A DNA stretch of 64,000 bases from Candidatus Kryptonium sp. (GTDB lineage: Bacteria; Bacteroidota; Ignavibacteria; Kryptoniales; Kryptoniaceae): NCBI GenBank assembly GCA_025060635.1, contig JANXBN010000002.1, forward strand, positions 62,001 to 126,000, written 5' to 3'. The position numbers and the translations under genes were made by a program. Of this stretch, positions 1 through 64,000 are shown in pieces (position 1 is the first letter of the stretch; each line of letters starts with the position of its first letter). The notes under the pieces are model-generated. The model had not been told where the DNA came from and did not search any database. It was given only the letters and a program-made list of their open reading frames with translations.

Positions 1-802
1 GAGCACTCGCTATGTGGATCGGTCCAGTTGAATTTGAGATAAAAAGCGAAGCATTTTTTATAAGTGCCGAAAGCTCCTTTAAATTCAATAGACCAGCAAA
101 GTTGAAAACATTTTTTAAACCATCACCGACAAAATTTGCAAGTTCTTTTTCGGATTCACTTCCAGTTAAAATAATTTTAAATCCTTCATCAACAAGTTTC
201 TGGGTAAGTTCTCTAAATTTTTCTGGCTTTAAATCACGCGCTGATCCTTTGCTTCCGGGGTGAATCACGATGTAGTTTTCATCGGTTATGTTTCTTGCAG
301 TTAAAAGTTTCTTTACATTTTCAAATGCTTGATCAGGGATATAAATGTCAAATTTGATCTCTTTGATGCTTACGCCGATTGCCTTGATTAAGTTTAGATT
401 ATATTCAACCTCGTGCTTTTCTGCATATTTTCTATGTTCAAAAACCTTTTTGTTAAAAAGAAAGGAAAATGCTCTATAACCAGTCCCAACTCTCACCGGG
501 ACGCGAGCAAGCCATAATGCTAGGGCAATTTTAAAAACTGGGAAAACAACTATCGCGAGATCAAAATTTTTTTGCTTTATCCTTTTCGCAAGTTTAAAAA
601 CACTCTCGCTGTTATCATAAATCATTATCTCATCTATTGCTCTATGTCCTTCTAAAAGTTCAGAAGTATATTTGCTTGCAAGGAATGTTATTCGCGCATT
701 GAAAAATTCTTTTAATGCGTTCACAACCGGCAATGTTAATATGACATCTCCAATTTTGTCAGTTCGGCAAACAAGTATGTTAGTTGCGTTTGATTTTCGC
801 AA
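1..802 (-). CDS. Glycosyltransferase family 9 (heptosyltransferase-like), 3' end cut by window edge
   Basis: The minus strand is open from a TTG at 802 to the window edge, about 267 residues. It reads RTDKIGDVILTLPVVNAL near the N-terminus, then an IVIHPGSKGSA segment, and ends in SNSTGPIHIASA. The GD(V)ILT start, the HPGS nucleotide-sugar loop and the SxxTGPxHxA segment are the classic landmarks of ADP-heptose:LPS heptosyltransferases (GT9), which build the LPS inner core at the cytoplasmic face. An in-frame TAA lies three codons before the TTG and no ATG is available, so a TTG start is likely; I see no strong ribosome binding site. Family assignment is firm; the sugar donor and acceptor cannot be told. 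Confidence 0.85.
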   Translation of the reverse strand, partial: MRKSNATNILVCRTDKIGDVILTLPVVNALKEFFNARITFLASKYTSELLEGHRAIDEIMIYDNSESVFKLAKRIKQKNFDLAIVVFPVFKIALALWLARVPVRVGTGYRAFSFLFNKKVFEHRKYAEKHEVEYNLNLIKAIGVSIKEIKFDIYIPDQAFENVKKLLTARNITDENYIVIHPGSKGSARDLKPEKFRELTQKLVDEGFKIILTGSESEKELANFVGDGLKNVFNFAGLLNLKELSALIKNASLFISNSTGPIHIASA

Positions 803-964
803 TTCTAATGTTTACAGATTTTTTTCGCTTGATAAAATATAAGTTAAGCGTTATTAAAAAACAATTCTGTTTTTAACTTGTTGAGTGAATACAGGCAAGC
901 AGTGAATGTAGAATGGGGCTATTTTGATGTTTACGTTGGTTTCTGAAATGATCGTTTGATATTT

Positions 965-989
965 TCACGCTGGTTCGGCGTGATTTTAT
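965..989 (+). terminator. Small hairpin with T-tract in divergent intergenic region
   Basis: TCACGC and GCGTGA pair around a seven-base loop and are followed by TTTTAT. It lies between the minus-strand glycosyltransferase and the plus-strand transglycosylase, just before the latter's proposed promoter. No plus-strand gene needs terminating here inside the window, so it could be a chance inverted repeat or an insulator. Confidence 0.3.
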
Positions 990-990
990 C

Positions 991-1019
991 TTGATTTTGT
1001 TTTTTGAAATTAATATCTT
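991..1019 (+). promoter_or_regulatory. Candidate promoter of the lytic transglycosylase gene
   Basis: TTGATT at 991-996 and TATCTT at 1014-1019 are separated by 17 bases, 39 bases upstream of the start codon at 1059. The same arrangement recurs upstream of several other genes in the window. Confidence 0.5.
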
Positions 1020-1058
1020 AACTGTTGGATAAAAATTGTTAAAAATTGTGGAGGTGAG

Positions 1059-2813
1059 ATGCACAAAAGGTTTTTACTGCTTATTATTTTTCTTTATGGT
1101 TGTGCTGTAAAAGAAGCAACAATTAAAGAAATCCGCACCTCAAACCCATCAGATACATCCAGTGTTTGTGCACTTGTTGACTCAACCTTCACAGTTAGCC
1201 CTGATACTTTCGGTAATTTATCTCACGGACAAAAGGAACTTTTAAAGAACGATGTTTTGATTTATGATTCCCTGACGACTGCTAAGTTACTAAGCGAGAT
1301 AAAAAGGGATTATGAACTTGCCCTTAGGTATATACAACAGGGGGATACGATATCTGCGCTTGATATAATACATTTAGCTGTGGAGAAACTTGATGAGGTT
1401 TCAAGGACGAGCGAAATTGAACTTAACAAAGACTTTGAAAACATAAGTGCGAATGTCCTCCTTCTTTATCAAAAGTATGTTTCAAAATTTGATTCACTTT
1501 TTCAAGAAACTTCTCTACAGGAGTATATCTCAAACATTCAAGACAAACTCAATCAAATAGCTGAAGCCGTTGACACAGCAAAAGTTAAAATTGATATTGA
1601 GGAACGCCCAACTCTTAAAACCACGGTTCCGCTTGTGATAAATGAGTATGTTCAAGGCTACCTTAATTATTTTCAGAACGAGGGACGGTATTACATGGAA
1701 TTGTGGTTAAATCGCTTGGGGAAATACATGCAAATGTTTAGGCGAATTTTTGCAGAACATGGTTTACCTGAGGAGTTGATTTATCTTTGCATGATAGAAA
1801 GTGGGGTAAGTCCATTTGCTGTTTCAAGGGCAAGAGCAGTTGGAATATGGCAGTTCATAAGGGGCACAGGTAAACTATATGGACTTGAAGCAAACTGGTG
1901 GTATGACGAGAGAAGACATCCAGAAAAGTCAACGCGTGCAGCAGCGCAACATTTGAAAGATTTATACGATTTATTTGGTGATTGGCACCTTGCAATAGCT
2001 GCTTACAACTCCGGTGCTGGAAGGGTTCAACGAGCGATAAGAAGGGCTGGAGTATCTGATTTTTGGAAAATAAGAAGATATTTACCAAGGGAAACAAGAA
2101 ATTATGTGCCTCAATATATAGCAGCAACTTTAATAGCTCTTGAGCCTCAAAAGTATGGATTTCAGCCGCCTGAACCACTTGATGAAAGAATTGAATATGA
2201 TGAGGTTGTCGTTGATGCAAGCGTTAGTTTGAAAAAAATTGCGGAATGCGCTGAAACCGATTTAGGAACATTATTGGAGATGAATCCTGAACTTATTCGC
2301 GGATACACTCCGCCACATAAATATACGCTTAGAATTCCCAAAGGAAAAAAAGAAATTTTTATTGCAAACTATCAAGCCCTACCTGATGATGAAAAGAGAA
2401 ATTTTATAGTTCATACTGTAAAAAGGGGTGAAACGCTAAATAAGATCGCAAGAAAATATGGGGTTCCGTTGGAGATTCTCTATAGTTTCAATCCGAAAAT
2501 AAAACCGAGATCCTTGAAGGTTGGACAAGTTTTATTGATTCCGGATATTTCAAATTATCGTTCTAATTACGCTGAAACTTCAAAGAGAAAAAATATCAGC
2601 GTTAGCAATAGAAATGACTTTGTTAGGGCACAAAGTAATGGTAAAATTGTTCATCGGGTAAAGAGAGGCGATACTTTATATTCAATCGCCGAAAAATACA
2701 ATGTCAGTGTCGGTGAGATCAAACGATGGAATCGTTTGAGGGGAAATTTGATAAAAGAAGGACAAAGAATAATCATTTACACAAATTCTTCGGCATCTGG
2801 GGGAAGCGATTGA
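1059..2813 (+). CDS. Membrane-bound lytic murein transglycosylase with LysM repeats (MltD-like lipoprotein)
   Basis: A 584-residue peptidoglycan-cleaving enzyme, expected to cut the glycan strand and form 1,6-anhydromuramyl ends in the periplasm. The N-terminus is a lipoprotein signal peptide with lipobox LYGC (Cys15). A helical, partly coiled-coil region follows, then an SLT/GH23 domain at about residues 200-340: [14 protein letters not shown] holds the catalytic Glu247, followed by AVGIWQFI and a later [10 protein letters not shown] motif. Two LysM peptidoglycan-binding repeats sit at about 447-495 and 529-575, each starting with a VKRGxTL motif. GGAGGTGAG directly before the ATG fixes the start. 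The order SLT then LysM is that of MltD. The physiological target, growth or division, is not visible. Confidence 0.92.
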
Positions 2814-2907
2814 TTTTTTGAATTTTTGTGGATAAATTTTTTTAGGTTGAAATACTTCCTTGACTGACCTGCTGAAAAGATAATAAATTTAAAATGGAGG
2901 TTTCATC

Positions 2908-3378
2908 ATGGCGATATGTGAGAAGTTGAAAAGTTATCTTGATTCAAATGGGGTGAAGTATATTACCATTATTCATTCAACAGCGTTCACTTCGCAGGAG
3001 GTTGCAGCGAGTGTTCATATCAAAGGTAAGGAGTTTGCAAAGTGTGTGATTGTTAAATCAAATGGGAAATTTTTCATGCTTGTTGTTCCGGCTGATCATA
3101 AGGTAAATTTTGAGAAAGCGAAGAAAGTTTTAAATGTTGAGCAATTAGTTTTAGCAAGCGAGGAAGAGTTTAAGCAGATTTTTCCGGATTGTGAAACTGG
3201 GGCGATGCCACCATTTGGAAATTTATACAATATACCAGTTTATGTTGATGAAAAATTTAAGGCGAATGATGAGATAAGTTTTAATGGAGGAACACACAAT
3301 GATGTTGTGAAGATGAAGATGGCTGACTATATTCGGCTTGTTGATCCTGTATTTTGCGATATAAGTGAGCATTTGTAA
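2908..3378 (+). CDS. YbaK/EbsC-type aminoacyl-tRNA deacylase domain protein
   Basis: A 156-residue stand-alone YbaK/ProX-fold protein. Members hydrolyse mischarged tRNA, such as Cys-tRNA(Pro) or Ala-tRNA(Pro), in trans. The sequence shows the early IIHSTAFTSQEVA segment, the GKEFAKCVIVK strand with its Lys, VVPADHKV, the GAMPPFGN loop and the FNGGTHNDVVKM end, all typical of the family. Length matches single-domain members. TGGAGG precedes the ATG with good spacing. It stands alone, with a tRNA-Ser gene on the other strand directly after it. Which mischarged tRNA it edits cannot be decided. Confidence 0.85.
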   Translation: MAICEKLKSYLDSNGVKYITIIHSTAFTSQEVAASVHIKGKEFAKCVIVKSNGKFFMLVVPADHKVNFEKAKKVLNVEQLVLASEEEFKQIFPDCETGAMPPFGNLYNIPVYVDEKFKANDEISFNGGTHNDVVKMKMADYIRLVDPVFCDISEHL

Positions 3379-3385
3379 AGTAAAG

Positions 3386-3474
3386 CGGAGGGGGTGGGAT
3401 TCGAACCCACGATCCCGCTTTAGCGGGATAGCGGTTTTCGAGACCGCCCCGATCATCCACTCCGGCACCCCTCC
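3386..3474 (-). tRNA. tRNA-Ser (anticodon CGA)
   Basis: Read on the minus strand: acceptor GGAGGGG pairs with CCCCTCC, discriminator G, no encoded CCA. The anticodon stem GCGGT/ACCGC closes a CTCGAAA loop, giving CGA. A long variable arm (ATCCCGC/GCGGGAT) is typical of class II tRNA-Ser. The T-loop is TTCGAAT. Confidence 0.95.
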
Positions 3475-3487
3475 TGATTGCGTTTCA

Positions 3488-3516
3488 AATTTAAAAAAAT
3501 AAAGCCAAAGATACAA
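3488..3516 (-). promoter_or_regulatory. Candidate promoter of tRNA-Ser(CGA)
   Basis: On the minus strand TTGTAT (516-511 in the 3 kb region) is followed after 17 bases by TAAATTTG, ending about 14 bases before the tRNA 5' end. TAAATTTG matches the Bacteroidota -7 element TAnnTTTG. Confidence 0.5.
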
Positions 3517-3581
3517 TCTAACTCCATTCAAAACCTTATCACTTGAAGATTTTATGTTCTTCGCAATCAAACTCATCAAAC

Positions 3582-3610
3582 TTGTTTCATTTTTTGCTTT
3601 AGATTAAATT
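3582..3610 (+). promoter_or_regulatory. Candidate promoter of uvrA
   Basis: TTGTTT at 3582-3587 and TAAATT at 3605-3610 with a 17-base spacer, 42 bases before the uvrA start. Confidence 0.45.
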
Positions 3611-3652
3611 AACGGCGAAATTGTGAAATAAAATCTTTTCCAGACTTTAAAG

Positions 3653-6421
3653 ATGAGTGATAAAATTGTCATTAAAGGTGCTCGTGTTCACAATTTGAAA
3701 AATATAGATATTGAACTTCCCAAGAATCAGCTTATTGTCTTTACAGGCGTAAGTGGTTCTGGTAAATCATCCCTTGCTTTTGATACTATATATGCCGAAG
3801 GTCAAAGAAGATATGTTGAGAGTTTGTCTTTCTACGCAAGACAGTTCCTTGAGAGAATGAGCAAGCCAGATGTTGATTTAATTGAGGGAATTGCACCGGC
3901 GATCGCAATTGATCAAAAGTCAACGGTACGAAATCCACGCTCAACAGTTGCAACAATGACAGAGATATACGATTATCTTCGCCTTTTGTTTGCAAGGATA
4001 GGGAAGACATACTGCTCAAGATGTGGAAATCTTGTTCAGAAGGATACTCCAACTTTTGTTGTGGATAAAATAAAGCATCTTCCGGAAGGAAGCAAAATTT
4101 ATGTTCTCTTTCCTTTGCAGATGCACAAAGGACATACGATTGAAGAGGAATTTGAAGCCCTTAAAGAGAAAGGTTTCTATAGGATTTTAGTTCGGGATGA
4201 ACTTATTGATTTAAACAAGTTGAGCGATTATAAAAAACTTAAAAAAGAGGAAATTTATGTCCTCGTTGATCGGCTTACTGTTCGCTCTGATATGGATGAG
4301 ACGAGGTTGTTTGATTCAATTGAAATGGGCTTTAATGAAGGACATGGTTATCTTGTTGTAAAAGTTCTTGATACCAACGAGATTTTCAAATTTAGTGCTC
4401 ATTTTGAATGTGCTTATTGCAATGTAGAGTATGAGGAACCTGAACCAAGATTATTTTCCTTCAATAATCCGTATGGTGCATGTCCTCAGTGTCAAGGTTT
4501 TGGTAGAACAAGCGGGATTGATTGGGACGCGCTTGTTCCAGATAAAACGAAGAGCATAAAAGAAGGAGCGATTTACCCATGGAAAAGCGAAAAATTTTCA
4601 TGGTTTCAAAAGGATTTATTGCGTATTGCTAAAAAAGTTGGAATTCCTGTTGATGTTCCGTTTAAAGATTTAAAATCAGAGCACATTGAAATTATAAAAA
4701 ATGGCTACGATGGATTTGAAGGTGTAATCGGATTTTTCAGGTTGCTTGAGGAAAATTCATATAAAGTTCATTACAGAGTGATGCTTTCAAGATATAGAAT
4801 CTATATCACCTGTGATTTATGTGGTGGTTCAAGGTTAAGGAAAGAGGCGTTAAATGTTAAAGTTGCAGGAAAGACAATTTTTGATGTTGTAAAAATGTCA
4901 ATTGAAGAAGCATTTCTTTTCTTTCACGATCTTAAGTTAACAGAATATGAAGAGGCGGTCTCGGCAAGTATACTTTCGGAAATTAGAAAAAGGTTAAAGT
5001 ATCTTAACGAGGTTGGACTTGGATATTTGACGCTTGATAGATTATCAGGTACTCTTTCGGGCGGGGAAGCACAGAGGATAAATCTCGCAACAGCGCTTGG
5101 CTCTTCTCTCGTTGGAACTCTTTACATTCTTGACGAACCAAGCATTGGGCTACATCCGCGCGATACCCATCGCCTTATAAAAATTTTACATTCACTCAAG
5201 GAAAATGGCAACACGGTCATAGTAGTTGAACATGATAAGGAAGTTATTGAATCCGCTGATCATATAGTTGATCTTGGACCTGGAGCTGGTGAAAACGGAG
5301 GTAGAATTGTCTTCCAAGGGAAATATGAAGATTTATTGAAAGATGAGAATTCCTTAACAGGGAGATATTTAAGTGGGCGTTTGCAAATACCTGTTCCCAA
5401 AGAGAGAAGAAAACCAAAACCAGGAAATTCAATAATAATTCGTGGTGCGAAAGAGCATAATTTGAAAAATATAGATGTGGAATTTCCTTTGAATGTGTTT
5501 GTTTGTGTCACAGGAGTAAGTGGCTCTGGCAAAAGCACACTTGTTCACGATATACTTTACGCATCGCTTAAAAAGATGAAAGATGGTAGTTATGAAGGTA
5601 AAGTTGGCAAATTTGATAAAATTGAAGGTTATGAATTGGTTGACGCTGTTGAAATGGTTGATCAATCACCAATTGGTAAAACGCCTCGTTCAAATCCAGT
5701 TACTTATGTTAAAGCATTTGATGGAATAAGAGAAATTTTTGCATCAACTTATCTTGCTAAGGTCAGGGGATATACTCCAAAGCATTTTTCATTTAATGTT
5801 TCGGGAGGAAGATGTGAAACATGTGAAGGGGAAGGATATGTCAAAGTTGAAATGCAATTTCTTGCAGACATTTATTTACCTTGTGAATCTTGCAATGGGA
5901 AGAGGTATAAACCTGAAATACTTGAGGTTGAATATAGGGGAAAGAATATAAGCGATGTCTTAGATATGACCGTAAAAGAAGCAATTGAGTTCTTCCGCGG
6001 GCATAAAAAAGTTGTTGAAAAGTTAAAAGTTCTTGAATCTGTTGGGCTTGGGTATATAAAGCTTGGCCAGCCGGCAAATACCCTATCTGGTGGGGAAGCT
6101 CAACGAGTGAAACTTTCCGCACATCTTCTCGTATCTGAGACAAGCCCACACACATTATTTATCTTTGACGAACCAACCACAGGGCTTCATTTTGATGACA
6201 TAGCTAAGCTTCTGAAATCTTTCAATTCACTTCTTGATGCTGGACATTCAATCATTGTGATTGAACATAATATGGATGTGATAAAATGTGCTGATTGGAT
6301 AATTGACCTCGGGCCTGAAGCTGGTGACAGGGGTGGATATGTTGTTGCTGTTGGCACGCCAGAGGAGATCGCACAAAATCCAAATTCGTATACGGGACAA
6401 TTCTTGAGAAAATATCTTTAA
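3653..6421 (+). CDS. uvrA: Excinuclease ABC subunit A
   Basis: A 922-residue UvrA, close to the usual length of about 940. It is the damage-recognition ATPase of nucleotide excision repair, acting as a dimer with UvrB. Two ABC modules are visible. The first has Walker A GVSGSGKSS near residue 32, zinc-finger pairs CSRCG and CAYC/CPQC, and the signature LSGGEAQR. The second has Walker A GVSGSGKST near residue 620, a Cys-rich GGRCETCEGEG...CESC finger and a second LSGGEAQR followed by DEPTTGLH. No residue loss is apparent. It is monocistronic with its own candidate promoter and a strong terminator. The ATG has no clear Shine-Dalgarno sequence. Confidence 0.98.
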   Translation: MSDKIVIKGARVHNLKNIDIELPKNQLIVFTGVSGSGKSSLAFDTIYAEGQRRYVESLSFYARQFLERMSKPDVDLIEGIAPAIAIDQKSTVRNPRSTVATMTEIYDYLRLLFARIGKTYCSRCGNLVQKDTPTFVVDKIKHLPEGSKIYVLFPLQMHKGHTIEEEFEALKEKGFYRILVRDELIDLNKLSDYKKLKKEEIYVLVDRLTVRSDMDETRLFDSIEMGFNEGHGYLVVKVLDTNEIFKFSAHFECAYCNVEYEEPEPRLFSFNNPYGACPQCQGFGRTSGIDWDALVPDKTKSIKEGAIYPWKSEKFSWFQKDLLRIAKKVGIPVDVPFKDLKSEHIEIIKNGYDGFEGVIGFFRLLEENSYKVHYRVMLSRYRIYITCDLCGGSRLRKEALNVKVAGKTIFDVVKMSIEEAFLFFHDLKLTEYEEAVSASILSEIRKRLKYLNEVGLGYLTLDRLSGTLSGGEAQRINLATALGSSLVGTLYILDEPSIGLHPRDTHRLIKILHSLKENGNTVIVVEHDKEVIESADHIVDLGPGAGENGGRIVFQGKYEDLLKDENSLTGRYLSGRLQIPVPKERRKPKPGNSIIIRGAKEHNLKNIDVEFPLNVFVCVTGVSGSGKSTLVHDILYASLKKMKDGSYEGKVGKFDKIEGYELVDAVEMVDQSPIGKTPRSNPVTYVKAFDGIREIFASTYLAKVRGYTPKHFSFNVSGGRCETCEGEGYVKVEMQFLADIYLPCESCNGKRYKPEILEVEYRGKNISDVLDMTVKEAIEFFRGHKKVVEKLKVLESVGLGYIKLGQPANTLSGGEAQRVKLSAHLLVSETSPHTLFIFDEPTTGLHFDDIAKLLKSFNSLLDAGHSIIVIEHNMDVIKCADWIIDLGPEAGDRGGYVVAVGTPEEIAQNPNSYTGQFLRKYL

Positions 6422-6531
6422 AGTTGATATCAAAAATCTTGCCACACGATTATTCGTTTTGTGATTTTTGTCAATGAAACAAAGATGGAACATAAGTTAT
6501 ATTATTGTTGGAAAATTAAATTGATCATTTT

Positions 6532-6573
6532 GAAGCGAGGACCTCTGGGGGGAGGTTCTGCTTCGTCTTTTTT
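6532..6573 (+). terminator. Rho-independent terminator of uvrA
   Basis: GAAGC plus AGGACCTC pairs with GAGGTTCT plus GCTTC around a G-rich loop (one bulged G, one G-U pair), followed by a TCTTTTTT run. It lies 110 bases after the uvrA stop, between converging genes, and has a U-tract only on the plus strand. Confidence 0.75.
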
Positions 6574-6576
6574 AAG

Positions 6577-6615
6577 GGTCTGGGTAAAGCTCCCGAGAGG
6601 GACTGAGCCCAGACC
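6577..6615. other. Second GC-rich hairpin adjoining the queC stop codon
   Basis: GGTCTGGG and CCCAGACC form an eight-pair outer stem. Inside, TCCC and GGGA close a GAGA tetraloop on the plus strand, a stable GNRA type. It is 3 bases from the queC stop codon and 3 bases after the uvrA terminator T-tract. Neither strand has a good U-tract after it, so it is not a standard terminator. It may protect the 3' end of the queC transcript or be a small structured RNA element; I recognise no known riboswitch. Confidence 0.5.
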
Positions 6616-6618
6616 TTT

Positions 6619-7320
6619 CTATATGTAGACGGGTTTGATTTCGTATGGAATTGGATCCTCAATCCCAGCAAGTTGAAAACCACGAAGTCGCAGTGCACAA
6701 CTATCACAAACACCACAGGCAACATCCTCTCTTTGATAGCAACTCCAAGTCAAATGTAATGGGGCATTAAGCTCAACCCCTTTTTTGACTATATCAACTT
6801 TTTTCATATCTATTACTGGCGTAACTATTTCAATTGGTTTTCCTTCTGCGCCAGCTTTCGTTCCCAATCTTATTACTTCGTTAAATGCTTTGTAAAATTC
6901 TTTCCGACAATCTGGATAGCCAGAAGAATCTTCTTCAACTGCGCCTATGAAAATTTTCGTAGCATTTATCACTTCAGCCCACGAAACCGCAATTGAAAGA
7001 ATGTTTGCGTTTCTAAACGGGACATAACTTGAGGGAATAGTAGTTCGCTTTAAATCGGCTTTTTCAACGGGTATATTCTCGTCGGTTAGGCTTGAGCCAC
7101 CAATTAATTTTAAATGTTCAACATTTATAACTAATCGTTTCTTTACATTGTAGTAATCGGCTATATCATGAAAGGCTTTTAGTTCTCTTTTTTCGGTTCT
7201 TTGCCCATAGTTTAGGTGCAAGAAGGCAAGTTCATAACCAAGCGAGTGTGCAATTGCAGCTGTAACGCACGAGTCAAGTCCACCGCTTACGAGAACAACC
7301 GCGATTTCCCTTTCAGACAT
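6619..7320 (-). CDS. queC: 7-cyano-7-deazaguanine synthase
   Basis: A 233-residue QueC that converts 7-carboxy-7-deazaguanine to preQ0 using ATP and ammonia, in the pathway to queuosine in tRNA. The N-terminus has the PP-loop ATP motif SGGLDS; the middle has VPFRNANIL and [14 protein letters not shown], both family hallmarks; the C-terminus holds a zinc site Cys-x7-Cys-x2-Cys-x2-Cys ([15 protein letters not shown]). Length is normal. It is the last gene of a minus-strand run, 21 bases after pyk, so it is probably cotranscribed. No other queuosine genes are in the window. Confidence 0.97.
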
Positions 7321-7341
7321 ATCTTTGAAAAAAATTAGTTT

Positions 7342-8778
7342 TTAAATTTTTTCAACCTTGATCATATTCGTTGAGCCTCTTTGGAATAGCGGAATGCCAG
7401 CTGTCATAATTATAAGATCACCGCTGTTCAAAATTTTACTTTCTCTCAATTGAATTTTTGCGTTTTCTATCGTCTTATCCGTTTCTGAAATTTCTTTGAG
7501 TTTAATTCCAACTACGCCCCAAATTAAGTTTAATCGCTTGACGACTTCGTCGCTATCTGTAAGGGCAATTATTGGAACTGATGGTCTGTATTTTGAGATA
7601 GCTTTAGCAGTTGCACCTGTATGTGTTATAGTAACGATTGCTTTTGCGTTTAACTGTTGAGCAAGTAGGCAAGCAGCTCTTCCTATTGCATCAACCTCGT
7701 CTTTTAGCTTAAGGTTTAAATCAAAAATTGGTTCATAAAATTTATATTGTGTTTCGGTCGTTCTTATTATTCTGTCCATAACTTTAACGGCGTCAATTGG
7801 AAATTCGCCAATTGATGTTTCGCTACTTAACATCACTGCGTCTGTTCCATCAAGGACGGCATTTGCAACATCTGTTGCTTCAGCACGCGTTGGCCTTGGG
7901 TTTGAAACCATTGACTCTAACATTTGCGTTGCAGTGATAACTGGTTTTCCAGCTTTGTTTGCCTTCTTTATCAGCATTTTTTGTAAAATAGGGACATCTT
8001 CGGTTGGAAGTTCAACTCCAAGATCACCTCTTGCGACCATTATCGCATCTGCAAGTTCAATTATATCATCTATTGCCTTAACTGCTTCAACTTTCTCAAT
8101 TTTTGCAATAATTGGAACAATTCTTCCGAAACTTTCCATTTTGTGTAAAAGTTCAATTATATCTTCCTTCTTCCTGACAAATGACATCGCAACATAGTCA
8201 ACACCGTTTTCAAGTCCAAACTTTAAATCTTCAATATCTTTCTCGGTAAGTGACGGGATACGAACATCAACACCAGGTAAGTTAACACCTTTATGTGATC
8301 TTAAAATTCCCCCGTCTACGACTTCACATTTGACCTTTCTCGTTTCAATCGCAACGACTTTAAGTTCAATCAATCCATCATCAAGCAAGATCGTGTCGCC
8401 AGGTTTAAGATCATCAGCGAGGTATTCATATTGGATTGGAATTATTTCACCATCTCCTTCAATCGGTTCAGAGGAAAGATATACAAATTTTCCTGATTTA
8501 AGTTCTATTGGTTCAGCTTTCAATTTTCCAGTTCTTATCTTTGGTCCTTGAAGGTCTTGAATTAGCGGGATCGGTTTTCCGGTTATCGTGGAAGCTTCTC
8601 TGAGTAATTTTATAAATTTCAAGTGTTCTTCATAATCGCCGTGGGAAAAATTTAATCTTGCTGCATCCATCCCAGCGTTTATGAGCTCAACGATTTTTTC
8701 AATCGTGTTTACCGCAGGACCAAGCGTGCAAATTATCTTCGTTCTTCTGATATTTTCAAAATTCAAAAATTTTTCCAT
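7342..8778 (-). CDS. pyk: Pyruvate kinase
   Basis: A 478-residue pyruvate kinase, making pyruvate and ATP from phosphoenolpyruvate and ADP in glycolysis. Visible landmarks: RTKIICTLGPA at the N-terminus, NFSHGDYEEH, the metal/phosphate site QDLQGPKIRTG, the catalytic IAKIEKVEAV with its Lys, MVARGDLGVELP, and TATQMLESM followed by RAEATDVANAVLDGTDAVMLSSETS. Length is usual for bacterial enzymes, with a C-terminal allosteric domain and no extra PEP-utiliser domain. It sits between sprA (gap 23 bases) and queC (gap 21 bases) on the same strand. Confidence 0.98.
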   Translation of the reverse strand: MEKFLNFENIRRTKIICTLGPAVNTIEKIVELINAGMDAARLNFSHGDYEEHLKFIKLLREASTITGKPIPLIQDLQGPKIRTGKLKAEPIELKSGKFVYLSSEPIEGDGEIIPIQYEYLADDLKPGDTILLDDGLIELKVVAIETRKVKCEVVDGGILRSHKGVNLPGVDVRIPSLTEKDIEDLKFGLENGVDYVAMSFVRKKEDIIELLHKMESFGRIVPIIAKIEKVEAVKAIDDIIELADAIMVARGDLGVELPTEDVPILQKMLIKKANKAGKPVITATQMLESMVSNPRPTRAEATDVANAVLDGTDAVMLSSETSIGEFPIDAVKVMDRIIRTTETQYKFYEPIFDLNLKLKDEVDAIGRAACLLAQQLNAKAIVTITHTGATAKAISKYRPSVPIIALTDSDEVVKRLNLIWGVVGIKLKEISETDKTIENAKIQLRESKILNSGDLIIMTAGIPLFQRGSTNMIKVEKI

Positions 8779-8801
8779 TGCTTGAGAAAATTTGTTTTTG
8801 A

Positions 8802-11800
8802 TTATGCCCCAATTGAAATGTTAAGATCAATTCCAACTTCGTTTATAGTTGAGCCTGGTATAAATGTGCTTCTTGAATCTGATTTTGATTTCGTCATCCG
8901 ATAGAACAATGAACCTGTGACGCGAGTGCTTAACATATAGCGGAATCTTAACTCCATCGTTGTCCTCAAGATCCCATCCAATGGCAACGCTTCAGAAAGA
9001 TTTCGCGCTTGATATGTCTTTCTTGAGTTTTTGGATGATGAATAAGTAAATGTTATATCAACATCGTTTTTGAGCGAAAGTCCAAAAATCGGTAAATTGA
9101 AACCACGCTTTGAATAATTAAAGTTGATAGCGATTTCTCTCCTAAATGTCTCAACGATCGCTTTCGCAGAAAAGTTGAGGTCATAATTAGTTGATGTGAT
9201 GTATCTGAAACCGCCCGTTAGATTTCCCCGCCATAGTGGCTTAAAGGTAATGTTAAGTCCGATGAGTGGATTGAAATCATATCCAGCCCTTTCACCTTCA
9301 AATGTTTGCCCCTGTCCGATGAAACTCCTCCATCTTTTTTCAAAGTTAGAAGTATACGCATGTTCAAGGGAAACGCGCGTCGCAAATGATTGAAAGAGCG
9401 ATAATCTTTCAAGTCCGTCCCATCTTAACCTCCAGTTGACTCGTGGGAAAAATCCGCCGAAAAGTTTGCTCAAAAGTGGCAATGTTTCAAAACCTTCTTC
9501 AAAAGCTTGTGCGAGCTTTTCGTCATCGCTTCGTTTATCTTTTGGATCAAGTTTGAGTTCGGAGTATTTTGATGCAACGGATTTCATCCCACTTTTGAAA
9601 ACACTAAATATGAAAACTGGTGGTAGTGTGAAGAACGAGCGACTAATTGATGCAAAACTCGCAAATGAAGCAACCTTTGGAACCCCAAGTGAATCGGTTA
9701 TAATTCTTTGATTTCTTTGATAATTCCATCCAATGTTCCAGCTTAGATCAAGATAAGCACCTTGCCAGAGGGAACGGGATGTGGTTATTGAAATTCTATT
9801 GTTTTGTGTGTAATTATCATCAAGATTTCCGTTCGGAGCTCTTAATCCTGGGGTTTGCTCAAATCCAAAAAATGGAAATCCTTTTTTCGGTGCAAGTTGA
9901 ATTTTCCCGTTTGGATCGGAAACAAGCCCAAGTTGGTAAAGAAGAGATGGACCGTATTCAATTTTATCACTCATAAGCGGAAGCCATGACCATAGATTCC
10001 CCATTCCAGGTCTTTCGCCGTAAAGCCCTGTGTTTATTGATGTGTTTGATTGGGTAAATGTTATTTGAACATTTTCATAATCAAGAAATGGCTTTTTTAT
10101 CAATGTTTTTAAAACATCTTTCAATGACAAAGTTGAAGGTTTTTGCGATGTATCTTTTTGAGTTTCAACAGCACGACCCCGACCACGACCAATGTTCGTT
10201 TCCTCTCCAAACCACGAGTCAACAAGAGATTTTAATCTGAATGATAATCCAAAATTTAAATTCGTTGAATATCCTGCGCTTCTACCAAGATCCCTCTGTT
10301 GGAAATTATTTTGCCATCTATACGCGGATGAATAGCTAAAATTTAAGTTGAGATATTTGTTTATGCCAAGTATAGGTGGAATTCGTGGATTTGTCCCTAT
10401 GCTTATTTGTTGCGATAGTGTTGATGTTCTGCCAAAATTAATGAGTCCATCTTTGAAGAAAATATCGTCAAGGATTTCGGAAGTGCTTCTTTGTCTGCCA
10501 AGCGAATCAGTTTCAAGGTGAACTAAACTGCTTCCGATGTCAACTTGATATCTCAATGATGGATTTATTAAACCATTGTTTGAAAATCTCCAATCAAAAG
10601 AGAAACCTCTTTGTGCGTTAAAAACTCGTGTTGTCGGTTCAAATGTCGCTTTCGTCCTGAATTTTCTATTGTCATGTCCTCTGTCAAATCGCATCGTTCC
10701 TGAAAAGTTGGATGGTGTAAGCTGAATTTCCCAATCTTTATATGCGTCAAGTAATGGAACTCCAGCGAAAAGCGATTTAAAAGGTTTAAGAATTACTGGT
10801 CTTATGCTTGTTGAATAATTCGCTTGAAAGTTGAAATTCCATCTTTTGTTTATTTCGGTGTTTATGTCTCTAAAGCTTGAGCGATTGAAGTTAAAGCCCA
10901 TGTCTATTTTGTTTATTATGTCCCTGACATACCATTTTTGCGAGTTTATTTCAAAGTTAAGTGAAGGGATAGCCCAAGTTTCTGAGACATTTATTTGTTG
11001 AATGACAGATAGCAAACTATCAGCTTTTCTATCCGCTTCTTCCTTTGTTCCGCCGTTTTCAATGACCATTTGCCTCAAACGATTTGCAGCTTCTACCGCA
11101 AGTATATCTTTGCCAGGGATATATTTCGGAATTCCGATGTTTTCAGCTCTTGAATATGTAAATGGGATTCTGATAGATGAGCTCAACGATGTTGGGAGAA
11201 TTTTTTCAAGATTAAGAGTTGTCGCTATTGACCAATTTGTTGATAAAACACGAGCGAAGGAATTAACAAATTTATCGGATAATCCTCTAAACTCGGGACT
11301 TCTTCTTGCAATTCCAAAATTGAGGCTCATAAGTTCAGGGACATTAAGTTGTGCGGATAAGTTATATGCCCAGCCAAGTGCGTCGTTTGCTTTCAGAAGG
11401 CGAAGTTCATTTACCCAAACATCGCCAGAAAGCAAGATTGGTCCTTTGCTTTTAGGATTTGTAACGCCAATTGCAATGAATGTGACATTTGTTAAAGATG
11501 GATTTCCCTTAAGCCAATAAGTCGCTCCTGGAGGTCCATCTGGCACGGGGGTTCTTTTTACTGGTTGATTTACCGAGTCACGAGCTTGTTTTAAAGCAGT
11601 AAGATGATCAAAAACAATTTGAATATTATTCCTTGTATCCCAATCTGGCCATATCGGCTGACGATATTCATAATAATTTGAAGTGTCTGTTCCAATCCAT
11701 ACAAAAACTTCAGCTGAATAATCAGTCGTATCTCTAAAGTAGAAGTTTCTGTCTCCATGAACGAAGAGTCGCATAATTTTATAGTTGAAAAGATCAAGTC

Positions 11801-14800
11801 GTTGTGGAAATCTTCTCATTGCGAAGCGAAGGGTATCATCTGGTAAGTTGCGGATTATAAAGGCAAGTGATTGTTCATTTCCTTCAATTTGTTGATCTGG
11901 TCTTGTTCTATCTCTTGGTCTTTGTACGCCCGGAGGTGGAGTATAACCTGGATTATCTTCAACGCTTACGACGGTAACTTTGAAAATTTCATCGTTTTTG
12001 ACAAGCTCTTCCCAATAATTTCCAACAAGATTAAATTCGGCAATTCTAATCATTGAGGTATTATCAAAGCCAGTAAACCAGACTCTTACAAACTCAATAA
12101 GTGTGAAGCTTGGATTTCCAACTATGCGAGTGTAAGATGAAAGTGGAATTTTGAGCTGATACCATCCATTTGAGCCACCACCAGCTATGTATGGATTATT
12201 TACGGTGTCAAGAGGAATTTCATATTCAAAATAGTTATTTACAAGGTCAAGTATGTGATTTCGGTTAAGGTCTTCTTGGTTTGGTTCTGGATAAAAGTTT
12301 CTATTTCCTTCAGTTCCATTTCTCATTAGAAAATTTGAATAGTCAAAATTGTCTTGGCTTGGGTCATCCCCGAGGTATGGGTATCTTGCTTTTTCTTCCT
12401 GATCTGTCATTCCATCAAGTCCAACATCTTCTTCGGGTTCAAGCCGGTAGTTGCCGTTTTTATCCTCTGTGTCAAGTTTTCTGTTTGGTATAACTTCTTC
12501 AGAGATTTGTCCGAGGTTTATTAACATTTTTGCGTTTGGTCCGGGATTTCCTATGATTTTGAACCAAATCTCAATGAATGTTATGTTCTCTGTTGTTAGG
12601 TCTGTGGAGAAGTATGGAAGAACTCGCATCATTCCTGCCCAATTTTGGCGAGGGAAATTCTTGATTGAGTCCCATCTATTGGTATAATTGTATTGACCGC
12701 GACGATCGGGGAAAAATTGAATGTCAAGTGGAGTTATAAATTGTTCCTCTTGTGCGACTCTTTTTTGTGGCCATACTTCGGTTATTCTAACGGATTGAGG
12801 TATATTAAACCAAGCAAGGTATGCTTTTCTTTGAACTTTTACCGAATCTGAGATCGCTTCTTTTCTGTTTTCTCCAAGCAAAGGCATAAGAGCAGGGGGG
12901 CTTGAGAAATGCCAATGGCTTGAAATTAAACTAAATGAAATAAGTCTTTTTGAGCCCTCAAAATCGTCAATATATACAATGCTTTCTTTATTATCACCAG
13001 CTATTGTGCTTTTTCTCGTATTAGGATCAGCAATTATAAAAGCTGATTCACCGCGAAGTGAGAACAATGCATCTTGCTTCGCTTGGTAGCCTGGAAGTAT
13101 GTTGAACATCTCGGAAAGTTTAAACGAATTAAATCTCGTTGAGAAGTCAACACCAAGCATTGTATTACTTATTGGCTCCTCACCTAATCTAACTTTATCG
13201 CTTAGGCTTTGTTGCGCATAGTTCATAAGTGTGAAGCCAAATTTCGTGTTCTCGCTTATATCAATATCTCCGCGAGCCCCAAGCATTGTCTTTGATGCGA
13301 AGGAGAAGAGATCGTTCGTTTCGTATTTTATTCTTAAGTTCGCCCCCGGGAGCAAAGCCTCACGATTTGTAATTGTCAACTGTCCAAGTATATAATCAAC
13401 TCTGTAATCAACGCCTTCGGTGAGCCGTCTATCGTTTAAGTAAACTTGCACGCTTCCTTCCGCTACATTAAAACCAAGGTTATAAGTTGCTTGGATATCG
13501 CTTGTTAATTTTGCTGAAATTACGAACTTTGAAGATTTGGCTGTGTTGTTTTTCGCTGCGACTTGGTTTGTGTCGTAAATATCATCATAGGCGATTGAGT
13601 TTATAAATTCATCGCTTTTGTCGGGGAAGATCTTTTTAAGTGTTTCTTTACTGAATGGCTTAAGATATGGGAATATGATCTCACCTCTTGTTGGATTAAT
13701 GGTTTGATCTGAGAAGTCAAATTTGTTGTCCGAGCCAGTGGAGCCATCTTCAGTATATTTGTCAAAGCCAAAAGCTTTGAGAAGATTTACTCCTTCAATG
13801 TCCTCTCTTTCTTCTTGGTCGGGGCTTGGTTTATAAAGAAGTTTAAGCTCAAATCCTTCTTTTTTTATGTTTCTTGCTCCACCAAGAGGATAGATGTTTC
13901 TTAATTGCAAAGCCCATGCTTTTTTAAACGATGGTTGAGGTGATCTTGGTCTTACAAGTTTTAGGATAAGTGTCGCTGCAGTGTCAGTCAGAGAGTTGAC
14001 AAAATCTCCATAAACTGTATCATCGCTTGCAAGTTGTGTTGGACCTTCAATTCTGTATGCAATTGCGAGCGCCTGATTATCTTGAATTTCCATGTTAAGC
14101 GAGATAACTCCAATGTCTGCGTTAATTGTGTAATCCTTACCTTGTTCAAGTTTTCTAAAGAGCCCAACTTCTATTCTACCTGGATCGCTTTGAAGAACTT
14201 GCGTCCTTAAGCTATCGTAGTATGCTCTGTTTGTTATGGGTGGGAGATTTATGTCAGCAACGACAAAACGCGTTAGCCCAGGTTCTGGTCTTTCAAGTTG
14301 GGAGATCCACACTTCTATATCTTTGACCTGCAGTTCTGGAGCAACTCTTAAAGGCGGGCTGTTTTGATAGTATGGTTCATATGTCCGTATGTATTTTTCG
14401 TCAATAAAATAGTGCTTTTGTGAATATTGGTAGAGGAAAACTTTGGTTTCTTGAGTTTGAGCTCCGCCAGTTAAAACTCTCTCTTGAGATTCACCTTTTT
14501 TCTGGCTTGCTATTGTTGTGAGCTTAAGGGGACCAATTTGCAAGTTTGATTTTATGCCGAAAAGCGCTTGGCTGCTTCCGATTAACGCTGATGGAGTTTG
14601 AAGAGAAACATTCCCAGCTTCAATGCTTTGTATCACTTCATCGTCATAACCTTTATATCTTATTTTAAGTTGATTTTCAAACTCAAATTGTCTTTGCGTG
14701 TTCCAATCGGCTGTTATGTTGAGTTTATCTCCGATTGTTCCGCCAACATTTATCTGGACTTGTTGATTAAAATCTGGCTCATTTCTAACGCTACCAAGTC

Positions 14801-15410
14801 GTGAGACGATAAGTTGTTCTGTTTTCTCGTTTCGCCAAGCTCCTGTTATATCTACTGCGCCTGAGATATGAAGATTTATGATTGGGGGACCAAATATGCT
14901 TAAAATTGGATTTGCTGGAACTGGTATTTGGATATTTGTTATGCTACCGAAGAGTCGTTCAATATCGTCTTTTTCTTCTTTTCTTTCGTATCTTTGTGCA
15001 ATTTCAGTCCAAGATTTCCTTCTATTTTCTTCAAGGCGATGCTGGATATATTTCTCAAGTGGGATAACAAGTGGGAATGTGCGTTCTGTGCCAGCGATTT
15101 TTTCAACTACTTTGACAAACCTGCCTGTTGAATCAATTGAAACCTCACGAGTAACCAAGTTTGAAGGCGCAAAAAGCAATGGATGGGGTTTAGAAGAAGT
15201 TAGTTGGATATAAGATTTAAGTTTAAATTTTTTGTTGAAAATTTTTAAGCGGGCTGTAGAATCAATCTCGGTTGAATCAACGCTGATTAAAGTAGTATCA
15301 GATGGGAATAATTTATCCTGTGCGATATGGTTAAAGTTTTGCTTGGGATTCTCTGCAAGCAATAAAAGGTGCAAAGACATAAATAAAATTACATAAACTC
15401 TTGAAATCAT
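8802..15410 (-). CDS. sprA: T9SS outer-membrane translocon SprA (Sov)
   Basis: A 2,202-residue giant outer-membrane protein. In Flavobacterium and Porphyromonas SprA/Sov forms the 36-strand barrel through which type IX cargo leaves the cell. There is an N-terminal signal peptide (ISRVYVILFMSLHLLLLA). The body contains repeated aromatic beta-strand segments and the motility-related SprA-N elements, such as LEQGKDYTINADIGVISLN near residue 440 and LTEGVDYRVDYILGQLTI near residue 680. A C-terminal run of alternating hydrophobic strands fits a barrel. The gene is intact in one frame and slightly shorter than the roughly 2,400-residue flavobacterial proteins. It is the first gene of a run with pyk and queC and has a good candidate promoter. 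T9SS cargo appears at 46631-48301. Confidence 0.93.
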   Translation of the reverse strand: MISRVYVILFMSLHLLLLAENPKQNFNHIAQDKLFPSDTTLISVDSTEIDSTARLKIFNKKFKLKSYIQLTSSKPHPLLFAPSNLVTREVSIDSTGRFVKVVEKIAGTERTFPLVIPLEKYIQHRLEENRRKSWTEIAQRYERKEEKDDIERLFGSITNIQIPVPANPILSIFGPPIINLHISGAVDITGAWRNEKTEQLIVSRLGSVRNEPDFNQQVQINVGGTIGDKLNITADWNTQRQFEFENQLKIRYKGYDDEVIQSIEAGNVSLQTPSALIGSSQALFGIKSNLQIGPLKLTTIASQKKGESQERVLTGGAQTQETKVFLYQYSQKHYFIDEKYIRTYEPYYQNSPPLRVAPELQVKDIEVWISQLERPEPGLTRFVVADINLPPITNRAYYDSLRTQVLQSDPGRIEVGLFRKLEQGKDYTINADIGVISLNMEIQDNQALAIAYRIEGPTQLASDDTVYGDFVNSLTDTAATLILKLVRPRSPQPSFKKAWALQLRNIYPLGGARNIKKEGFELKLLYKPSPDQEEREDIEGVNLLKAFGFDKYTEDGSTGSDNKFDFSDQTINPTRGEIIFPYLKPFSKETLKKIFPDKSDEFINSIAYDDIYDTNQVAAKNNTAKSSKFVISAKLTSDIQATYNLGFNVAEGSVQVYLNDRRLTEGVDYRVDYILGQLTITNREALLPGANLRIKYETNDLFSFASKTMLGARGDIDISENTKFGFTLMNYAQQSLSDKVRLGEEPISNTMLGVDFSTRFNSFKLSEMFNILPGYQAKQDALFSLRGESAFIIADPNTRKSTIAGDNKESIVYIDDFEGSKRLISFSLISSHWHFSSPPALMPLLGENRKEAISDSVKVQRKAYLAWFNIPQSVRITEVWPQKRVAQEEQFITPLDIQFFPDRRGQYNYTNRWDSIKNFPRQNWAGMMRVLPYFSTDLTTENITFIEIWFKIIGNPGPNAKMLINLGQISEEVIPNRKLDTEDKNGNYRLEPEEDVGLDGMTDQEEKARYPYLGDDPSQDNFDYSNFLMRNGTEGNRNFYPEPNQEDLNRNHILDLVNNYFEYEIPLDTVNNPYIAGGGSNGWYQLKIPLSSYTRIVGNPSFTLIEFVRVWFTGFDNTSMIRIAEFNLVGNYWEELVKNDEIFKVTVVSVEDNPGYTPPPGVQRPRDRTRPDQQIEGNEQSLAFIIRNLPDDTLRFAMRRFPQRLDLFNYKIMRLFVHGDRNFYFRDTTDYSAEVFVWIGTDTSNYYEYRQPIWPDWDTRNNIQIVFDHLTALKQARDSVNQPVKRTPVPDGPPGATYWLKGNPSLTNVTFIAIGVTNPKSKGPILLSGDVWVNELRLLKANDALGWAYNLSAQLNVPELMSLNFGIARRSPEFRGLSDKFVNSFARVLSTNWSIATTLNLEKILPTSLSSSIRIPFTYSRAENIGIPKYIPGKDILAVEAANRLRQMVIENGGTKEEADRKADSLLSVIQQINVSETWAIPSLNFEINSQKWYVRDIINKIDMGFNFNRSSFRDINTEINKRWNFNFQANYSTSIRPVILKPFKSLFAGVPLLDAYKDWEIQLTPSNFSGTMRFDRGHDNRKFRTKATFEPTTRVFNAQRGFSFDWRFSNNGLINPSLRYQVDIGSSLVHLETDSLGRQRSTSEILDDIFFKDGLINFGRTSTLSQQISIGTNPRIPPILGINKYLNLNFSYSSAYRWQNNFQQRDLGRSAGYSTNLNFGLSFRLKSLVDSWFGEETNIGRGRGRAVETQKDTSQKPSTLSLKDVLKTLIKKPFLDYENVQITFTQSNTSINTGLYGERPGMGNLWSWLPLMSDKIEYGPSLLYQLGLVSDPNGKIQLAPKKGFPFFGFEQTPGLRAPNGNLDDNYTQNNRISITTSRSLWQGAYLDLSWNIGWNYQRNQRIITDSLGVPKVASFASFASISRSFFTLPPVFIFSVFKSGMKSVASKYSELKLDPKDKRSDDEKLAQAFEEGFETLPLLSKLFGGFFPRVNWRLRWDGLERLSLFQSFATRVSLEHAYTSNFEKRWRSFIGQGQTFEGERAGYDFNPLIGLNITFKPLWRGNLTGGFRYITSTNYDLNFSAKAIVETFRREIAINFNYSKRGFNLPIFGLSLKNDVDITFTYSSSKNSRKTYQARNLSEALPLDGILRTTMELRFRYMLSTRVTGSLFYRMTKSKSDSRSTFIPGSTINEVGIDLNISIGA

Positions 15411-15490
15411 ACGACAATTTGCCTGCGATTATGTTTAACAGCGTAGCAATCAGCTATGTTCAACCTTTTAAGTTTGTTTTCAACTACTTA

Positions 15491-15519
15491 AAGATAAAAT
15501 TTTAAAACTTCAATTTCAA
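15491..15519 (-). promoter_or_regulatory. Candidate promoter of sprA-pyk-queC
   Basis: On the minus strand TTGAAA (519-514 of the 15 kb region) and TATCTT (496-491) are separated by exactly 17 bases and lie about 80 bases before the sprA ATG. Confidence 0.5.
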
Positions 15520-15686
15520 CTTTTGGATGAATCGCCGTAATAGTAAACAAAGCCGAAAAATTTTTCCTACCACCTGTTTAAGTTATTTTCCAACTTGTGT
15601 CTACTCAAAATTGAGTCTCCAAACTATTGGAATTGAGAAGATTTTTCATTAAGTTTTTAGCAAAAGAACTTATTGGATTGTGTCTT

Positions 15687-16036
15687 ATGAAAAGGGTTAT
15701 TTGGTGTATTGGATGTCTTTTATTTATAACAACTTTATTCACGCAATATATGGGACAACACTTATATTCCGATGAGGTTCGTTTCTGAGACTTTACAACG
15801 CTGGGTGAAATAAGATTCAAAGAACGTAGTTCCAGATATTTTCCAAAAAAGCCGTTTTATATCAGATTTAACAGGGCAAATGAATTTGAAGGTTGGCGAA
15901 GAATGGGATTCAATGCAATGTAGCGGGATTAAATTATGTAAATTTTGATGCCGATAATTTATCAAGCGGAGTTTATTTTTATTGTTTAATAACACCTAAG
16001 AAAGTGTTTGCAGGTAAAATGGTGCTTTTAAAATAA
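15687..16036 (+). pseudogene. Remnant of a T9SS-exported protein gene (signal peptide plus broken sorting domain)
   Basis: An ATG at 15687 opens a signal-peptide-like stretch MKRVIWCIGCLLFITTLF that stops at 15788. About 80 bases later one frame reads ISDLTGQMNLKV; near 15900 the homology shifts frame and continues as VNFDADNLSSGVYFYCL then KMVLLK, ending at the TAA of 16034-16036. DLTGQ, NLSSGVYFY and the final KMVLLK are the hallmarks of a type A T9SS C-terminal sorting domain. The body that should separate signal peptide and sorting domain is missing, so the gene is decayed by deletion and frameshift. Bases 15520-15686 before it show nothing else recognisable. It ends 14 bases before the next gene. 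Confidence 0.65.
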
Positions 16037-16050
16037 AAAACTTACCTTTG

Positions 16051-18057
16051 ATGTTGAAAAGAATTCTTATCTTGATGCTCACCTTAAATATCTTAGTTAA
16101 ATCTGAACGTATTTCGTTCACCAAGTTTGGATATTCCGATGTTGTACTTCAAGGTCCTTCTCCAGTTGCAACTTGGTTTTTGAAAGTTGGACGAAATTTA
16201 AATCCCGCTTTAAGTTATATTCTCATAAACATTGATGCATCCCCAGTTCTTGATATGAAAAATTCTTTCCTGACATTTGTTGTTTGGGATAAACCTGTAT
16301 TAAGCGTTAGGTTGAGCCAAGTAGAACGGCAAATTAGGATTCCTCTTGATAAAGTTGATTTTGGTTTTTCTGACTTCATCAAACTTGAAGTATATGGGTC
16401 TTTAAAGATAAGTGACGATCGGTGCAAGGACATTGAGAGCGGGGGGCTTTATGTTACAATTGAAAAAACATCATACATTGAAGCATTTTATTTTGCTGGT
16501 AAAAAAATGAGACCAGGTATATATGACTACATTGATTATTTCAACGCAGGAGGTTTTATTATTATTCCAGATAGCTTAAGTGTAGCGGAAATAGAAGGAT
16601 ACATATGGGTCTATTCTTTTTTGAGAGAGAAAACAGGCTCTGACTTTGGGTTAGCGACTTTTAAAACTTTGCCCGATACCACCACAAATCTCGTTATTAT
16701 ATCCAGATTTGATAAGCTTCCCGAGGGATTTAAAAACCTTATCAATGGTAAATTTTTAAAAGACGATGGATTATTATATTTATTCACAAGTAAGGAAGGA
16801 AAAATTGAGAGGAAAATTTTATTTCTGATTGGCTTCAGCGACGAAGGATTAAGAAAAGCGTTAAAAGCATTTTTAAACCCCGATGTTATTTCTTCTTCCT
16901 TCAACTCGTTTCTTCTGGTTCGCGAGGCAGTAGAATTACCGAGCTTAAAACCTTTGCTTCCACCGTTTAAAATCAGCTTTAAAGATCTTGGTTTTTCGAG
17001 CACGCGCCTTGAAGGTATTGGGAATCTTGGAATGAACTATTCTTTTAGATTGTCTGATTTTGGAGTTTTACCAAATGAAATAGAATTTAACATATCCGCT
17101 GTTTACTCACCAGTTATTAAAAGAGAGGAAAGAGCCTTCTTCAATGTCTATTTCAATGGCACGCTAGTTGAAAGCAAGAGATTATCTGAAGAGGGCAGGG
17201 TGAATTATAAATTCAAAGTTGATAGATTTAATTTGATGAAGGTAAACACTATAAGAATTGAGTTTGTCTTTTATCCATCCTCTGAAGAATGTAAAAATTC
17301 TTTGTTCAAGTTTTTTGCCAAAGTTGATGATGATAATTCATTTATAGAAGTTAAAGAATCTTATAAACCAGATGAACTAAGTTTTCAATATTTCCCAGGT
17401 GTCTTCGGGTATGGCGAAACAGTTGCAATCATAAGTAAAAAAATCACTATTGAAAAGATGGAAGCATTGGCAAGAATTATTTATGTTGTTAATGCTGGGC
17501 TGAAAAATATGTATTTTTATCCAGCCGTTGTTTATTCTGATCTCGTGGACGAAGAGATTTTAAAAAATTTCAATATTGTTGGTGTGGTTGATCAAGATGA
17601 TAAATTGTTTGAAAAATTTGATAAAATACCTTTAAAACCAAAGCAAGAATTCAGAATTATAAGTGCCGGAACAGCGAGAGTCCTTTATGCGCTGTGGGAT
17701 ACAACTTCTATTGGTGTTGTTCAAATTTTTTATGGTTATGGTGATAATTCCGTTGTGTTGATTACTGGAATGGGATCTAACGCTGACAGAAGAGCCCTTG
17801 ATGTTGCTAAAGCAGTTGAGAAAAATTATGACCTTATATCTGGGAATATTGGGATCGCAGATTATGAAAAAGAATATTTCTTCAGGATTGAAAGCAGGTT
17901 GGTTAGAGTTCAATATGCTGGTGAGAAGACATTTATTGATTATTTCAATGAGTACAAGGTTTTCATCATAGGTTTAGTTTGGTTTATCGTGCTTGCATTT
18001 TTCGTTTATATTTTTATTCGCGGTAAACAACATGCAAAGAGAGTCACCAAAAGATGA
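16051..18057 (+). CDS. BcsB-like exopolysaccharide synthase periplasmic subunit
   Basis: About 668 residues with a signal peptide, a large periplasmic body and one C-terminal membrane helix (about 645-660, FIIGLVWFIVLAFFVYIFI) ending in a basic tail. This is the layout of BcsB, the membrane-anchored partner that guides nascent cellulose from BcsA through the periplasm. The segment FAGKKMRPGIYDYIDYFNAGGFIIIP near residue 150 and the alternating carbohydrate-binding-like and alpha/beta stretches fit BcsB better than any other family I know. It is somewhat shorter than typical BcsB (about 750). An in-frame TTG at 16048 exists, but ATG 16051 is preferred. It overlaps the next gene by 4 bases. The polymer need not be cellulose. 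Confidence 0.75.
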   Translation: MLKRILILMLTLNILVKSERISFTKFGYSDVVLQGPSPVATWFLKVGRNLNPALSYILINIDASPVLDMKNSFLTFVVWDKPVLSVRLSQVERQIRIPLDKVDFGFSDFIKLEVYGSLKISDDRCKDIESGGLYVTIEKTSYIEAFYFAGKKMRPGIYDYIDYFNAGGFIIIPDSLSVAEIEGYIWVYSFLREKTGSDFGLATFKTLPDTTTNLVIISRFDKLPEGFKNLINGKFLKDDGLLYLFTSKEGKIERKILFLIGFSDEGLRKALKAFLNPDVISSSFNSFLLVREAVELPSLKPLLPPFKISFKDLGFSSTRLEGIGNLGMNYSFRLSDFGVLPNEIEFNISAVYSPVIKREERAFFNVYFNGTLVESKRLSEEGRVNYKFKVDRFNLMKVNTIRIEFVFYPSSEECKNSLFKFFAKVDDDNSFIEVKESYKPDELSFQYFPGVFGYGETVAIISKKITIEKMEALARIIYVVNAGLKNMYFYPAVVYSDLVDEEILKNFNIVGVVDQDDKLFEKFDKIPLKPKQEFRIISAGTARVLYALWDTTSIGVVQIFYGYGDNSVVLITGMGSNADRRALDVAKAVEKNYDLISGNIGIADYEKEYFFRIESRLVRVQYAGEKTFIDYFNEYKVFIIGLVWFIVLAFFVYIFIRGKQHAKRVTKR

Positions 18058-19148
18058 AAAAACTTATTTTAATTATCCTCCTTGCACTTCAAAGCTGTTC
18101 AACTATCTATAGGGTTGATATAGATAAAATTCGTGAACTAAAGGTTAGAGCAACTGGTGAGTTAAAAAAACTGATTGAACAGGGATTGCCTTTCCGTCCT
18201 GATGGTTTTTGTTATTCTATTGATCTTGCAGAAATTATGCATATGGCTGTTGAAATAGATGATTCAATTATCTTTAGGCGAGCATATGAGATTATAAAGC
18301 GAAATTATATTATTCGTGATTCCTGGATAGATAGTTCTATCTTGTGGAGGTATAAGCCAGGCTCTGAGATTGAAGCTTCTGGGACAGCTGAAACAATACA
18401 CTGCGCCTATGCAATTTTTCTTGCTTATAAAAAATGGAAGGTAAAGGAATATAAGCAAGTAAGTTATTCGCTTGCAAAGGCATATTTTAAGCATGGATAT
18501 ATGATTGACTCAAATAAATTTCTTGTGAAAAATTACTTTAATTATCAAACAAGAGCACTTTCCGAGAACACTTGGATTATAAATCAAAGACCTGATTTCT
18601 TGATGGCAATCGGGATTGAGAATAATGATGCTCAAATGATTGAAAAGGCACATTTTATGTATAATGCAGTGATGCAATCTTATGTTAAGAATGGTTTTTT
18701 CCACTCAATTTATGATATTGGAATTAGAACTGTCATCCCATCGTCAAATGGATATTACTCTCCGAATGGGATTTTCCCTTTGATTTCCTCAATTGATATT
18801 GGTATTTCAATCTTTCAATTCAACAGTAAACCATCACAACAAATCTTCAAGTTCATTCATGATAACTTTGGAGAATGGAGCGATTATTATGTCTTGGTTA
18901 ATGGGGATTTTAAAGGTTTAGGCTCGGGAGATTTTGCTCTTAGCATACATTCAAAGTTAATTGACTTGTATTTTTTGCTTGGAAAACCATCAAGATACAA
19001 AATGTTAATCCAATATATCGTTGGTGATGTTTTGCCTGAGAAAATTGAAACTATCTTAAAATTAGGTCCACAGAAAGTTAGTTCATTTTATTTTGAATTA
19101 GCGGTTGCTTTAAGAACACTACAAAAACTAAGCGAAGATGCAATTTAG
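18054..19148 (+). CDS. Lipoprotein of the exopolysaccharide locus, possible alpha/alpha-barrel glycosidase-like fold
   Basis: A 364-residue protein with a lipoprotein signal (LQSC, Cys15). The rest is mostly helical, with paired helices separated by Gly/Asn/aromatic-rich loops (EASGTAETIHCAYAIFLAY at residues 105-123; RPDGFCYSIDLAEIMHMAVE near 43-62; SSNGYYSPNGIFPLIS near 225-240). This resembles six-hairpin glycosidases such as GH8, whose members include the BcsZ cellulase found in cellulose operons, but I cannot identify a confident catalytic pair. Its start overlaps the BcsB-like stop (ATGA) and its end overlaps the next gene by 11 bases, so it is translationally coupled. A role in trimming or binding the exported polymer is inference. 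Confidence 0.6.
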   Translation: MKKLILIILLALQSCSTIYRVDIDKIRELKVRATGELKKLIEQGLPFRPDGFCYSIDLAEIMHMAVEIDDSIIFRRAYEIIKRNYIIRDSWIDSSILWRYKPGSEIEASGTAETIHCAYAIFLAYKKWKVKEYKQVSYSLAKAYFKHGYMIDSNKFLVKNYFNYQTRALSENTWIINQRPDFLMAIGIENNDAQMIEKAHFMYNAVMQSYVKNGFFHSIYDIGIRTVIPSSNGYYSPNGIFPLISSIDIGISIFQFNSKPSQQIFKFIHDNFGEWSDYYVLVNGDFKGLGSGDFALSIHSKLIDLYFLLGKPSRYKMLIQYIVGDVLPEKIETILKLGPQKVSSFYFELAVALRTLQKLSEDAI

Positions 19149-19959
19149 ATTTATTAAATATCTTATTTTTGGTTTCCTGCTACTTGAGAGTGTATTTGCA
19201 GGTGCATGGACAAGGAGCGCAGGTAAAGTTTTCGTAGCGCCATATTATTACTTTTATAACGCAGAAAAGTATTACGATTTGAACTGGAGACAGAGGTATC
19301 TTAATAATGGAGGATATTTTGAAGGGCAGGGAATAGGTGTTTATTTTGAATATGGTTTAAGTGATAAGTTAAATCTGTTAGGTAATGTTCCTTTCATAGT
19401 AAATAGGTGGATTGATGATTTTACATACAAAAGTAATTACGGCTTTGGAGATATTGAACTTGGGTTCAAGGTAAAGTTTTACGATTCAAAAATCGTGCTT
19501 GGTTTGCAGACGCTTGGAATTATACCTGCTTATTCTTTGAACAAGGAACCATTGCTTGGTTATAGTGAATATGCAAGCGAGTTTAAATTTCTTCTTTCCG
19601 GAGGAATTAAACCTTTTGGTTTAAATTCATATTTCAATATTGAAACGGGATATCGTAAATTTTTTACTTCAAGAGTTGCATCACAGTTGAGGTTCCAAAT
19701 CTTATACGGTTTCAACATTGGAAGTTTAACTCAATGTTTAATTCAGCTTGATGGGGTAAATTCGGTTGGGAAAGGTTATTTTGCAACTCGCTTTAATCCA
19801 TCTGTTGAAACTGACTATGTTGAAGGTAAGTTAAGCATCTCGTTAGCGCACCGATTCACCTATAAAGCATGGTTGCAAGTTGGAGTTTTTCATGATGTTT
19901 ATGGTAGGAAAATAGGGGTTGGGCGAGGTTTCTTTATCGCATCTTGGATTGAAATTTAA
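19138..19959 (+). CDS. Outer-membrane beta-barrel protein of the exopolysaccharide locus
   Basis: A 273-residue protein with a signal peptide (YLIFGFLLLESVFAGA) followed by amphipathic strands with regular aromatic residues (VFVAPYYYFYNAEKYYDL, GVYFEYGLSDKLNLLGNVPF, LGLQTLGIIPAYSL). It ends in strand IASWIEI rather than a classic terminal Phe. Length allows a barrel of about 10-12 strands. Position and type suggest the outer-membrane passage or anchor for the polymer, analogous to the barrel of BcsC or NfrA, although the long TPR part of those proteins is missing. It overlaps the preceding gene by 11 bases. I do not recognise a named family beyond transporter-like barrels. Confidence 0.7.
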   Translation: MQFRFIKYLIFGFLLLESVFAGAWTRSAGKVFVAPYYYFYNAEKYYDLNWRQRYLNNGGYFEGQGIGVYFEYGLSDKLNLLGNVPFIVNRWIDDFTYKSNYGFGDIELGFKVKFYDSKIVLGLQTLGIIPAYSLNKEPLLGYSEYASEFKFLLSGGIKPFGLNSYFNIETGYRKFFTSRVASQLRFQILYGFNIGSLTQCLIQLDGVNSVGKGYFATRFNPSVETDYVEGKLSISLAHRFTYKAWLQVGVFHDVYGRKIGVGRGFFIASWIEI

Positions 19960-19975
19960 TCTATTAAACAAAACT

Positions 19976-21850
19976 ATGATTTCTGCCCCTGAAAAATCCG
20001 TTCGTAGTAAAACAATAGCTGAATATCTGCTTCAGAAAAATTTGATCACGATTGAGCAAATAGAGGAGATTGAAAGGTTTCGTGCTGAAATTGGCTGGTC
20101 ATTTGCAAAGATATGTTTAACTTATGGTTATGTTAGTAGGCAGAAATGGAGTGAAGTTTTAAAAGAGATCGGTTTTGAACTTGTTGATTTGAAAATGGAA
20201 AAAATTGATAAAGGTGTGGTTTCATATCTCAATCTACTTGTTATGGATCAATATCTTGGAGTTCCTATAAGAAAGGAAAATGGTAAAGTTATTGTTGCAA
20301 TGGTTGATCCCACTGATATTGAGTTTCTTGCTATTGTTAGGAAGCTTTTCAAAAGCGATGTGGAAGTGATTGCAGCAATGGATGTGGATATTATTTGGGT
20401 TTTGCATAAATATCTTGGTCCTCCGTTTTGCAGAGTTGCAATCTATAATTTATTGTGGAAGGATCCAGATAGATCTGCTGTCATTACGATAACAGCAACA
20501 CAAACATTTGTAGTTGTAACTGTTATAACTCTTTATTTGCTTTACTTTTCATTTAGTCCTATATCAGCCTTGATTTTTGTAAATATAATCATCGGTTTAC
20601 TTTACTTGTTTTCAATTCTTTTCAAATTTTTTCTTTCTCTGGTTGGTGCGAGGTATGAACTTCAGGAAGCTGTTTCAGCCGAGGAGATAAAAGCGATTTC
20701 AAATGATGAATTGCCTGTATATACGATTTTATTGCCTGTTTATAAAGAACCTAAAGTAATTTCAAAACTTGTTGAAAGTATAAGCCGGCTTGACTATCCG
20801 AGATTTAAACTTGATGTAAAGCTTTTATTGGAAGAGGATGATATTGAAACGATTGAAGCTATAAAAACAATTGATTTTCCAGCTATATTTGAGCCTCTTG
20901 TTGTCCCATCCGAAGTGCCCAAGACAAAGCCGAAAGCATGCGATTACGGTCTTCTTTTTGCCCGTGGTGTGTATTTAACAATTTATGACGCTGAAGATGT
21001 GCCTGATGCAGATCAACTTAAAAAAGTTGTTGCGCTATTTAAAAAACTCCCTGAAGAATATATCTGCGTGCAATGTGCTTTGAATTATTACAACAGAGAA
21101 GAGAACCTTTTAACGAGAATGTTTACGCTTGAATATTCATATTGGTTTGATTACATGCTTCCTGGTCTTAATAGGTTGGGTTTGCCGATTCCTCTCGGTG
21201 GGACAAGTAATCATTTCAAAAGAGACAAACTTGAAGAACTTGCTGGTTGGGATCCGTTCAATGTCACAGAGGATGCAGATCTCGGTATAAGAGCTTATGC
21301 AAAAGGATATAAAGTTGCGGTTCTTGACTCAACAACATATGAAGAGGCTAATAAATCAGTAAAAAATTGGATAAGACAAAGGTCAAGATGGATAAAAGGT
21401 TATATTCAAACTTATCTTGTTCATATGAGGCATCCCATTGAGCTTATTAAGAAAACCGGTTTGAAAGGGTTCATAGGATTTCAGCTTTTCGTCGGAGGAA
21501 CTCCGTTTGTATTTTTAGCAAATCCAGTAATGTGGTTTATGTTTATTATATGGCTTTTAACGGAATCTGAAATTATAAGTATGATCTTCCCGGATTGGGT
21601 AATGTATGTTTCAATCTTTAATTTTCTTTTTGGGAACGCAATTATGATTTACATGAATATGATGTCTGTTTTCAGGCGGAAGTATTATAATCTTCTTCCA
21701 TTTGCTCTTTTAAATCCATTATATTGGATTTTGCATTCAATAGCTTCATATAAAGCGTTAGGTCAGTTAATTTCAAATCCGTTCTATTGGGAAAAAACAG
21801 AGCATGGGATAAGTGAAGTTTTCAAACATATTCATCATCCGAGGAAATGA
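19976..21850 (+). CDS. Family 2 glycosyltransferase with N-terminal MshEN/GspE-N-like domain
   Basis: A 624-residue inner-membrane glycan synthase. Residues about 10-165 match the GspE N-terminal/MshEN fold: IAEYLLQKNLITIEQIEEI, then the ligand-side SRQKWSEVL repeat, then GKVIVAMVDPTD. Two membrane helices follow (about 170-225), then a processive GT-A domain with DAED (338-341), TED (431-433) and QRSRW (468-472), the cellulose-synthase-type substrate and product motifs, and about four C-terminal helices. NfrB of E. coli combines the same two domains, with MshEN at the other end. In-frame TTG 19919 lies inside the upstream gene; ATG 19976 is the sensible start. The Arg and Gly positions of the canonical MshEN c-di-GMP motif are not conserved, so regulation by c-di-GMP is uncertain. 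Confidence 0.85.
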   Translation: MISAPEKSVRSKTIAEYLLQKNLITIEQIEEIERFRAEIGWSFAKICLTYGYVSRQKWSEVLKEIGFELVDLKMEKIDKGVVSYLNLLVMDQYLGVPIRKENGKVIVAMVDPTDIEFLAIVRKLFKSDVEVIAAMDVDIIWVLHKYLGPPFCRVAIYNLLWKDPDRSAVITITATQTFVVVTVITLYLLYFSFSPISALIFVNIIIGLLYLFSILFKFFLSLVGARYELQEAVSAEEIKAISNDELPVYTILLPVYKEPKVISKLVESISRLDYPRFKLDVKLLLEEDDIETIEAIKTIDFPAIFEPLVVPSEVPKTKPKACDYGLLFARGVYLTIYDAEDVPDADQLKKVVALFKKLPEEYICVQCALNYYNREENLLTRMFTLEYSYWFDYMLPGLNRLGLPIPLGGTSNHFKRDKLEELAGWDPFNVTEDADLGIRAYAKGYKVAVLDSTTYEEANKSVKNWIRQRSRWIKGYIQTYLVHMRHPIELIKKTGLKGFIGFQLFVGGTPFVFLANPVMWFMFIIWLLTESEIISMIFPDWVMYVSIFNFLFGNAIMIYMNMMSVFRRKYYNLLPFALLNPLYWILHSIASYKALGQLISNPFYWEKTEHGISEVFKHIHHPRK

Positions 21851-23424
21851 AAAGTTGGGTTATAATCGCTATATTATCGCTTTTTATTTCCGTTTACTAT
21901 TTTACTTTAGGTTTGATGTTTATTTCGGCAGATTACTATAATCCTGAATCTTTTTTTCTTATTGAGAAAGGGTTGCTTGCATTAAAAGGGAATCCACCTC
22001 GGCTTGAAAATATAGGTTTAATTTATCCACCTATACCTTTCTTTGTGCTTTTTCCTTTCATTTTTATAAATCCAATTATTGCTCCGCTTTTCGCTTCATC
22101 ACTTACTATGGGATTGTTAACGGCATTTATTGCTTACAGGATCTTGAAGAAAAACTTGTCGTTTGTATTTATTGTTTTTATGCTGTTGATATTTCTATTC
22201 AATCCAGTTATTCTATATGCTGGTTCTTCAGGTAGCAGTGCTTATCTTTATTTAACCTTTCTCACCTTGTTTTACCTTTTCATTTTTGAGTATTATGAAA
22301 GAAATGTTAGTTTTTATCTTGCTATTGCTGGAGTTTTTATTGGTGTTCTTGTTTTTATAAGGTATGAAATTATCTTCATTCTTATTTTTTGGTTATTCGT
22401 TAATGCTATCCTCACAATTGAAACAACACTTGAGGAAGGTGTAAGCTACAGAAATTTTTTTGAATTGCTTAAAAAATTGCCGGCATATAGACAAACATTC
22501 ATTCGCAGATTGTTTGCGATTTATTTGATGATTTTCATCCCACCCGTTGCTGGTTTTTTATTTTGGTGTTATCTAAACTGGCTTTTTACTTCAAATCCTT
22601 TTCATTTTATAAACAGCCCATATTCATATTTTAGAACCTTGAGCACTTATGTGCTTTATAATCCATCATTAATTGAATTTAAGGGAAATGCTTTCAAAAG
22701 TTTGATCTATGTTTTGAATGAAATTTTAATTTACATGCCCGCATATATTGTCTTAATTTTTGTTTTCACACGACGACTTTTCTTTTCTCTTGCGTTGATG
22801 GCTCCAATAGTTGCTTTGTCTATAATTTCTTATTTAGGTTTGTCTCTTATGAATGTTGATTTTTATGCTCCTTTTATACTTATCGCTTTTGTGACAATGA
22901 TTTATGCATGCGAAAAGAAACCCAGTTTGCGGAAAAGTTTGGTAATGGGTATTTTTCTTATCTTAATTTTGTTTTCCTTCTTTTCGGGATATTACAAACT
23001 TAAAAGCTCATTTTATCCTGAAGAGCGGAATTTTGCAAAGGTACTTCTTGGAGGAAATCCAGATAAACTTTTCTTTGAAGAAAGGAAAGTTGCGGAATTT
23101 TTGAAACGAAACGCGTCTTTCAACGATATCATTTTAATGGACGATGCAACGGGCTTTCCAATAATTGTTTTCTATGGAAATCCTAAAAATTTTATTCTTC
23201 CGTATCAGTATGAGTTTGCCTCTGTTGTTGAAAGACCGGAAGTTTACGCAGATTATTTAATTCTTTACAATCCAGAAAAATTTGAAGGTAAGCGTTATCT
23301 GATTAATCAAAGGCATCCGAATCTTTTCTATTCAGGTTCAAAAGAACTTTCACTTGTTTATAGCACTGATAATTGGAGAATTTTCAAATCAACTTATAGG
23401 AAGCGTGCGATCACAGAGAAGTGA
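21847..23424 (+). CDS. Polytopic membrane protein, GT-C-like (ArnT/GT39-type), of the exopolysaccharide locus
   Basis: A 525-residue protein with about ten hydrophobic segments in the first 390 residues and a soluble C-terminal domain. An acidic pair DY (SADYYNPES, near residue 30) in the first periplasmic loop and the early LLALKGNPPRLENIGLIYPP segment resemble GT-C glycosyltransferases that use lipid-linked sugars, such as ArnT or PMT relatives. I do not see enough to assign a family firmly. It overlaps the GT2 gene by 4 bases (ATGA), so it belongs to the same operon and may add a side group or act in transport. The C-terminal part (FNDIILMDDATGFPIIVFYG, near 430) is typical of these membrane glycosyltransferases. 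Confidence 0.65.
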   Translation: MKSWVIIAILSLFISVYYFTLGLMFISADYYNPESFFLIEKGLLALKGNPPRLENIGLIYPPIPFFVLFPFIFINPIIAPLFASSLTMGLLTAFIAYRILKKNLSFVFIVFMLLIFLFNPVILYAGSSGSSAYLYLTFLTLFYLFIFEYYERNVSFYLAIAGVFIGVLVFIRYEIIFILIFWLFVNAILTIETTLEEGVSYRNFFELLKKLPAYRQTFIRRLFAIYLMIFIPPVAGFLFWCYLNWLFTSNPFHFINSPYSYFRTLSTYVLYNPSLIEFKGNAFKSLIYVLNEILIYMPAYIVLIFVFTRRLFFSLALMAPIVALSIISYLGLSLMNVDFYAPFILIAFVTMIYACEKKPSLRKSLVMGIFLILILFSFFSGYYKLKSSFYPEERNFAKVLLGGNPDKLFFEERKVAEFLKRNASFNDIILMDDATGFPIIVFYGNPKNFILPYQYEFASVVERPEVYADYLILYNPEKFEGKRYLINQRHPNLFYSGSKELSLVYSTDNWRIFKSTYRKRAITEK

Positions 23425-23531
23425 ACTTAAAGTTTTAATCGTTAAAATCTGAAAAAATTATTAAATTCAAACGATCCAAAAAAGAATATGTTGTTTGAAT
23501 TGAGACAAAAATAAAACTCATTAGGTGAAAC

Positions 23532-24050
23532 ATGAAACTAAAAGGAAAGAAGGTTGTCATTTTCGTTGAGGACTTAGTTGAGGAAATTGAGCTATTGTAT
23601 CCAAAATACAGATTGATTGAAGAGGGTGCTGAGGTTAAAATCGCTGGTCCAGAAGTTAAAATTTTTAAAGGGAAAAATGGTTATCCCATAAAGTCGGACA
23701 TTAAATTTGATGAGGTAAAAGTTGACGACTTTGATGCTCTTATAATTCCAGGTGGGTATGCGCCAGATAGAATCAGGAGAAATAATGTTGCTATTGAGTT
23801 GACGAGAAAATTCTTTGAATCAGGCAAAATTGTTGCTTTCATCTGTCATGCTGGATGGGTTCCTATCTCTGCTGGAATTTTGCGGAATAAAAAAGTTACG
23901 GGTTTTTTCTCAATACGAGATGACCTTGTTAATGCAGGTGCTAAATATGTTGATAGTGAAGTTATAATTGATGGAAATTTAATAAGTTCAAGGATGCCAG
24001 ATGATCTCCCAGCATTTTGCAAAGCTATAATTTCTGTACTTTCGGATTGA
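23532..24050 (+). CDS. DJ-1/PfpI family protein
   Basis: A 172-residue class I glutamine-amidotransferase-like protein. It shows the DJ-1/PfpI elements: VVIFVEDLVEEIELLYP at the N-terminus, IIPGGYAPDRIR, and the nucleophile elbow FICHAGW with Cys105 followed by His106. Members include intracellular PfpI-type peptidases, methylglyoxal-handling proteins and oxidative-stress proteins; the exact reaction cannot be told. Length and completeness are normal. It has no convincing promoter, although the 107 bases before it are noncoding, and it is followed 50 bases later by the radical SAM gene. Confidence 0.88.
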   Translation: MKLKGKKVVIFVEDLVEEIELLYPKYRLIEEGAEVKIAGPEVKIFKGKNGYPIKSDIKFDEVKVDDFDALIIPGGYAPDRIRRNNVAIELTRKFFESGKIVAFICHAGWVPISAGILRNKKVTGFFSIRDDLVNAGAKYVDSEVIIDGNLISSRMPDDLPAFCKAIISVLSD

Positions 24051-24099
24051 AACCTGAATCACTTTAAATATGTTGGAATTATTGAAACCTTAAAGAAAT

Positions 24100-25170
24100 T
24101 TGAAAATTTTTATGCTTGGCGAGGTTCAAACACTCAAAGATATTTTAATGCGTAATTCAAAAGTTGGGGAGCTTTACAGAAAAATTGATGAGAAACGGAT
24201 TGAGTGTTTTGCTTGTGGGCACAGATGTAAAATTCCAGAAGGAAGAAGTGGCGTTTGCAAGGTCAGGTTTAATGTTGATGGAAAACTATATGTCCCATGG
24301 GGATATGTGACATCACTTGCGCTTGACCCGATTGAAAAGAAACCATTTTTCCATGTTTATCCGGGAAGTTATACTCTAAGTTTTGGCATGCTTGGTTGTG
24401 ACTTTCACTGTGATTATTGTCAAAATTGGGTGACATCACAGGCCTTAAGAGATCCTGTTGCTGGAGCAATTCCAGATTTTATAGATGCTGAAGAAATAGT
24501 TGATATCGCTATCAAATACAAAAGCAAAATTATAACAAGCACATATAACGAACCATTGATTACATCCGAATGGGCAGTTGGAATTTTAAAGATCGCAAAT
24601 CAGCATGGGATTCGTGGTGCATATGTCTCAAATGGGAACGCAACTCCGGAAGTTCTTGATTACATTAGACCATATGTTGATTTTTACAAGGTTGATTTGA
24701 AGACATTTAATGATTTGAACTACAGAAAGCTTGGCGGACGATTAAATGTCGTTCTTGATACAATTAAGATGCTTGTTGAGAAGGGTTTCTGGGTTGAAAT
24801 TGTGACGCTTGTCGTTCCTGGATTTAATGATTCGGAAGGTGAATTAAGAGATATTGCAAAGTTTTTGGCAAGCGTTTCTCCTAACATCCCATGGCATGTG
24901 ACCGCTTTTCATAAAGATTACAAAATGACAGAGCCAGATAATACGCGTCCAGAGCAATTGATAAAAGCAGTTGAGATAGGTTATGAGGAAGGTTTGAGGT
25001 TTGTTTATGCTGGAAATCTGCCGGGTTATGTTGATAAATACGAGAATACTTATTGTTTTAATTGCGGAGCTTTGCTTGTTGAAAGGTTTGGTTTCAGAGT
25101 TTTAAAAAATAAAATTGTCGGGGGGAAGTGCTACAAATGCGGAACTGTTATACCTGGTTATTGGGAATAG
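24100..25170 (+). CDS. amrS: AmmeMemoRadiSam-system radical SAM enzyme (AmrS-type, PflA-like)
   Basis: A radical SAM protein with the 4Fe-4S motif Cys-x3-Cys-x2-Cys (CDFHCDYC, Cys100/104/107 counted from the TTG at 24100). An N-terminal CFACGHRC...GVC cluster and a C-terminal zinc-ribbon-like CFNCG...CYKCG pair are both typical of AmrS. The partner families AMMECR1 and Memo are not in the window; the chemistry of the system remains poorly known. The start is uncertain: ATG 24112 and ATG 24148 are alternatives to TTG 24100, and shorter N-termini are common in the family. The 3' end overlaps the next gene, whose ATG (25137) lies inside it. Confidence 0.85.
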   Translation: MKIFMLGEVQTLKDILMRNSKVGELYRKIDEKRIECFACGHRCKIPEGRSGVCKVRFNVDGKLYVPWGYVTSLALDPIEKKPFFHVYPGSYTLSFGMLGCDFHCDYCQNWVTSQALRDPVAGAIPDFIDAEEIVDIAIKYKSKIITSTYNEPLITSEWAVGILKIANQHGIRGAYVSNGNATPEVLDYIRPYVDFYKVDLKTFNDLNYRKLGGRLNVVLDTIKMLVEKGFWVEIVTLVVPGFNDSEGELRDIAKFLASVSPNIPWHVTAFHKDYKMTEPDNTRPEQLIKAVEIGYEEGLRFVYAGNLPGYVDKYENTYCFNCGALLVERFGFRVLKNKIVGGKCYKCGTVIPGYWE

Positions 25171-27608
25171 TTTTGCTTTTTAATTTTGCTTTTGCTCAAG
25201 ATGCAAGGATAAAAGGAAAGGTTATTGATTTTGAAACCGGGGAACCGATCCCAAATGTAAATATAGTGATTCTTGGAACAACGCTTGGTACATCAACGGA
25301 TTTAAAAGGTGAGTTTGAAATCAGAGTGAAGCCAGGATCATATATCATTGAGGCAAGAAGCATCGGATATCAAAGTGAGAAAAGAGAAATTGACATAAAA
25401 GGTGGTATTGTTTTCGTTGAATTCAGATTGAAGCAAGGTTATGTTGAACTTGGCGAGGTTGAGGTTTTAGCAGATTACAAGAGTCGTCGCGTTGTTGATG
25501 TTAGGCCAAGTATTATTGAAGTTGAACCGCAGAATGTTAAAGTTGGAGCTGGCTTTGGGGAGGATGTTTTTAGAATGTTAAGGACTTTGCCTGGTGTTCT
25601 TTCACCGTCCGATTTCGCAGCACGATTTGTCGTGCGCGGAGGTTCACCTGATGAAAATTTAATAATCATAGATGGTGTTGAAATTTATAATCCATATCGG
25701 CTTTATGGTTTCGTGAGCATGTTCAATCCAGATATTGTTAGTAGTTTTAATTTTATGGCTGGTGGATTTCCTGCAAAATATGGGGATAGGTTATCAGCTG
25801 TCCTTGATGTCTCTGGACGCGAGGGGACGAGGGAAAAACTTTTCTCAAGCATGATGAATGTTAATTTGACAAATGCGAATTTGATATTTGAAGGAAAGCT
25901 TCCGTTAAATGGTTCGTGGATATTTTCAACCAGAAGGACATACTATGATTTGATACTTGGACCAATAGCTGAAAAAACGGGTCTTGTCAGCGGTGATGTG
26001 ACATTTCCAAACTTTTATGATTTTCAAACTAAGTTGAGTTTCCAACCATTTAATAAGCACAAAGTTAATTTTTTCTTGATCCACAGCCGTGATGCGATGA
26101 ATATTATAACTGGCAAAAATCTTGATAGACCTGATAGCGTTACTGTGAACGATTTGTCTTATAACAATACTCTTGCTTTCAATTGGACATATTCTCCGCA
26201 AAAAAATTTCGTTATTAAGTTTTTAACATCGTGGTATAAAAATTCAGGTGAAAGCAAGTTCGGTGGGGAATTGCTTGATCCATCTCAAGACGCGGACAGA
26301 AAAACTATTTCTGATGATGCAATCTTTTTCAAGGTTGAAACATGGTCAAATTATTCAATTCAAAAGTTCACAACATCGGTTGATGTGAGTTATGAATTTG
26401 GAAGAAATTTGGTTGAGTTTGGGGTTGGCAATAGTCGTGTCATTTCAGAGTTGAAATATGTTCTTAAGTTGGATGAAGCGTTAAAGATGTTTTTGATATC
26501 GCTCGGCTTTTTCTCGGCCCCAGAGTTTTTCAGATATGTTGAAAGATATAATCGCTCATATTTTTATATTCAAGACAGAATAAAGCTAAGCTCAAAACTC
26601 ATTGTTCAACCTGGTTTGAGATTTGACTATTACGAGATAATAAAAAGAAGTTATATCTCTCCGAGGTTTAACTTTCTTTATAACATTGATGCCTTGACGA
26701 GTTTAAGGTTAGCGTATGGTTGGTATTATCAATCGCCAGGATACGAGAAAATTTATGATCAAAATATATTTTTTGATTTCACTCGGTCGGAGAATTTAAA
26801 CGCTGAGAAAGCAACTCATTATATCGTTGGGCTTGAAAGATGGCTTTCTGCTGATATATTGGCAAGGGTTGAGGGTTATTATAAAAATTTTGATGATTTA
26901 ATCGTAAGGAAGCGCGTGAATGGAACAAGATGGGTTGCTGATAGGATACCTGCATATCCGCCAACTGATATTAGAGGATGGAGCCCACCATATCAAATAG
27001 CGGTAGATGACTCAGTTACACCGATCCCGGTTAATAGAGGTGATGGAAAAGCATATGGATTTGAAGTTTTCATTGAAAAGAAGCAAACGAGGAATAGCAA
27101 AATCCATGGTTGGTTTTCTTACTCTTTTTCAGTTGCGAGAAGAAAAATTTATGATGTTGAATTGCCGTTTATTTTTGATCAGAGACATACAGTTAACATC
27201 GTATTAAATTGGAAAATCAGTAGAAAGTTTGATTTAAGCATGACCTGGATGTATGGTTCAAATTATCCCTATACCGAGCCAATTGGGGTGAAACCAAGAA
27301 TTTTTGTATCTGATACCGCTGTGAAGATAATGACAATAAGAAACAAAGTTGTGCTTGATCTTGATTATGGAGGATTCAGAAACTTTTTGAATTCAAGGAA
27401 ACCACCATATCATCGTTTGGATGTGCGAATTACTTACAACGCAAGATTTTGGGGCGCGAATTGGAGTTTTTATCTTGATGTTATGAATGTTTACAATCGT
27501 AAAAATGTTGTTGGATATGATTTTAGTATTTCAAACGGTCAGATAAAGCGAAGACCAGTCACGATGTTGCCTATCTTACCAACATTAGGCATAAGCGTCA
27601 AGTTTTAG
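25137..27608 (+). CDS. TonB-dependent outer-membrane receptor with carboxypeptidase-regulatory-like N-terminal domain
   Basis: About 823 residues. A signal peptide (LLGIVLLFNFAFAQ) is followed by a CarboxypepD_reg-like domain (IKGKVIDFETGEPIPNVNIVI, about 24-105), a TonB plug (VFRMLRTLPGVLSPSDFAARFVVRGG, about 145-240, with IIDGVEIYNP) and a beta-barrel to the C-terminus ending in LGISVKF with terminal Phe. It imports an unknown large nutrient or metal complex using TonB energy. No SusD partner follows, so it is not a classic polysaccharide-utilisation locus. ATG 25137 is preceded by GGGGGGAAG at suitable spacing, better than GTG 25128; the gene overlaps the radical SAM gene by 34 bases. Confidence 0.92.
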   Translation: MRNCYTWLLGIVLLFNFAFAQDARIKGKVIDFETGEPIPNVNIVILGTTLGTSTDLKGEFEIRVKPGSYIIEARSIGYQSEKREIDIKGGIVFVEFRLKQGYVELGEVEVLADYKSRRVVDVRPSIIEVEPQNVKVGAGFGEDVFRMLRTLPGVLSPSDFAARFVVRGGSPDENLIIIDGVEIYNPYRLYGFVSMFNPDIVSSFNFMAGGFPAKYGDRLSAVLDVSGREGTREKLFSSMMNVNLTNANLIFEGKLPLNGSWIFSTRRTYYDLILGPIAEKTGLVSGDVTFPNFYDFQTKLSFQPFNKHKVNFFLIHSRDAMNIITGKNLDRPDSVTVNDLSYNNTLAFNWTYSPQKNFVIKFLTSWYKNSGESKFGGELLDPSQDADRKTISDDAIFFKVETWSNYSIQKFTTSVDVSYEFGRNLVEFGVGNSRVISELKYVLKLDEALKMFLISLGFFSAPEFFRYVERYNRSYFYIQDRIKLSSKLIVQPGLRFDYYEIIKRSYISPRFNFLYNIDALTSLRLAYGWYYQSPGYEKIYDQNIFFDFTRSENLNAEKATHYIVGLERWLSADILARVEGYYKNFDDLIVRKRVNGTRWVADRIPAYPPTDIRGWSPPYQIAVDDSVTPIPVNRGDGKAYGFEVFIEKKQTRNSKIHGWFSYSFSVARRKIYDVELPFIFDQRHTVNIVLNWKISRKFDLSMTWMYGSNYPYTEPIGVKPRIFVSDTAVKIMTIRNKVVLDLDYGGFRNFLNSRKPPYHRLDVRITYNARFWGANWSFYLDVMNVYNRKNVVGYDFSISNGQIKRRPVTMLPILPTLGISVKF

Positions 27609-27629
27609 GTAAAGCAATAGTGTGAAAAG

Positions 27630-27657
27630 TTGAACTGATTTTGAGTATTAATAACTT
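27630..27657 (+). promoter_or_regulatory. Weak candidate promoter of the cysteine desulfurase
   Basis: TTGAAC at 27630-27635 and TAACTT at 27652-27657 with a 16-base spacer, 15 bases before the ATG. The leader would be very short. Confidence 0.3.
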
Positions 27658-27672
27658 AAAAAATTAACGAGT

Positions 27673-28857
27673 ATGCGAAGGGTTTACTTTGATCATAGTG
27701 CAACCACGCCTGTTGATCCCGCTGTTGTTGAGGCAATGTTTCCATATTTCACGAAAATCTTTGGTAATCCATCTTCCGTTCATCAATTTGGGAGAGAGGC
27801 CAAGGTTGCAATTGAAGAGGCAAGAGGAGAAATTGCAGATTTTATAAATGCTGAACGCTCTGAGATAATTTTTACAAGCGGAGGTACGGAATCAGATAAC
27901 TTCGCAATTTTTGGTATAGCGCTAGCTGGTTTTAAAAAGGGCAAAAATCACATAATCACGACTAAAATTGAACATCACGCTGTTCTTGATGTTTGTCTTT
28001 ATTTACAAGAAAATGGATTTGAAGTGACATTTTTAAATGTTGATTCAGATGGGGTTGTTGATCCTGATGATGTGAGAAAAGCAATAACTCCAAGGACTTG
28101 TCTTATAAGCGTAATGCATGTTAATAATGAGATCGGGACAATACAACCAATTCAAGAAATAGGATCAATAGCGAGAGAGTATGATATACCATTTCATACT
28201 GACGCGGTTCAATCTTTTGGTAAAATTGATATTGATGTTAAGAGATTAAATGTTGACCTTCTTTCAGCATCCGCTCATAAAATCTACGGACCGAAGGGAA
28301 TTGGTTTTCTTTATGTAAGGGATGGGATAGAAATTGAAAAATTTCATCGTGGCGGGTCGCAAGAGGCAGGTAGAAGGGCAGGCACAGAGAGCGTGCCATT
28401 GATAGTGGGGTTTGGTAAAGCAGTTCAAATTTGCAAAGAGAGAATGAAAAATGATTATGAGCATGTAAGTAGATTGAGGGAGCATATGATTGAAAAAATA
28501 AGAGAGTATTTCGGTGAATTTGATGATGAGTTTTTGATTTTGAACAGCCCCTTTGATAAGACGATACCTTATATCTTGAATTTTTCAATAAATTCAAGTA
28601 AAATTGATATAGATGCCGAGGCATTGATATATGGGCTTGATTTGAAAGGTGTTGCGGTTTCAAATGGTTCTGCTTGCACATCTGGGAGTTTGAAACCATC
28701 GCATGTCATACTTGCTCTTGGAAGAGATGAGAAAACAGCGCTTGCAACTGTGCGTTTCTCGTTCGGAAGAGGAAATACAAGTGAAGAAGTAGATTACGCT
28801 GTTGTGAAACTTTTTGAGATAGTGAGAAATTTTGCTGAAAGAGTTATTTCAAAATAA
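27673..28857 (+). CDS. Cysteine desulfurase (NifS/IscS family)
   Basis: A 394-residue PLP enzyme that takes sulfur from cysteine as a protein-bound persulfide for Fe-S cluster and thio-cofactor assembly. It starts YFDHSATTPVDP, has the PLP-stacking EHHAVL histidine segment, the Schiff-base lysine in SAHKIYGPKG (Lys203) and the catalytic loop Cys335 in SACTSGSLKPSH. The short SxCxxG loop and length are IscS/NifS-like rather than SufS-like. No IscU, SufB or other cluster-assembly gene is adjacent, so which scaffold it serves is open. Confidence 0.95.
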   Translation: MRRVYFDHSATTPVDPAVVEAMFPYFTKIFGNPSSVHQFGREAKVAIEEARGEIADFINAERSEIIFTSGGTESDNFAIFGIALAGFKKGKNHIITTKIEHHAVLDVCLYLQENGFEVTFLNVDSDGVVDPDDVRKAITPRTCLISVMHVNNEIGTIQPIQEIGSIAREYDIPFHTDAVQSFGKIDIDVKRLNVDLLSASAHKIYGPKGIGFLYVRDGIEIEKFHRGGSQEAGRRAGTESVPLIVGFGKAVQICKERMKNDYEHVSRLREHMIEKIREYFGEFDDEFLILNSPFDKTIPYILNFSINSSKIDIDAEALIYGLDLKGVAVSNGSACTSGSLKPSHVILALGRDEKTALATVRFSFGRGNTSEEVDYAVVKLFEIVRNFAERVISK

Positions 28858-28869
28858 ACAAGTTCAATT

Positions 28870-29508
28870 ATGAAGATCTTTAGGAAAAAGTCTTTCATCA
28901 TTTTTTTGATTTTGGCTTTTATCATTTATGAGTTTTATCCTGTGGCTACATTTGCGAGGGATAAGGTAAGGGTTGGATTTATTGGTTTCAAATTTGAAGG
29001 GGTTGGGAAAAAGGCGCAAAGGGAGATAACCAATAGTGTTTTATATCTGCTGGCACAAAAACCGTCGGTTGAATTAGTTTCTCCAGAGGAAGCTATTTCC
29101 ATAGTTGGTAGTGAAAAAATTAACGCTGTTTTATCTTTACCATCTGAAAATGAAGTTGTAATTTTATCACATATGCTTGGTGTTGACTATTTGTTTTTCG
29201 GGAACTTTGTGAATCAGGGAAGTGATACAAATAATGTAGCGCTTTATGGGACATTTGAATGCTTTGATAGACCGAAAAGAAGATTTCACACTGTTGAGAT
29301 AACTTGGACATATGAAAACATCAATGAAGAGGTGAAAAGAATAGATAAGGAATTTATAAGCAAAGTTTTACCTGGAGGTAGATCAGCGCTTACGAATTTG
29401 TTTTTCATAATTGTGCTTGGTTTAATTGTCATTGGCACTTACACTCTCGTGTGGGGTTTGAGTGCTGGTGAGACGCAAGATACAGGAACACCACCAGTTG
29501 CACAATAA
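28870..29508 (+). CDS. Exported protein with CsgG/LpoB-like fold and a C-terminal membrane helix
   Basis: A 212-residue protein. It has an N-terminal hydrophobic signal (IIFLILAFIIYEFYPVATFA), then an alternating alpha/beta domain with the pattern VRVGFIGFKFEG ... ELVSPEEAISIVG ... GVDYLFFGNFVNQG, resembling CsgG, LpoB and FlgO-type envelope domains. A second membrane helix lies near the C-terminus (LFFIIVLGLIVIGTYTLVWGL), followed by a short polar tail. I cannot name its function. It starts 12 bases after the cysteine desulfurase and is followed 27 bases later by a small lipoprotein, so those two may act together in the envelope. Confidence 0.6.
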   Translation: MKIFRKKSFIIFLILAFIIYEFYPVATFARDKVRVGFIGFKFEGVGKKAQREITNSVLYLLAQKPSVELVSPEEAISIVGSEKINAVLSLPSENEVVILSHMLGVDYLFFGNFVNQGSDTNNVALYGTFECFDRPKRRFHTVEITWTYENINEEVKRIDKEFISKVLPGGRSALTNLFFIIVLGLIVIGTYTLVWGLSAGETQDTGTPPVAQ

Positions 29509-29535
29509 GAAAAAATTTCTAAGTGGAGGTAGGTC

Positions 29536-30057
29536 ATGGTGTATTCGCAAATCAAATTTTTAGGAAGAAAATTAATAGTGTGCGTTATGTGTATTGTTTT
29601 GCTTTCTTGTAGATCTGGTGAGTTTGTTGATGGAAGGGGTGTTGTTTCGTATGATATTTCTTTCAACACCGATAAAAATTACATCATAAACGAGACGGCA
29701 TTTATTTTGCAGATGTATGAATATACGCTTGAGATAGTTGATCCAATGAAGGATTATTATGTTATACAGACATATTGGAGAGTTCGCGATGGACAACTTG
29801 CTGTTGGGGTTGATACTGTTGGAGCGTTGTTCAGGGATAGGGTGTTGATTCATATTGTTCCTCGTGGTAGAAGTAGTTTTTATTTCAGGACATATCAAGT
29901 TTATAACACTATTTTTCAGTTTGAGTTTCAAGTTAGAATGGGTGCTGGGAACTGGGTTAAGTTTTCACCACCTGAGAATTATTTGAAGGAGTATTCAGCT
30001 ATAATCAAGGAGTTAAAGATGCGAATGTTGAAATATGGTCCGAGTTCAGGTGGATAA
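29536..30057 (+). CDS. Small putative lipoprotein, unknown function
   Basis: 173 residues with a lipoprotein signal peptide ending in LLSC (Cys25). The mature part is beta-rich (DYYVIQTYWRVRDGQLAVGVDTVG, shown here in part), with no motif I recognise. GGAGGTAGG stands just before the ATG and fixes the start. It follows the CsgG-like gene closely and is followed by the tRNA cluster promoter. Confidence 0.65.
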   Translation: MVYSQIKFLGRKLIVCVMCIVLLSCRSGEFVDGRGVVSYDISFNTDKNYIINETAFILQMYEYTLEIVDPMKDYYVIQTYWRVRDGQLAVGVDTVGALFRDRVLIHIVPRGRSSFYFRTYQVYNTIFQFEFQVRMGAGNWVKFSPPENYLKEYSAIIKELKMRMLKYGPSSGG

Positions 30058-30069
30058 CTTGAAAAATTC

Positions 30070-30098
30070 TTGCATTTTTAAAAAGAAATGATTATATT
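30070..30098 (+). promoter_or_regulatory. Candidate promoter of the tRNA-rpmG-secE-nusG-ribosomal block
   Basis: TTGCAT at 30070-30075 and TATATT at 30093-30098 with a 17-base spacer, about 40 bases before tRNA-Thr. It is the only good promoter I find before this long gene block. Confidence 0.55.
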
Positions 30099-30138
30099 TA
30101 CGACTGCCTTTTAGTAGATGTGTTCTTTTATAAGTGGT

Positions 30139-30211
30139 GCTGGCGTAGCTCAGTTGGTAGAGCAGCTGACTTGTAATCAGCAGGTCCGGGGTTCAAATCC
30201 CCGCGCCAGCT
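30139..30211 (+). tRNA. tRNA-Thr (anticodon TGT)
   Basis: 73 bases. Acceptor GCTGGCG/CGCCAGC, discriminator T; anticodon stem GCTGA/TCAGC with loop CTTGTAA; T-loop TTCAAAT. No CCA encoded. Confidence 0.97.
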
Positions 30212-30219
30212 CGGTTTGT

Positions 30220-30304
30220 GGGTGGGCGCCGGAGTTGGAGAGCCGGGCTGGGCTGTAAACCCAGTGGCGTGAAGCCTGAGGGGGTTCGAATCCCTCCCCA
30301 CCCA
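30220..30304 (+). tRNA. tRNA-Tyr (anticodon GTA)
   Basis: 85 bases with a long variable arm. Acceptor GGGTGGG/CCCACCC, discriminator A; anticodon stem CTGGG/CCCAG with loop CTGTAAA; T-loop TTCGAAT. Confidence 0.96.
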
Positions 30305-30316
30305 CGCCATCGTTAA

Positions 30317-30389
30317 GCGGGTGTAGCTCAGATGGTAGAGCGCCAGCCTTCCAAGCTGGTGGTCGCGGGTTCGAATCCCGTCGCCCGCT
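30317..30389 (+). tRNA. tRNA-Gly (anticodon TCC)
   Basis: 73 bases. Acceptor GCGGGTG/CGCCCGC (one G-U pair), discriminator T; anticodon stem CCAGC/GCTGG with loop CTTCCAA; T-loop TTCGAAT. Confidence 0.97.
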
Positions 30390-30396
30390 CAAGTTT

Positions 30397-30469
<73 letters not shown>

Positions 30470-30502
30470 CAAGCGAAGTTTTCAAATAAAAATTATAACT
30501 AA

Positions 30503-30667
30503 ATGGCAAAATCTGAAGGTAGAGAGATAATTACGCTTGAATGCACTGTGTGTAAGCACAGAAATTATACCACTACAAAGAACCGAAGAAAACACCCAGA
30601 GAGGGTGGAATATAAAAAATATTGCAAATTCTGCAACAAACACACTATTCATAAAGAAACACGCTAA
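30503..30667 (+). CDS. rpmG: 50S ribosomal protein L33
   Basis: A 54-residue protein, [19 protein letters not shown] at the start and [14 protein letters not shown] at the end. The two CxxC pairs make it the zinc-binding form of L33, and the length is standard. It stands between tRNA-Thr(GGT) and tRNA-Trp, in the usual order rpmG, tRNA-Trp, secE, nusG. Confidence 0.96.
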
Positions 30668-30674
30668 ATGGGAC

Positions 30675-30747
30675 ACGTCCGTAGCTCAACTGGTAGAGCA
30701 GCGGTCTCCAAAACCGCAGGTTGGGGGTTCGAGTCCCTCCGGACGTG
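30675..30747 (+). tRNA. tRNA-Trp (anticodon CCA)
   Basis: 73 bases. Acceptor ACGTCCG/CGGACGT, discriminator G as usual for tRNA-Trp; anticodon stem GCGGT/ACCGC with loop CTCCAAA; T-loop TTCGAGT. It starts 7 bases after rpmG. Confidence 0.97.
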
Positions 30748-30782
30748 CTAATTTTTTATTTTAAAAATTATCGTTGATCCTG

Positions 30783-30965
30783 ATGCGAGAAAAGATTATT
30801 AACTTTTTTACCGACATTTACAAAGAACTTCAAAAAGTCACCTGGCAAAAACAAGATGAACTGATTGAGTCAACAAAGGTCGTCTTGATTGCGTGTCTTA
30901 TTTTCACTGTCATTATATGGATAATTGATATCATCATCACCGAAATTTTAAAAATTATCTTTTGA
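30783..30965 (+). CDS. secE: Preprotein translocase subunit SecE
   Basis: A 60-residue single-span SecE of the minimal bacterial type: an amphipathic helix with YKELQKVTWQKQDELIEST, then one membrane helix (VVLIACLIFTVIIWIIDIII). It clamps SecY in the Sec translocon. ATG 30783 is preferred to the in-frame TTG 30774. It is followed 7 bases later by nusG, the conserved order. Confidence 0.95.
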   Translation: MREKIINFFTDIYKELQKVTWQKQDELIESTKVVLIACLIFTVIIWIIDIIITEILKIIF

Positions 30966-30972
30966 TTAGTCC

Positions 30973-31503
30973 ATGGCAAGGAGATGGTATGCGGTGAGAA
31001 CATATTCGGGGCATGAGAATCGTGTTAAGAAATTTATAGAAAATGAAATCGCTGAAGGGAAGTTCAAAGACAAAATTTTTAGCGTTTTTGTCCCGACTGA
31101 AAAAGTAACCGTCGTGAAAGAAGGAAGAAAAAAATCTCGTGTCAAAGCATTTTTCCCTGGTTATATTTTGATTGAAGCGGAAATGGATGATGAAGTTAAA
31201 AGTTTTATTCGTAGCGTTCCATCAGTTGTAAGCTTTGTTGGTCCAAAGGGGAATCCTGTTCCCTTAAGAGAGGACGAAGTTGAAAGATTCATTGGCAAAG
31301 TTGAAGAGTCAGGCGTTGAAAGGATTGATGTGCCTTTCAGGGTTGGAGATTCAGTTAGAGTTATTGATGGACCATTTACTGATTTCAGTGGTATAGTTCA
31401 AGAGGTAAATTCTGAAAAAATGAAGCTAAAAGTTATGATCAATATCTTTGGTCGCAAGACGCCTGTTGAACTTGATTTTACACAAGTTGAAATTGAAAAA
31501 TAA
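30973..31503 (+). CDS. nusG: Transcription termination/antitermination factor NusG
   Basis: A 176-residue NusG of normal length. The N-terminal NGN domain begins RRWYAVRTYSGHENRVKK and has the FFPGYILIEAEM strand that contacts RNA polymerase. The C-terminal KOW domain (VGDSVRVIDGPFTDFSG, about 124-170) binds Rho or ribosomal S10. No extra domain is inserted. Confidence 0.98.
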   Translation: MARRWYAVRTYSGHENRVKKFIENEIAEGKFKDKIFSVFVPTEKVTVVKEGRKKSRVKAFFPGYILIEAEMDDEVKSFIRSVPSVVSFVGPKGNPVPLREDEVERFIGKVEESGVERIDVPFRVGDSVRVIDGPFTDFSGIVQEVNSEKMKLKVMINIFGRKTPVELDFTQVEIEK

Positions 31504-31522
31504 AAATTAACTTTACAGAGAA

Positions 31523-31948
31523 ATGGCTAAAAAGGTAGTTGGATATGTGAAGCTTCAAATACCCGGTGGACAAGCAACACCAGCTCCTCCAGTTGGACCT
31601 GCGCTCGGTCAGCGTGGTATAAACATTATGGAGTTCTGCAAGCAGTTTAACGCCCGAACCCAAGATAAAATGGGTTTGATTTTACCTGTTATTGTGACTG
31701 TTTATTCTGATAAATCATTTACATTTGTTGTAAAAACACCGCCGGCATCTGTACTTTTGAAGAAAGCAGCTGGAATTGAGAAAGGATCGTCTGAACCGAA
31801 GCGAGTTAAAGTTGGTAAGGTTACTCGTCAGCAGATAAGAGAAATTGCTCAAATGAAGATGCCCGATTTAAATACGAATGATATAGAAGCTGCAATGCGT
31901 ATGATTGAGGGCACAGCAAAAAGTATGGGAATTGAAATCGTTGATTAA
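31523..31948 (+). CDS. rplK: 50S ribosomal protein L11
   Basis: 141 residues, the standard L11 length. N-terminal [27 protein letters not shown] and C-terminal RNA-binding [20 protein letters not shown] identify it. It forms the GTPase-associated centre with 23S rRNA and the L10/L12 stalk. Confidence 0.98.
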
Positions 31949-31962
31949 AAAATAATTATGAA

Positions 31963-32676
31963 ATGAAAATGCCAAAGCATAGCAAAAGATATCTTGAAGC
32001 TCTAAAAAAGATTGACAAATCAAAAGCATATCCACTTGAAGAAGCAATTCAAAAGGTTAAAGAAACCGCAACAGCAAAGTTTGATGAAACAGTTGATATA
32101 GCAATTCGCCTTGGTGTTGATCCAAGGCACGCAGATCAAATGGTTCGTGGGACCGTGGTTTTACCATATGGTACAGGAAGAAAGGTTCGTGTACTTGTCT
32201 TGACAAAGCAACCTGAAAAAGAGAAAGAAGCAATTGAAGCTGGTGCTGATTATGTTGGATTTGATGAGTACATAAACAAGATTAAAGAGGGATGGACAGA
32301 TGTTGATGTTATAATTGCAACGCCTGAAGTTATGGGCGAAGTCGGGAAACTTGGTAAAATTCTCGGACCCCGTGGTTTGATGCCTAACCCCAAAAGTGGA
32401 ACTGTAACAACCGATGTCGCTAAAGCTGTTAGAGAAGCAAAAGCGGGAAGAGTTGAATTTAGAGTTGATAAAGCCGGAAATATTCATGTGTCAGTTGGAA
32501 AGGTATCATTTGAAAATGAAAAGTTGATTGAAAATATAAAAACCCTGTTGTCAACGATAGTCAAATTAAGACCAGCAAGCGTCAAGGGACAATACATAAG
32601 GAACATTACCTTATCAAGCACGATGGGTCCTGGAATAAAAGTTGATAAGAATTCAGTACTTATGAATTTATCATAA
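31963..32676 (+). CDS. rplA: 50S ribosomal protein L1
   Basis: 237 residues. [21 protein letters not shown] at the start, and the L1 signature region [21 protein letters not shown], identify it. It builds the mobile L1 stalk at the ribosomal E site and in many bacteria represses its own L11-L1 message. ATG 31969 is an in-frame alternative start two codons on. Confidence 0.98.
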
Positions 32677-32697
32677 ATGGGTTGCTTCTAAGCCAAC

Positions 32698-32740
32698 ATC
32701 TCTGGTTGCAAAGACGCACTCTAATCGGAGATATTTTTTT
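32698..32740 (+). promoter_or_regulatory. Hairpin with T-tract in the rplJ leader (candidate L10 leader/attenuator)
   Basis: ATCTCTGGTT (32698-32707) pairs with AATCGGAGAT (32723-32732) through ten pairs, two of them G-U, and is followed by ATTTTTTT. It sits in the rplA-rplJ gap where L10(L12)4 autoregulatory leaders normally lie. It could act as an attenuator or as the 3' part of an L10-binding leader; the bound fold is not proven. Confidence 0.5.
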
Positions 32741-32765
32741 AACTTAAAAAATTTTTGAGGATGAA

Positions 32766-33296
32766 ATGAAAAAAGAGGAGAAAGCTAAAGTCGTTGAAGA
32801 GATAACTCAGAAAATTTCACATGCGAAAGGATTAGTTTTAGCTGATTTTACTAAAATGACCGTCGCTGAGGTGAACGAATTGAGGCGAGAACTTAAAAGC
32901 GCTGGCGTTGATTATAAGGTGGTGAAGAATACTTTGTTAAAGATAGCAATGCAAAATGTCGGCGGATACGATGGCTTATTCCGGTATCTTGAAGGGCCTA
33001 CTGCTGTTGCTTTCGGATATGATGACCCGATTACACCAGTGCGACTGATAAAGAAAATAAAAGGTAAAATTGATAAACCAGCGGTTAAAGCGATTTATAT
33101 TGAAGGGCAAATTTACGATGGTTCAAAGCTTGACGAGCTTGCTAATTTGCCATCAAAGTCCGATATTATCGCTGGAATAATTGGAAGCATAGCAGCGCCA
33201 GCAAGTGGTATCGTGTGGACATTGAATGCAGTTTTATCGGAGTTAGTTTTGGTAATTGATGCAATAGCAAAGAAACTTGAAGAAAAAGGTTCATAA
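32766..33296 (+). CDS. rplJ: 50S ribosomal protein L10
   Basis: 176 residues. The N-terminal rRNA-binding domain (AKGLVLADFTKMTVAEVNELRRELK) and the C-terminal helix that carries L7/L12 dimers are present. GAGG lies just before the ATG at 32766. It is cotranscribed with rplL. Confidence 0.97.
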   Translation: MKKEEKAKVVEEITQKISHAKGLVLADFTKMTVAEVNELRRELKSAGVDYKVVKNTLLKIAMQNVGGYDGLFRYLEGPTAVAFGYDDPITPVRLIKKIKGKIDKPAVKAIYIEGQIYDGSKLDELANLPSKSDIIAGIIGSIAAPASGIVWTLNAVLSELVLVIDAIAKKLEEKGS

Positions 33297-33332
33297 GAAT
33301 TTTTAAAAACAAAATTTTTAAGGGAGAAAGAA

Positions 33333-33728
33333 ATGCCATCACAGATAGTAGAAGAAATCGTTGAAAGAATTGAAAAACTTACGCTTCTTGAAGCAGTAGA
33401 ATTGAAAAAGATCCTTGAGGAAAAATTTGGTGTTTCCGCAGCAGCTGTTGCAGCTCCTGTTGTCGCAGCTGTTCCTGGTGCAGCACCTGCAGCAGCTCAA
33501 CCAGCAGCTGAAGAAAAGACAGAATTTGATGTCATTCTTGTTAACCCAGGTGCTCAGAAACTTAATGTAATAAAGATCGTCAGACAAATAACAGGTCTTG
33601 GATTGAAAGAAGCAAAAGATTTAGTTGACAGCGCACCGAAACCGATAAAAGAAGGAATTTCAAAAGAGGAAGCTGAGAAAATCAAGAAAGAGCTTGAAGA
33701 AGCAGGAGCACAGGTTCAAATCAAATAA
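33333..33728 (+). CDS. rplL: 50S ribosomal protein L7/L12
   Basis: 131 residues: an N-terminal dimerisation domain ([24 protein letters not shown]), an Ala/Pro-rich hinge (about 42-60) and the C-terminal factor-binding domain with [21 protein letters not shown]. Slightly longer than the usual 120-125 because of the hinge. AGGGAGAAAG precedes the start. Confidence 0.98.
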
Positions 33729-33773
33729 ATTTTTCTTTACAAACTAAAATTGAGATTAAAAACTGAAATCAAA

Positions 33774-33834
33774 GCAAGCCGGTAACCACCTAAAAGTGTT
33801 AAACTTTTAGGGTTATCGGCTTGTTGCTTTTTTT
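33774..33834 (+). terminator. Long hairpin with T-tract between rplL and rpoB (attenuator or partial terminator)
   Basis: GCAAGCCGGTAACC pairs with GGTTATCGGCTTGTTGC (G-U pair and small bulges), and an inner CTAAAAGT/ACTTTTAG stem closes a short loop. TTTTTTT follows. Placed between rplL and rpoB, it would lower polymerase expression relative to ribosomal proteins, as the rplL-rpoB attenuator does in E. coli. I see no promoter after it, so some read-through is expected. Confidence 0.75.
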
Positions 33835-33863
33835 AAAATCAAAATCTCAAGGAGTGAGGAAAA

Positions 33864-36800
33864 TTGGCAAAGAAAAGAGAAATAACAGCAACGGGGAGAA
33901 TTTCATTTGGAAAAATTAAACCAGTAATTGAACATCCCGATTTACTGGAGATCCAGCTTAAATCTTTTAAAGAGTTTTTACAGGAAGATGTTCCTCCAAG
34001 TAAAAGAGAGAACAAGGGGTTACAAGCTGTTTTCAAAGCGAATTTCCCTATCACCGATTCAAAGGAAGTTTTCGTTCTTGACTTTATTGAGTATTATGTT
34101 GATAAACCTAAATACACAGTTGAAGAGTGCAAAGAACGAGGTTTGACTTATGCGGTTCCTCTTAAGGCGAAGTTGCGTCTTTCTTCAAGGCTTGATCCAA
34201 GCCATGCTGATTATGTTGAAACAATTGAACAAGATGTTTTTCTCGGTAATCTACCATATATGACAGAAAGAGGAACATTCGTTATAAATGGAGCTGAAAG
34301 AGTTGTTGTAAATCAGCTACAAAGGTCTCCTGGCGTTTTCTTTGATGAAACCGTTTTCCCAAATGGCTTGAAGACATATCAAGCACAGATAATTCCTTTA
34401 AAAGGTTCGTGGATTGAGTTTACAACGGATGTCACAGATATGATGTATGTTTACATTGACAGGAAGAGGAAGTTTTATGTAACGACCCTTTTGAGAGCAC
34501 TTGGATATTCTTCTGATGAAGATATATTGAAATTGTTTGAGCTTGTTGAAGAAATTCCAATTAATAACTCAACTCGTGCAAAGCTGATAGGCAGAATTAT
34601 CGCATCTGATGTTGTTGATCTAAAAACAGGAGAGATAATAATCACAAGAAATTCTGAAATAACCGCAGATGATATTGAGAGAATTAGTCAAGCACATATT
34701 AAGTCATTGCTTGTATGGAAGGAAGAAGATTCAGAGGTGAAGGAAATAATACTTAAAACGATGGATAAAGATGTGATAAAAAATGAAAGGGAAGCAATTG
34801 AGCATATTTACAAGCAGTTGCGACTCGGTGAAGCACAAGATATGGAAACAGCAAAAAGCATAATTGAAAAATGGTTCTTTAATCCGAAGCGCTATGATTT
34901 AAGCGTCGTTGGAAGATACAAGATTAATACGCGACTTAATTTAAATGTCCCATTAAATCAAACAACCTTGACGAAAGAAGATATAGTTGCGATTATAAAA
35001 TATCTTGTTCACCTACAAAGCGGTAAAGAAAGAATTGATGATGTTGATCACCTTGGGAATCGTAGAGTAAGAACAGTATCTGAGCAACTTGTTCAGGTTT
35101 TGAATGCTGCTTTTGCAAGAATGGCTCGCACGATAAAAGAAAGATTAAATTTAAGGGAAACAGATAAGCTTACTCCACAGGATCTTGTAAATTCAAGAAT
35201 CATAGCCAATGCTTTGAATGCGTTCTTTGGGACGAGCCAACTTTCGCAATTTATGGATCAAACAAATCCGCTTGCCGAAATAACGCACAAGAGAAGGGTC
35301 AGCGCGCTTGGTCCTGGTGGATTGACAAGAGAAAGAGCAGGGGTTGAAGTACGAGACGTTCATTATACTCAATATGGAAGGCTTTGTCCAATTGAGACAC
35401 CGGAAGGTCCAAACATTGGTTTGATTGCCTCGCTCGCTGTTTTCGCCAGAATAAATGAATTTGGTTTTATTGAAACTCCATATAGAAAGGTAAAAAATGG
35501 TCGTGTTACTGACGAAGTTGAATATCTCACAGCAGATGAGGAGGAAAGAGTTATAATAGCGCAGGCAAATGCTCCGATTGATTCAAATGGTAAGTTTCTT
35601 GTTGATAAGGTTAAAGCAAGGAAAGGCGGTGATTTCGTAGTTGTATCGCCGGAGGAAGTTCAATATATGGATATCTCGCCAAATCAGATAGTTAGTGTAT
35701 CTGCTTCGCTTATCCCATTTCTTGAGCACGACGATGCAAACCGTGCTCTTATGGGTTCAAATATGCAAAGACAAGCTGTTCCTCTCTTAAGACCCGAGGC
35801 GCCTTTCGTTGGAACAGGATTTGAAGATAAAGTAGCTCGTGATTCAAGAATGATGATCGTTGCTCAAGGTGATGGTGTGGTTAAATATGTTGACGCAACT
35901 AAGATAATCGTTGAATATGACCATAAGAAAGGAAGCGTTGAGGAAATTTTGAGCTTTGATGATAAATACACAGTTGAATATAGATTGACAAAGTTTGCAA
36001 GATCAAACCAGGATACTTGCATAAATCAAAAGCCAATCGTTAAGGTTGGACAAAGAGTTAAAGCGGGTGATGTTTTAGCTGATGGTCCATCAATTGATCA
36101 TGGTGAACTTGCTCTTGGTAGAAATGTCTTGGTTGCTTTCATGCCTTGGAGAGGTTATAATTTTGAGGACGCTATTATCGTAAGTGAGAAACTTGTTGCT
36201 GAAGATGCTTTTACATCCGTTCATATAGAGGAATTTGAACTTTCAGTTCATGATACACGACGAGGCGAGGAAGAATTTACAAGGGAAATTCCAAATGTAA
36301 GCGAAGAGGCGATAAAAGACCTTGATGAGAATGGTATTGTAAAGGTTGGCACTTATGTTAAGGAAGGTGATATTTTAATTGGTAAAATAACTCCTAAAGC
36401 AGAAACTGAGCCAACACCTGAAGAGAAACTTTTAAGAGCTATTTTCGGTGAAAAAGCAGGCGAAGTTAAAGATGCTTCTTTAAGAGCAAGTCCAGGATTA
36501 AGAGGCGTTGTTATTGCAACGAAACTTTTCCAACGCAAAAAGAAAGACGCTGAATCAAAGAAGCAAGAAAAGAAACTGCTTGATGGGATTGAAAGAAAAC
36601 GAAAAAAGTTAATTAACGAAACTAAAGAGAAACTTGCTGAAAAACTTGGACAATTGCTTGAAGGTGAAGTTTCACTTGGAATTAGGAATAAGAAAGGTGA
36701 AGTTGTCATAAGAAGTGGGGTCACATTGAAGCCTGAGACATTTAAAGCGCATATTGATGAGCTTGATGACCTTGATTACGATGCTGAATGGGTTGAGAAT

Positions 36801-37646
36801 TCAAAGAGGAACTTGCTCAAGAAGCAACTTTACGAGAATTATCTGAAGAAATTGCAAGACATTGAAACGCAGGCAAAAATTGAAAAATATAAAGTCCAAG
36901 TTGATGAGCTTCAACCGGGCGTCGTTCAGCTTGCTCGTGTTTATGTAGCGAAGAAGAGAAAATTGCAGGTTGGAGATAAAATGGCGGGTCGTCACGGGAA
37001 CAAAGGTGTTATAGCGAAAGTTGCGCCTGTTGAAGATATGCCTTTCCTTCCAGATGGAACACCAGTTGATATCGTCTTAAATCCACTTGGTGTGCCTTCA
37101 AGAATGAACCTTGGACAGTTATTTGAAACAGCGCTTGGATGGGCTGCAAAGAAACTCGGTGTAAAATATGCAAGCCCAATATTTGATGGTGCAACTTGGG
37201 AAGATATACAAGAAGAACTTAGAAAAGCAGGATTACCTGAAACCGGTAAAACTATACTCTATGACGGAAGAACAGGAGAACCCTTTGACCAGGAAGTTAC
37301 AGTTGGATACATTTATATGATGAAACTTATTCATATGGTTGAGGATAAGATCCACGCAAGATCAATAGGACCTTATTCACTTATCACACAGCAACCGCTC
37401 GGAGGAAAAGCACAATTTGGTGGACAGAGACTTGGAGAAATGGAAGTATGGGCACTTGAAGCATATGGAGCAGCTTATACTTTGCAAGAAATGTTAACTT
37501 ATAAATCTGATGATATTCAAGGTCGCTCAAAAGCATACGAAGCAATAGTTAAAGGCGATAATTTGCCTGAACCTGGAATACCTGAATCATTTAATGTTCT
37601 TGTCCGCGAACTTCAGGGACTTGGTCTTGATGTCAGAATTGAATAA
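33864..37646 (+). CDS. rpoB: DNA-directed RNA polymerase subunit beta
   Basis: 1,260 residues. The rifampicin-region sequences [23 protein letters not shown] and [39 protein letters not shown] (given in part) and the C-terminal [11 protein letters not shown] and [27 protein letters not shown] clamp elements are intact. It starts with TTG at 33864, nine bases after AAGGAG; no suitable ATG is near, so the rare start looks real. The rifampicin-contact positions appear wild type. Confidence 0.98.
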
Positions 37647-37675
37647 AAATAAATTTTTCTCAGGAGGTTTTAAAG

Positions 37676-40600
37676 ATGGAAAAACTTCAAATCTTAAAAG
37701 AAGGTCTTTTAAGAAAAAGACAAATAACCAAAGTTTCAATCAAACTTGCAAGCCCAGATACGATACTCCAGTGGTCGCGCGGAGAAGTTACAAAGCCAGA
37801 AACTATAAATTACAGAACATATAAACCAGAAAGAGATGGACTTTTTTGCGAGAAGATATTCGGACCTGTTAAGGATTGGGAATGTCATTGCGGAAAATAT
37901 AAAAGAATAAGATATCGTGGTGTTGTTTGTGATAGGTGTGGAGTTGAAGTCACGCAAAGAAGTGTAAGGCGAGAACGAATGGGGCATATAGAATTAGCAA
38001 CTCCAGTCGTGCATATATGGTATTTGAGATCTGTGCCGAGCAAGATTGGAGCATTGCTTGGAATGTCAACCAAGGACCTTGAAAAAATCGTTTATTACGA
38101 GTCATATGTTGTGATAAAACCCGGAAAAACTGGACTAAAAGAGAAAGACCTAATAACGGAAGAGCAATATCAGGAAATAATTGAACAATTCCCTGAAAAC
38201 GAAAAATTACCAGACGATCATCCTGATAAATTCATCGCAAAGATGGGTGGAGAAGCAATACGGGATCTCTTGAAAAACTTGGACATTGAAAAGTTATCAA
38301 ATGAACTGAAAGAACAGCTTACGAAAGAATCTTCAGAACAAAAGAAATATGAGATTTTAAAGCGACTCAAGGTGGTTGAGGCATTTAATCAGAAGCAACC
38401 TGTGAGAGGAGGAAAAGAAGAGTTTATAAATAGACCTGAATGGATGGTTTTAACTATAATTCCAGTCATTCCGCCTGAATTGAGACCTCTTGTTCCGCTT
38501 GAAGGTGGAAGGTTTGCAACAAGCGATTTGAATGATTTGTATCGTAGAGTTATAATCAGAAATAATAGATTGAAGAGGTTAAAAGAGGTAAGGGCACCAG
38601 AGATAATTGTAAGAAATGAGAAACGAATACTTCAGGAAGCAGTTGATGCTTTACTTGATAATTCAAGACGAGTTAATGCTGTAAAAGCAGATACGAATAG
38701 ACCTCTTAAATCGTTATCTGATATTTTGAAGGGCAAGCAAGGAAGATTCAGACAAAACTTGCTTGGTAAAAGAGTTGATTATTCTGGTCGTTCTGTTATC
38801 GTCGTTGGACCTGAGCTGAAACTTCATCAATGCGGATTACCTAAAGATATGGCTGTTGAACTGTTTAAACCATTTTTGATCCGCAAGTTGATTGAGTATG
38901 GCTATGCAAAAGCTTCACGATCCGCTAAGAGAATCATTGAAAGAAAAGAACCGATCATTTGGCAATTACTTGAGAAAATAGTTGAAAGTCATCCGGTTCT
39001 TTTAAACCGTGCTCCTACATTGCATAGGCTTGGTATACAAGCATTTCAACCGGTTTTGACAGATGCGAAAGCTATTCAGCTTCATCCGCTCGTTTGCGTT
39101 GCTTTTAATGCTGATTTTGATGGTGATCAAATGGCTGTCCATGTCCCGCTTTCTTACGAGGCACAGCTTGAGGCAAGAATACTAATGCTTTCAAGTCATA
39201 ACTTACTAAAGCCTGCTGACGGTAAACCAATTACAATTGCAACTCAAGATATCGTTCTCGGTCTTTATTACCTTACAAAGGAAAGAAGTGGAGAATTAGG
39301 AGAAGGGAAGAGATTTTCATCACCTGAAGAAGTTATCATTGCACATAACACTGGAAAACTCGGACTGCATGCTAAAATTAAAGTACGAATCTTTAATCAA
39401 GAGACAGGAAAGTTTGAAGTCATTGAAACGACGACAGGTAGAGTTATCTTCAATCAAATCGTTCCCAAGGAAATTGGATTTATCAACGAGATTTTGACAA
39501 AGAAGAAACTTACCGATCTAATAGCGAAAATTTATAAGAGATTTGGAAATGTTCGCACCGCTGAATTCCTTGATGAAATGAAAGACATGGGATACTATTA
39601 CGCAACTAAATCTGGAATTTCAATTGGTGTTCCTGATGTAATTGTTCCAGAGGAAAAAGAGGCGATAATTGCTGAGTATCAAAAGCGAGTTGATTCTCAC
39701 TTTGAGGATTATCTTGCTGGAGAAATTACCGATTCCGAAAGATACAATAAAGTCATTGACGAATGGTCAGCCGCAACTGAGAAAGTTGCAAAAGTTTTGT
39801 TTGAAAAACTTTCCAATGTGAATCAAGGTTTCAATCCTCTCTTCGTCATGCTTGATTCTGGAGCTCGTGGTTCAAAGGATCAAATCAGACAGCTTGGTGG
39901 AATGCGTGGTTTGATGCAGAAACCACAGAAAGGTATGACTGGGCAACCTTATGAAATGATTGAATATCCAATTCTCTCAAACTTCCGTGAGGGTCTTTCA
40001 ATATGGGAATATTTCCTTTCAACGCACGGTGCAAGGAAAGGGCTTGCGGATACAGCTTTGAAAACTTCAGACGCAGGTTATCTTACAAGGCGTTTGGTTG
40101 ATGTAGCACAAGATGTCGTCGTAACAGAAGAAGATTGCGGAACTGTACGAGGAATAATCATGACCGCACTCAAAGAAGAAGGTGGTGAAGAGATAAGAGT
40201 TACGCTTGCTGATAGAATAATCGGTCGCGTCGCTTTGCATGACATTTATCATCCCGTTACTGGAGATATAATTGTTGAGGCAGGGCAAGAAATAGATGAG
40301 GATTTAGCTCAAAAGATTGAAGAAGCTGGAATTGAAGAAGTTGAAGTTCGTTCTGTGTTAACTTGTGAAACCAAACACGGCGTTTGTGTTAAATGTTATG
40401 GTAGAAATCTCGCAACTGGTAGAATGGTTGAGGTTGGTGAAGCGGTTGGCATAATTGCAGCACAATCAATAGGTGAACCTGGAACACAGCTTACGCTTAG
40501 AACATTCCACACAGGTGGTAGCGTTGCCGGTGCTGGATATAGATCATCAAAGATATTTGCGAAAAATGATGGTAAAGTTAGGTTTGTCAACATAAGATAT

Positions 40601-42025
40601 ATCCAATACGAGAAAGTTTCAGACGAAGGAATAGAAACTGTTTTACGTGTGATGTCAAAGCAAGGTTATATAATAGTTGAGGATGAAAAAAGAAGTGAAC
40701 TTTCCAAAAAATATGCTGTTCCGTATGGATCTGACCTGAAAGTGAAAGACGGACAGAAAGTTAAGAAGGGAGATGAACTTTATGAAACAGATCCATATAA
40801 CTCGTTAATATTGGCTGAGAAGAGTGGAATAATTGAACTTATTGACTTCATCCCCGATGTCACATATCGTGAGGAAGCTGATGAGACAACAGGACATATG
40901 CAAAGAGTAATAATTGAAGCAAAAGATAAAACAAAAGTTCCGAGAATTAAAATAAAGACCTCAACAGGGGAAGAGCACTATCAAGCGATACCTGCAAGAG
41001 CACTTGTAAATCCAGAACTTAATGACGGTGCATATGTTAAAGCTGGTGATGTGATAGCTAAAATCCCAAGAGAGCAAGCTAAGATCAGAGATATAACTGG
41101 AGGATTGCCAAAGGTTGTAAATCTTTTTGAAGCCAGGACTCCAAACAATCCAGCGGAACTTGCTGAAATAGATGGTGTTGTAAGTGTAAAGGTTGAGAAG
41201 AACTACTACATCGTTAAAATAACAAGCGATGATGGACAATTTGAAAGAACTTATCAGATACCGCAAACGAAGCATCTCATCGTTGAAGATGGGGATCGTG
41301 TTAACGCTGGTGATAGGTTAACGGATGGTCCAATTGATCCGCATAAGATCTTAAGCATAAAGGGAATTAATGCAGTTCAGCAATATCTTGTTAATGAAAT
41401 TCAAGATGTTTACAGAAATGAAGGCGTTGAGATCAATGATAAACATATTGAAGTAATCGTTAGACAGATGATGCGTAAAGTTAAAATTACAAATCCAGGA
41501 GATACGAAATTCCTTGAGAGAGATATTGTTGATAAAGACGCTGTTGATGATGAGAATAACAGGATAAGAAACATGGTGGTCATAACGAACAAAGGTGATT
41601 CAAAGTTTAAGGTTGGGCAATTGAGAACAAGAGCTGAGGTTGAAAAGGAAAACGATATGTTAAGGAGAAGAAGGAAAAAACTTGTTGAATATCGTCCTGC
41701 GAAAGGTGCGGAGTTTGAACCTGTGTTGCTTGGGATAACGAGCGCTGCTTTAACAACAGAAAGTTGGATCTCCGCAGCCTCTTTCCAAGAGACGACAAGA
41801 GTTCTAACGGATGCAGCGATAGAAGCGAAAGTTGATTATCTGCGCGGCTTGAAAGAAAATGTTGTGGTTGGTCAACTCATCCCAGCTGGAACTGGATTCA
41901 GAAGCGCTGAAAAAGATTATCGTGATGTTAGGGTGAAACCGAAGGAGATCGCCAAGGAAGTTGAAGAGGTTGAAGAAGAGGAAGAGAAAGCAAAAGCTAT
42001 GGAGAAAAAAGCATCTTCTTTGTGA
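37676..42025 (+). CDS. rpoC: DNA-directed RNA polymerase subunit beta'
   Basis: 1,449 residues. N-terminal zinc ribbon [20 protein letters not shown], catalytic magnesium loop [12 protein letters not shown], trigger-loop region [21 protein letters not shown], a second zinc cluster (CGTV...[13 protein letters not shown]) and the C-terminal [24 protein letters not shown] are all present. AGGAGG precedes ATG 37676. It follows rpoB by 29 bases. The Glu/Lys-rich C-terminal tail is unremarkable. Confidence 0.98.
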
Positions 42026-42057
42026 AAATAAATCCTAACTCTTGAAGTTTAAACCTA

Positions 42058-42090
42058 AAGCGACGGTTGATTTATAACCGTCGCTTTTTT
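42058..42090 (+). terminator. Rho-independent terminator of rpoBC
   Basis: AAGCGACGGTT pairs perfectly with AACCGTCGCTT around a short A/T loop and runs into TTTTTT, 33 bases after the rpoC stop. Confidence 0.9.
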
Positions 42091-42116
42091 GTTAAAAACA
42101 AAAATTGTAGTTCCAT

Positions 42117-44378
42117 ATGTCTAAGAAAGAAGGTCTCGTTATAGTTGAATCACCTGCTAAAGCAAAAACAATAGGCAAATATCTTGGCAATGATTTCATA
42201 GTTGAAGCATCCGTTGGACATGTTAAAGATCTACCAAAGAGACCTCGGGACAAATCAAAACTTGGAATAGATATTGACAAAAATTATAAGCCGAGATATA
42301 TTGTAATTCGCGGTAAAGAAGAAGTCATTGAAAGGTTGAGGAACTTAGCTAGCAAGGTTGGTAAAATTTTCATAGCAACTGATCCTGATAGAGAAGGTGA
42401 AGCAATAGCTTGGCATATAAAGACAGAAATTGAAGATGTAAATTCAAATGTAAAGCGCGTTCTTTTTACTGAAATAACTAAGAGTGGAATTGAAAAAGGA
42501 ATGCAAAATCCTCGCGACATAGATATGAATTTGGTTGATGCACAACAGGCGAGGCGCGTTCTTGATAGGATCGTTGGTTATAGAATTAGCCCATTTTTAA
42601 AGAAGGTCGTGAATGAAAAGATTTCCCTTTCCGCAGGACGAGTTCAATCAGTTGCGCTTCGTTTAGTGTGTGAGCGTGAAGAGGAAATAAAAAATTTCAA
42701 ACCGGAAGAATACTGGACAATTGAAGCGGAGTTTAAAACATCTTCGGGTGAAATTTTAAAAGCGAAACTTTTCAAGATAAACGGTGAAGATCCTAAAATC
42801 ACTGATAAAGAAACAGCGGAAAAGATCTTTAACGATTTAAAAAGCAAAGTTTTTAAAATTTCCAATATCCAGAAGAAAGAGGTTTTGAAAAATCCCGCAC
42901 CTCCATTCATTACGAGCACACTTCAACAGGAAGCGAGTAATAAATTGCGTTTCTCGCCTAAGAAAACAATGATGCTCGCGCAGCAACTCTATGAAGGTGT
43001 TGAACTCGGAGAGGAAGGGAGAGTAGGTTTAATAACCTATATGAGAACTGATTCAACAAGAATAAGCGATGAAGCGGTAAGCGCTGTTAGAGAATACATC
43101 TATAATAACTACGGAAAAGAATACCTCCCTCAATCGCCGAGGATTTTCAAAAAGTCAAAAGTAAGCCAAGATGCACATGAGGCAATAAGACCAACTTATA
43201 TGAAATATGAACCAAGATTTGTGAAAAAATATCTTGACGAAGATCTTTTTGCACTTTACGAATTGATATGGAATAGATTTGTCGCTTGCCAGATGTCTTC
43301 TGCTGTGCTTGATCAAACAACAGTTGATATAGTCGCCGATAATTATCTTTTTAGAGCAACAGGTTCAGTTGTTAAGTTTAATGGTTATATGCAGATATAT
43401 GAGGAATCAAAAATTGAAACCGACGAAAAAGAAGAAGAAAAAGAAAATAAAATACCTGCGAAAATTGAGGTCGGCGAAGTTTTGAACCTTACAAATTTAA
43501 TTCCAGAGCAACACTTTACAAAACCACCGGCAAGATATACTGAAGCCTCACTTGTCAAGGAACTTGAGTCAAGAGGCATCGGTAGACCAAGCACCTACGC
43601 AACAATAATAAGCACTATCCTTGAGCGTGGATATGTTGAGCTACAGGATAGAAAACTAATCCCAACCGATTTAGGTTTTGCTGTAAATAAAATCCTTGTT
43701 TCAAACTTTCCAGATATAGTTGACTATAAGTTCACGGCAAGAATGGAAGAAGACCTTGACGAAATTGCTTCTGGAAAGAAGAAATATATTGAAGTGGTTG
43801 ACTCGTTTTTCAAACCTTTTGAAAATTATCTTCAGGAGCTTGAAAAAAGAAAAGATGAAATAAAAGAGCAAATTCAAGAGGAAACCGACATATTGTGCGT
43901 TAAATGTGCTTCAAAGATGATCGTTAAACTTGATAAGTATGGGAAATATCTTGCTTGTTCAAATTTGGAATGCAATTATACAATGGCTTTTCCAGTAAAT
44001 GGTGAAATTGAGCAAATTAGAGTTTGTCCAGAATGTGGTGGAAGATTAATTTTAAGACGCGGTAAATTTGGGAAATTTTATGGATGTGAAAATTACCCGT
44101 CTTGTAGGTACACTGAATCAATAACAACTGGAATCAAATGTCCTGAGTGCAATAAAGGTGAACTCGTGGAAAGAAAAAGTAAAAGAAAGAGAACTTTCTA
44201 CGGTTGCTCAAATTATCCAGAGTGTAATTTCATACTTTGGGATAAACCAGTAGCAAAGCAATGTCCTGAATGTGGATATCCTTTGATAGTTAAACCTACA
44301 CGCAAAACCCTGTCTTATTATAAATGTCCAAAATGTCAAGCAGAGATAAAAGAAGAGATAGTTGAAGTGAAAGAATGA
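42117..44378 (+). CDS. topA: DNA topoisomerase I (type IA)
   Basis: 753 residues. An N-terminal TOPRIM domain begins LVIVESPAKAKTIGKYLG with the acidic motif ATDPDREGEAIAW. The catalytic tyrosine Tyr308 lies in GLITYMRTDSTRIS. Four C-terminal cysteine zinc-ribbon repeats follow (about 590-745; CVKCASKM, CPECGG, CPECNKG, CPECGYPL). It relaxes negative supercoils. It starts 27 bases after the rpoC terminator T-tract; I see no clear promoter in that gap. Confidence 0.97.
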   Translation: MSKKEGLVIVESPAKAKTIGKYLGNDFIVEASVGHVKDLPKRPRDKSKLGIDIDKNYKPRYIVIRGKEEVIERLRNLASKVGKIFIATDPDREGEAIAWHIKTEIEDVNSNVKRVLFTEITKSGIEKGMQNPRDIDMNLVDAQQARRVLDRIVGYRISPFLKKVVNEKISLSAGRVQSVALRLVCEREEEIKNFKPEEYWTIEAEFKTSSGEILKAKLFKINGEDPKITDKETAEKIFNDLKSKVFKISNIQKKEVLKNPAPPFITSTLQQEASNKLRFSPKKTMMLAQQLYEGVELGEEGRVGLITYMRTDSTRISDEAVSAVREYIYNNYGKEYLPQSPRIFKKSKVSQDAHEAIRPTYMKYEPRFVKKYLDEDLFALYELIWNRFVACQMSSAVLDQTTVDIVADNYLFRATGSVVKFNGYMQIYEESKIETDEKEEEKENKIPAKIEVGEVLNLTNLIPEQHFTKPPARYTEASLVKELESRGIGRPSTYATIISTILERGYVELQDRKLIPTDLGFAVNKILVSNFPDIVDYKFTARMEEDLDEIASGKKKYIEVVDSFFKPFENYLQELEKRKDEIKEQIQEETDILCVKCASKMIVKLDKYGKYLACSNLECNYTMAFPVNGEIEQIRVCPECGGRLILRRGKFGKFYGCENYPSCRYTESITTGIKCPECNKGELVERKSKRKRTFYGCSNYPECNFILWDKPVAKQCPECGYPLIVKPTRKTLSYYKCPKCQAEIKEEIVEVKE

Positions 44379-44390
44379 GAATTGAAAGAT

Positions 44391-44413
44391 TCCCTCTCCC
44401 AACGGGAGAGGGA
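44391..44413. repeat. Perfect inverted repeat between converging genes
   Basis: TCCCTCTCCC and GGGAGAGGGA, ten pairs around AAC. Neither side has a strong U-tract; it may be a bidirectional terminator or a dispersed small repeat. Hairpins of similar CCTCCC/GGGAGG composition occur at 48330 and 61273. Confidence 0.6.
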
Positions 44414-44425
44414 GGATAAAAATTT

Positions 44426-45040
44426 TCATCTTTGTTTCCTTGCTATGGGAAGTATTTTATTGTGTAGATTTGGTACGATTTTCAAAGGTATAGGGGGCTG
44501 ACTACCTCTTGCAAGAAATACATAATATGATTGAAATGAACCTCTTATTTGGATTGTCTTCGTTTTTGGCTCCCAGGTCTGTGGGTTAATTTCTTTCGGT
44601 CTAAGTTCAAAATTTCCAGCGATTGTGCGAAGTGTTAAGTTGTGTGAAGTTAGGTTCAAGATCCCTGTTCCAATTGGGCTTGATGGATTTCCAAGAGAAT
44701 CAAGCGTTGCCGTTGAATATACATTTGATGTGTCCATGTAGACTGCTATCATTTCAATTGGAGTTTTGATCGCGCTGTATGTCTTGGGCGCTTGTGTCGC
44801 TGTTGAAAATTCAAATCCGATCGCTATTAGATGTTGTGTTCTTCCACCGCTATATTTTGCGCCAATCAAACTCATAACCCTTGCAGAATCATCATAAACA
44901 GCCATAACTGAGTCCATTCTGAAAGTTTTGTTATCAATTGAGATTTCAATATAAGGCAGAACTTGGCTTTGTTGTTCTTGTGTGCAGGAGTAGACGAAAA
45001 GCAGAATAAATGTTAAGATGTAGAATTTAATTAGTTTCAT
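44426..45040 (-). CDS. Putative lipoprotein, unknown function
   Basis: 204 residues with a lipoprotein signal ending VYSC (Cys19). The mature part looks like a beta-sandwich (IEISIDNKTFRMDSVMAVYDD, part shown) with an antiparallel strand pattern and no motif I recognise; similar small lipoproteins in Bacteroidota are called DUF6252-like or simply hypothetical, which I do not claim here. Its start overlaps the stop of the YbgF-like gene by 4 bases, so the two are translationally coupled. Confidence 0.65.
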   Translation of the reverse strand: MKLIKFYILTFILLFVYSCTQEQQSQVLPYIEISIDNKTFRMDSVMAVYDDSARVMSLIGAKYSGGRTQHLIAIGFEFSTATQAPKTYSAIKTPIEMIAVYMDTSNVYSTATLDSLGNPSSPIGTGILNLTSHNLTLRTIAGNFELRPKEINPQTWEPKTKTIQIRGSFQSYYVFLARGSQPPIPLKIVPNLHNKILPIARKQR

Positions 45041-45996
45041 AATCTTTCTAACCTGTTTTTTGCTTTTCTTGCAGCGGGGCTTTGTGGGTATTCTTTTACG
45101 ACACGGTTCATATAATCTCTGGCTTCTTTAATTTTCCCAAGTGCTGCATAACATCGTCCAAGCATGTATAGCGCATCTGGAGTTTTGGCTGATTTTGTTT
45201 GCGCAACATAATTGAAATGTTCCATTGCTTTTTCATATTGTTTTAAGGCAAAATAACTTTCACCAAGCCAATAAACTACATTTATTTTCAAATTTGTTTC
45301 ATAAGTGCTTCTTAACAATGTATCAAAGTATGAGACGGCTAATTTATATTTGCGATTTTTAAAAGCATTAAGTCCAAGGTTGTAATAGTTTCTAAACTGT
45401 CTTTCGGTCATTTCAATTCTCGGTGCGTCAGCTGGAATACCAGGGTAAATAAATTTATCAGCACCAGCTAATTGAGTTTTAGTATCCAATGGTTGCGTTG
45501 CCAATTTGGTTTCAAGTTCGGCAATTTTTGCCTGCAAATCTCGTATTTGTTGCTTATATTCAACGATTTCACTGTCGCGCTTTGCAAGCTCGGACCTTAG
45601 TTCAAGTTCGCTTGCTTCTGGCCGAGTTTCGTATACTGAGATTTTTTGAGATAGCTCCCTTGTTTTTTGTTTTTCTGCCTCAAGCTGTGCTGCAAGGTCT
45701 GAAAGTTTTATTGTTAACTGTGAATTGTTTTCCTGTAAGGATTTTAATCTTTTCTCAAGTTCTGCTTTTTCGTTTTGCAATTGCGAATTTTGTGCTTGTA
45801 GCTTTGATATCTGTTCTTTTAAAGCTTTATTTTCCTCTGATAAAGCAGATATTTGCATAGTATCAATTCCTTCGGTTGTTTCCTCAACAACACTTCCGTA
45901 TATATCTTCCTGTTCAGCGGTTGAAGCGCACCCTTGGATTAAAAGCAAAACCCCTATACTAATGATAACAATAAAAGTGAAACCCACTATTTTCAT
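45037..45996 (-). CDS. YbgF/CpoB-like lipoprotein with coiled coil and TPR repeats
   Basis: About 319 residues from ATG 45996. A lipoprotein signal (LLLIQGC, Cys23) is followed by a long coiled coil (residues about 50-170, heptads such as LSEENKALKEQISKLQAQNS) and a C-terminal TPR array (FRNYYNLGLNAFKNRKYKLAVSYFDTLL, about 205-315). This domain order is that of YbgF/CpoB, which links the Tol-Pal system to peptidoglycan synthesis; tol genes are absent from the window, so the link is inference. The upstream in-frame ATG at 46059 would lie before the candidate promoter, which supports 45996. A lipoprotein gene follows with a 4-base overlap. Confidence 0.8.
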   Translation of the reverse strand: MKIVGFTFIVIISIGVLLLIQGCASTAEQEDIYGSVVEETTEGIDTMQISALSEENKALKEQISKLQAQNSQLQNEKAELEKRLKSLQENNSQLTIKLSDLAAQLEAEKQKTRELSQKISVYETRPEASELELRSELAKRDSEIVEYKQQIRDLQAKIAELETKLATQPLDTKTQLAGADKFIYPGIPADAPRIEMTERQFRNYYNLGLNAFKNRKYKLAVSYFDTLLRSTYETNLKINVVYWLGESYFALKQYEKAMEHFNYVAQTKSAKTPDALYMLGRCYAALGKIKEARDYMNRVVKEYPQSPAARKAKNRLERL

Positions 45997-46030
45997 GTCT
46001 TTAACCTTGCTTTTGTTTAAACTTGATTTT

Positions 46031-46059
46031 AAGATAAAAAAGTATTGAGTAAAAGTCAA
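46031..46059 (-). promoter_or_regulatory. Candidate promoter of the YbgF-like gene
   Basis: On the minus strand TTGACT and TATCTT are separated by 17 bases, with the predicted transcription start near 46024, 28 bases before ATG 45996. Confidence 0.55.
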
Positions 46060-46180
46060 GTCGGCTTGGTTGCTTTGAAAATTTAATATGCTTTCCCAAG
46101 ATCTTTATTATTATTTACCTTCAATTGTTCGGCAAATTTTTCGTTTGTGAAGGTGTATTTTTAAAAATTTGGCAAAAATC

Positions 46181-46209
46181 TTGATTTTGTTTTTAAAATT
46201 TTATAAATT
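46181..46209 (+). promoter_or_regulatory. Candidate promoter of tRNA-Ser(TGA)
   Basis: TTGATT at 46181-46186 and TAAATT at 46204-46209 with a 17-base spacer; the tRNA starts 12 bases later. Confidence 0.55.
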
Positions 46210-46220
46210 TATAAACGCCT

Positions 46221-46304
46221 GGAGGGTTAGCCTAATTGGTAAGGCGGCGGTCTTGAAAACCGCTGGGCTTCGCGCCCTTGGGGGTTCGAGTCCCTCACCC
46301 TCCG
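46221..46304 (+). tRNA. tRNA-Ser (anticodon TGA)
   Basis: 84 bases. Acceptor GGAGGGT/ACCCTCC, discriminator G; anticodon stem GCGGT/ACCGC with loop CTTGAAA; long variable arm GGGC/GCCC; T-loop TTCGAGT. No CCA encoded. Confidence 0.96.
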
Positions 46305-46529
46305 CTCCCTCCTTTGTAATTTTTCTTAACTGTCTTGAAAAAATGTAAAACCTCAATTTTATAAAGCTTTTATTTTGAACAAATTTTGAAGAAAAACGCA
46401 GAGGTATAAAATTTGTAGAATTTTCAATTGGTGTGAGCTATATCACAATGTTTCCAACAAAAACATTGAGAATTTTAAGAAAAAATGACAATGTAAATTT
46501 GCAAGAGCCGTTGAATAACGCTTTAAATC

Positions 46530-46558
46530 TTGACACTGATTGTTAATTTTATTATATT
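46530..46558 (+). promoter_or_regulatory. Strong candidate promoter of the cohesin/dockerin-like secreted protein
   Basis: A perfect TTGACA at 46530-46535, 17-base spacer and TATATT at 46553-46558, about 70 bases before ATG 46631. It is the best promoter match seen in the window. The rest of the 46305-46630 gap is AT-rich and shows no gene. Confidence 0.65.
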
Positions 46559-46630
46559 TCAAATAAGAATTAAAAACGAAAGCCACAGATTGTGGCGAAA
46601 TTTAAAACAAAACAATTAGTGGAGGTAGCC

Positions 46631-48301
46631 ATGAAAAGGTTAATACTAACTTTATTTTTTATTTCAATTTTTAGTTCCCTTCTTATTGCTCAAGTGACAA
46701 TTGGGTGGCATCAATCGCCTATTGAAGTTGATGCTGGTGTAGCAGGACAGCAAATTTTTGTGGTTTTGAAAAATAGTTATAGCGCTCAGGGTGTTTGGAG
46801 CTTTCAATTTGATATCACATCTACTTCAATAACATTGAACACGGGTAATGTTGATTTGTATACAAACTTAAGCACGAACTTTTTGTATTCCGAGTCAAAT
46901 ATCACGAACGGGGTTAGAGTAATAGTTTATGGTAGAACTAATAGTAGAATGTTTCAGCCCGGTTTTAATTCAAGCGTTATAGTCGTAACTTTACCGACAT
47001 TAAGCGCTGGCTCGTATAGTGTGACGCTTAGTAATGCTTCCGCAATCATCCGAAATTACCCAGGTGGTTCGTCACCCGCAATAGTTACTCCAACTTTAAG
47101 CCCAGCTACAATAAATATAACAGCTTCTACCTTTGTGCCCCCGACTTCTTCGCCAACATTTACACCAACTGGTTATCCATCAACTGTATCACGCAAATAT
47201 GGGGATATAGATTGGGATAATAATGTCAATATTGTTGATATTACTTCTCTTGCTGATGTTTTAGTTGGAAATTATACCAATGTTATTGTAAATGATGCAA
47301 CATATAATTTTGATCCACCATCTGGTCCAAATAATAGATATTTCTATCAATCAAGCGCTTCTGAATCCCCAATTCAATATGATAACCAGAATCCAGATAA
47401 TGCAGATAGAACAGCTGCAGATGTCCACGGTGGTGATGGAACACTTAATCTTATGGATCTTGCAACGCTTGAAGACGCTGTTGTAAGTGGTGTTTGGCCA
47501 AGTTATGCGATAAGTGCGGTCGCTGGGAGACCTGTGTTTAAATTTAACGATAAGGGTTTCGGAAATGGTGTGGTGATTGCTAAATTTGGTGAAGGTATTC
47601 AAAAACTTAATGCCGATGCTAAACTTAAATTTGAATTTTTCAATCCGGGTGGGAAAGCAAGCAAAATAAGAGTTAAACTTGAAAATAGCGAAGCTTTACT
47701 AAAAGGACTTCAGATTGAATTAACATCTTCAGTTTTACCAGGAAAACTTGATATATGGAAGATGCCAGATGCTGGTAAGTTAGCAGTTGCCTGGAAGCGA
47801 AATGAATTTAACAAAATTGTAATTGTTGTTTACGCTGTGGGTGGTGAATATATTAAAACTGGAGAGAGTGTTTTATTGACAATTGTCGCTCCTAATGTTA
47901 CTGTTGAACAATTCTTGAACGCTGAACCTAATATCATAGCTAGCGTCAACAATTTCGGAAGCGATTTAAATTATAATGCTTATTCAATTGACGAGGTTTT
48001 GCCACTTGATTATATGTTATATCAAAACTATCCAAATCCATTTAACCCTGGAACAGAGATAAAGTTTGATATCCCAGAGTATTCCGCTGTTAAAATAATA
48101 GTTTGGAATGTATTAGGGCAGAAGGTGAAAACGCTTATTGATGCGAATCTTGATCCTGGAAGAAAGACAGTTAAGTGGGATGGCAGAGATGATAATGGTA
48201 ATTATGTTGGCTCAGGAGTTTATTTCTACACTATGTATGCGAGATCTCTTGATAGCGATGGAGAATTCACAATGACAAGGAAAGCGATATTAATTAAGTA
48301 A
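46631..48301 (+). CDS. T9SS-exported protein with cohesin-like and dockerin-like modules
   Basis: 556 residues from ATG 46631, preceded by GGAGGTAG. Signal peptide (LILTLFFISIFSSLLIAQ), then a cohesin-like beta domain (about 20-150), then a dockerin-like pair of calcium loops: GDIDWDNNVNIVDITSLADVLVGN near 190-215 and GGDGTLNLMDLATLEDAVVSG near 267-290. A second beta domain follows, and the C-terminus (about 467-556) is a type A T9SS sorting domain with NYPNPFNPGTEI and GSGVYFYTMYA. It should cross the outer membrane through SprA and be attached to or released from the surface. The ligand is unknown. Confidence 0.8.
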   Translation: MKRLILTLFFISIFSSLLIAQVTIGWHQSPIEVDAGVAGQQIFVVLKNSYSAQGVWSFQFDITSTSITLNTGNVDLYTNLSTNFLYSESNITNGVRVIVYGRTNSRMFQPGFNSSVIVVTLPTLSAGSYSVTLSNASAIIRNYPGGSSPAIVTPTLSPATINITASTFVPPTSSPTFTPTGYPSTVSRKYGDIDWDNNVNIVDITSLADVLVGNYTNVIVNDATYNFDPPSGPNNRYFYQSSASESPIQYDNQNPDNADRTAADVHGGDGTLNLMDLATLEDAVVSGVWPSYAISAVAGRPVFKFNDKGFGNGVVIAKFGEGIQKLNADAKLKFEFFNPGGKASKIRVKLENSEALLKGLQIELTSSVLPGKLDIWKMPDAGKLAVAWKRNEFNKIVIVVYAVGGEYIKTGESVLLTIVAPNVTVEQFLNAEPNIIASVNNFGSDLNYNAYSIDEVLPLDYMLYQNYPNPFNPGTEIKFDIPEYSAVKIIVWNVLGQKVKTLIDANLDPGRKTVKWDGRDDNGNYVGSGVYFYTMYARSLDSDGEFTMTRKAILIK

Positions 48302-48329
48302 TTTTTTCTAATCTCACCTAAACCGTGTC

Positions 48330-48366
48330 ACCTCCCCCACAATGTTGGGGGAGGTTTGATATTTTA
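48330..48366 (+). terminator. Rho-independent terminator after the T9SS cargo gene
   Basis: ACCTCCCCCA pairs with TGGGGGAGGT around a short loop, followed by TTGATATTTT. It is 29 bases after the stop codon. Confidence 0.7.
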
Positions 48367-48484
48367 TCAATTCCCTCATTTAATGGATGCCCTTCAAATT
48401 TAACAAGGGGTATAATTTTTTGTTTTTAAAATTTTTTCGTAAATTTAAAAACCATTTGAAAACAAAAAGTATCTGTAGTTTAAA

Positions 48485-48841
48485 ATGTATAGCGTTCTTG
48501 TTGCGATTGAAATAATAATTGGAGTTCTTTTGATAATTGCCGTTTTGCTTCAAGCAGGAAGAGGAGGTGGACTTGCTGGAGCGTTCGGCGGAGCAGGTTT
48601 CGGGACTGTTTTCGGAATTAGAAGGACAGCTGATTTTTTAAGCAAAGCGACGATAACCTTGGGTGCAATTTTTCTTTTACTTGCAGTTATAATCAATCTT
48701 TTCTTTCTTCCTGGTAAAACGCCAGAAAGTGTCCGCGAGAGCATAATTCAACAAAGGGCAAAATCAGTTCCACCAGTTACTGTTCCTGCACCTCAGCCTA
48801 ATCAATCTCAACCTGCTGCTGTTCCGCAGGAGCAGAAGTAG
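48485..48841 (+). CDS. secG: Preprotein translocase subunit SecG
   Basis: 118 residues. Two membrane helices flank the Gly-rich cytoplasmic loop GRGGGLAGAFGGAGFGTVFG, the SecG hallmark. The C-terminus has a Pro/Gln-rich extension. It is an accessory subunit of SecYEG that assists SecA cycling. It lies alone, 40 kb from the usual secE position. Confidence 0.93.
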   Translation: MYSVLVAIEIIIGVLLIIAVLLQAGRGGGLAGAFGGAGFGTVFGIRRTADFLSKATITLGAIFLLLAVIINLFFLPGKTPESVRESIIQQRAKSVPPVTVPAPQPNQSQPAAVPQEQK

Positions 48842-48916
48842 ATAACTAAACTCAAGATCTTGAGAGCTTAAATTTTTCGTGATTTGATTAATTAAAAAGT
48901 AAGTTATGGTGAAAGG

Positions 48917-51900
48917 TTGTTTTTTATAAAAGAGCACCTCGTTAATGTTATTACTGGAGCACTTGAATTTTTATATGTTCTTTTGCCCGTTTTTTCGCTT
49001 GTGGCTTTGGCTTATAGATTTACTATTGAAACAGGAAAAAGAACAGGTTCCTCACTTTTATTTTTCTCCGCTATTTTTTATCTGATAGGGGTTTATGAAT
49101 CGTTTTACATCACTATGAGATTTGGTGTTATAACGAGTGGTGAGCTTATTCTTCTTCAAATAATTTACATTATTGGTGGATTTCTCCTTTTAATGGGGGT
49201 AATAGCTCTTTACAATTTTTTTGTAGCGCTTACGGGCTTTAAAAATTCAATATCTTTAGCAAGGAGAAGAATTTTATTTTTCGGTGCTATTTTTGCTGTG
49301 TTTTTGGTTTTATATTTTCTGACTCATTTAAACCAAGATGTTCTTTTCTCATTTACGGATATTTTTTATGCTATAATTCAATTTCAATTTTTCAGCGCAT
49401 ATACCATCCTCGGGGAAATAATGATGACAAACAAAGAAATTTGTGCTAAGGCACCGCGAAGGAGTCGGCAAATCCAAATAGTTTCGCTTTATTTCCTAAT
49501 TGAGCCAATTTTGTGGTTATATATTTTGAACTTGGATCTCCCAGGGACGATTCTTACATATATTTTGTTTGTGCTTGAAGTAATTGGCGTCATAGTTGCG
49601 GGATTTTTGACATTTAACATACTTCATATTTTATTTTCACATTCCCCTCTTTTACTTGAAGAGTATAAATCCAGATACTTAGCCGTAGCCAAATCTGATA
49701 TTATGAAACGACTTTCTATAATTGCTGGTTTAGCGGGAATTTCAATTGTTTTGTCTGGAACTCTTGCAACTGGACTGTTTTTTGACTTACAAGAACAGAT
49801 CTTCAGGAATAAAGTTTTTAAGGATTCAGAAATTATAAAGGTTTTTGCTCGCGAAACCGAAAGGGAAATTGAAAGTCTATCTTTAAAAGTTCAACTTGTA
49901 ATGAAAAACAATTTTAAAAGTGAAAAAATTAAGGATACGATAAGAAGTATAAAGGAAAGGTATGCTGAAGTAGTTTCAAATATATTTCTTTACGATAAGA
50001 ATGGCAAAATTTATTACTCTTATCCTGAAACCCTTGATTTTCGGATACCTGAAAAGTTTTTAAAAGAAAAACTTGTAACAACGCCAATTTTAAGGGGTGG
50101 CGACGGGTTTCATAGCATCGCTCTTTATCCATATTTTGATGAAAATGGCAAGTTTCAGGGCGGGATTGGGGTTGATTTTAATTTTGAAAATTTGCATGGT
50201 AATCTAAAGAAAATTGTTGAGAAAAGCTCAAGGATTTTATTTGTTGAGCCGGATTCAAAAATCATTATAGCCGGAAAACAAAAAGCGATTGGTTTAGATC
50301 TTGTTGAATTTTTAAGCTCACAAGTTGATTCACCTTTAGGTATAAAATCCGACGATTTGCTAATAGGTGACACATTGATTTATAAAAGAGTTTATGCTAA
50401 TTCAAGGCGAACAATTTTGGCTATTGCTTCAATCCCAATTAATTTGAACTCAAATAGATTTTATGTGCTTGATTATCATTTTCTTGAAGATTTTGGAATC
50501 CTTGAATTTATTCCGAGAACAGCTTTGTTCTGGATGATTTTAAGTTCACTTGGTATTTTGATAAGCCTTGTGGTGATTTTATTTTTGAGTTTTAAGTTCT
50601 CTGAACATCTTGAATATGAAATTGAGAAACGAACAATTGAACTTGTGAAATCTGAGGAGAAATACAGGTCAATTGTTGAAAACCCGTTCTTTGGGGCATA
50701 TTTAATGGATATCTCTGGTTTTAAATTTGTGAACGATAAATTTTGTGAGATTTTTGGCTATACTAAGGATGAGATATTGAATTTAAAAGATTATTTTGTG
50801 TTAATTCATCCTGATGATAGAGAGAGATTGAAGAGGCAATTAAGAGATAGGTTAAGGGGCGATCTTGAAATAAACAAGTGGAGTGCAAAAGGACTTAGGA
50901 AAAATGGTGAAGTTATTTTTATTGAAGGTTATACGAAGCGAGTTGAATATGAAGGTAAACCTGCAGCGCAAGGAATGATCCTTGATGTGACTGAAGAAGT
51001 TAAGAGAAGAGAAGCATTGCAACAGATCCAAAAACTTGAGGCACTTGGTACGCTTGCAAGTGGTATCGCTCACGACTTCAACAACATTTTACAGATTATA
51101 ATTGGTGCAGGTCAACTTCTTAAAATGAAGCTTAAAGATACAGAATATATGCGTTGGATTGATACAATTAACACAACTGCGCTGCGTGGAGCAGAACTTG
51201 CAAAGCGTCTTCTTACATTCTCAAGGAAAAAACCATCGGAAGAATTAAAGTCGGTTAATCTTCATCATCTGATTGAGGACGCTGTCAAAGTATTTAGGGA
51301 AACTTTCCCAAGAAATATTGAGATTGAAACGCATCTTGAAGCTGAAAACCACATAATACTTGGAGAGGAAGCGCAAGTTCAACAGGTTATTTTAAACCTC
51401 GCAGTAAATGCAAAAGACGCAATGCCAAACGGAGGTAAATTAATTTTTAGAACAGAGAGTCGTCTTGGAAATGGTTTTGAAGCGAATCCTGATATTGAGT
51501 ATGTTGTAATGCATGTTATTGATACTGGAGTTGGGATGAGCGAAGAGGTCAAAAGGAGGATATTTGAGCCCTTCTTTACAACTAAACCTGTCGGAAAAGG
51601 AACGGGACTTGGACTTTCAACGGTTTATGGAATAGTGAAATCGTATGGGGGATTTATTAAAGTTTATAGCGAACTTGGAAAAGGGACAAAATTTTCAGTT
51701 TATATTCCTGTCCATAAAGAATTCCAGTCAGAGAAAAAGAATGAAGAGGTGAGAAAAATGATAAAAACTGGCACTTTACTTTTGATTGATGATGAAGAGG
51801 AAATAAGATTTTCGGGTAAAGAACTTCTTGAATCTGAGGGGTTCAAGGTTTATGTGGCATCTAACGGAATTGAAGGAATTGAAATTTATAAAAAACATAA

Positions 51901-52123
51901 AGACGAAATTGATCTCGTTATTCTTGATCTAAATATGCCGAAGATGAGTGGGAAAGAAACTCTAGCTCAACTTCTTTTGATAAATCCAAATGTTAAGGTT
52001 ATAATTGCAACAGGATATATAACTGAGTCGGAGAGAGAGGAAGTAAAGGGTGTAGCAGGTTTTATTGAAAAACCTTTTGATTTAAGTAAACTCCTTAAAA
52101 TGATAGCCGAAATCCTTGAATAG
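48917..52123 (+). CDS. Hybrid sensor histidine kinase with seven-helix N-terminus, PAS domain and receiver
   Basis: About 1,068 residues. An N-terminal membrane region of about seven helices (to about residue 250) is followed by another helix, an extracytoplasmic sensory stretch (about 285-530), a further helix (about 537-565), a PAS domain (about 585-690), HisKA with the phosphorylated His719 in IAHDFNNIL, a HATPase with GVGMSEEVKRRIFEPFF and GTGLGLSTVYGIV, and a C-terminal receiver with Asp1004 in VILDLNMPKMSG. No separate response regulator adjoins it, so output may pass by phosphotransfer elsewhere. The TTG start at 48917 is poorly supported; no ATG lies in frame near it, and the membrane prediction is by eye. 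Confidence 0.85.
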   Translation: MFFIKEHLVNVITGALEFLYVLLPVFSLVALAYRFTIETGKRTGSSLLFFSAIFYLIGVYESFYITMRFGVITSGELILLQIIYIIGGFLLLMGVIALYNFFVALTGFKNSISLARRRILFFGAIFAVFLVLYFLTHLNQDVLFSFTDIFYAIIQFQFFSAYTILGEIMMTNKEICAKAPRRSRQIQIVSLYFLIEPILWLYILNLDLPGTILTYILFVLEVIGVIVAGFLTFNILHILFSHSPLLLEEYKSRYLAVAKSDIMKRLSIIAGLAGISIVLSGTLATGLFFDLQEQIFRNKVFKDSEIIKVFARETEREIESLSLKVQLVMKNNFKSEKIKDTIRSIKERYAEVVSNIFLYDKNGKIYYSYPETLDFRIPEKFLKEKLVTTPILRGGDGFHSIALYPYFDENGKFQGGIGVDFNFENLHGNLKKIVEKSSRILFVEPDSKIIIAGKQKAIGLDLVEFLSSQVDSPLGIKSDDLLIGDTLIYKRVYANSRRTILAIASIPINLNSNRFYVLDYHFLEDFGILEFIPRTALFWMILSSLGILISLVVILFLSFKFSEHLEYEIEKRTIELVKSEEKYRSIVENPFFGAYLMDISGFKFVNDKFCEIFGYTKDEILNLKDYFVLIHPDDRERLKRQLRDRLRGDLEINKWSAKGLRKNGEVIFIEGYTKRVEYEGKPAAQGMILDVTEEVKRREALQQIQKLEALGTLASGIAHDFNNILQIIIGAGQLLKMKLKDTEYMRWIDTINTTALRGAELAKRLLTFSRKKPSEELKSVNLHHLIEDAVKVFRETFPRNIEIETHLEAENHIILGEEAQVQQVILNLAVNAKDAMPNGGKLIFRTESRLGNGFEANPDIEYVVMHVIDTGVGMSEEVKRRIFEPFFTTKPVGKGTGLGLSTVYGIVKSYGGFIKVYSELGKGTKFSVYIPVHKEFQSEKKNEEVRKMIKTGTLLLIDDEEEIRFSGKELLESEGFKVYVASNGIEGIEIYKKHKDEIDLVILDLNMPKMSGKETLAQLLLINPNVKVIIATGYITESEREEVKGVAGFIEKPFDLSKLLKMIAEILE

Positions 52124-52165
52124 AGATATGAAAGAATAATGCAGAAAGGTTTGGCTGACTAATTG

Positions 52166-52194
52166 TTGTAAAATCTTTTGATTTTTGCTATATT
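52166..52194 (+). promoter_or_regulatory. Candidate promoter of the TPR lipoprotein
   Basis: TTGTAA at 52166-52171, 17-base spacer and TATATT at 52189-52194, continuing as TATATTTG, an exact Bacteroidota -7 element. The ATG is 41 bases downstream. Confidence 0.55.
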
Positions 52195-52235
52195 TGGAAG
52201 AGAAAAATTTTTAAAAATTAATTTTTCCCAAGAAC

Positions 52236-53723
52236 ATGTTAAAAACAAGGTCGCTTTTAGTTTTATCCGCATTCGCAGTTATTTTAGTCTATCTTTCCAC
52301 CACGGGATTTCAATGTGCAAGCCCTGAAGTTACAGGAGCAAAGGTCTATATGCAAAGGCAGGACTGGGTGAACGCTGAAAAGCAACTTTTAAAAGAGGTT
52401 GAGAATAACCCTAAAAACGATGAAGCTTGGTTTTTGCTTGGCTATGTTAGAGGGGAGCAAAAAAATTACAAGGGAATGATTGAGGCATTTAATAAGTCGC
52501 TTGAGATTTCCAACAGATTTGAAAAGGATATTAACAATTTCAAACTTAAATACTGGGTTGATAATTTTAATGCTGGCGTAGCTTATTTCACAAGATTTAG
52601 TAATAATCGTGATTCTGTCGTTTATATTGAAAAAGCAATTCAATCATTTAAAACTTGCACCGAGATAATTCCAGATAGCGGGGCAGCTTATAAGAATCTT
52701 GCTTACAGTTACCTTTCAAAGGGTGATATTGATCCAGCAGTTGAGCCACTCAAGAAAGCAATTCAACTTTCAAACGAGCAGGACATTGATGCAATGAAAA
52801 TGTTAGGGAAGATTTACTACGATTATGCAGCAAGGCATACGATGAAATTTGATGATCCAGCGAATAAGCGCGAGATAAGAGTTGGAATGAAAAAGAGCGA
52901 TGTTCAGAGCGCACTTGGAGCACCTGACATTGTTGACAAACCTCAACCGCAACCACAGCCGCAACCTCAAACAAGAGGCAGAAGACAGACAAGACCTGTA
53001 GCTCCGCAACCACAGCCACCACAACCTGAAAAATGGATCTATTCAAAATTTGGATTGACCCTTGAATTTGAGGGTGATGTCGTCAAGAAGATTGATTTTA
53101 AAGGTGAAAAATACGAAGAAGGTAGTGTAACGGTTGCGCTTGATTCAACAGAATTTTATGCAGCAAGGGAATGGTATGACAAGGCAATTGAGGTATTTAA
53201 CAAGGTTAGAAATCTTGTTCCTTCCGATGAAGAAACACTCGCTTTTCTATCAAATGCTTATATAAATGCTGGAAGAAGTGAAGAAGCACTTGAAGCGTTC
53301 CGAATATCTGCTGAAGCTCAACCTGGAAATAAGTATTTCCGTTATAATTACGGCGTTCTTCTCCTTAGAGCTGAACAATTTGAAGACGCCATAAGAGAGT
53401 TTAAAGCTGCTGTTGATATTGATCCGAACTATAGAGAAGCAATTTATAACCTTGGTGCAGCATATGTAAACTGGGGAGTTAAGTTAAAACAACAAGCTGA
53501 GGATCTTGCTTTGAGACAAAATTTAGAAGAACAGTCAAAGTATGAAGAGATGGCGAAAGATAAGTTTAGACAAGCACTTCCATATCTTGAAAGATTAACA
53601 GAGATTGATCCTAATGATATCTTCATTTGGGAACTTATCGGAAAAATTTATGCAAATCTTGGTGAAGTTGATAAGGCACAGCGTGCTTTTGAGAAAGCAG
53701 ACGAGTTGAGGAATAAAAAATAA
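52236..53723 (+). CDS. TPR lipoprotein with an embedded BamE/SmpA-like domain and Pro/Gln-rich linker
   Basis: 495 residues. A lipobox-like TGFQC (Cys27) ends a signal peptide. TPR repeats occupy about 35-200 and again 300-490 (KAIEVFNKVRNLVPSDEETLAFLSNAYINAGR and similar). Between them VRVGMKKSDVQSALGAPDIVD, then a Gln/Pro-rich stretch near 235-265, then WIYSKFGLTLEFEGDVVKKIDF read like the two halves of a BamE/SmpA domain split by the linker. BamE-type domains belong to outer-membrane assembly factors, so an envelope role is likely. The repeats and lipobox are firm; the BamE-like reading is moderate. Confidence 0.75.
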   Translation: MLKTRSLLVLSAFAVILVYLSTTGFQCASPEVTGAKVYMQRQDWVNAEKQLLKEVENNPKNDEAWFLLGYVRGEQKNYKGMIEAFNKSLEISNRFEKDINNFKLKYWVDNFNAGVAYFTRFSNNRDSVVYIEKAIQSFKTCTEIIPDSGAAYKNLAYSYLSKGDIDPAVEPLKKAIQLSNEQDIDAMKMLGKIYYDYAARHTMKFDDPANKREIRVGMKKSDVQSALGAPDIVDKPQPQPQPQPQTRGRRQTRPVAPQPQPPQPEKWIYSKFGLTLEFEGDVVKKIDFKGEKYEEGSVTVALDSTEFYAAREWYDKAIEVFNKVRNLVPSDEETLAFLSNAYINAGRSEEALEAFRISAEAQPGNKYFRYNYGVLLLRAEQFEDAIREFKAAVDIDPNYREAIYNLGAAYVNWGVKLKQQAEDLALRQNLEEQSKYEEMAKDKFRQALPYLERLTEIDPNDIFIWELIGKIYANLGEVDKAQRAFEKADELRNKK

Positions 53724-53741
53724 TTAATTTTTAAAGGGAGA

Positions 53742-53773
53742 AAAGGCAGGCAAATTTTTTGCCTGCCTTTTTT
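53742..53773 (+). terminator. Rho-independent terminator after the TPR lipoprotein gene
   Basis: AAAGGCAGGCAAA pairs with TTTGCCTGCCTTT and runs into further T bases, 20 bases after the stop. The next ATG is only 27 bases further, so read-through or a downstream start is needed. Confidence 0.85.
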
Positions 53774-53799
53774 ATTTATAAAAAACCAAGGGTGAAAAA

Positions 53800-54942
53800 A
53801 TGGGCTTTTCAACTGATGCAATTCACTTCGGGCAAAAACCTGATAAAGAATCTTTTTCAGTCATACCACCAATCTATCCTGCAACAACATACGCCAGGAA
53901 GTTCGGAGATGAAAACGCACCTTATGTTTATTCAAGGACGCAAAATCCGAATCGTAAGATGCTTGAAGAAAATATCGCAAAGCTTGAGAATGGGAAATAT
54001 GCTTTTGCATTTTCGTCTGGTGTTGCTGCCGTGACCGCTGTTATGCAACTTTTAAAACCAGGGGATCATGTAGTAACCACTAAAAATATCTATGGTGGGA
54101 CATTGAGGGTTTTCAAAGAAATGCAGAAATGGGGGATTAATTTCTCTTTTGTTGATATGACGAGTGTAGAAAATGTTGAGAGCGCAATTCGGGACGAAAC
54201 CAAAATGATATTTGCTGAAACTCCTTCAAATCCGTTGCTTTATCTTACAGATTTAAAAAGGCTTTCAGAACTTCGTGATTCAATAAATAAAGAGATTTTA
54301 ATTGCAGTTGACAATACATTTATGACTCCATATCTCCAAAGACCGCTTGAACTTGGTTGTGATATAGTTATTCACAGTAGCACGAAATTTTTGAATGGTC
54401 ATAGCGATGTCGTTGGAGGTATCGTTGTGATAAATAGGGAAGAGTTGCAAAAACCGTTGTGGTATATTCAACGAGCATTTGGTGCAGTTCCAAGTCCGTT
54501 TGATTGTTGGCTCCTTTTACGATCAATAAAGACTCTTGCGGTTAGAATGAAACAGCATTGCCATAATGCGAAAAGAGTTGCTATTTTCCTCGCATCGCAT
54601 CCAAAAGTTGAAAGAGTTTTCTATCCAGGGCTTCCATCGCATCCTCAATATGAACTTGCACAGTCGCAGATGAAAGATTTCGGAGGTATAGTAACGATTG
54701 ACCTTGGGTCAATTGAAAATGTTAGAAAATTTCTTGACGCTTTAAAAATCTTCACACTTGCTGAGTCACTTGGGGGCGTTGAAAGTTTGGTAAATCATTC
54801 TTGGAGTATGAGCCATTCATCTGTGCCTGATGATGAGAAAAGAGAACTTGGTTTGACAGAAGGGATGTTGAGATTATCCGTTGGAATTGAAGATGTTGAA
54901 GATCTGATTTCTGATCTTGAGCAAGCGCTTGATAAAATTTGA
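53800..54942 (+). CDS. PLP-dependent trans-sulfuration enzyme (cystathionine gamma-synthase/lyase family)
   Basis: 380 residues. It has PIYPATTYARK, YSRTQNPNRKMLEENIAKLENGK, the PLP tyrosine segment NIYGGTLRVF, and the Schiff-base lysine in HSSTKFLNGHSDVVGG (Lys196). The C-terminal GVESLVNHSWSMSH and RLSVGIED motifs are family hallmarks. The family includes cystathionine gamma-synthase, cystathionine gamma-lyase, methionine gamma-lyase and O-acetylhomoserine sulfhydrylase; motifs alone do not separate them, so no symbol is given. No other methionine gene is adjacent. It stands 27 bases after a terminator. Confidence 0.9.
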   Translation: MGFSTDAIHFGQKPDKESFSVIPPIYPATTYARKFGDENAPYVYSRTQNPNRKMLEENIAKLENGKYAFAFSSGVAAVTAVMQLLKPGDHVVTTKNIYGGTLRVFKEMQKWGINFSFVDMTSVENVESAIRDETKMIFAETPSNPLLYLTDLKRLSELRDSINKEILIAVDNTFMTPYLQRPLELGCDIVIHSSTKFLNGHSDVVGGIVVINREELQKPLWYIQRAFGAVPSPFDCWLLLRSIKTLAVRMKQHCHNAKRVAIFLASHPKVERVFYPGLPSHPQYELAQSQMKDFGGIVTIDLGSIENVRKFLDALKIFTLAESLGGVESLVNHSWSMSHSSVPDDEKRELGLTEGMLRLSVGIEDVEDLISDLEQALDKI

Positions 54943-54997
54943 AACTGCTTTGTTTCCCACGCCGTCAAATTTCTAAAAAAGTTAGGAGTGTTGAAAA

Positions 54998-57493
54998 ATG
55001 CGAAAGGTTAAGGTTGTTTTCATTATCGCTTTTTCTATTCTTTTGACTTTAAGTTCATCTTTTGCTCAGCGTCCGAGGTTTTATTACAAGTCACCAACCC
55101 CACCTCCAGCGCATCAAACCAGAGAAAGAACTTATGATGTTTTACATATAAAAATTGAAGTTAAACTTGATGAAAAACGAAAAACTGTTGATGGAAAAGT
55201 CACGACGAAATTTGTTCCGCTTCGCCCTGAGTTTAAAGTTTTTGAACTTGATGCAGCTGAAATGAAGATAAAAAAAGTTTATTTTGTAAATGGAAAGCCA
55301 CTTAATTTTAACTTTGATTCGCTTGCAAAGAAATTGAAAATTTATCTTGACCAAGCATATACTCTTAAAGACACGCTTGCGGTCGTAGTTGAGTATCTCG
55401 TTTCAAACCCACGCAAAGGTTTATATTTTGTTCAACCTGATTCAGCATATCCAAACAAACCTTATCAAATTTGGTCTCAAGGTCAACCTGAAGATAATCG
55501 TTATTGGTTTCCTTGCTATGATTTCCCAAATGATAAGTCCACAAGCGAAGTTATTGCAACCGTTAATAAAAATTTCGTAGTTATTTCAAATGGTAAACTG
55601 CTTTCTGTTAAAGAAGATAAAAAGCAAGGTTTGAAGACATATCACTGGTTTATGGATAAACCACATTCAAGCTATTTGATTTCAATAGTTGCAGGTGAAT
55701 ATGTCAAACTTCAAGATTATTATCTTGACATTCCGCTTGAGTATTATGTTTACAAGTCAAATGCGAAATACGCTCATCTTTCGTTTGAGAAAACACCAGA
55801 TATGATGAAGTTCTTTTCAGAAAAAATTGGTTATAAGTATCCGTACAACAAATACGCTCAAACCATAGTTGAAGATTTTCTTTATGGGGGAATGGAGAAT
55901 ATAACAGCAACAACTCTCACAAGTTCAACGATCCATGATGAGAGGGCACATCTTGATGTCTCAAGCGATGGGCTTGTAGCACATGAATTGGTTCATCAGT
56001 GGTGGGGCAATCTTTTAACTTGCAGAAGTTGGGAGCATGCGTGGTTGAACGAAGGATTTGCAACTTATTTCACTTCGCTTTATTTTGAACATTCAAGGGG
56101 CAAAGATGAATTTCAATATAGCGTTTACAATATGCAAAGAACCGCAAAATTTGCTGATATGAGCGATAAAAAACCAACTGTGTGGAATAGATATTTTGAT
56201 CCGACGGATATTTTCGGGCCTCATATCTATCAACGCGGTGGTTCAATTCTTCACATGATAAGATTTATACTCGGGGATGAACTTTTCTGGAAAGCGATGA
56301 ATTATTATGCGAAAAGATACGAATATCAAAATGTTGAAACTGAAGATTTAAGGGTTGCCATAGAAGAGGCAACGGGTTATAACTTGAAATGGTTCTTTGA
56401 GCAATGGCTTTACAAAGCTGGATATCCAATTTTTGTGGTAAGCTATACTTACAACGAAGCGAACAAATTGCTTACTTTGACCGTTGAGCAAATTCATCAA
56501 GCGGATTCACTCACGCCTGATGTTTTCAAGACACCAGTTGATGTTGAGATAACGACAAATTCAGGAAGCCAAATTCATAGAGTTTTTATTGATAAGAGAA
56601 AGCAAACTTTTGAGTTCAAGGTTGATAGCAAACCTTTAATGGTCATATTTGACAAAGGAAATTGGATTTTAAAAGATCTGTTTTTTGACAAATCAAAAGA
56701 TGAACTGATTTATCAGGCTTTAAACGCAAGCGAAATGATAGATAGATTTTGGGCAGTTCAGGAGCTTGGGGAAATTTTAGATGAACAAAGTGTCGTGGAG
56801 GTTTTGAAGAAAATTGCCAAAAGCAACGATTTCTACGCAGTAAGGCAGGAAGCCATAACCAGTCTTGGAAAACTAAAAGATGAAAGCACGGCGCAGTTTT
56901 TGATTGAAATTTTCAAAAATGAGCAAAATTCAAGAGTTAGAAGAAGCATTGTTGAGGCTTTAAAAGATTTTAAATTTGATTTCGTTGCGAGGTTTTTGAG
57001 CGAAGTTATAAAAACCGACAGAAGTTATTATGTCATTGCGTCTGCTGTAAATTCTCTTGCTTTGATTGATTCCATGAACAAGATGGAAATCATAAAGAAC
57101 GCTCTTGGAATGAATTCACATCAGGAAATCATTAGAACAACCGCTTTGCGAAGATTGGCTGATTTCAAGAACACAAAGTATGAGAAGGAGGCAATTGAAA
57201 TCCTTAAGAGATATTCAATTCGTGGTAATCATCCGTCGGTTATGATGGCTTCAATTTCAACGCTTTCAAATTTTGCTGATAAAGACAAGAGCATAAAAGA
57301 TTTTATTTTCGGAATGGTTGATATTCCAGAGTTTTTTGTTAGAATGATAATTTATAACATTCTCGGTAGCATAGGGGATGAGGAAGTTTTGAGGTATTTG
57401 AGGACGGCAGAGAAAAAGGAGGTTGATGGTAGGATGTTGCAAGCAATATGGGATGCAATTGCGAGGTTGGAGGATAGATTGCAAGGAGAATAA
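54998..57493 (+). CDS. M1 family metallo-aminopeptidase with C-terminal HEAT-like repeats
   Basis: 831 residues. A signal peptide (VVFIIAFSILLTLSSSFAQ) makes it exported. The GGMEN exopeptidase motif at about 300, the zinc site HELVH (His329, Glu330, His333) and Glu352 in NEGFATYF are intact, so it should be an active zinc aminopeptidase. After the catalytic core (to about 560) the last 250 residues form HEAT-like helical pairs (KSNDFYAVRQEAITSLGKLK and repeats). Expected to trim peptides in the periplasm or at the surface. It follows the trans-sulfuration gene by 55 bases. Which N-terminal residues it prefers cannot be told. Confidence 0.92.
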   Translation: MRKVKVVFIIAFSILLTLSSSFAQRPRFYYKSPTPPPAHQTRERTYDVLHIKIEVKLDEKRKTVDGKVTTKFVPLRPEFKVFELDAAEMKIKKVYFVNGKPLNFNFDSLAKKLKIYLDQAYTLKDTLAVVVEYLVSNPRKGLYFVQPDSAYPNKPYQIWSQGQPEDNRYWFPCYDFPNDKSTSEVIATVNKNFVVISNGKLLSVKEDKKQGLKTYHWFMDKPHSSYLISIVAGEYVKLQDYYLDIPLEYYVYKSNAKYAHLSFEKTPDMMKFFSEKIGYKYPYNKYAQTIVEDFLYGGMENITATTLTSSTIHDERAHLDVSSDGLVAHELVHQWWGNLLTCRSWEHAWLNEGFATYFTSLYFEHSRGKDEFQYSVYNMQRTAKFADMSDKKPTVWNRYFDPTDIFGPHIYQRGGSILHMIRFILGDELFWKAMNYYAKRYEYQNVETEDLRVAIEEATGYNLKWFFEQWLYKAGYPIFVVSYTYNEANKLLTLTVEQIHQADSLTPDVFKTPVDVEITTNSGSQIHRVFIDKRKQTFEFKVDSKPLMVIFDKGNWILKDLFFDKSKDELIYQALNASEMIDRFWAVQELGEILDEQSVVEVLKKIAKSNDFYAVRQEAITSLGKLKDESTAQFLIEIFKNEQNSRVRRSIVEALKDFKFDFVARFLSEVIKTDRSYYVIASAVNSLALIDSMNKMEIIKNALGMNSHQEIIRTTALRRLADFKNTKYEKEAIEILKRYSIRGNHPSVMMASISTLSNFADKDKSIKDFIFGMVDIPEFFVRMIIYNILGSIGDEEVLRYLRTAEKKEVDGRMLQAIWDAIARLEDRLQGE

Positions 57494-57550
57494 CAAAAAT
57501 GTTCCCAAGACATTGATTTGTTAGAAAGCGCAGGATCATTAATGGAAAGC

Positions 57551-57579
57551 TTGTTTTGGTTTAACCAAGTTATTATTTT
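57551..57579 (+). promoter_or_regulatory. Candidate promoter of the coiled-coil gene
   Basis: TTGTTT at 57551-57556, 17-base spacer and TATTTT at 57574-57579. An AGAGGTTTTTAAAACCTC inverted repeat lies directly downstream in the leader. Confidence 0.45.
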
Positions 57580-57614
57580 TTAAGAGGTTTTTAAAACCTC
57601 AATCGGTAATAAAT

Positions 57615-58907
57615 ATGCCCAAGCTTGGCAAAACATTTAAAATGACATCTACCGCTCGAAAGGAAATAGAAAAGATAATTGATGAACGGGCAAAGGCAGC
57701 ATATGTTACGAAAGATGATTTTAATGAATTAAAGGAGATAGTTAAGCAACTTGGTGAAGCGCAGGTAAATCTTACGATTCGGGTTAGTGATCTTGCAGAG
57801 GCGCAGAGAAAAACGGAAGAGAGATTAAATACGCTTACATTAAGATTTGATGAACTTACTCAAAAAGTCAGTGCGCTTGCTGATGCACAAAGGAAAACGG
57901 AAGAGAGGTTAAATTCACTTGCACAAAGATTTGAAGAACTTACCCAAAGGGTTGACAATCTCACGCAAAGGTTGGATGAGCTTACACAAAGGGTTGATGT
58001 TCTTACTCAAAGGGTTGACGAACTCACACAAAGGTTGAATGAACTTACCCAAAGGGTTGACAATCTCACGCAAAGGTTGGATGAGCTTACACAAAGGGTT
58101 GATGTTCTTACTCACAGGGTTGACGAACTCACGCAGAGAGTTAATGCGCTTGCAGAGGCACAGAGAAAGACAGAGGAAAGATTGAGTGCGCTTGCATTAA
58201 GGGTTGATGAGCTTGCACAAAGAGTTGATGCACTTGCAGAGGCACAGAGGAAGACAGAGGAAAGGTTGAGTGCGCTTGCATTAAGGGTTGATGAGCTTAC
58301 ACAAAGAGTTGATGCGCTTGCTGAAGCACAGAGAAAGACAGAAGAAAGATTGAATGCGCTTGCGTTAAGAGTTGATGAACTTACACAAAGAGTTGATGCG
58401 TTAGCAGAAGCCCAGAGAAAAAGCGAGGAGCGGATAAACTGGCTTACTCAAAAAATTGGGGAGCTTACGGATGACATAAGAGCGCTTACAAATGAGATGA
58501 GAGATATGAGAAGAAGATTCGGGGAATTGTCCGATTCAATTGGTTTTGGTCTTGAAGATAGAGCTTACAAGGTTTTGCCTAAACTTTTGAAGAAGGATTA
58601 CGGTATTGATATCAAAAAGATTTTAATAAGAAGGTTCATCAAGGATAAATATGGGAAAGATATTGAAGTTAACATATTTGCTCATGCCGAAAAAGACGGA
58701 CAGGAGATAACAATCATCGGTGAGTGCAAAAGCCAACTCTCAAAAAACGATGTTGAAAACTTTATAGAGTATCGGCTTAAAAGATTTGAAGGAGTTTATC
58801 CGAACATATTCCCTCTTGTGATCACATATATGGAAAGCGAACCCGGGGTTGAGGAATTTGTAAAGCAAAAAGAGATAGCGATTTATTTTTCATACGAGCT
58901 TGATTAG
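57615..58907 (+). CDS. Heptad-repeat coiled-coil protein with PD-(D/E)XK-nuclease-like C-terminus
   Basis: 430 residues. After a basic N-terminus, residues about 45-300 are a long coiled coil of near-perfect heptads (LTQRVDELTQRLNELTQRVD and similar), then a C-terminal globular domain (about 310-430). In that domain DIEVNIFAHAEKDGQEITIIGECKSQL has the D-x-n-E-x-K pattern of PD-(D/E)XK nucleases, and the whole resembles DUF3782-type proteins, common in thermophiles. No partner nuclease or methylase is adjacent. The coiled coil is sure; the nuclease reading is inferred from one motif. Confidence 0.75.
   Translation: MPKLGKTFKMTSTARKEIEKIIDERAKAAYVTKDDFNELKEIVKQLGEAQVNLTIRVSDLAEAQRKTEERLNTLTLRFDELTQKVSALADAQRKTEERLNSLAQRFEELTQRVDNLTQRLDELTQRVDVLTQRVDELTQRLNELTQRVDNLTQRLDELTQRVDVLTHRVDELTQRVNALAEAQRKTEERLSALALRVDELAQRVDALAEAQRKTEERLSALALRVDELTQRVDALAEAQRKTEERLNALALRVDELTQRVDALAEAQRKSEERINWLTQKIGELTDDIRALTNEMRDMRRRFGELSDSIGFGLEDRAYKVLPKLLKKDYGIDIKKILIRRFIKDKYGKDIEVNIFAHAEKDGQEITIIGECKSQLSKNDVENFIEYRLKRFEGVYPNIFPLVITYMESEPGVEEFVKQKEIAIYFSYELD
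57936..58430 (+). repeat. Tandem in-gene repeats of 105 and 84 bases
   Basis: The 105-base unit starting at 57936 recurs at 58041 with few changes. From about 58150 an 84-base unit recurs at about 58235, 58319 and 58403. Both lengths are multiples of 21, so each keeps the coiled-coil heptad phase (35 and 28 residues). They are coding, not a CRISPR array. Confidence 0.85.
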
Positions 58908-59091
58908 ATTGCTTTTTAAAAATTTTGGCAATGAATTTTTATATAGTTCTTTGACCAGTGGATGTGTTGATTCTTTGAAAATTCGTTTTGGCTTGACAAG
59001 ATACCACAGGTGGATTTTGAAAATTAAGTCGTTTGAATTAATTTAACTTTGCCTCAACTTTTCTTTGCAAAAATAAAATAGCGAGGAAAAG

Positions 59092-61263
59092 ATGCTCAGA
59101 CATCTTAAGAACCTCTTAGTTTTTCCACTTATTGTTATTATCTTTCTCACCGGTTGCTCCACCTATCAAGTTACAAAACCTGAGTATCTAGCTTACCTTG
59201 ACACAGTGAAGGCAGGTCAGTTTGATAATGGAAAAATGTGGACATTTGATTATCCTCCGATTGATTATTTCAAGAAGACATATAATTTTGTGCCACCGTC
59301 TGATTGGTTTGAGAGAGCACGACTTTCTGCGCTCCGGCTTCCAGGCTGTTCAGCTTCCTTCGTTTCCGAAGATGGTCTTGTGATGACGAACCATCATTGT
59401 GCAAGGGGAGCACTTGATGCGGTTAATCGTGAAGGTGAAAATCTAGCTGAAACAGGTTTCTACGCAAAGACACTTGAGGAGGAAAGGAAAATACCAAATC
59501 ATTATGTTGATCAGTTGATCCATATTGAAGATGTTACATCTGAAATTCAAAGGGCATTTGAAGAAGGAAAAACTGATGAAGAAAAAGTTGCTAACAGGGA
59601 CAAAAAAATTAGAGAAGTTCAACAAAGATATTATGAAAAATTTAAAGCTGAAAATCCAGGCGACTCAATTGTAGCAAGCGTTGTGACATTTTACAATGGT
59701 GGAAAATATTCTGTTTATGTTTATAAGCGATACACGGATGTTAGGCTCGTTTATGCTCCTGAAACAATGGTCGCATATTTCGGTGGCGATCCAGATAACT
59801 TTACATATCCAAGATATGACCTTGATGTTGCATTTTACAGAGTTTATAAAGATGGGAAACCTCTGAAGACAAAATACTACTTCCCATTCAGCAAAACAGG
59901 TGTCAAGGAAGGAGATCTTGTTTTTGTTATTGGAAATCCGGGAAGAACAAATCGCTTGCTTACAGTTTCACAACTTGAGTTTTTCAGAGATGTAAGCTAT
60001 CCATATACTTTGTCAATGCTTGATAATCTTGTTAAAATTTACACCGACTTTCTCGCAAAATATCCCGAGAAAAAAATTAAATATCAAACTCGCTTATTTA
60101 GCTTCTCAAACTCACAAAAAGCATACACTGGACGACTCGCTGGATTGCGCGATCCATATCTTATGGCAAGGAAACGTGACTTTGAGAAAAAGTTCAAAGA
60201 TGCTGTTATGAACAACCCGCAACTTAAGTCAAAATATGGAAACTTATGGAGTGAGATTGAAAAGTATCAAGTGGAGAAAAGAAAACTATTTGCAGAACTT
60301 CAAGCATACAGCTTTACTGGTGCTGCGAGAAGCGTTTACTTTAGAATGGCAAATGATCTCGTTGAGTATGCTGAACAGATGAAACTTCCTGAGGAGAAAA
60401 GAGCCGATGCTTATAAAGGTGAACGCTTGAAATCAACAAAAGCGAGAATTTTCCCACAGGAGATTGAACCCGAACTTGAAAAGATGATACTTACTTATCA
60501 ACTTAAATACATGAAATCAGTTTTTGGGGACAAGAATCAACCGTTTAATGATCTTTTGAAAGGAAAAGCACCTGAAACAGCAGTTGACGATTTGCTTAAA
60601 ACCACAATTTTATCCGATAAAGAAAAGGTTACAGCTTTGTTAGATGGAAATCCAGATGATATTTTGAAATCAAACGATCCGTTCATTTCATTTGTAGTTA
60701 AGACGAGGAAGCGAGCGCAAGAGATAAGGGATAGATATAATTCAATCAGCTCAAAAGAATCAGCGAAGCTTCAACTTCTTGGCAGAGCTATTTTTGATGT
60801 CTATGGCACATCAATTCCGCCTGATGCGACATTTACTTTAAGAATTGCAGATGGTGTAGTTAAAAGTTATGAATACAACGGAACGATCGCACCACCGATA
60901 ACGACATTTTATGGTATGTATGATAGACATTATTCGTTTAAGACAACAGAGCGTAAGGACTGGGAATTGCCAGAAAAATGGAAAAACATCCCCTCCACAT
61001 TTGACCTAAGCACGCCTCTTAATTTTGTCTCTACAAATGACATCATTGGTGGAAATTCAGGTAGTCCCGTCGTTAATAAAGATCTTGAGGTCGTCGGTTT
61101 GATCTTTGATGGAAATATAGAAAGTTTGCCTGGTGATTTCATCTATGTTGATGAAAAGAATCGGGCGGTTTCGGTTGATGTTCGTGGAATAATTGAATCA
61201 CTAAAGCATATTTACAAAACCGATAGATTAGTTGACGAACTTATGCATGGTAAAATAAAATAA
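59092..61263 (+). CDS. S46 family dipeptidyl-peptidase (DPP7-like), lipoprotein
   Basis: 723 residues with a lipobox (LTGC, Cys22). The S46 catalytic triad region is clear: VMTNHHC (His101/His102), the Asp loop GGDPDNFTYPRYDLD, and the serine in GGNSGSPV (Ser656). Members remove dipeptides from peptide N-termini in the periplasm or outer membrane and let Bacteroidota-type bacteria feed on peptides. The residue that decides specificity is Gly674 in FDGN, aligned with Gly673 of DPP7; DPP11, which prefers Asp/Glu at P1, has Arg there. A preference for hydrophobic P1 residues is therefore likely. Confidence 0.9.
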   Translation: MLRHLKNLLVFPLIVIIFLTGCSTYQVTKPEYLAYLDTVKAGQFDNGKMWTFDYPPIDYFKKTYNFVPPSDWFERARLSALRLPGCSASFVSEDGLVMTNHHCARGALDAVNREGENLAETGFYAKTLEEERKIPNHYVDQLIHIEDVTSEIQRAFEEGKTDEEKVANRDKKIREVQQRYYEKFKAENPGDSIVASVVTFYNGGKYSVYVYKRYTDVRLVYAPETMVAYFGGDPDNFTYPRYDLDVAFYRVYKDGKPLKTKYYFPFSKTGVKEGDLVFVIGNPGRTNRLLTVSQLEFFRDVSYPYTLSMLDNLVKIYTDFLAKYPEKKIKYQTRLFSFSNSQKAYTGRLAGLRDPYLMARKRDFEKKFKDAVMNNPQLKSKYGNLWSEIEKYQVEKRKLFAELQAYSFTGAARSVYFRMANDLVEYAEQMKLPEEKRADAYKGERLKSTKARIFPQEIEPELEKMILTYQLKYMKSVFGDKNQPFNDLLKGKAPETAVDDLLKTTILSDKEKVTALLDGNPDDILKSNDPFISFVVKTRKRAQEIRDRYNSISSKESAKLQLLGRAIFDVYGTSIPPDATFTLRIADGVVKSYEYNGTIAPPITTFYGMYDRHYSFKTTERKDWELPEKWKNIPSTFDLSTPLNFVSTNDIIGGNSGSPVVNKDLEVVGLIFDGNIESLPGDFIYVDEKNRAVSVDVRGIIESLKHIYKTDRLVDELMHGKIK

Positions 61264-61272
61264 GTTTTGCGC

Positions 61273-61315
61273 AATTCCCCCTCTCTATGAATTATCAGGG
61301 AGGGGGAATTTTTTT
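61273..61315 (+). terminator. Rho-independent terminator of the S46 peptidase gene
   Basis: AATTCCCCCTC pairs with GAGGGGGAATT around a short loop and runs into TTTTT, 10 bases after the stop. The remaining gap to 61526 holds nothing else I can name. Confidence 0.85.
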
Positions 61316-61526
61316 ATATTAAAGAGCCGAAGAGACAAAGATTAATCATTGCTAATTCTGTTCCGAAGGACAAGGTTGGATTTCATTCTATTATCTCCTC
61401 TTGATTTGGTTTACCCGAGGGATGTAGAGATAAGTTATCGGCTGTGTGTTTCAATTCATACTTCAGGTTGATGATTTTGTCTTAAAAATTTAACCAAATA
61501 CAACTCAACTAAAAGCAAATTGTTAA

Positions 61527-63056
61527 ATGCTTTTCAAGAAACGAATTCCCGTTCACACGCGAATAATTATCGCACTAATTCTCGGAGCAATTTTTGGTGT
61601 TATTTTTAGCATTGATGTTAACAAATTAAGTGTGATTACAAAAACGGAAAAAGGGGAAGTCAAAGTCGTCGTTGAAAACTGGGAGAAGGCTGAATTTATT
61701 GTGTCAAACTTAAGGAAGGAATTTTCTTCTAATGACCAAACGAAGATAATCAAATTTTTTCGCGATTTGCCAAAATCTGAAAAAGATAACGCAGTTTTAA
61801 TCTTCTATAAGAAATCAACAGCAGATGAATTTCGTGAGACGCAAATTATAAAGTTTGAAAAAATCGTTGATGTTCAAAAGGTAAAAACTATTGCGACTGA
61901 GATAAAACCTATTGGGACATTGTTTGTTCGCTTGTTAAGTTTCCTTGCTATTCCTCTTGTGATAGCTTCACTAATTGTAGGTGCAGCAAGTTTAGGAGAT
62001 ATAAAGAAAGTTGGAAGGATCGGTGGGAAAACGCTTGGATACTATATTGTCACTACGGCGTTGGCTATCACTATTGGTCTTTTGGTTTCAAACCTGATTA
62101 AACCTGGGGATAAAATCTCTGCAGATGTAAGAGATAGAATCGCCGCTGAATATCAAGCGGATGTCTCTGAAAAAATACAACAAGAGCTTGGTATTAATAT
62201 AATTGATTTCCTTGTCAATATCGTTCCGACCAACCCTATAAACGCGATGGCAAACGGGAACATGTTGCAAATCGTTTTCTTTGCAGTTATATTCGGAATT
62301 ACGCTTACTATGATTGATAAATCTAAATCTGAACCTGTGATAAAATTTCTTGATGGTGTAAGTGATACGATGATTAAAATGGTTGACCTTGTTATGAAAA
62401 TAGCTCCGTATGGTGTTTTTGCTTTGATTTCCGCAACGGTTGCGGAGTTTGGTTTCGGGATCATATCAACTTTGTTATGGTATATAGTGACTGTTTTAAT
62501 TGGTTTAGCGATTCATTTGTTTGGTGTTTATTCATTTGCGGTAAAATTTCTCGGTGGGATGAGCCCATTGAAATTTTTCAAAGGAATGAGAGATGCTCAA
62601 ATAATCGCTTTCAGCACAAGTTCAAGTGCAGCAACCTTGCCTGTTAATTTTGAGTGCACAGAAAGAAATCTTGGTGTGCCGAAACAAATAACAAGTTTTG
62701 TCCTACCACTTGGTGCGACAATAAATATGGATGGGACAGCTTTATATCAGGGTGTTGCTTCTGTTTTTATAGCTCAAGTTTATGGATTTAATCTTGATAT
62801 AACGCAACAACTTACAATAGTTTTAACTGCAACTCTGGCTTCAATTGGAACCGCTCCTGTTCCTGGAGTTGGTATAATAATGCTCGTTATGATCTTAAAA
62901 GCAATTCATGTCCCAGCCGAGGGGATTGCGCTTATCCTTGGCGTTGATAGAATTCTTGATATGTGTAGGACAGTTGTAAATATCACTGGAGACGCAACCG
63001 CATCCGTTGTGGTCGCAAAAAGTGAAAAATTGATGGGAAGCGATGAGAAAAAATAA
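61527..63056 (+). CDS. Dicarboxylate/amino acid:cation symporter (DAACS family)
   Basis: 509 residues with about eight membrane helices. The family landmarks SSSAATLP (HP1 serine-rich tip), NMDGTALYQG (TM7), SIGTAPVPGVG (HP2) and DRILDMCRTVVNITGDATAS (TM8, with the substrate-binding Asp/Arg/Asn positions) are intact. It probably imports glutamate, aspartate or C4-dicarboxylates with Na+ or H+. Unusual: about 80 extra residues (about 32-115, polar, Lys/Glu-rich) between the first and second helices, which is only a short loop in GltPh. The next gene starts within its last 14 bases, a coupled pair. Confidence 0.9.
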   Translation: MLFKKRIPVHTRIIIALILGAIFGVIFSIDVNKLSVITKTEKGEVKVVVENWEKAEFIVSNLRKEFSSNDQTKIIKFFRDLPKSEKDNAVLIFYKKSTADEFRETQIIKFEKIVDVQKVKTIATEIKPIGTLFVRLLSFLAIPLVIASLIVGAASLGDIKKVGRIGGKTLGYYIVTTALAITIGLLVSNLIKPGDKISADVRDRIAAEYQADVSEKIQQELGINIIDFLVNIVPTNPINAMANGNMLQIVFFAVIFGITLTMIDKSKSEPVIKFLDGVSDTMIKMVDLVMKIAPYGVFALISATVAEFGFGIISTLLWYIVTVLIGLAIHLFGVYSFAVKFLGGMSPLKFFKGMRDAQIIAFSTSSSAATLPVNFECTERNLGVPKQITSFVLPLGATINMDGTALYQGVASVFIAQVYGFNLDITQQLTIVLTATLASIGTAPVPGVGIIMLVMILKAIHVPAEGIALILGVDRILDMCRTVVNITGDATASVVVAKSEKLMGSDEKK

Positions 63057-64000
63057 CTTTAAAAAGTTTGGAAGCAGTTTAATTTGTTTACTTTTTTTGT
63101 GGTTATCTTATAGTGCTTTTTCAGAATCGCATGTGTACCGCTATGATGTTAGGCATAGCGGAATTTATAAGGGAGAAAAATTACCGACGCTTGCTAAATT
63201 GAGATGGAAGTTCAAAACAAATGGGACAATTTATTCAAGTCCTGTTATAGCTCAAGGCACGGTTTTCTTTGGTTCAAACGATGGAAATTTTTATGCCGTT
63301 GATTTTAAAACTGGAAAATTAAAATGGAAATTTCGCACAGGAAACACGATTGAAACATCACCGACATATTTTGATGGAAGAATTTATTTTGGTTCAAATG
63401 ATAAAAATTTTTACTGTCTTGATGCTACAACCGGAAAAGTTGTTTGGAAATTTCAAGTTGAAGGTTGGCTTATGAGTTCACCTATCATTGTTGATGGAAT
63501 CGTTTATTTCGGTTCCGGAGAAGGAGTTCTCTATGCAGTTTCAGCATCAAATGGGAAACTTATATGGAAGTTCCAAACTCAAAAGGCGATTTATTCATCA
63601 CCTGCTTATTATGATGGGAAAATTTATTTCGGTTCACTTGATAAAAATTTTTACGCTGTTGACGCTAAAACTGGAGATCTTGTTTGGGTAGTTGCAACAA
63701 ATGGAATGATAAATAGTTCGCCGGTTATTTCTGCAGGTGTAGTTTTCTTTGGTTCAACTGATGGTAATCTTTATGCTGTTGATTCTAAAACGGGATGGGT
63801 GAAGTGGAAGTTTCAAACCAAAGGACAGATAACTCAAACACCATCAGCTGATGAAAAAGCTGTTTATTTCAGCTCAGCTGACGGAGTTTTCTACATTGTT
63901 TCACACACTGGAAAACTTATTTGGAAAATTGGACTTGAAGAGGTTTCAATATGGAGCCCTCCAATCGTTGCTGGTGATTTTATTTACGCTTGTGTTAATA
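63043..64000 (+). CDS. PQQ-type beta-propeller repeat protein, 3' end cut by window edge
   Basis: At least 319 residues after a signal peptide (SLICLLFLWLSYSAFS), made of repeated blades of about 40 residues: each has SSPVI, then VFFGSNDGNFYAVD, then a TGKLKWKFRT pattern. The repeats match PQQ-like/BamB-type propellers with no catalytic residues visible. It may bind a ligand or act as an assembly platform. It begins with ATG 63043 inside the end of the symporter gene, 14-base overlap, so the two are probably cotranscribed. The C-terminus is missing from the window. Confidence 0.85.
   Translation, partial: MRKNNFKKFGSSLICLLFLWLSYSAFSESHVYRYDVRHSGIYKGEKLPTLAKLRWKFKTNGTIYSSPVIAQGTVFFGSNDGNFYAVDFKTGKLKWKFRTGNTIETSPTYFDGRIYFGSNDKNFYCLDATTGKVVWKFQVEGWLMSSPIIVDGIVYFGSGEGVLYAVSASNGKLIWKFQTQKAIYSSPAYYDGKIYFGSLDKNFYAVDAKTGDLVWVVATNGMINSSPVISAGVVFFGSTDGNLYAVDSKTGWVKWKFQTKGQITQTPSADEKAVYFSSADGVFYIVSHTGKLIWKIGLEEVSIWSPPIVAGDFIYACVN

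Follow-up and report, generated by a model that had tools for sequence, protein, structure and literature searches.

The five overlapping genes at positions 16051-23424 raise the question of whether they encode a machinery for the synthesis and export of an exopolysaccharide, and by what such a machinery would be controlled. The window, i.e. the whole stretch of 64,000 nucleotides that was analyzed, contains the five open reading frames on the plus strand with intergenic distances of -4, -11, +16 and -4 bases, in this order. These positions and spacings had been given by the first-pass annotation, a reading of the DNA alone, and were confirmed. The same annotation had described a BcsB-like protein, a lipoprotein, an outer-membrane barrel, a GT2 synthase with an MshEN domain and a polytopic GT-C-like protein, and these five assignments were upheld by the searches and models described below. 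Its statement that PilZ, BcsC and BcsA are absent also held, as none of the three was found within the five genes using Pfam and NCBIfam profiles. A nucleotide-sugar gene which would name the sugar was not found in the cluster.

The first gene (16051-18057) encodes a protein of 668 amino acids which matched the BcsB family PF03170 with 62.5 bits (Pfam cut-off 21) and is thus a member of this family. A PDB search with the single sequence gave no match; the family profile alone succeeded and identified the solved BcsB chains (PDB 9fmt/6yg8) with an E value of 1.3e-9. Comparison of the profile with Listeria PssD by hhalign gave a probability of 99.3% (E = 1.5e-20, 567 columns). The protein carries a signal peptide and a C-terminal transmembrane helix (residues 638-656) and is predicted to be periplasmic.

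The synthase gene (19976-21850) encodes 624 amino acids. Residues 14-148 (20015-20419, plus strand) showed the MshEN fold (PF05157, 38.7 bits, cut-off 23.1), and the GT2 core and transmembrane helices lie C-terminal to this domain. Several GT2 families, including Glyco_trans_2_3, scored above their Pfam cut-offs. The D, DxD-type, TED and Q(Q/R)xRW motifs by which processive GT2 enzymes are recognized were present as EEDD, YDAED, TEDAD and RQRSRW and were kept over 90 sequences. The whole protein shares at least 50% identity with relatives in other classes. The annotation had called it an NfrB-type synthase. This designation was rejected, since the NCBIfam equivalog for NfrB scored 16.1 bits against a cut-off of 1170 and the MshEN domain is N-terminal, not C-terminal. 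A BcsA-type cellulose synthase was likewise rejected on the basis of the CelA score (57.9 versus 699 bits), the absence of PilZ and a barrel without TPR.

In order to score the c-di-GMP-binding site, six key residues were considered in each of the two RLG...L...L..Q motifs of the MshEN domain. None of the six was retained in one motif and one of six in the other. The MshEN fold named by the annotation was recovered; the ligand-binding residues were not. This loss extends to all 81 distinct FCB synthases examined, which retain 0-2 of 6 key residues per motif and lack RLG and most key Leu/Gln residues in both motifs. Outside FCB, 3-6 of 6 residues are kept in four homologues (HR37, Aquificota, a Geobacillus plasmid and a Hyphomicrobiales plasmid). 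In the phylogenetic tree the FCB synthases formed one clade (support 99/99). As judged from these sequences, the erosion of the MshEN motifs in the FCB branch appears to be described here for the first time. In MshE, the affinity drops by a factor below about five when the Arg or Gln residue is exchanged (PMC5013675), and motif erosion alone therefore leaves weak binding of c-di-GMP possible. In the host genome no EAL and no PilZ domain was found. One degenerate GGDEF protein is encoded; the GG(D/E)EF motif is absent in all five genomes of the genus that have this protein, which could itself be a receptor.

The last gene (21847-23424) encodes a polytopic protein of 525 amino acids. A PDB profile search gave no match. 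The AlphaFold2 model (pLDDT 88) contains a C-terminal periplasmic domain, and its best Foldseek matches were GT-C enzymes, namely DPY19 (E = 3.2e-6) and also OST, PglB, AftA, ArnT and PMT. Homologues of the protein reached PMT_2 at 3.7e-5. Directly after the first transmembrane helix the residue E34 is nearly invariant and provides the acidic residue expected in the first external loop. By these matches the protein has a GT-C fold and is glycosyltransferase-like.

Two further genes lie between those for the BcsB-family protein and the synthase. The barrel (19138-19959, 273 amino acids) was modeled by AlphaFold2 with 12 strands (pLDDT 86). Foldseek revealed the COG4313 channel 4rl8 as best match (E = 1.1e-9, TM score 0.71), followed by FapF. 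Pfam matched no family in any of the 11 barrels searched, and neither Pfam nor the model indicated TPR. The structural matches make this protein a candidate exit pore. The clusters of Mucilaginibacter and Chitinophagaceae have no barrel, and consequently a pore role would not be universal. The number of merely 12 strands also speaks against an exit-pore function. The lipoprotein (18054-19148, 364 amino acids) contains the lipobox-like motif LQSC at residues 12-15. With its single sequence, no match was found in the PDB, and direct comparison with GH8 was weak (E = 0.015, 14.7 bits, Pfam cut-off 24); homologues in its alignment reached GH8 at 2.2e-46. The positions of the catalytic Glu/Asp residues of GH8 differ in the lipoprotein, in a locally uncertain alignment. 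The protein probably is a distant GH8 relative of the (alpha/alpha)6 type, a kinship absent from the first-pass annotation.

The genes for the BcsB-family protein, the MshEN-GT2 synthase and the GT-C-fold protein are adjacent in Bacteroidota, Ignavibacteria, HR37 and two plasmids. Across about 80 loci this trio shows identities of 50-59% for GT2 and 22-33% for BcsB; an association conserved at such identities in so many loci is not due to chance. Among 296 genomes of the phylum the GT2 gene occurs in eight, and BcsB in the same eight. The expectation that the genes stay together in relatives was thus borne out for the trio. A wide distribution of the five-gene set itself was ruled out, since the lipoprotein is a cluster member in this genus only. 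The suggested limitation to T9SS-bearing thermophiles did not hold, as the system occurs beyond them; one trio is found on a Gram-positive plasmid whose host has neither T9SS nor outer membrane. Two-component genes adjoin the cluster in Bacteroidota and Ignavibacteria. In the literature, no relevant publication was found that links Kryptonia and type IX secretion with exopolysaccharide.

At positions 15712-16033 of the plus strand a decayed CotH-T9SS gene was detected. It consists of frameshifted N-terminal and C-terminal sorting-tail fragments, and about 790 codons of the middle part are gone. The fragments were identified by tblastn with the 930-amino-acid CotH of sister genome G005 (76% and 62% identity, E = 3e-20 and 3e-8). 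CotH was found in the sister genomes G001, G002, G004 and G005; no copy was found elsewhere in the host's own genome. G001 and G005 contain a nine-gene operon whose gaps do not exceed 14 bases, in the order CotH(T9SS)-BcsB-lipoprotein-barrel-GT2-GT-C-HlyD-VTC-DUF4956. This arrangement is newly described here for these two sister species. The additional CotH/HlyD/VTC/DUF4956 module is presumably regulatory. The species of the window retains of it the decayed CotH remnant only. Either CotH is not needed, or this species is in the course of losing the system. Neither the remnant nor the module of the sister species had been noticed in the initial reading.

The system had been regarded as possibly undescribed, which is not the case for its central pair. 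Pairing of BcsB with an MshEN-type GT2 has been published as sfz/sfb (PMC8250860, PMC4643136); in Listeria pss, a BcsB ortholog occurs together with a GT2 other than BcsA (PMC4125290). The genes sfz1-sfz6 of Zetaproteobacteria and sfb1-sfb4 of Ferriphaselus ("xag-like" CDS9-12) are the proposed stalk exopolysaccharide cluster of stalk-forming Fe(II) oxidizers (PMC8250860, PMC4643136). Sfz1-6 of Mariprofundus have the accessions EUA54616-EUA54621 (PMC8250860). The BcsB-like Sfz1 is followed by Sfz2 with an N-terminal T2SS/EpsE-type domain (IPR007831) and GT2, by Sfz3 (unknown, ~500 amino acids), Sfz4 (putative glycosidase, ~330), Sfz5 (unknown, ~315) and the CotH protein Sfz6 (PMC8250860). Compared by described domains and lengths only, this composition recurs in the window and the sister genomes in a different gene order. 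Sfz4 is GH10-like by description, whereas the lipoprotein of the window is GH8-like, and c-di-GMP control was proposed for sfz (PMC8250860), in contrast to the eroded MshEN motifs of the FCB synthases. A likeness of the sfb genes to xagBCD has been noted (PMC4643136), and deletions of Xanthomonas xagA/xagB reduce biofilm in an rpfG mutant (PMC3609779). The published xag/sfb descriptions, which are the basis of the comparison here, name no BcsB in the xagABCD operon.

The Listeria cluster pssA-E, which is grouped with Bacillus ydaJKLMN and for which exopolysaccharide production was demonstrated genetically (PMC4125290), is a looser analogue sharing the BcsB ortholog PssD and a non-BcsA GT2. There, c-di-GMP is sensed by the separate degenerate GGDEF protein PssE and MshEN is lacking; no GGDEF gene was found in the window cluster. 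Homology of PssA to the GT-C-fold protein was not detected (0.3% probability) and was rejected. The NfrB/NfrA pair for the NGR polysaccharide of E. coli also combines GT2, MshEN and an outer-membrane partner, but MshEN is C-terminal in NfrB, NfrA is a TPR barrel and BcsB is missing (PMC8669469). An accessory set of CotH, polyphosphate polymerase and DUF4956 has been described at pel loci of Gram-positive bacteria (PMC7112168, PMC12345266). G001 and G005 share with it CotH, VTC (polyphosphate-polymerase type) and DUF4956 in one run with synthase genes; they differ by BcsB/MshEN-GT2 and HlyD, by the location of the synthase genes between CotH and VTC-DUF4956 and by the T9SS tail of CotH. Such a module accompanies pel loci in bacteria without canonical c-di-GMP control.

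The five genes very probably build and export a sugar polymer. From the families, folds, conservation and motif loss we infer, with a probability of roughly 0.7, a synthase-dependent exopolysaccharide system with a division of labor in which MshEN no longer binds c-di-GMP in FCB. In the cytoplasm the GT2 enzyme would use a nucleotide sugar to polymerize the backbone, and its own transmembrane helices would form the route of extrusion; the BcsB-family protein would take over and guide the chain in the periplasm. At the periplasmic face the GT-C-fold protein may add side-chain or terminal sugars from a polyprenyl-phosphate-linked sugar. The GH8-like lipoprotein may bind or process the chain, and the 12-strand barrel would serve as outer-membrane exit. 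MshEN would be retained for its structural role in the synthase. If c-di-GMP binding is gone in the FCB lineage, control must come from elsewhere, possibly from the linked two-component genes in Bacteroidota and Ignavibacteria or, in this genus, from the CotH/HlyD/VTC/DUF4956 module lost in the window species. Tentatively, and with somewhat less than an even chance, the widespread FCB branch of these machines owes its independence of c-di-GMP to a single ancestral erosion of the MshEN ligand site. Control would then have been taken over by linked two-component genes or, within this genus, by a CotH kinase exported through T9SS, together with HlyD, VTC and DUF4956.

Cellulose formation by a divergent BcsA/BcsB pair is quite improbable. 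The synthase does align with solved BcsA chains (E ~6e-10) and has a BcsB partner, but PgaC scored nearly as high (55.4 bits) as the cellulose synthase profile, which stayed far below its cut-off, and PilZ and BcsC are missing. To our knowledge a GT-C partner is no component of cellulose systems. The closest GT-C folds include a protein C-mannosyltransferase and oligosaccharyltransferases, and a T9SS-tailed CotH protein belongs to the operon of the sister species; both would fit a glycan attached to proteins or lipids, e.g. T9SS cargo or LPS, instead of a free exopolysaccharide. We know of BcsB, however, solely as partner of processive polymer synthases, and the trio on the Gram-positive plasmid resides in a host without T9SS or outer membrane, which renders attachment just as improbable as cellulose.

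An ordinary system switched on by c-di-GMP in the manner of NfrB or sfz, whose MshEN domain has diverged and still works as a switch, would agree with the recognition of MshEN by Pfam, with the motif residues mostly kept in non-FCB homologues and with single changes in MshE or NfrB that weaken function and do not abolish it (PMC5013675, PMC8669469). It is nevertheless unlikely in view of the motif loss in 81 of 81 FCB sequences and of a host with a degenerate GGDEF protein as its sole candidate of the GGDEF, EAL and PilZ types.

The favored reading, an exopolysaccharide system with an MshEN domain that has ceased to bind c-di-GMP, would tie the stalk genes of iron oxidizers, the cluster of Bacteroidota and Ignavibacteria and a Gram-positive plasmid together as one type of machine with a GT-C partner. 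The system offers a direct test of the role of an MshEN domain once binding of c-di-GMP has stopped. Moreover, CotH, VTC and DUF4956 recur beside an unrelated synthase whose c-di-GMP sensor is eroded, so that the function of this module becomes testable in a second setting besides the pel loci.

The open reading frames were re-examined, which confirmed the five forward-strand genes at 16051–23424 with the lengths (668, 364, 273, 624 and 525 amino acids) and overlaps claimed in the first-pass annotation. The gaps between the genes are, in order, −4, −11, +16 and −4 bases, and all five reading frames start with ATG. For the synthase the start at 19976 was chosen, since the alternative, a TTG further upstream (19919), would make the gene overlap with that of the barrel. 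The block is isolated, with an opposite-strand gene encoding 2202 amino acids upstream and a DJ-1/PfpI gene 107 bases downstream. It is a real, coherent operon, very probably for exopolysaccharide synthesis and export, of a known but poorly characterized kind. The system had initially been regarded as possibly undescribed. This label does not hold, since the pairing of BcsB with a T2SSE_N/GT2 protein was published as the sfz/sfb cluster, earlier called xag-like (PMC8250860, PMC4643136). Judged from the published description and not from sequence, the gene sizes fit, as does the CotH member Sfz6. Sfz3 and Sfz5, which were given no function in the sfz paper (PMC8250860), would be the GT-C protein and the barrel, respectively, by size and order in the descriptions alone.

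The BcsB protein scored 62.5 bits in Pfam (cut-off 21) and possesses a single C-terminal transmembrane helix. A profile of 19 relatives matched solved BcsB chains (1.3e-9, profile positions 36–389) and Listeria PssD (99.3%, 567 columns). A Listeria record of 2.9 Mb (L116, NZ_CP030101) is filed as a plasmid; as it contains the pss locus, it is evidently a chromosome. The synthase has an MshEN domain (residues 14–148) and a GT2 core according to Pfam, and its catalytic motifs are kept across 90 aligned sequences. Its identification as NfrB (16 bits, 1170 needed) or CelA (58 bits, 699 needed) was ruled out. For the polytopic protein an AF2 model (pLDDT 88) yielded GT-C enzymes as top fold matches, namely DPY19 (E=3.2e-6) followed by OST/STT3, PglB, AftA, PMT and ArnT; two of its homologues matched PMT_2. 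GT-C enzymes keep a catalytic acid just after TM1. We infer that the nearly invariant E34, located directly after TM1, is this residue. The barrel model (pLDDT 86) has 12 strands and is nearest to the COG4313 channel and FapF. The lipoprotein carries a lipobox-like LQSC and shows a weak GH8 match itself (E=0.015); the homologues in its alignment match GH8 at 2.2e-46. The residues aligned with the GH8 catalytic Glu and Asp positions differ and, therefore, enzymatic activity of the lipoprotein is uncertain.

Scanning the genome collection with the synthase alone revealed 80 named loci (50–59% identity) in Bacteroidota, Ignavibacteria, HR37 and Aquificota. Nearly all carry BcsB upstream and the GT-C gene directly downstream. 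Loci without this order are found where a contig ends or an assembly is broken; in the Aquificota locus the GT-C piece is on the far side of BcsB. Between BcsB and GT2, the loci of Spirosomataceae, Flavobacteriaceae, Ignavibacteria, HR37, Aquificota and the host genus have the barrel; those of Mucilaginibacter and Chitinophagaceae lack it there. In an even draw of 296 genomes of the phylum the synthase (E≤1e-60) was present in eight, and BcsB (E≤1e-10) in the same eight, with neighbouring genes. The trio of BcsB, MshEN-GT2 and GT-C genes also occurs on two plasmids, Geobacillus CP128455 and Hyphomicrobiales CP131057. On the latter it adjoins a GH113 gene, which suggests that the hydrolase partner is exchangeable. 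The Geobacillus cluster (L111, CP128455.1, 8540–15337) comprises, in this order, a sugar-phosphate nucleotidyltransferase, BcsB, MshEN-GT2 and a GT39-like gene; the plasmid is typed conjugative and mobile elements flank the cluster. This Gram-positive version is apparently mobile. Actinobacterial and rhizobial plasmid GT2s (L113, L114, L115; about 40–54% identity to the synthase core) match the GT2 core only and not MshEN. In another group of the phylum (L130, 636–5568; L131, 3851–8673) genes for a protein of 717–740 amino acids, a GT2 of about 500 amino acids and a GH8 lipoprotein follow one another and may form an additional exopolysaccharide cluster of the GT2/GH8 type.

Among the genomes of the genus, G001, G004 and G005 contain all five genes in the order of the window. 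The G004 lipoprotein gene (L090, 8497–9435) looks damaged, its signal-peptide start joining directly to the region around residue 80. In G002 the genes form one block ordered BcsB-GT2-GT-C-HlyD-CotH-lipoprotein-barrel, plus a broken VTC gene. G003 is too fragmented for a judgement, and G006 is devoid of the system. A nine-gene run, CotH-BcsB-lipoprotein-barrel-GT2-GT-C-HlyD-like-VTC-DUF4956, in which no gap exceeds 14 bases, is present in G005 and G001; its two copies are at L089, 2672–15329, and L091, 6243–18954. With two full occurrences, both from a single genus, the sample is small. For the HlyD-like gene, Pfam matches were obtained in G001 and G002 and not in G005. The CotH protein of this run bears a T9SS sorting tail. 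Four sister genomes have longer CotH genes and only fragments are left in the window, where a CotH-T9SS remnant (15712–16033) lacking about 790 codons directly precedes the BcsB gene. A search of the organism's own genome found no CotH or VTC elsewhere. A T9SS in this organism is supported by a 569-residue protein (46592–48301), which bears a FlgD-like/CHU_C T9SS tail and weakly matches the PorU C terminus. Gram-positive pel loci have accessory genes for CotH, a polyphosphate polymerase and DUF4956 (PMC7112168), and the analyses of a later study detected this three-gene arrangement at pel loci only (PMC12345266). In the sister genomes the CotH/VTC/DUF4956 set is joined to a different synthase. 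No description of a BcsB/MshEN-GT2 system linked to a CotH/HlyD/VTC/DUF4956 module was found in the papers searched.

The MshEN ligand motif, RLGxx[LVI][LVI]xxG[LVI][LVI]xxxxLxxxLxxQ, occurs in two copies (PMC5013675), and six key residues were counted per motif. Synthases of Geobacillus, HR37, Aquificota and Hyphomicrobiales kept 3–6 of these, and all 81 distinct FCB synthases 0–2. The FCB sequences comprise 73 from Bacteroidota, three from Ignavibacteria and five from the host genus (five of the 78 "others" in the MshEN table duplicate sequences of the genus). L145, a more divergent member of the same class on a long branch outside the FCB clade, was left out of this scoring. Since the FCB synthases included in the tree form one clade (support 99/99), the residues were probably lost in a single ancestral event and not in many. 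No description of this FCB-wide loss was found in the literature searched. A search of the own genome gave no match for EAL or PilZ. Its one GGDEF-domain protein is devoid of the GG(D/E)EF motif, and the same applies to the four sister genomes that possess such a protein. For Gram-positive pel loci kinase-based control has been proposed, as streptococci cannot use the canonical c-di-GMP mechanism (PMC7112168). The Bacteroidota clusters have a membrane histidine kinase directly upstream, and response regulators adjoin the clusters in several Bacteroidota members and in Ignavibacteria. We infer that these linked histidine kinases and response regulators may take over the control exerted by c-di-GMP.
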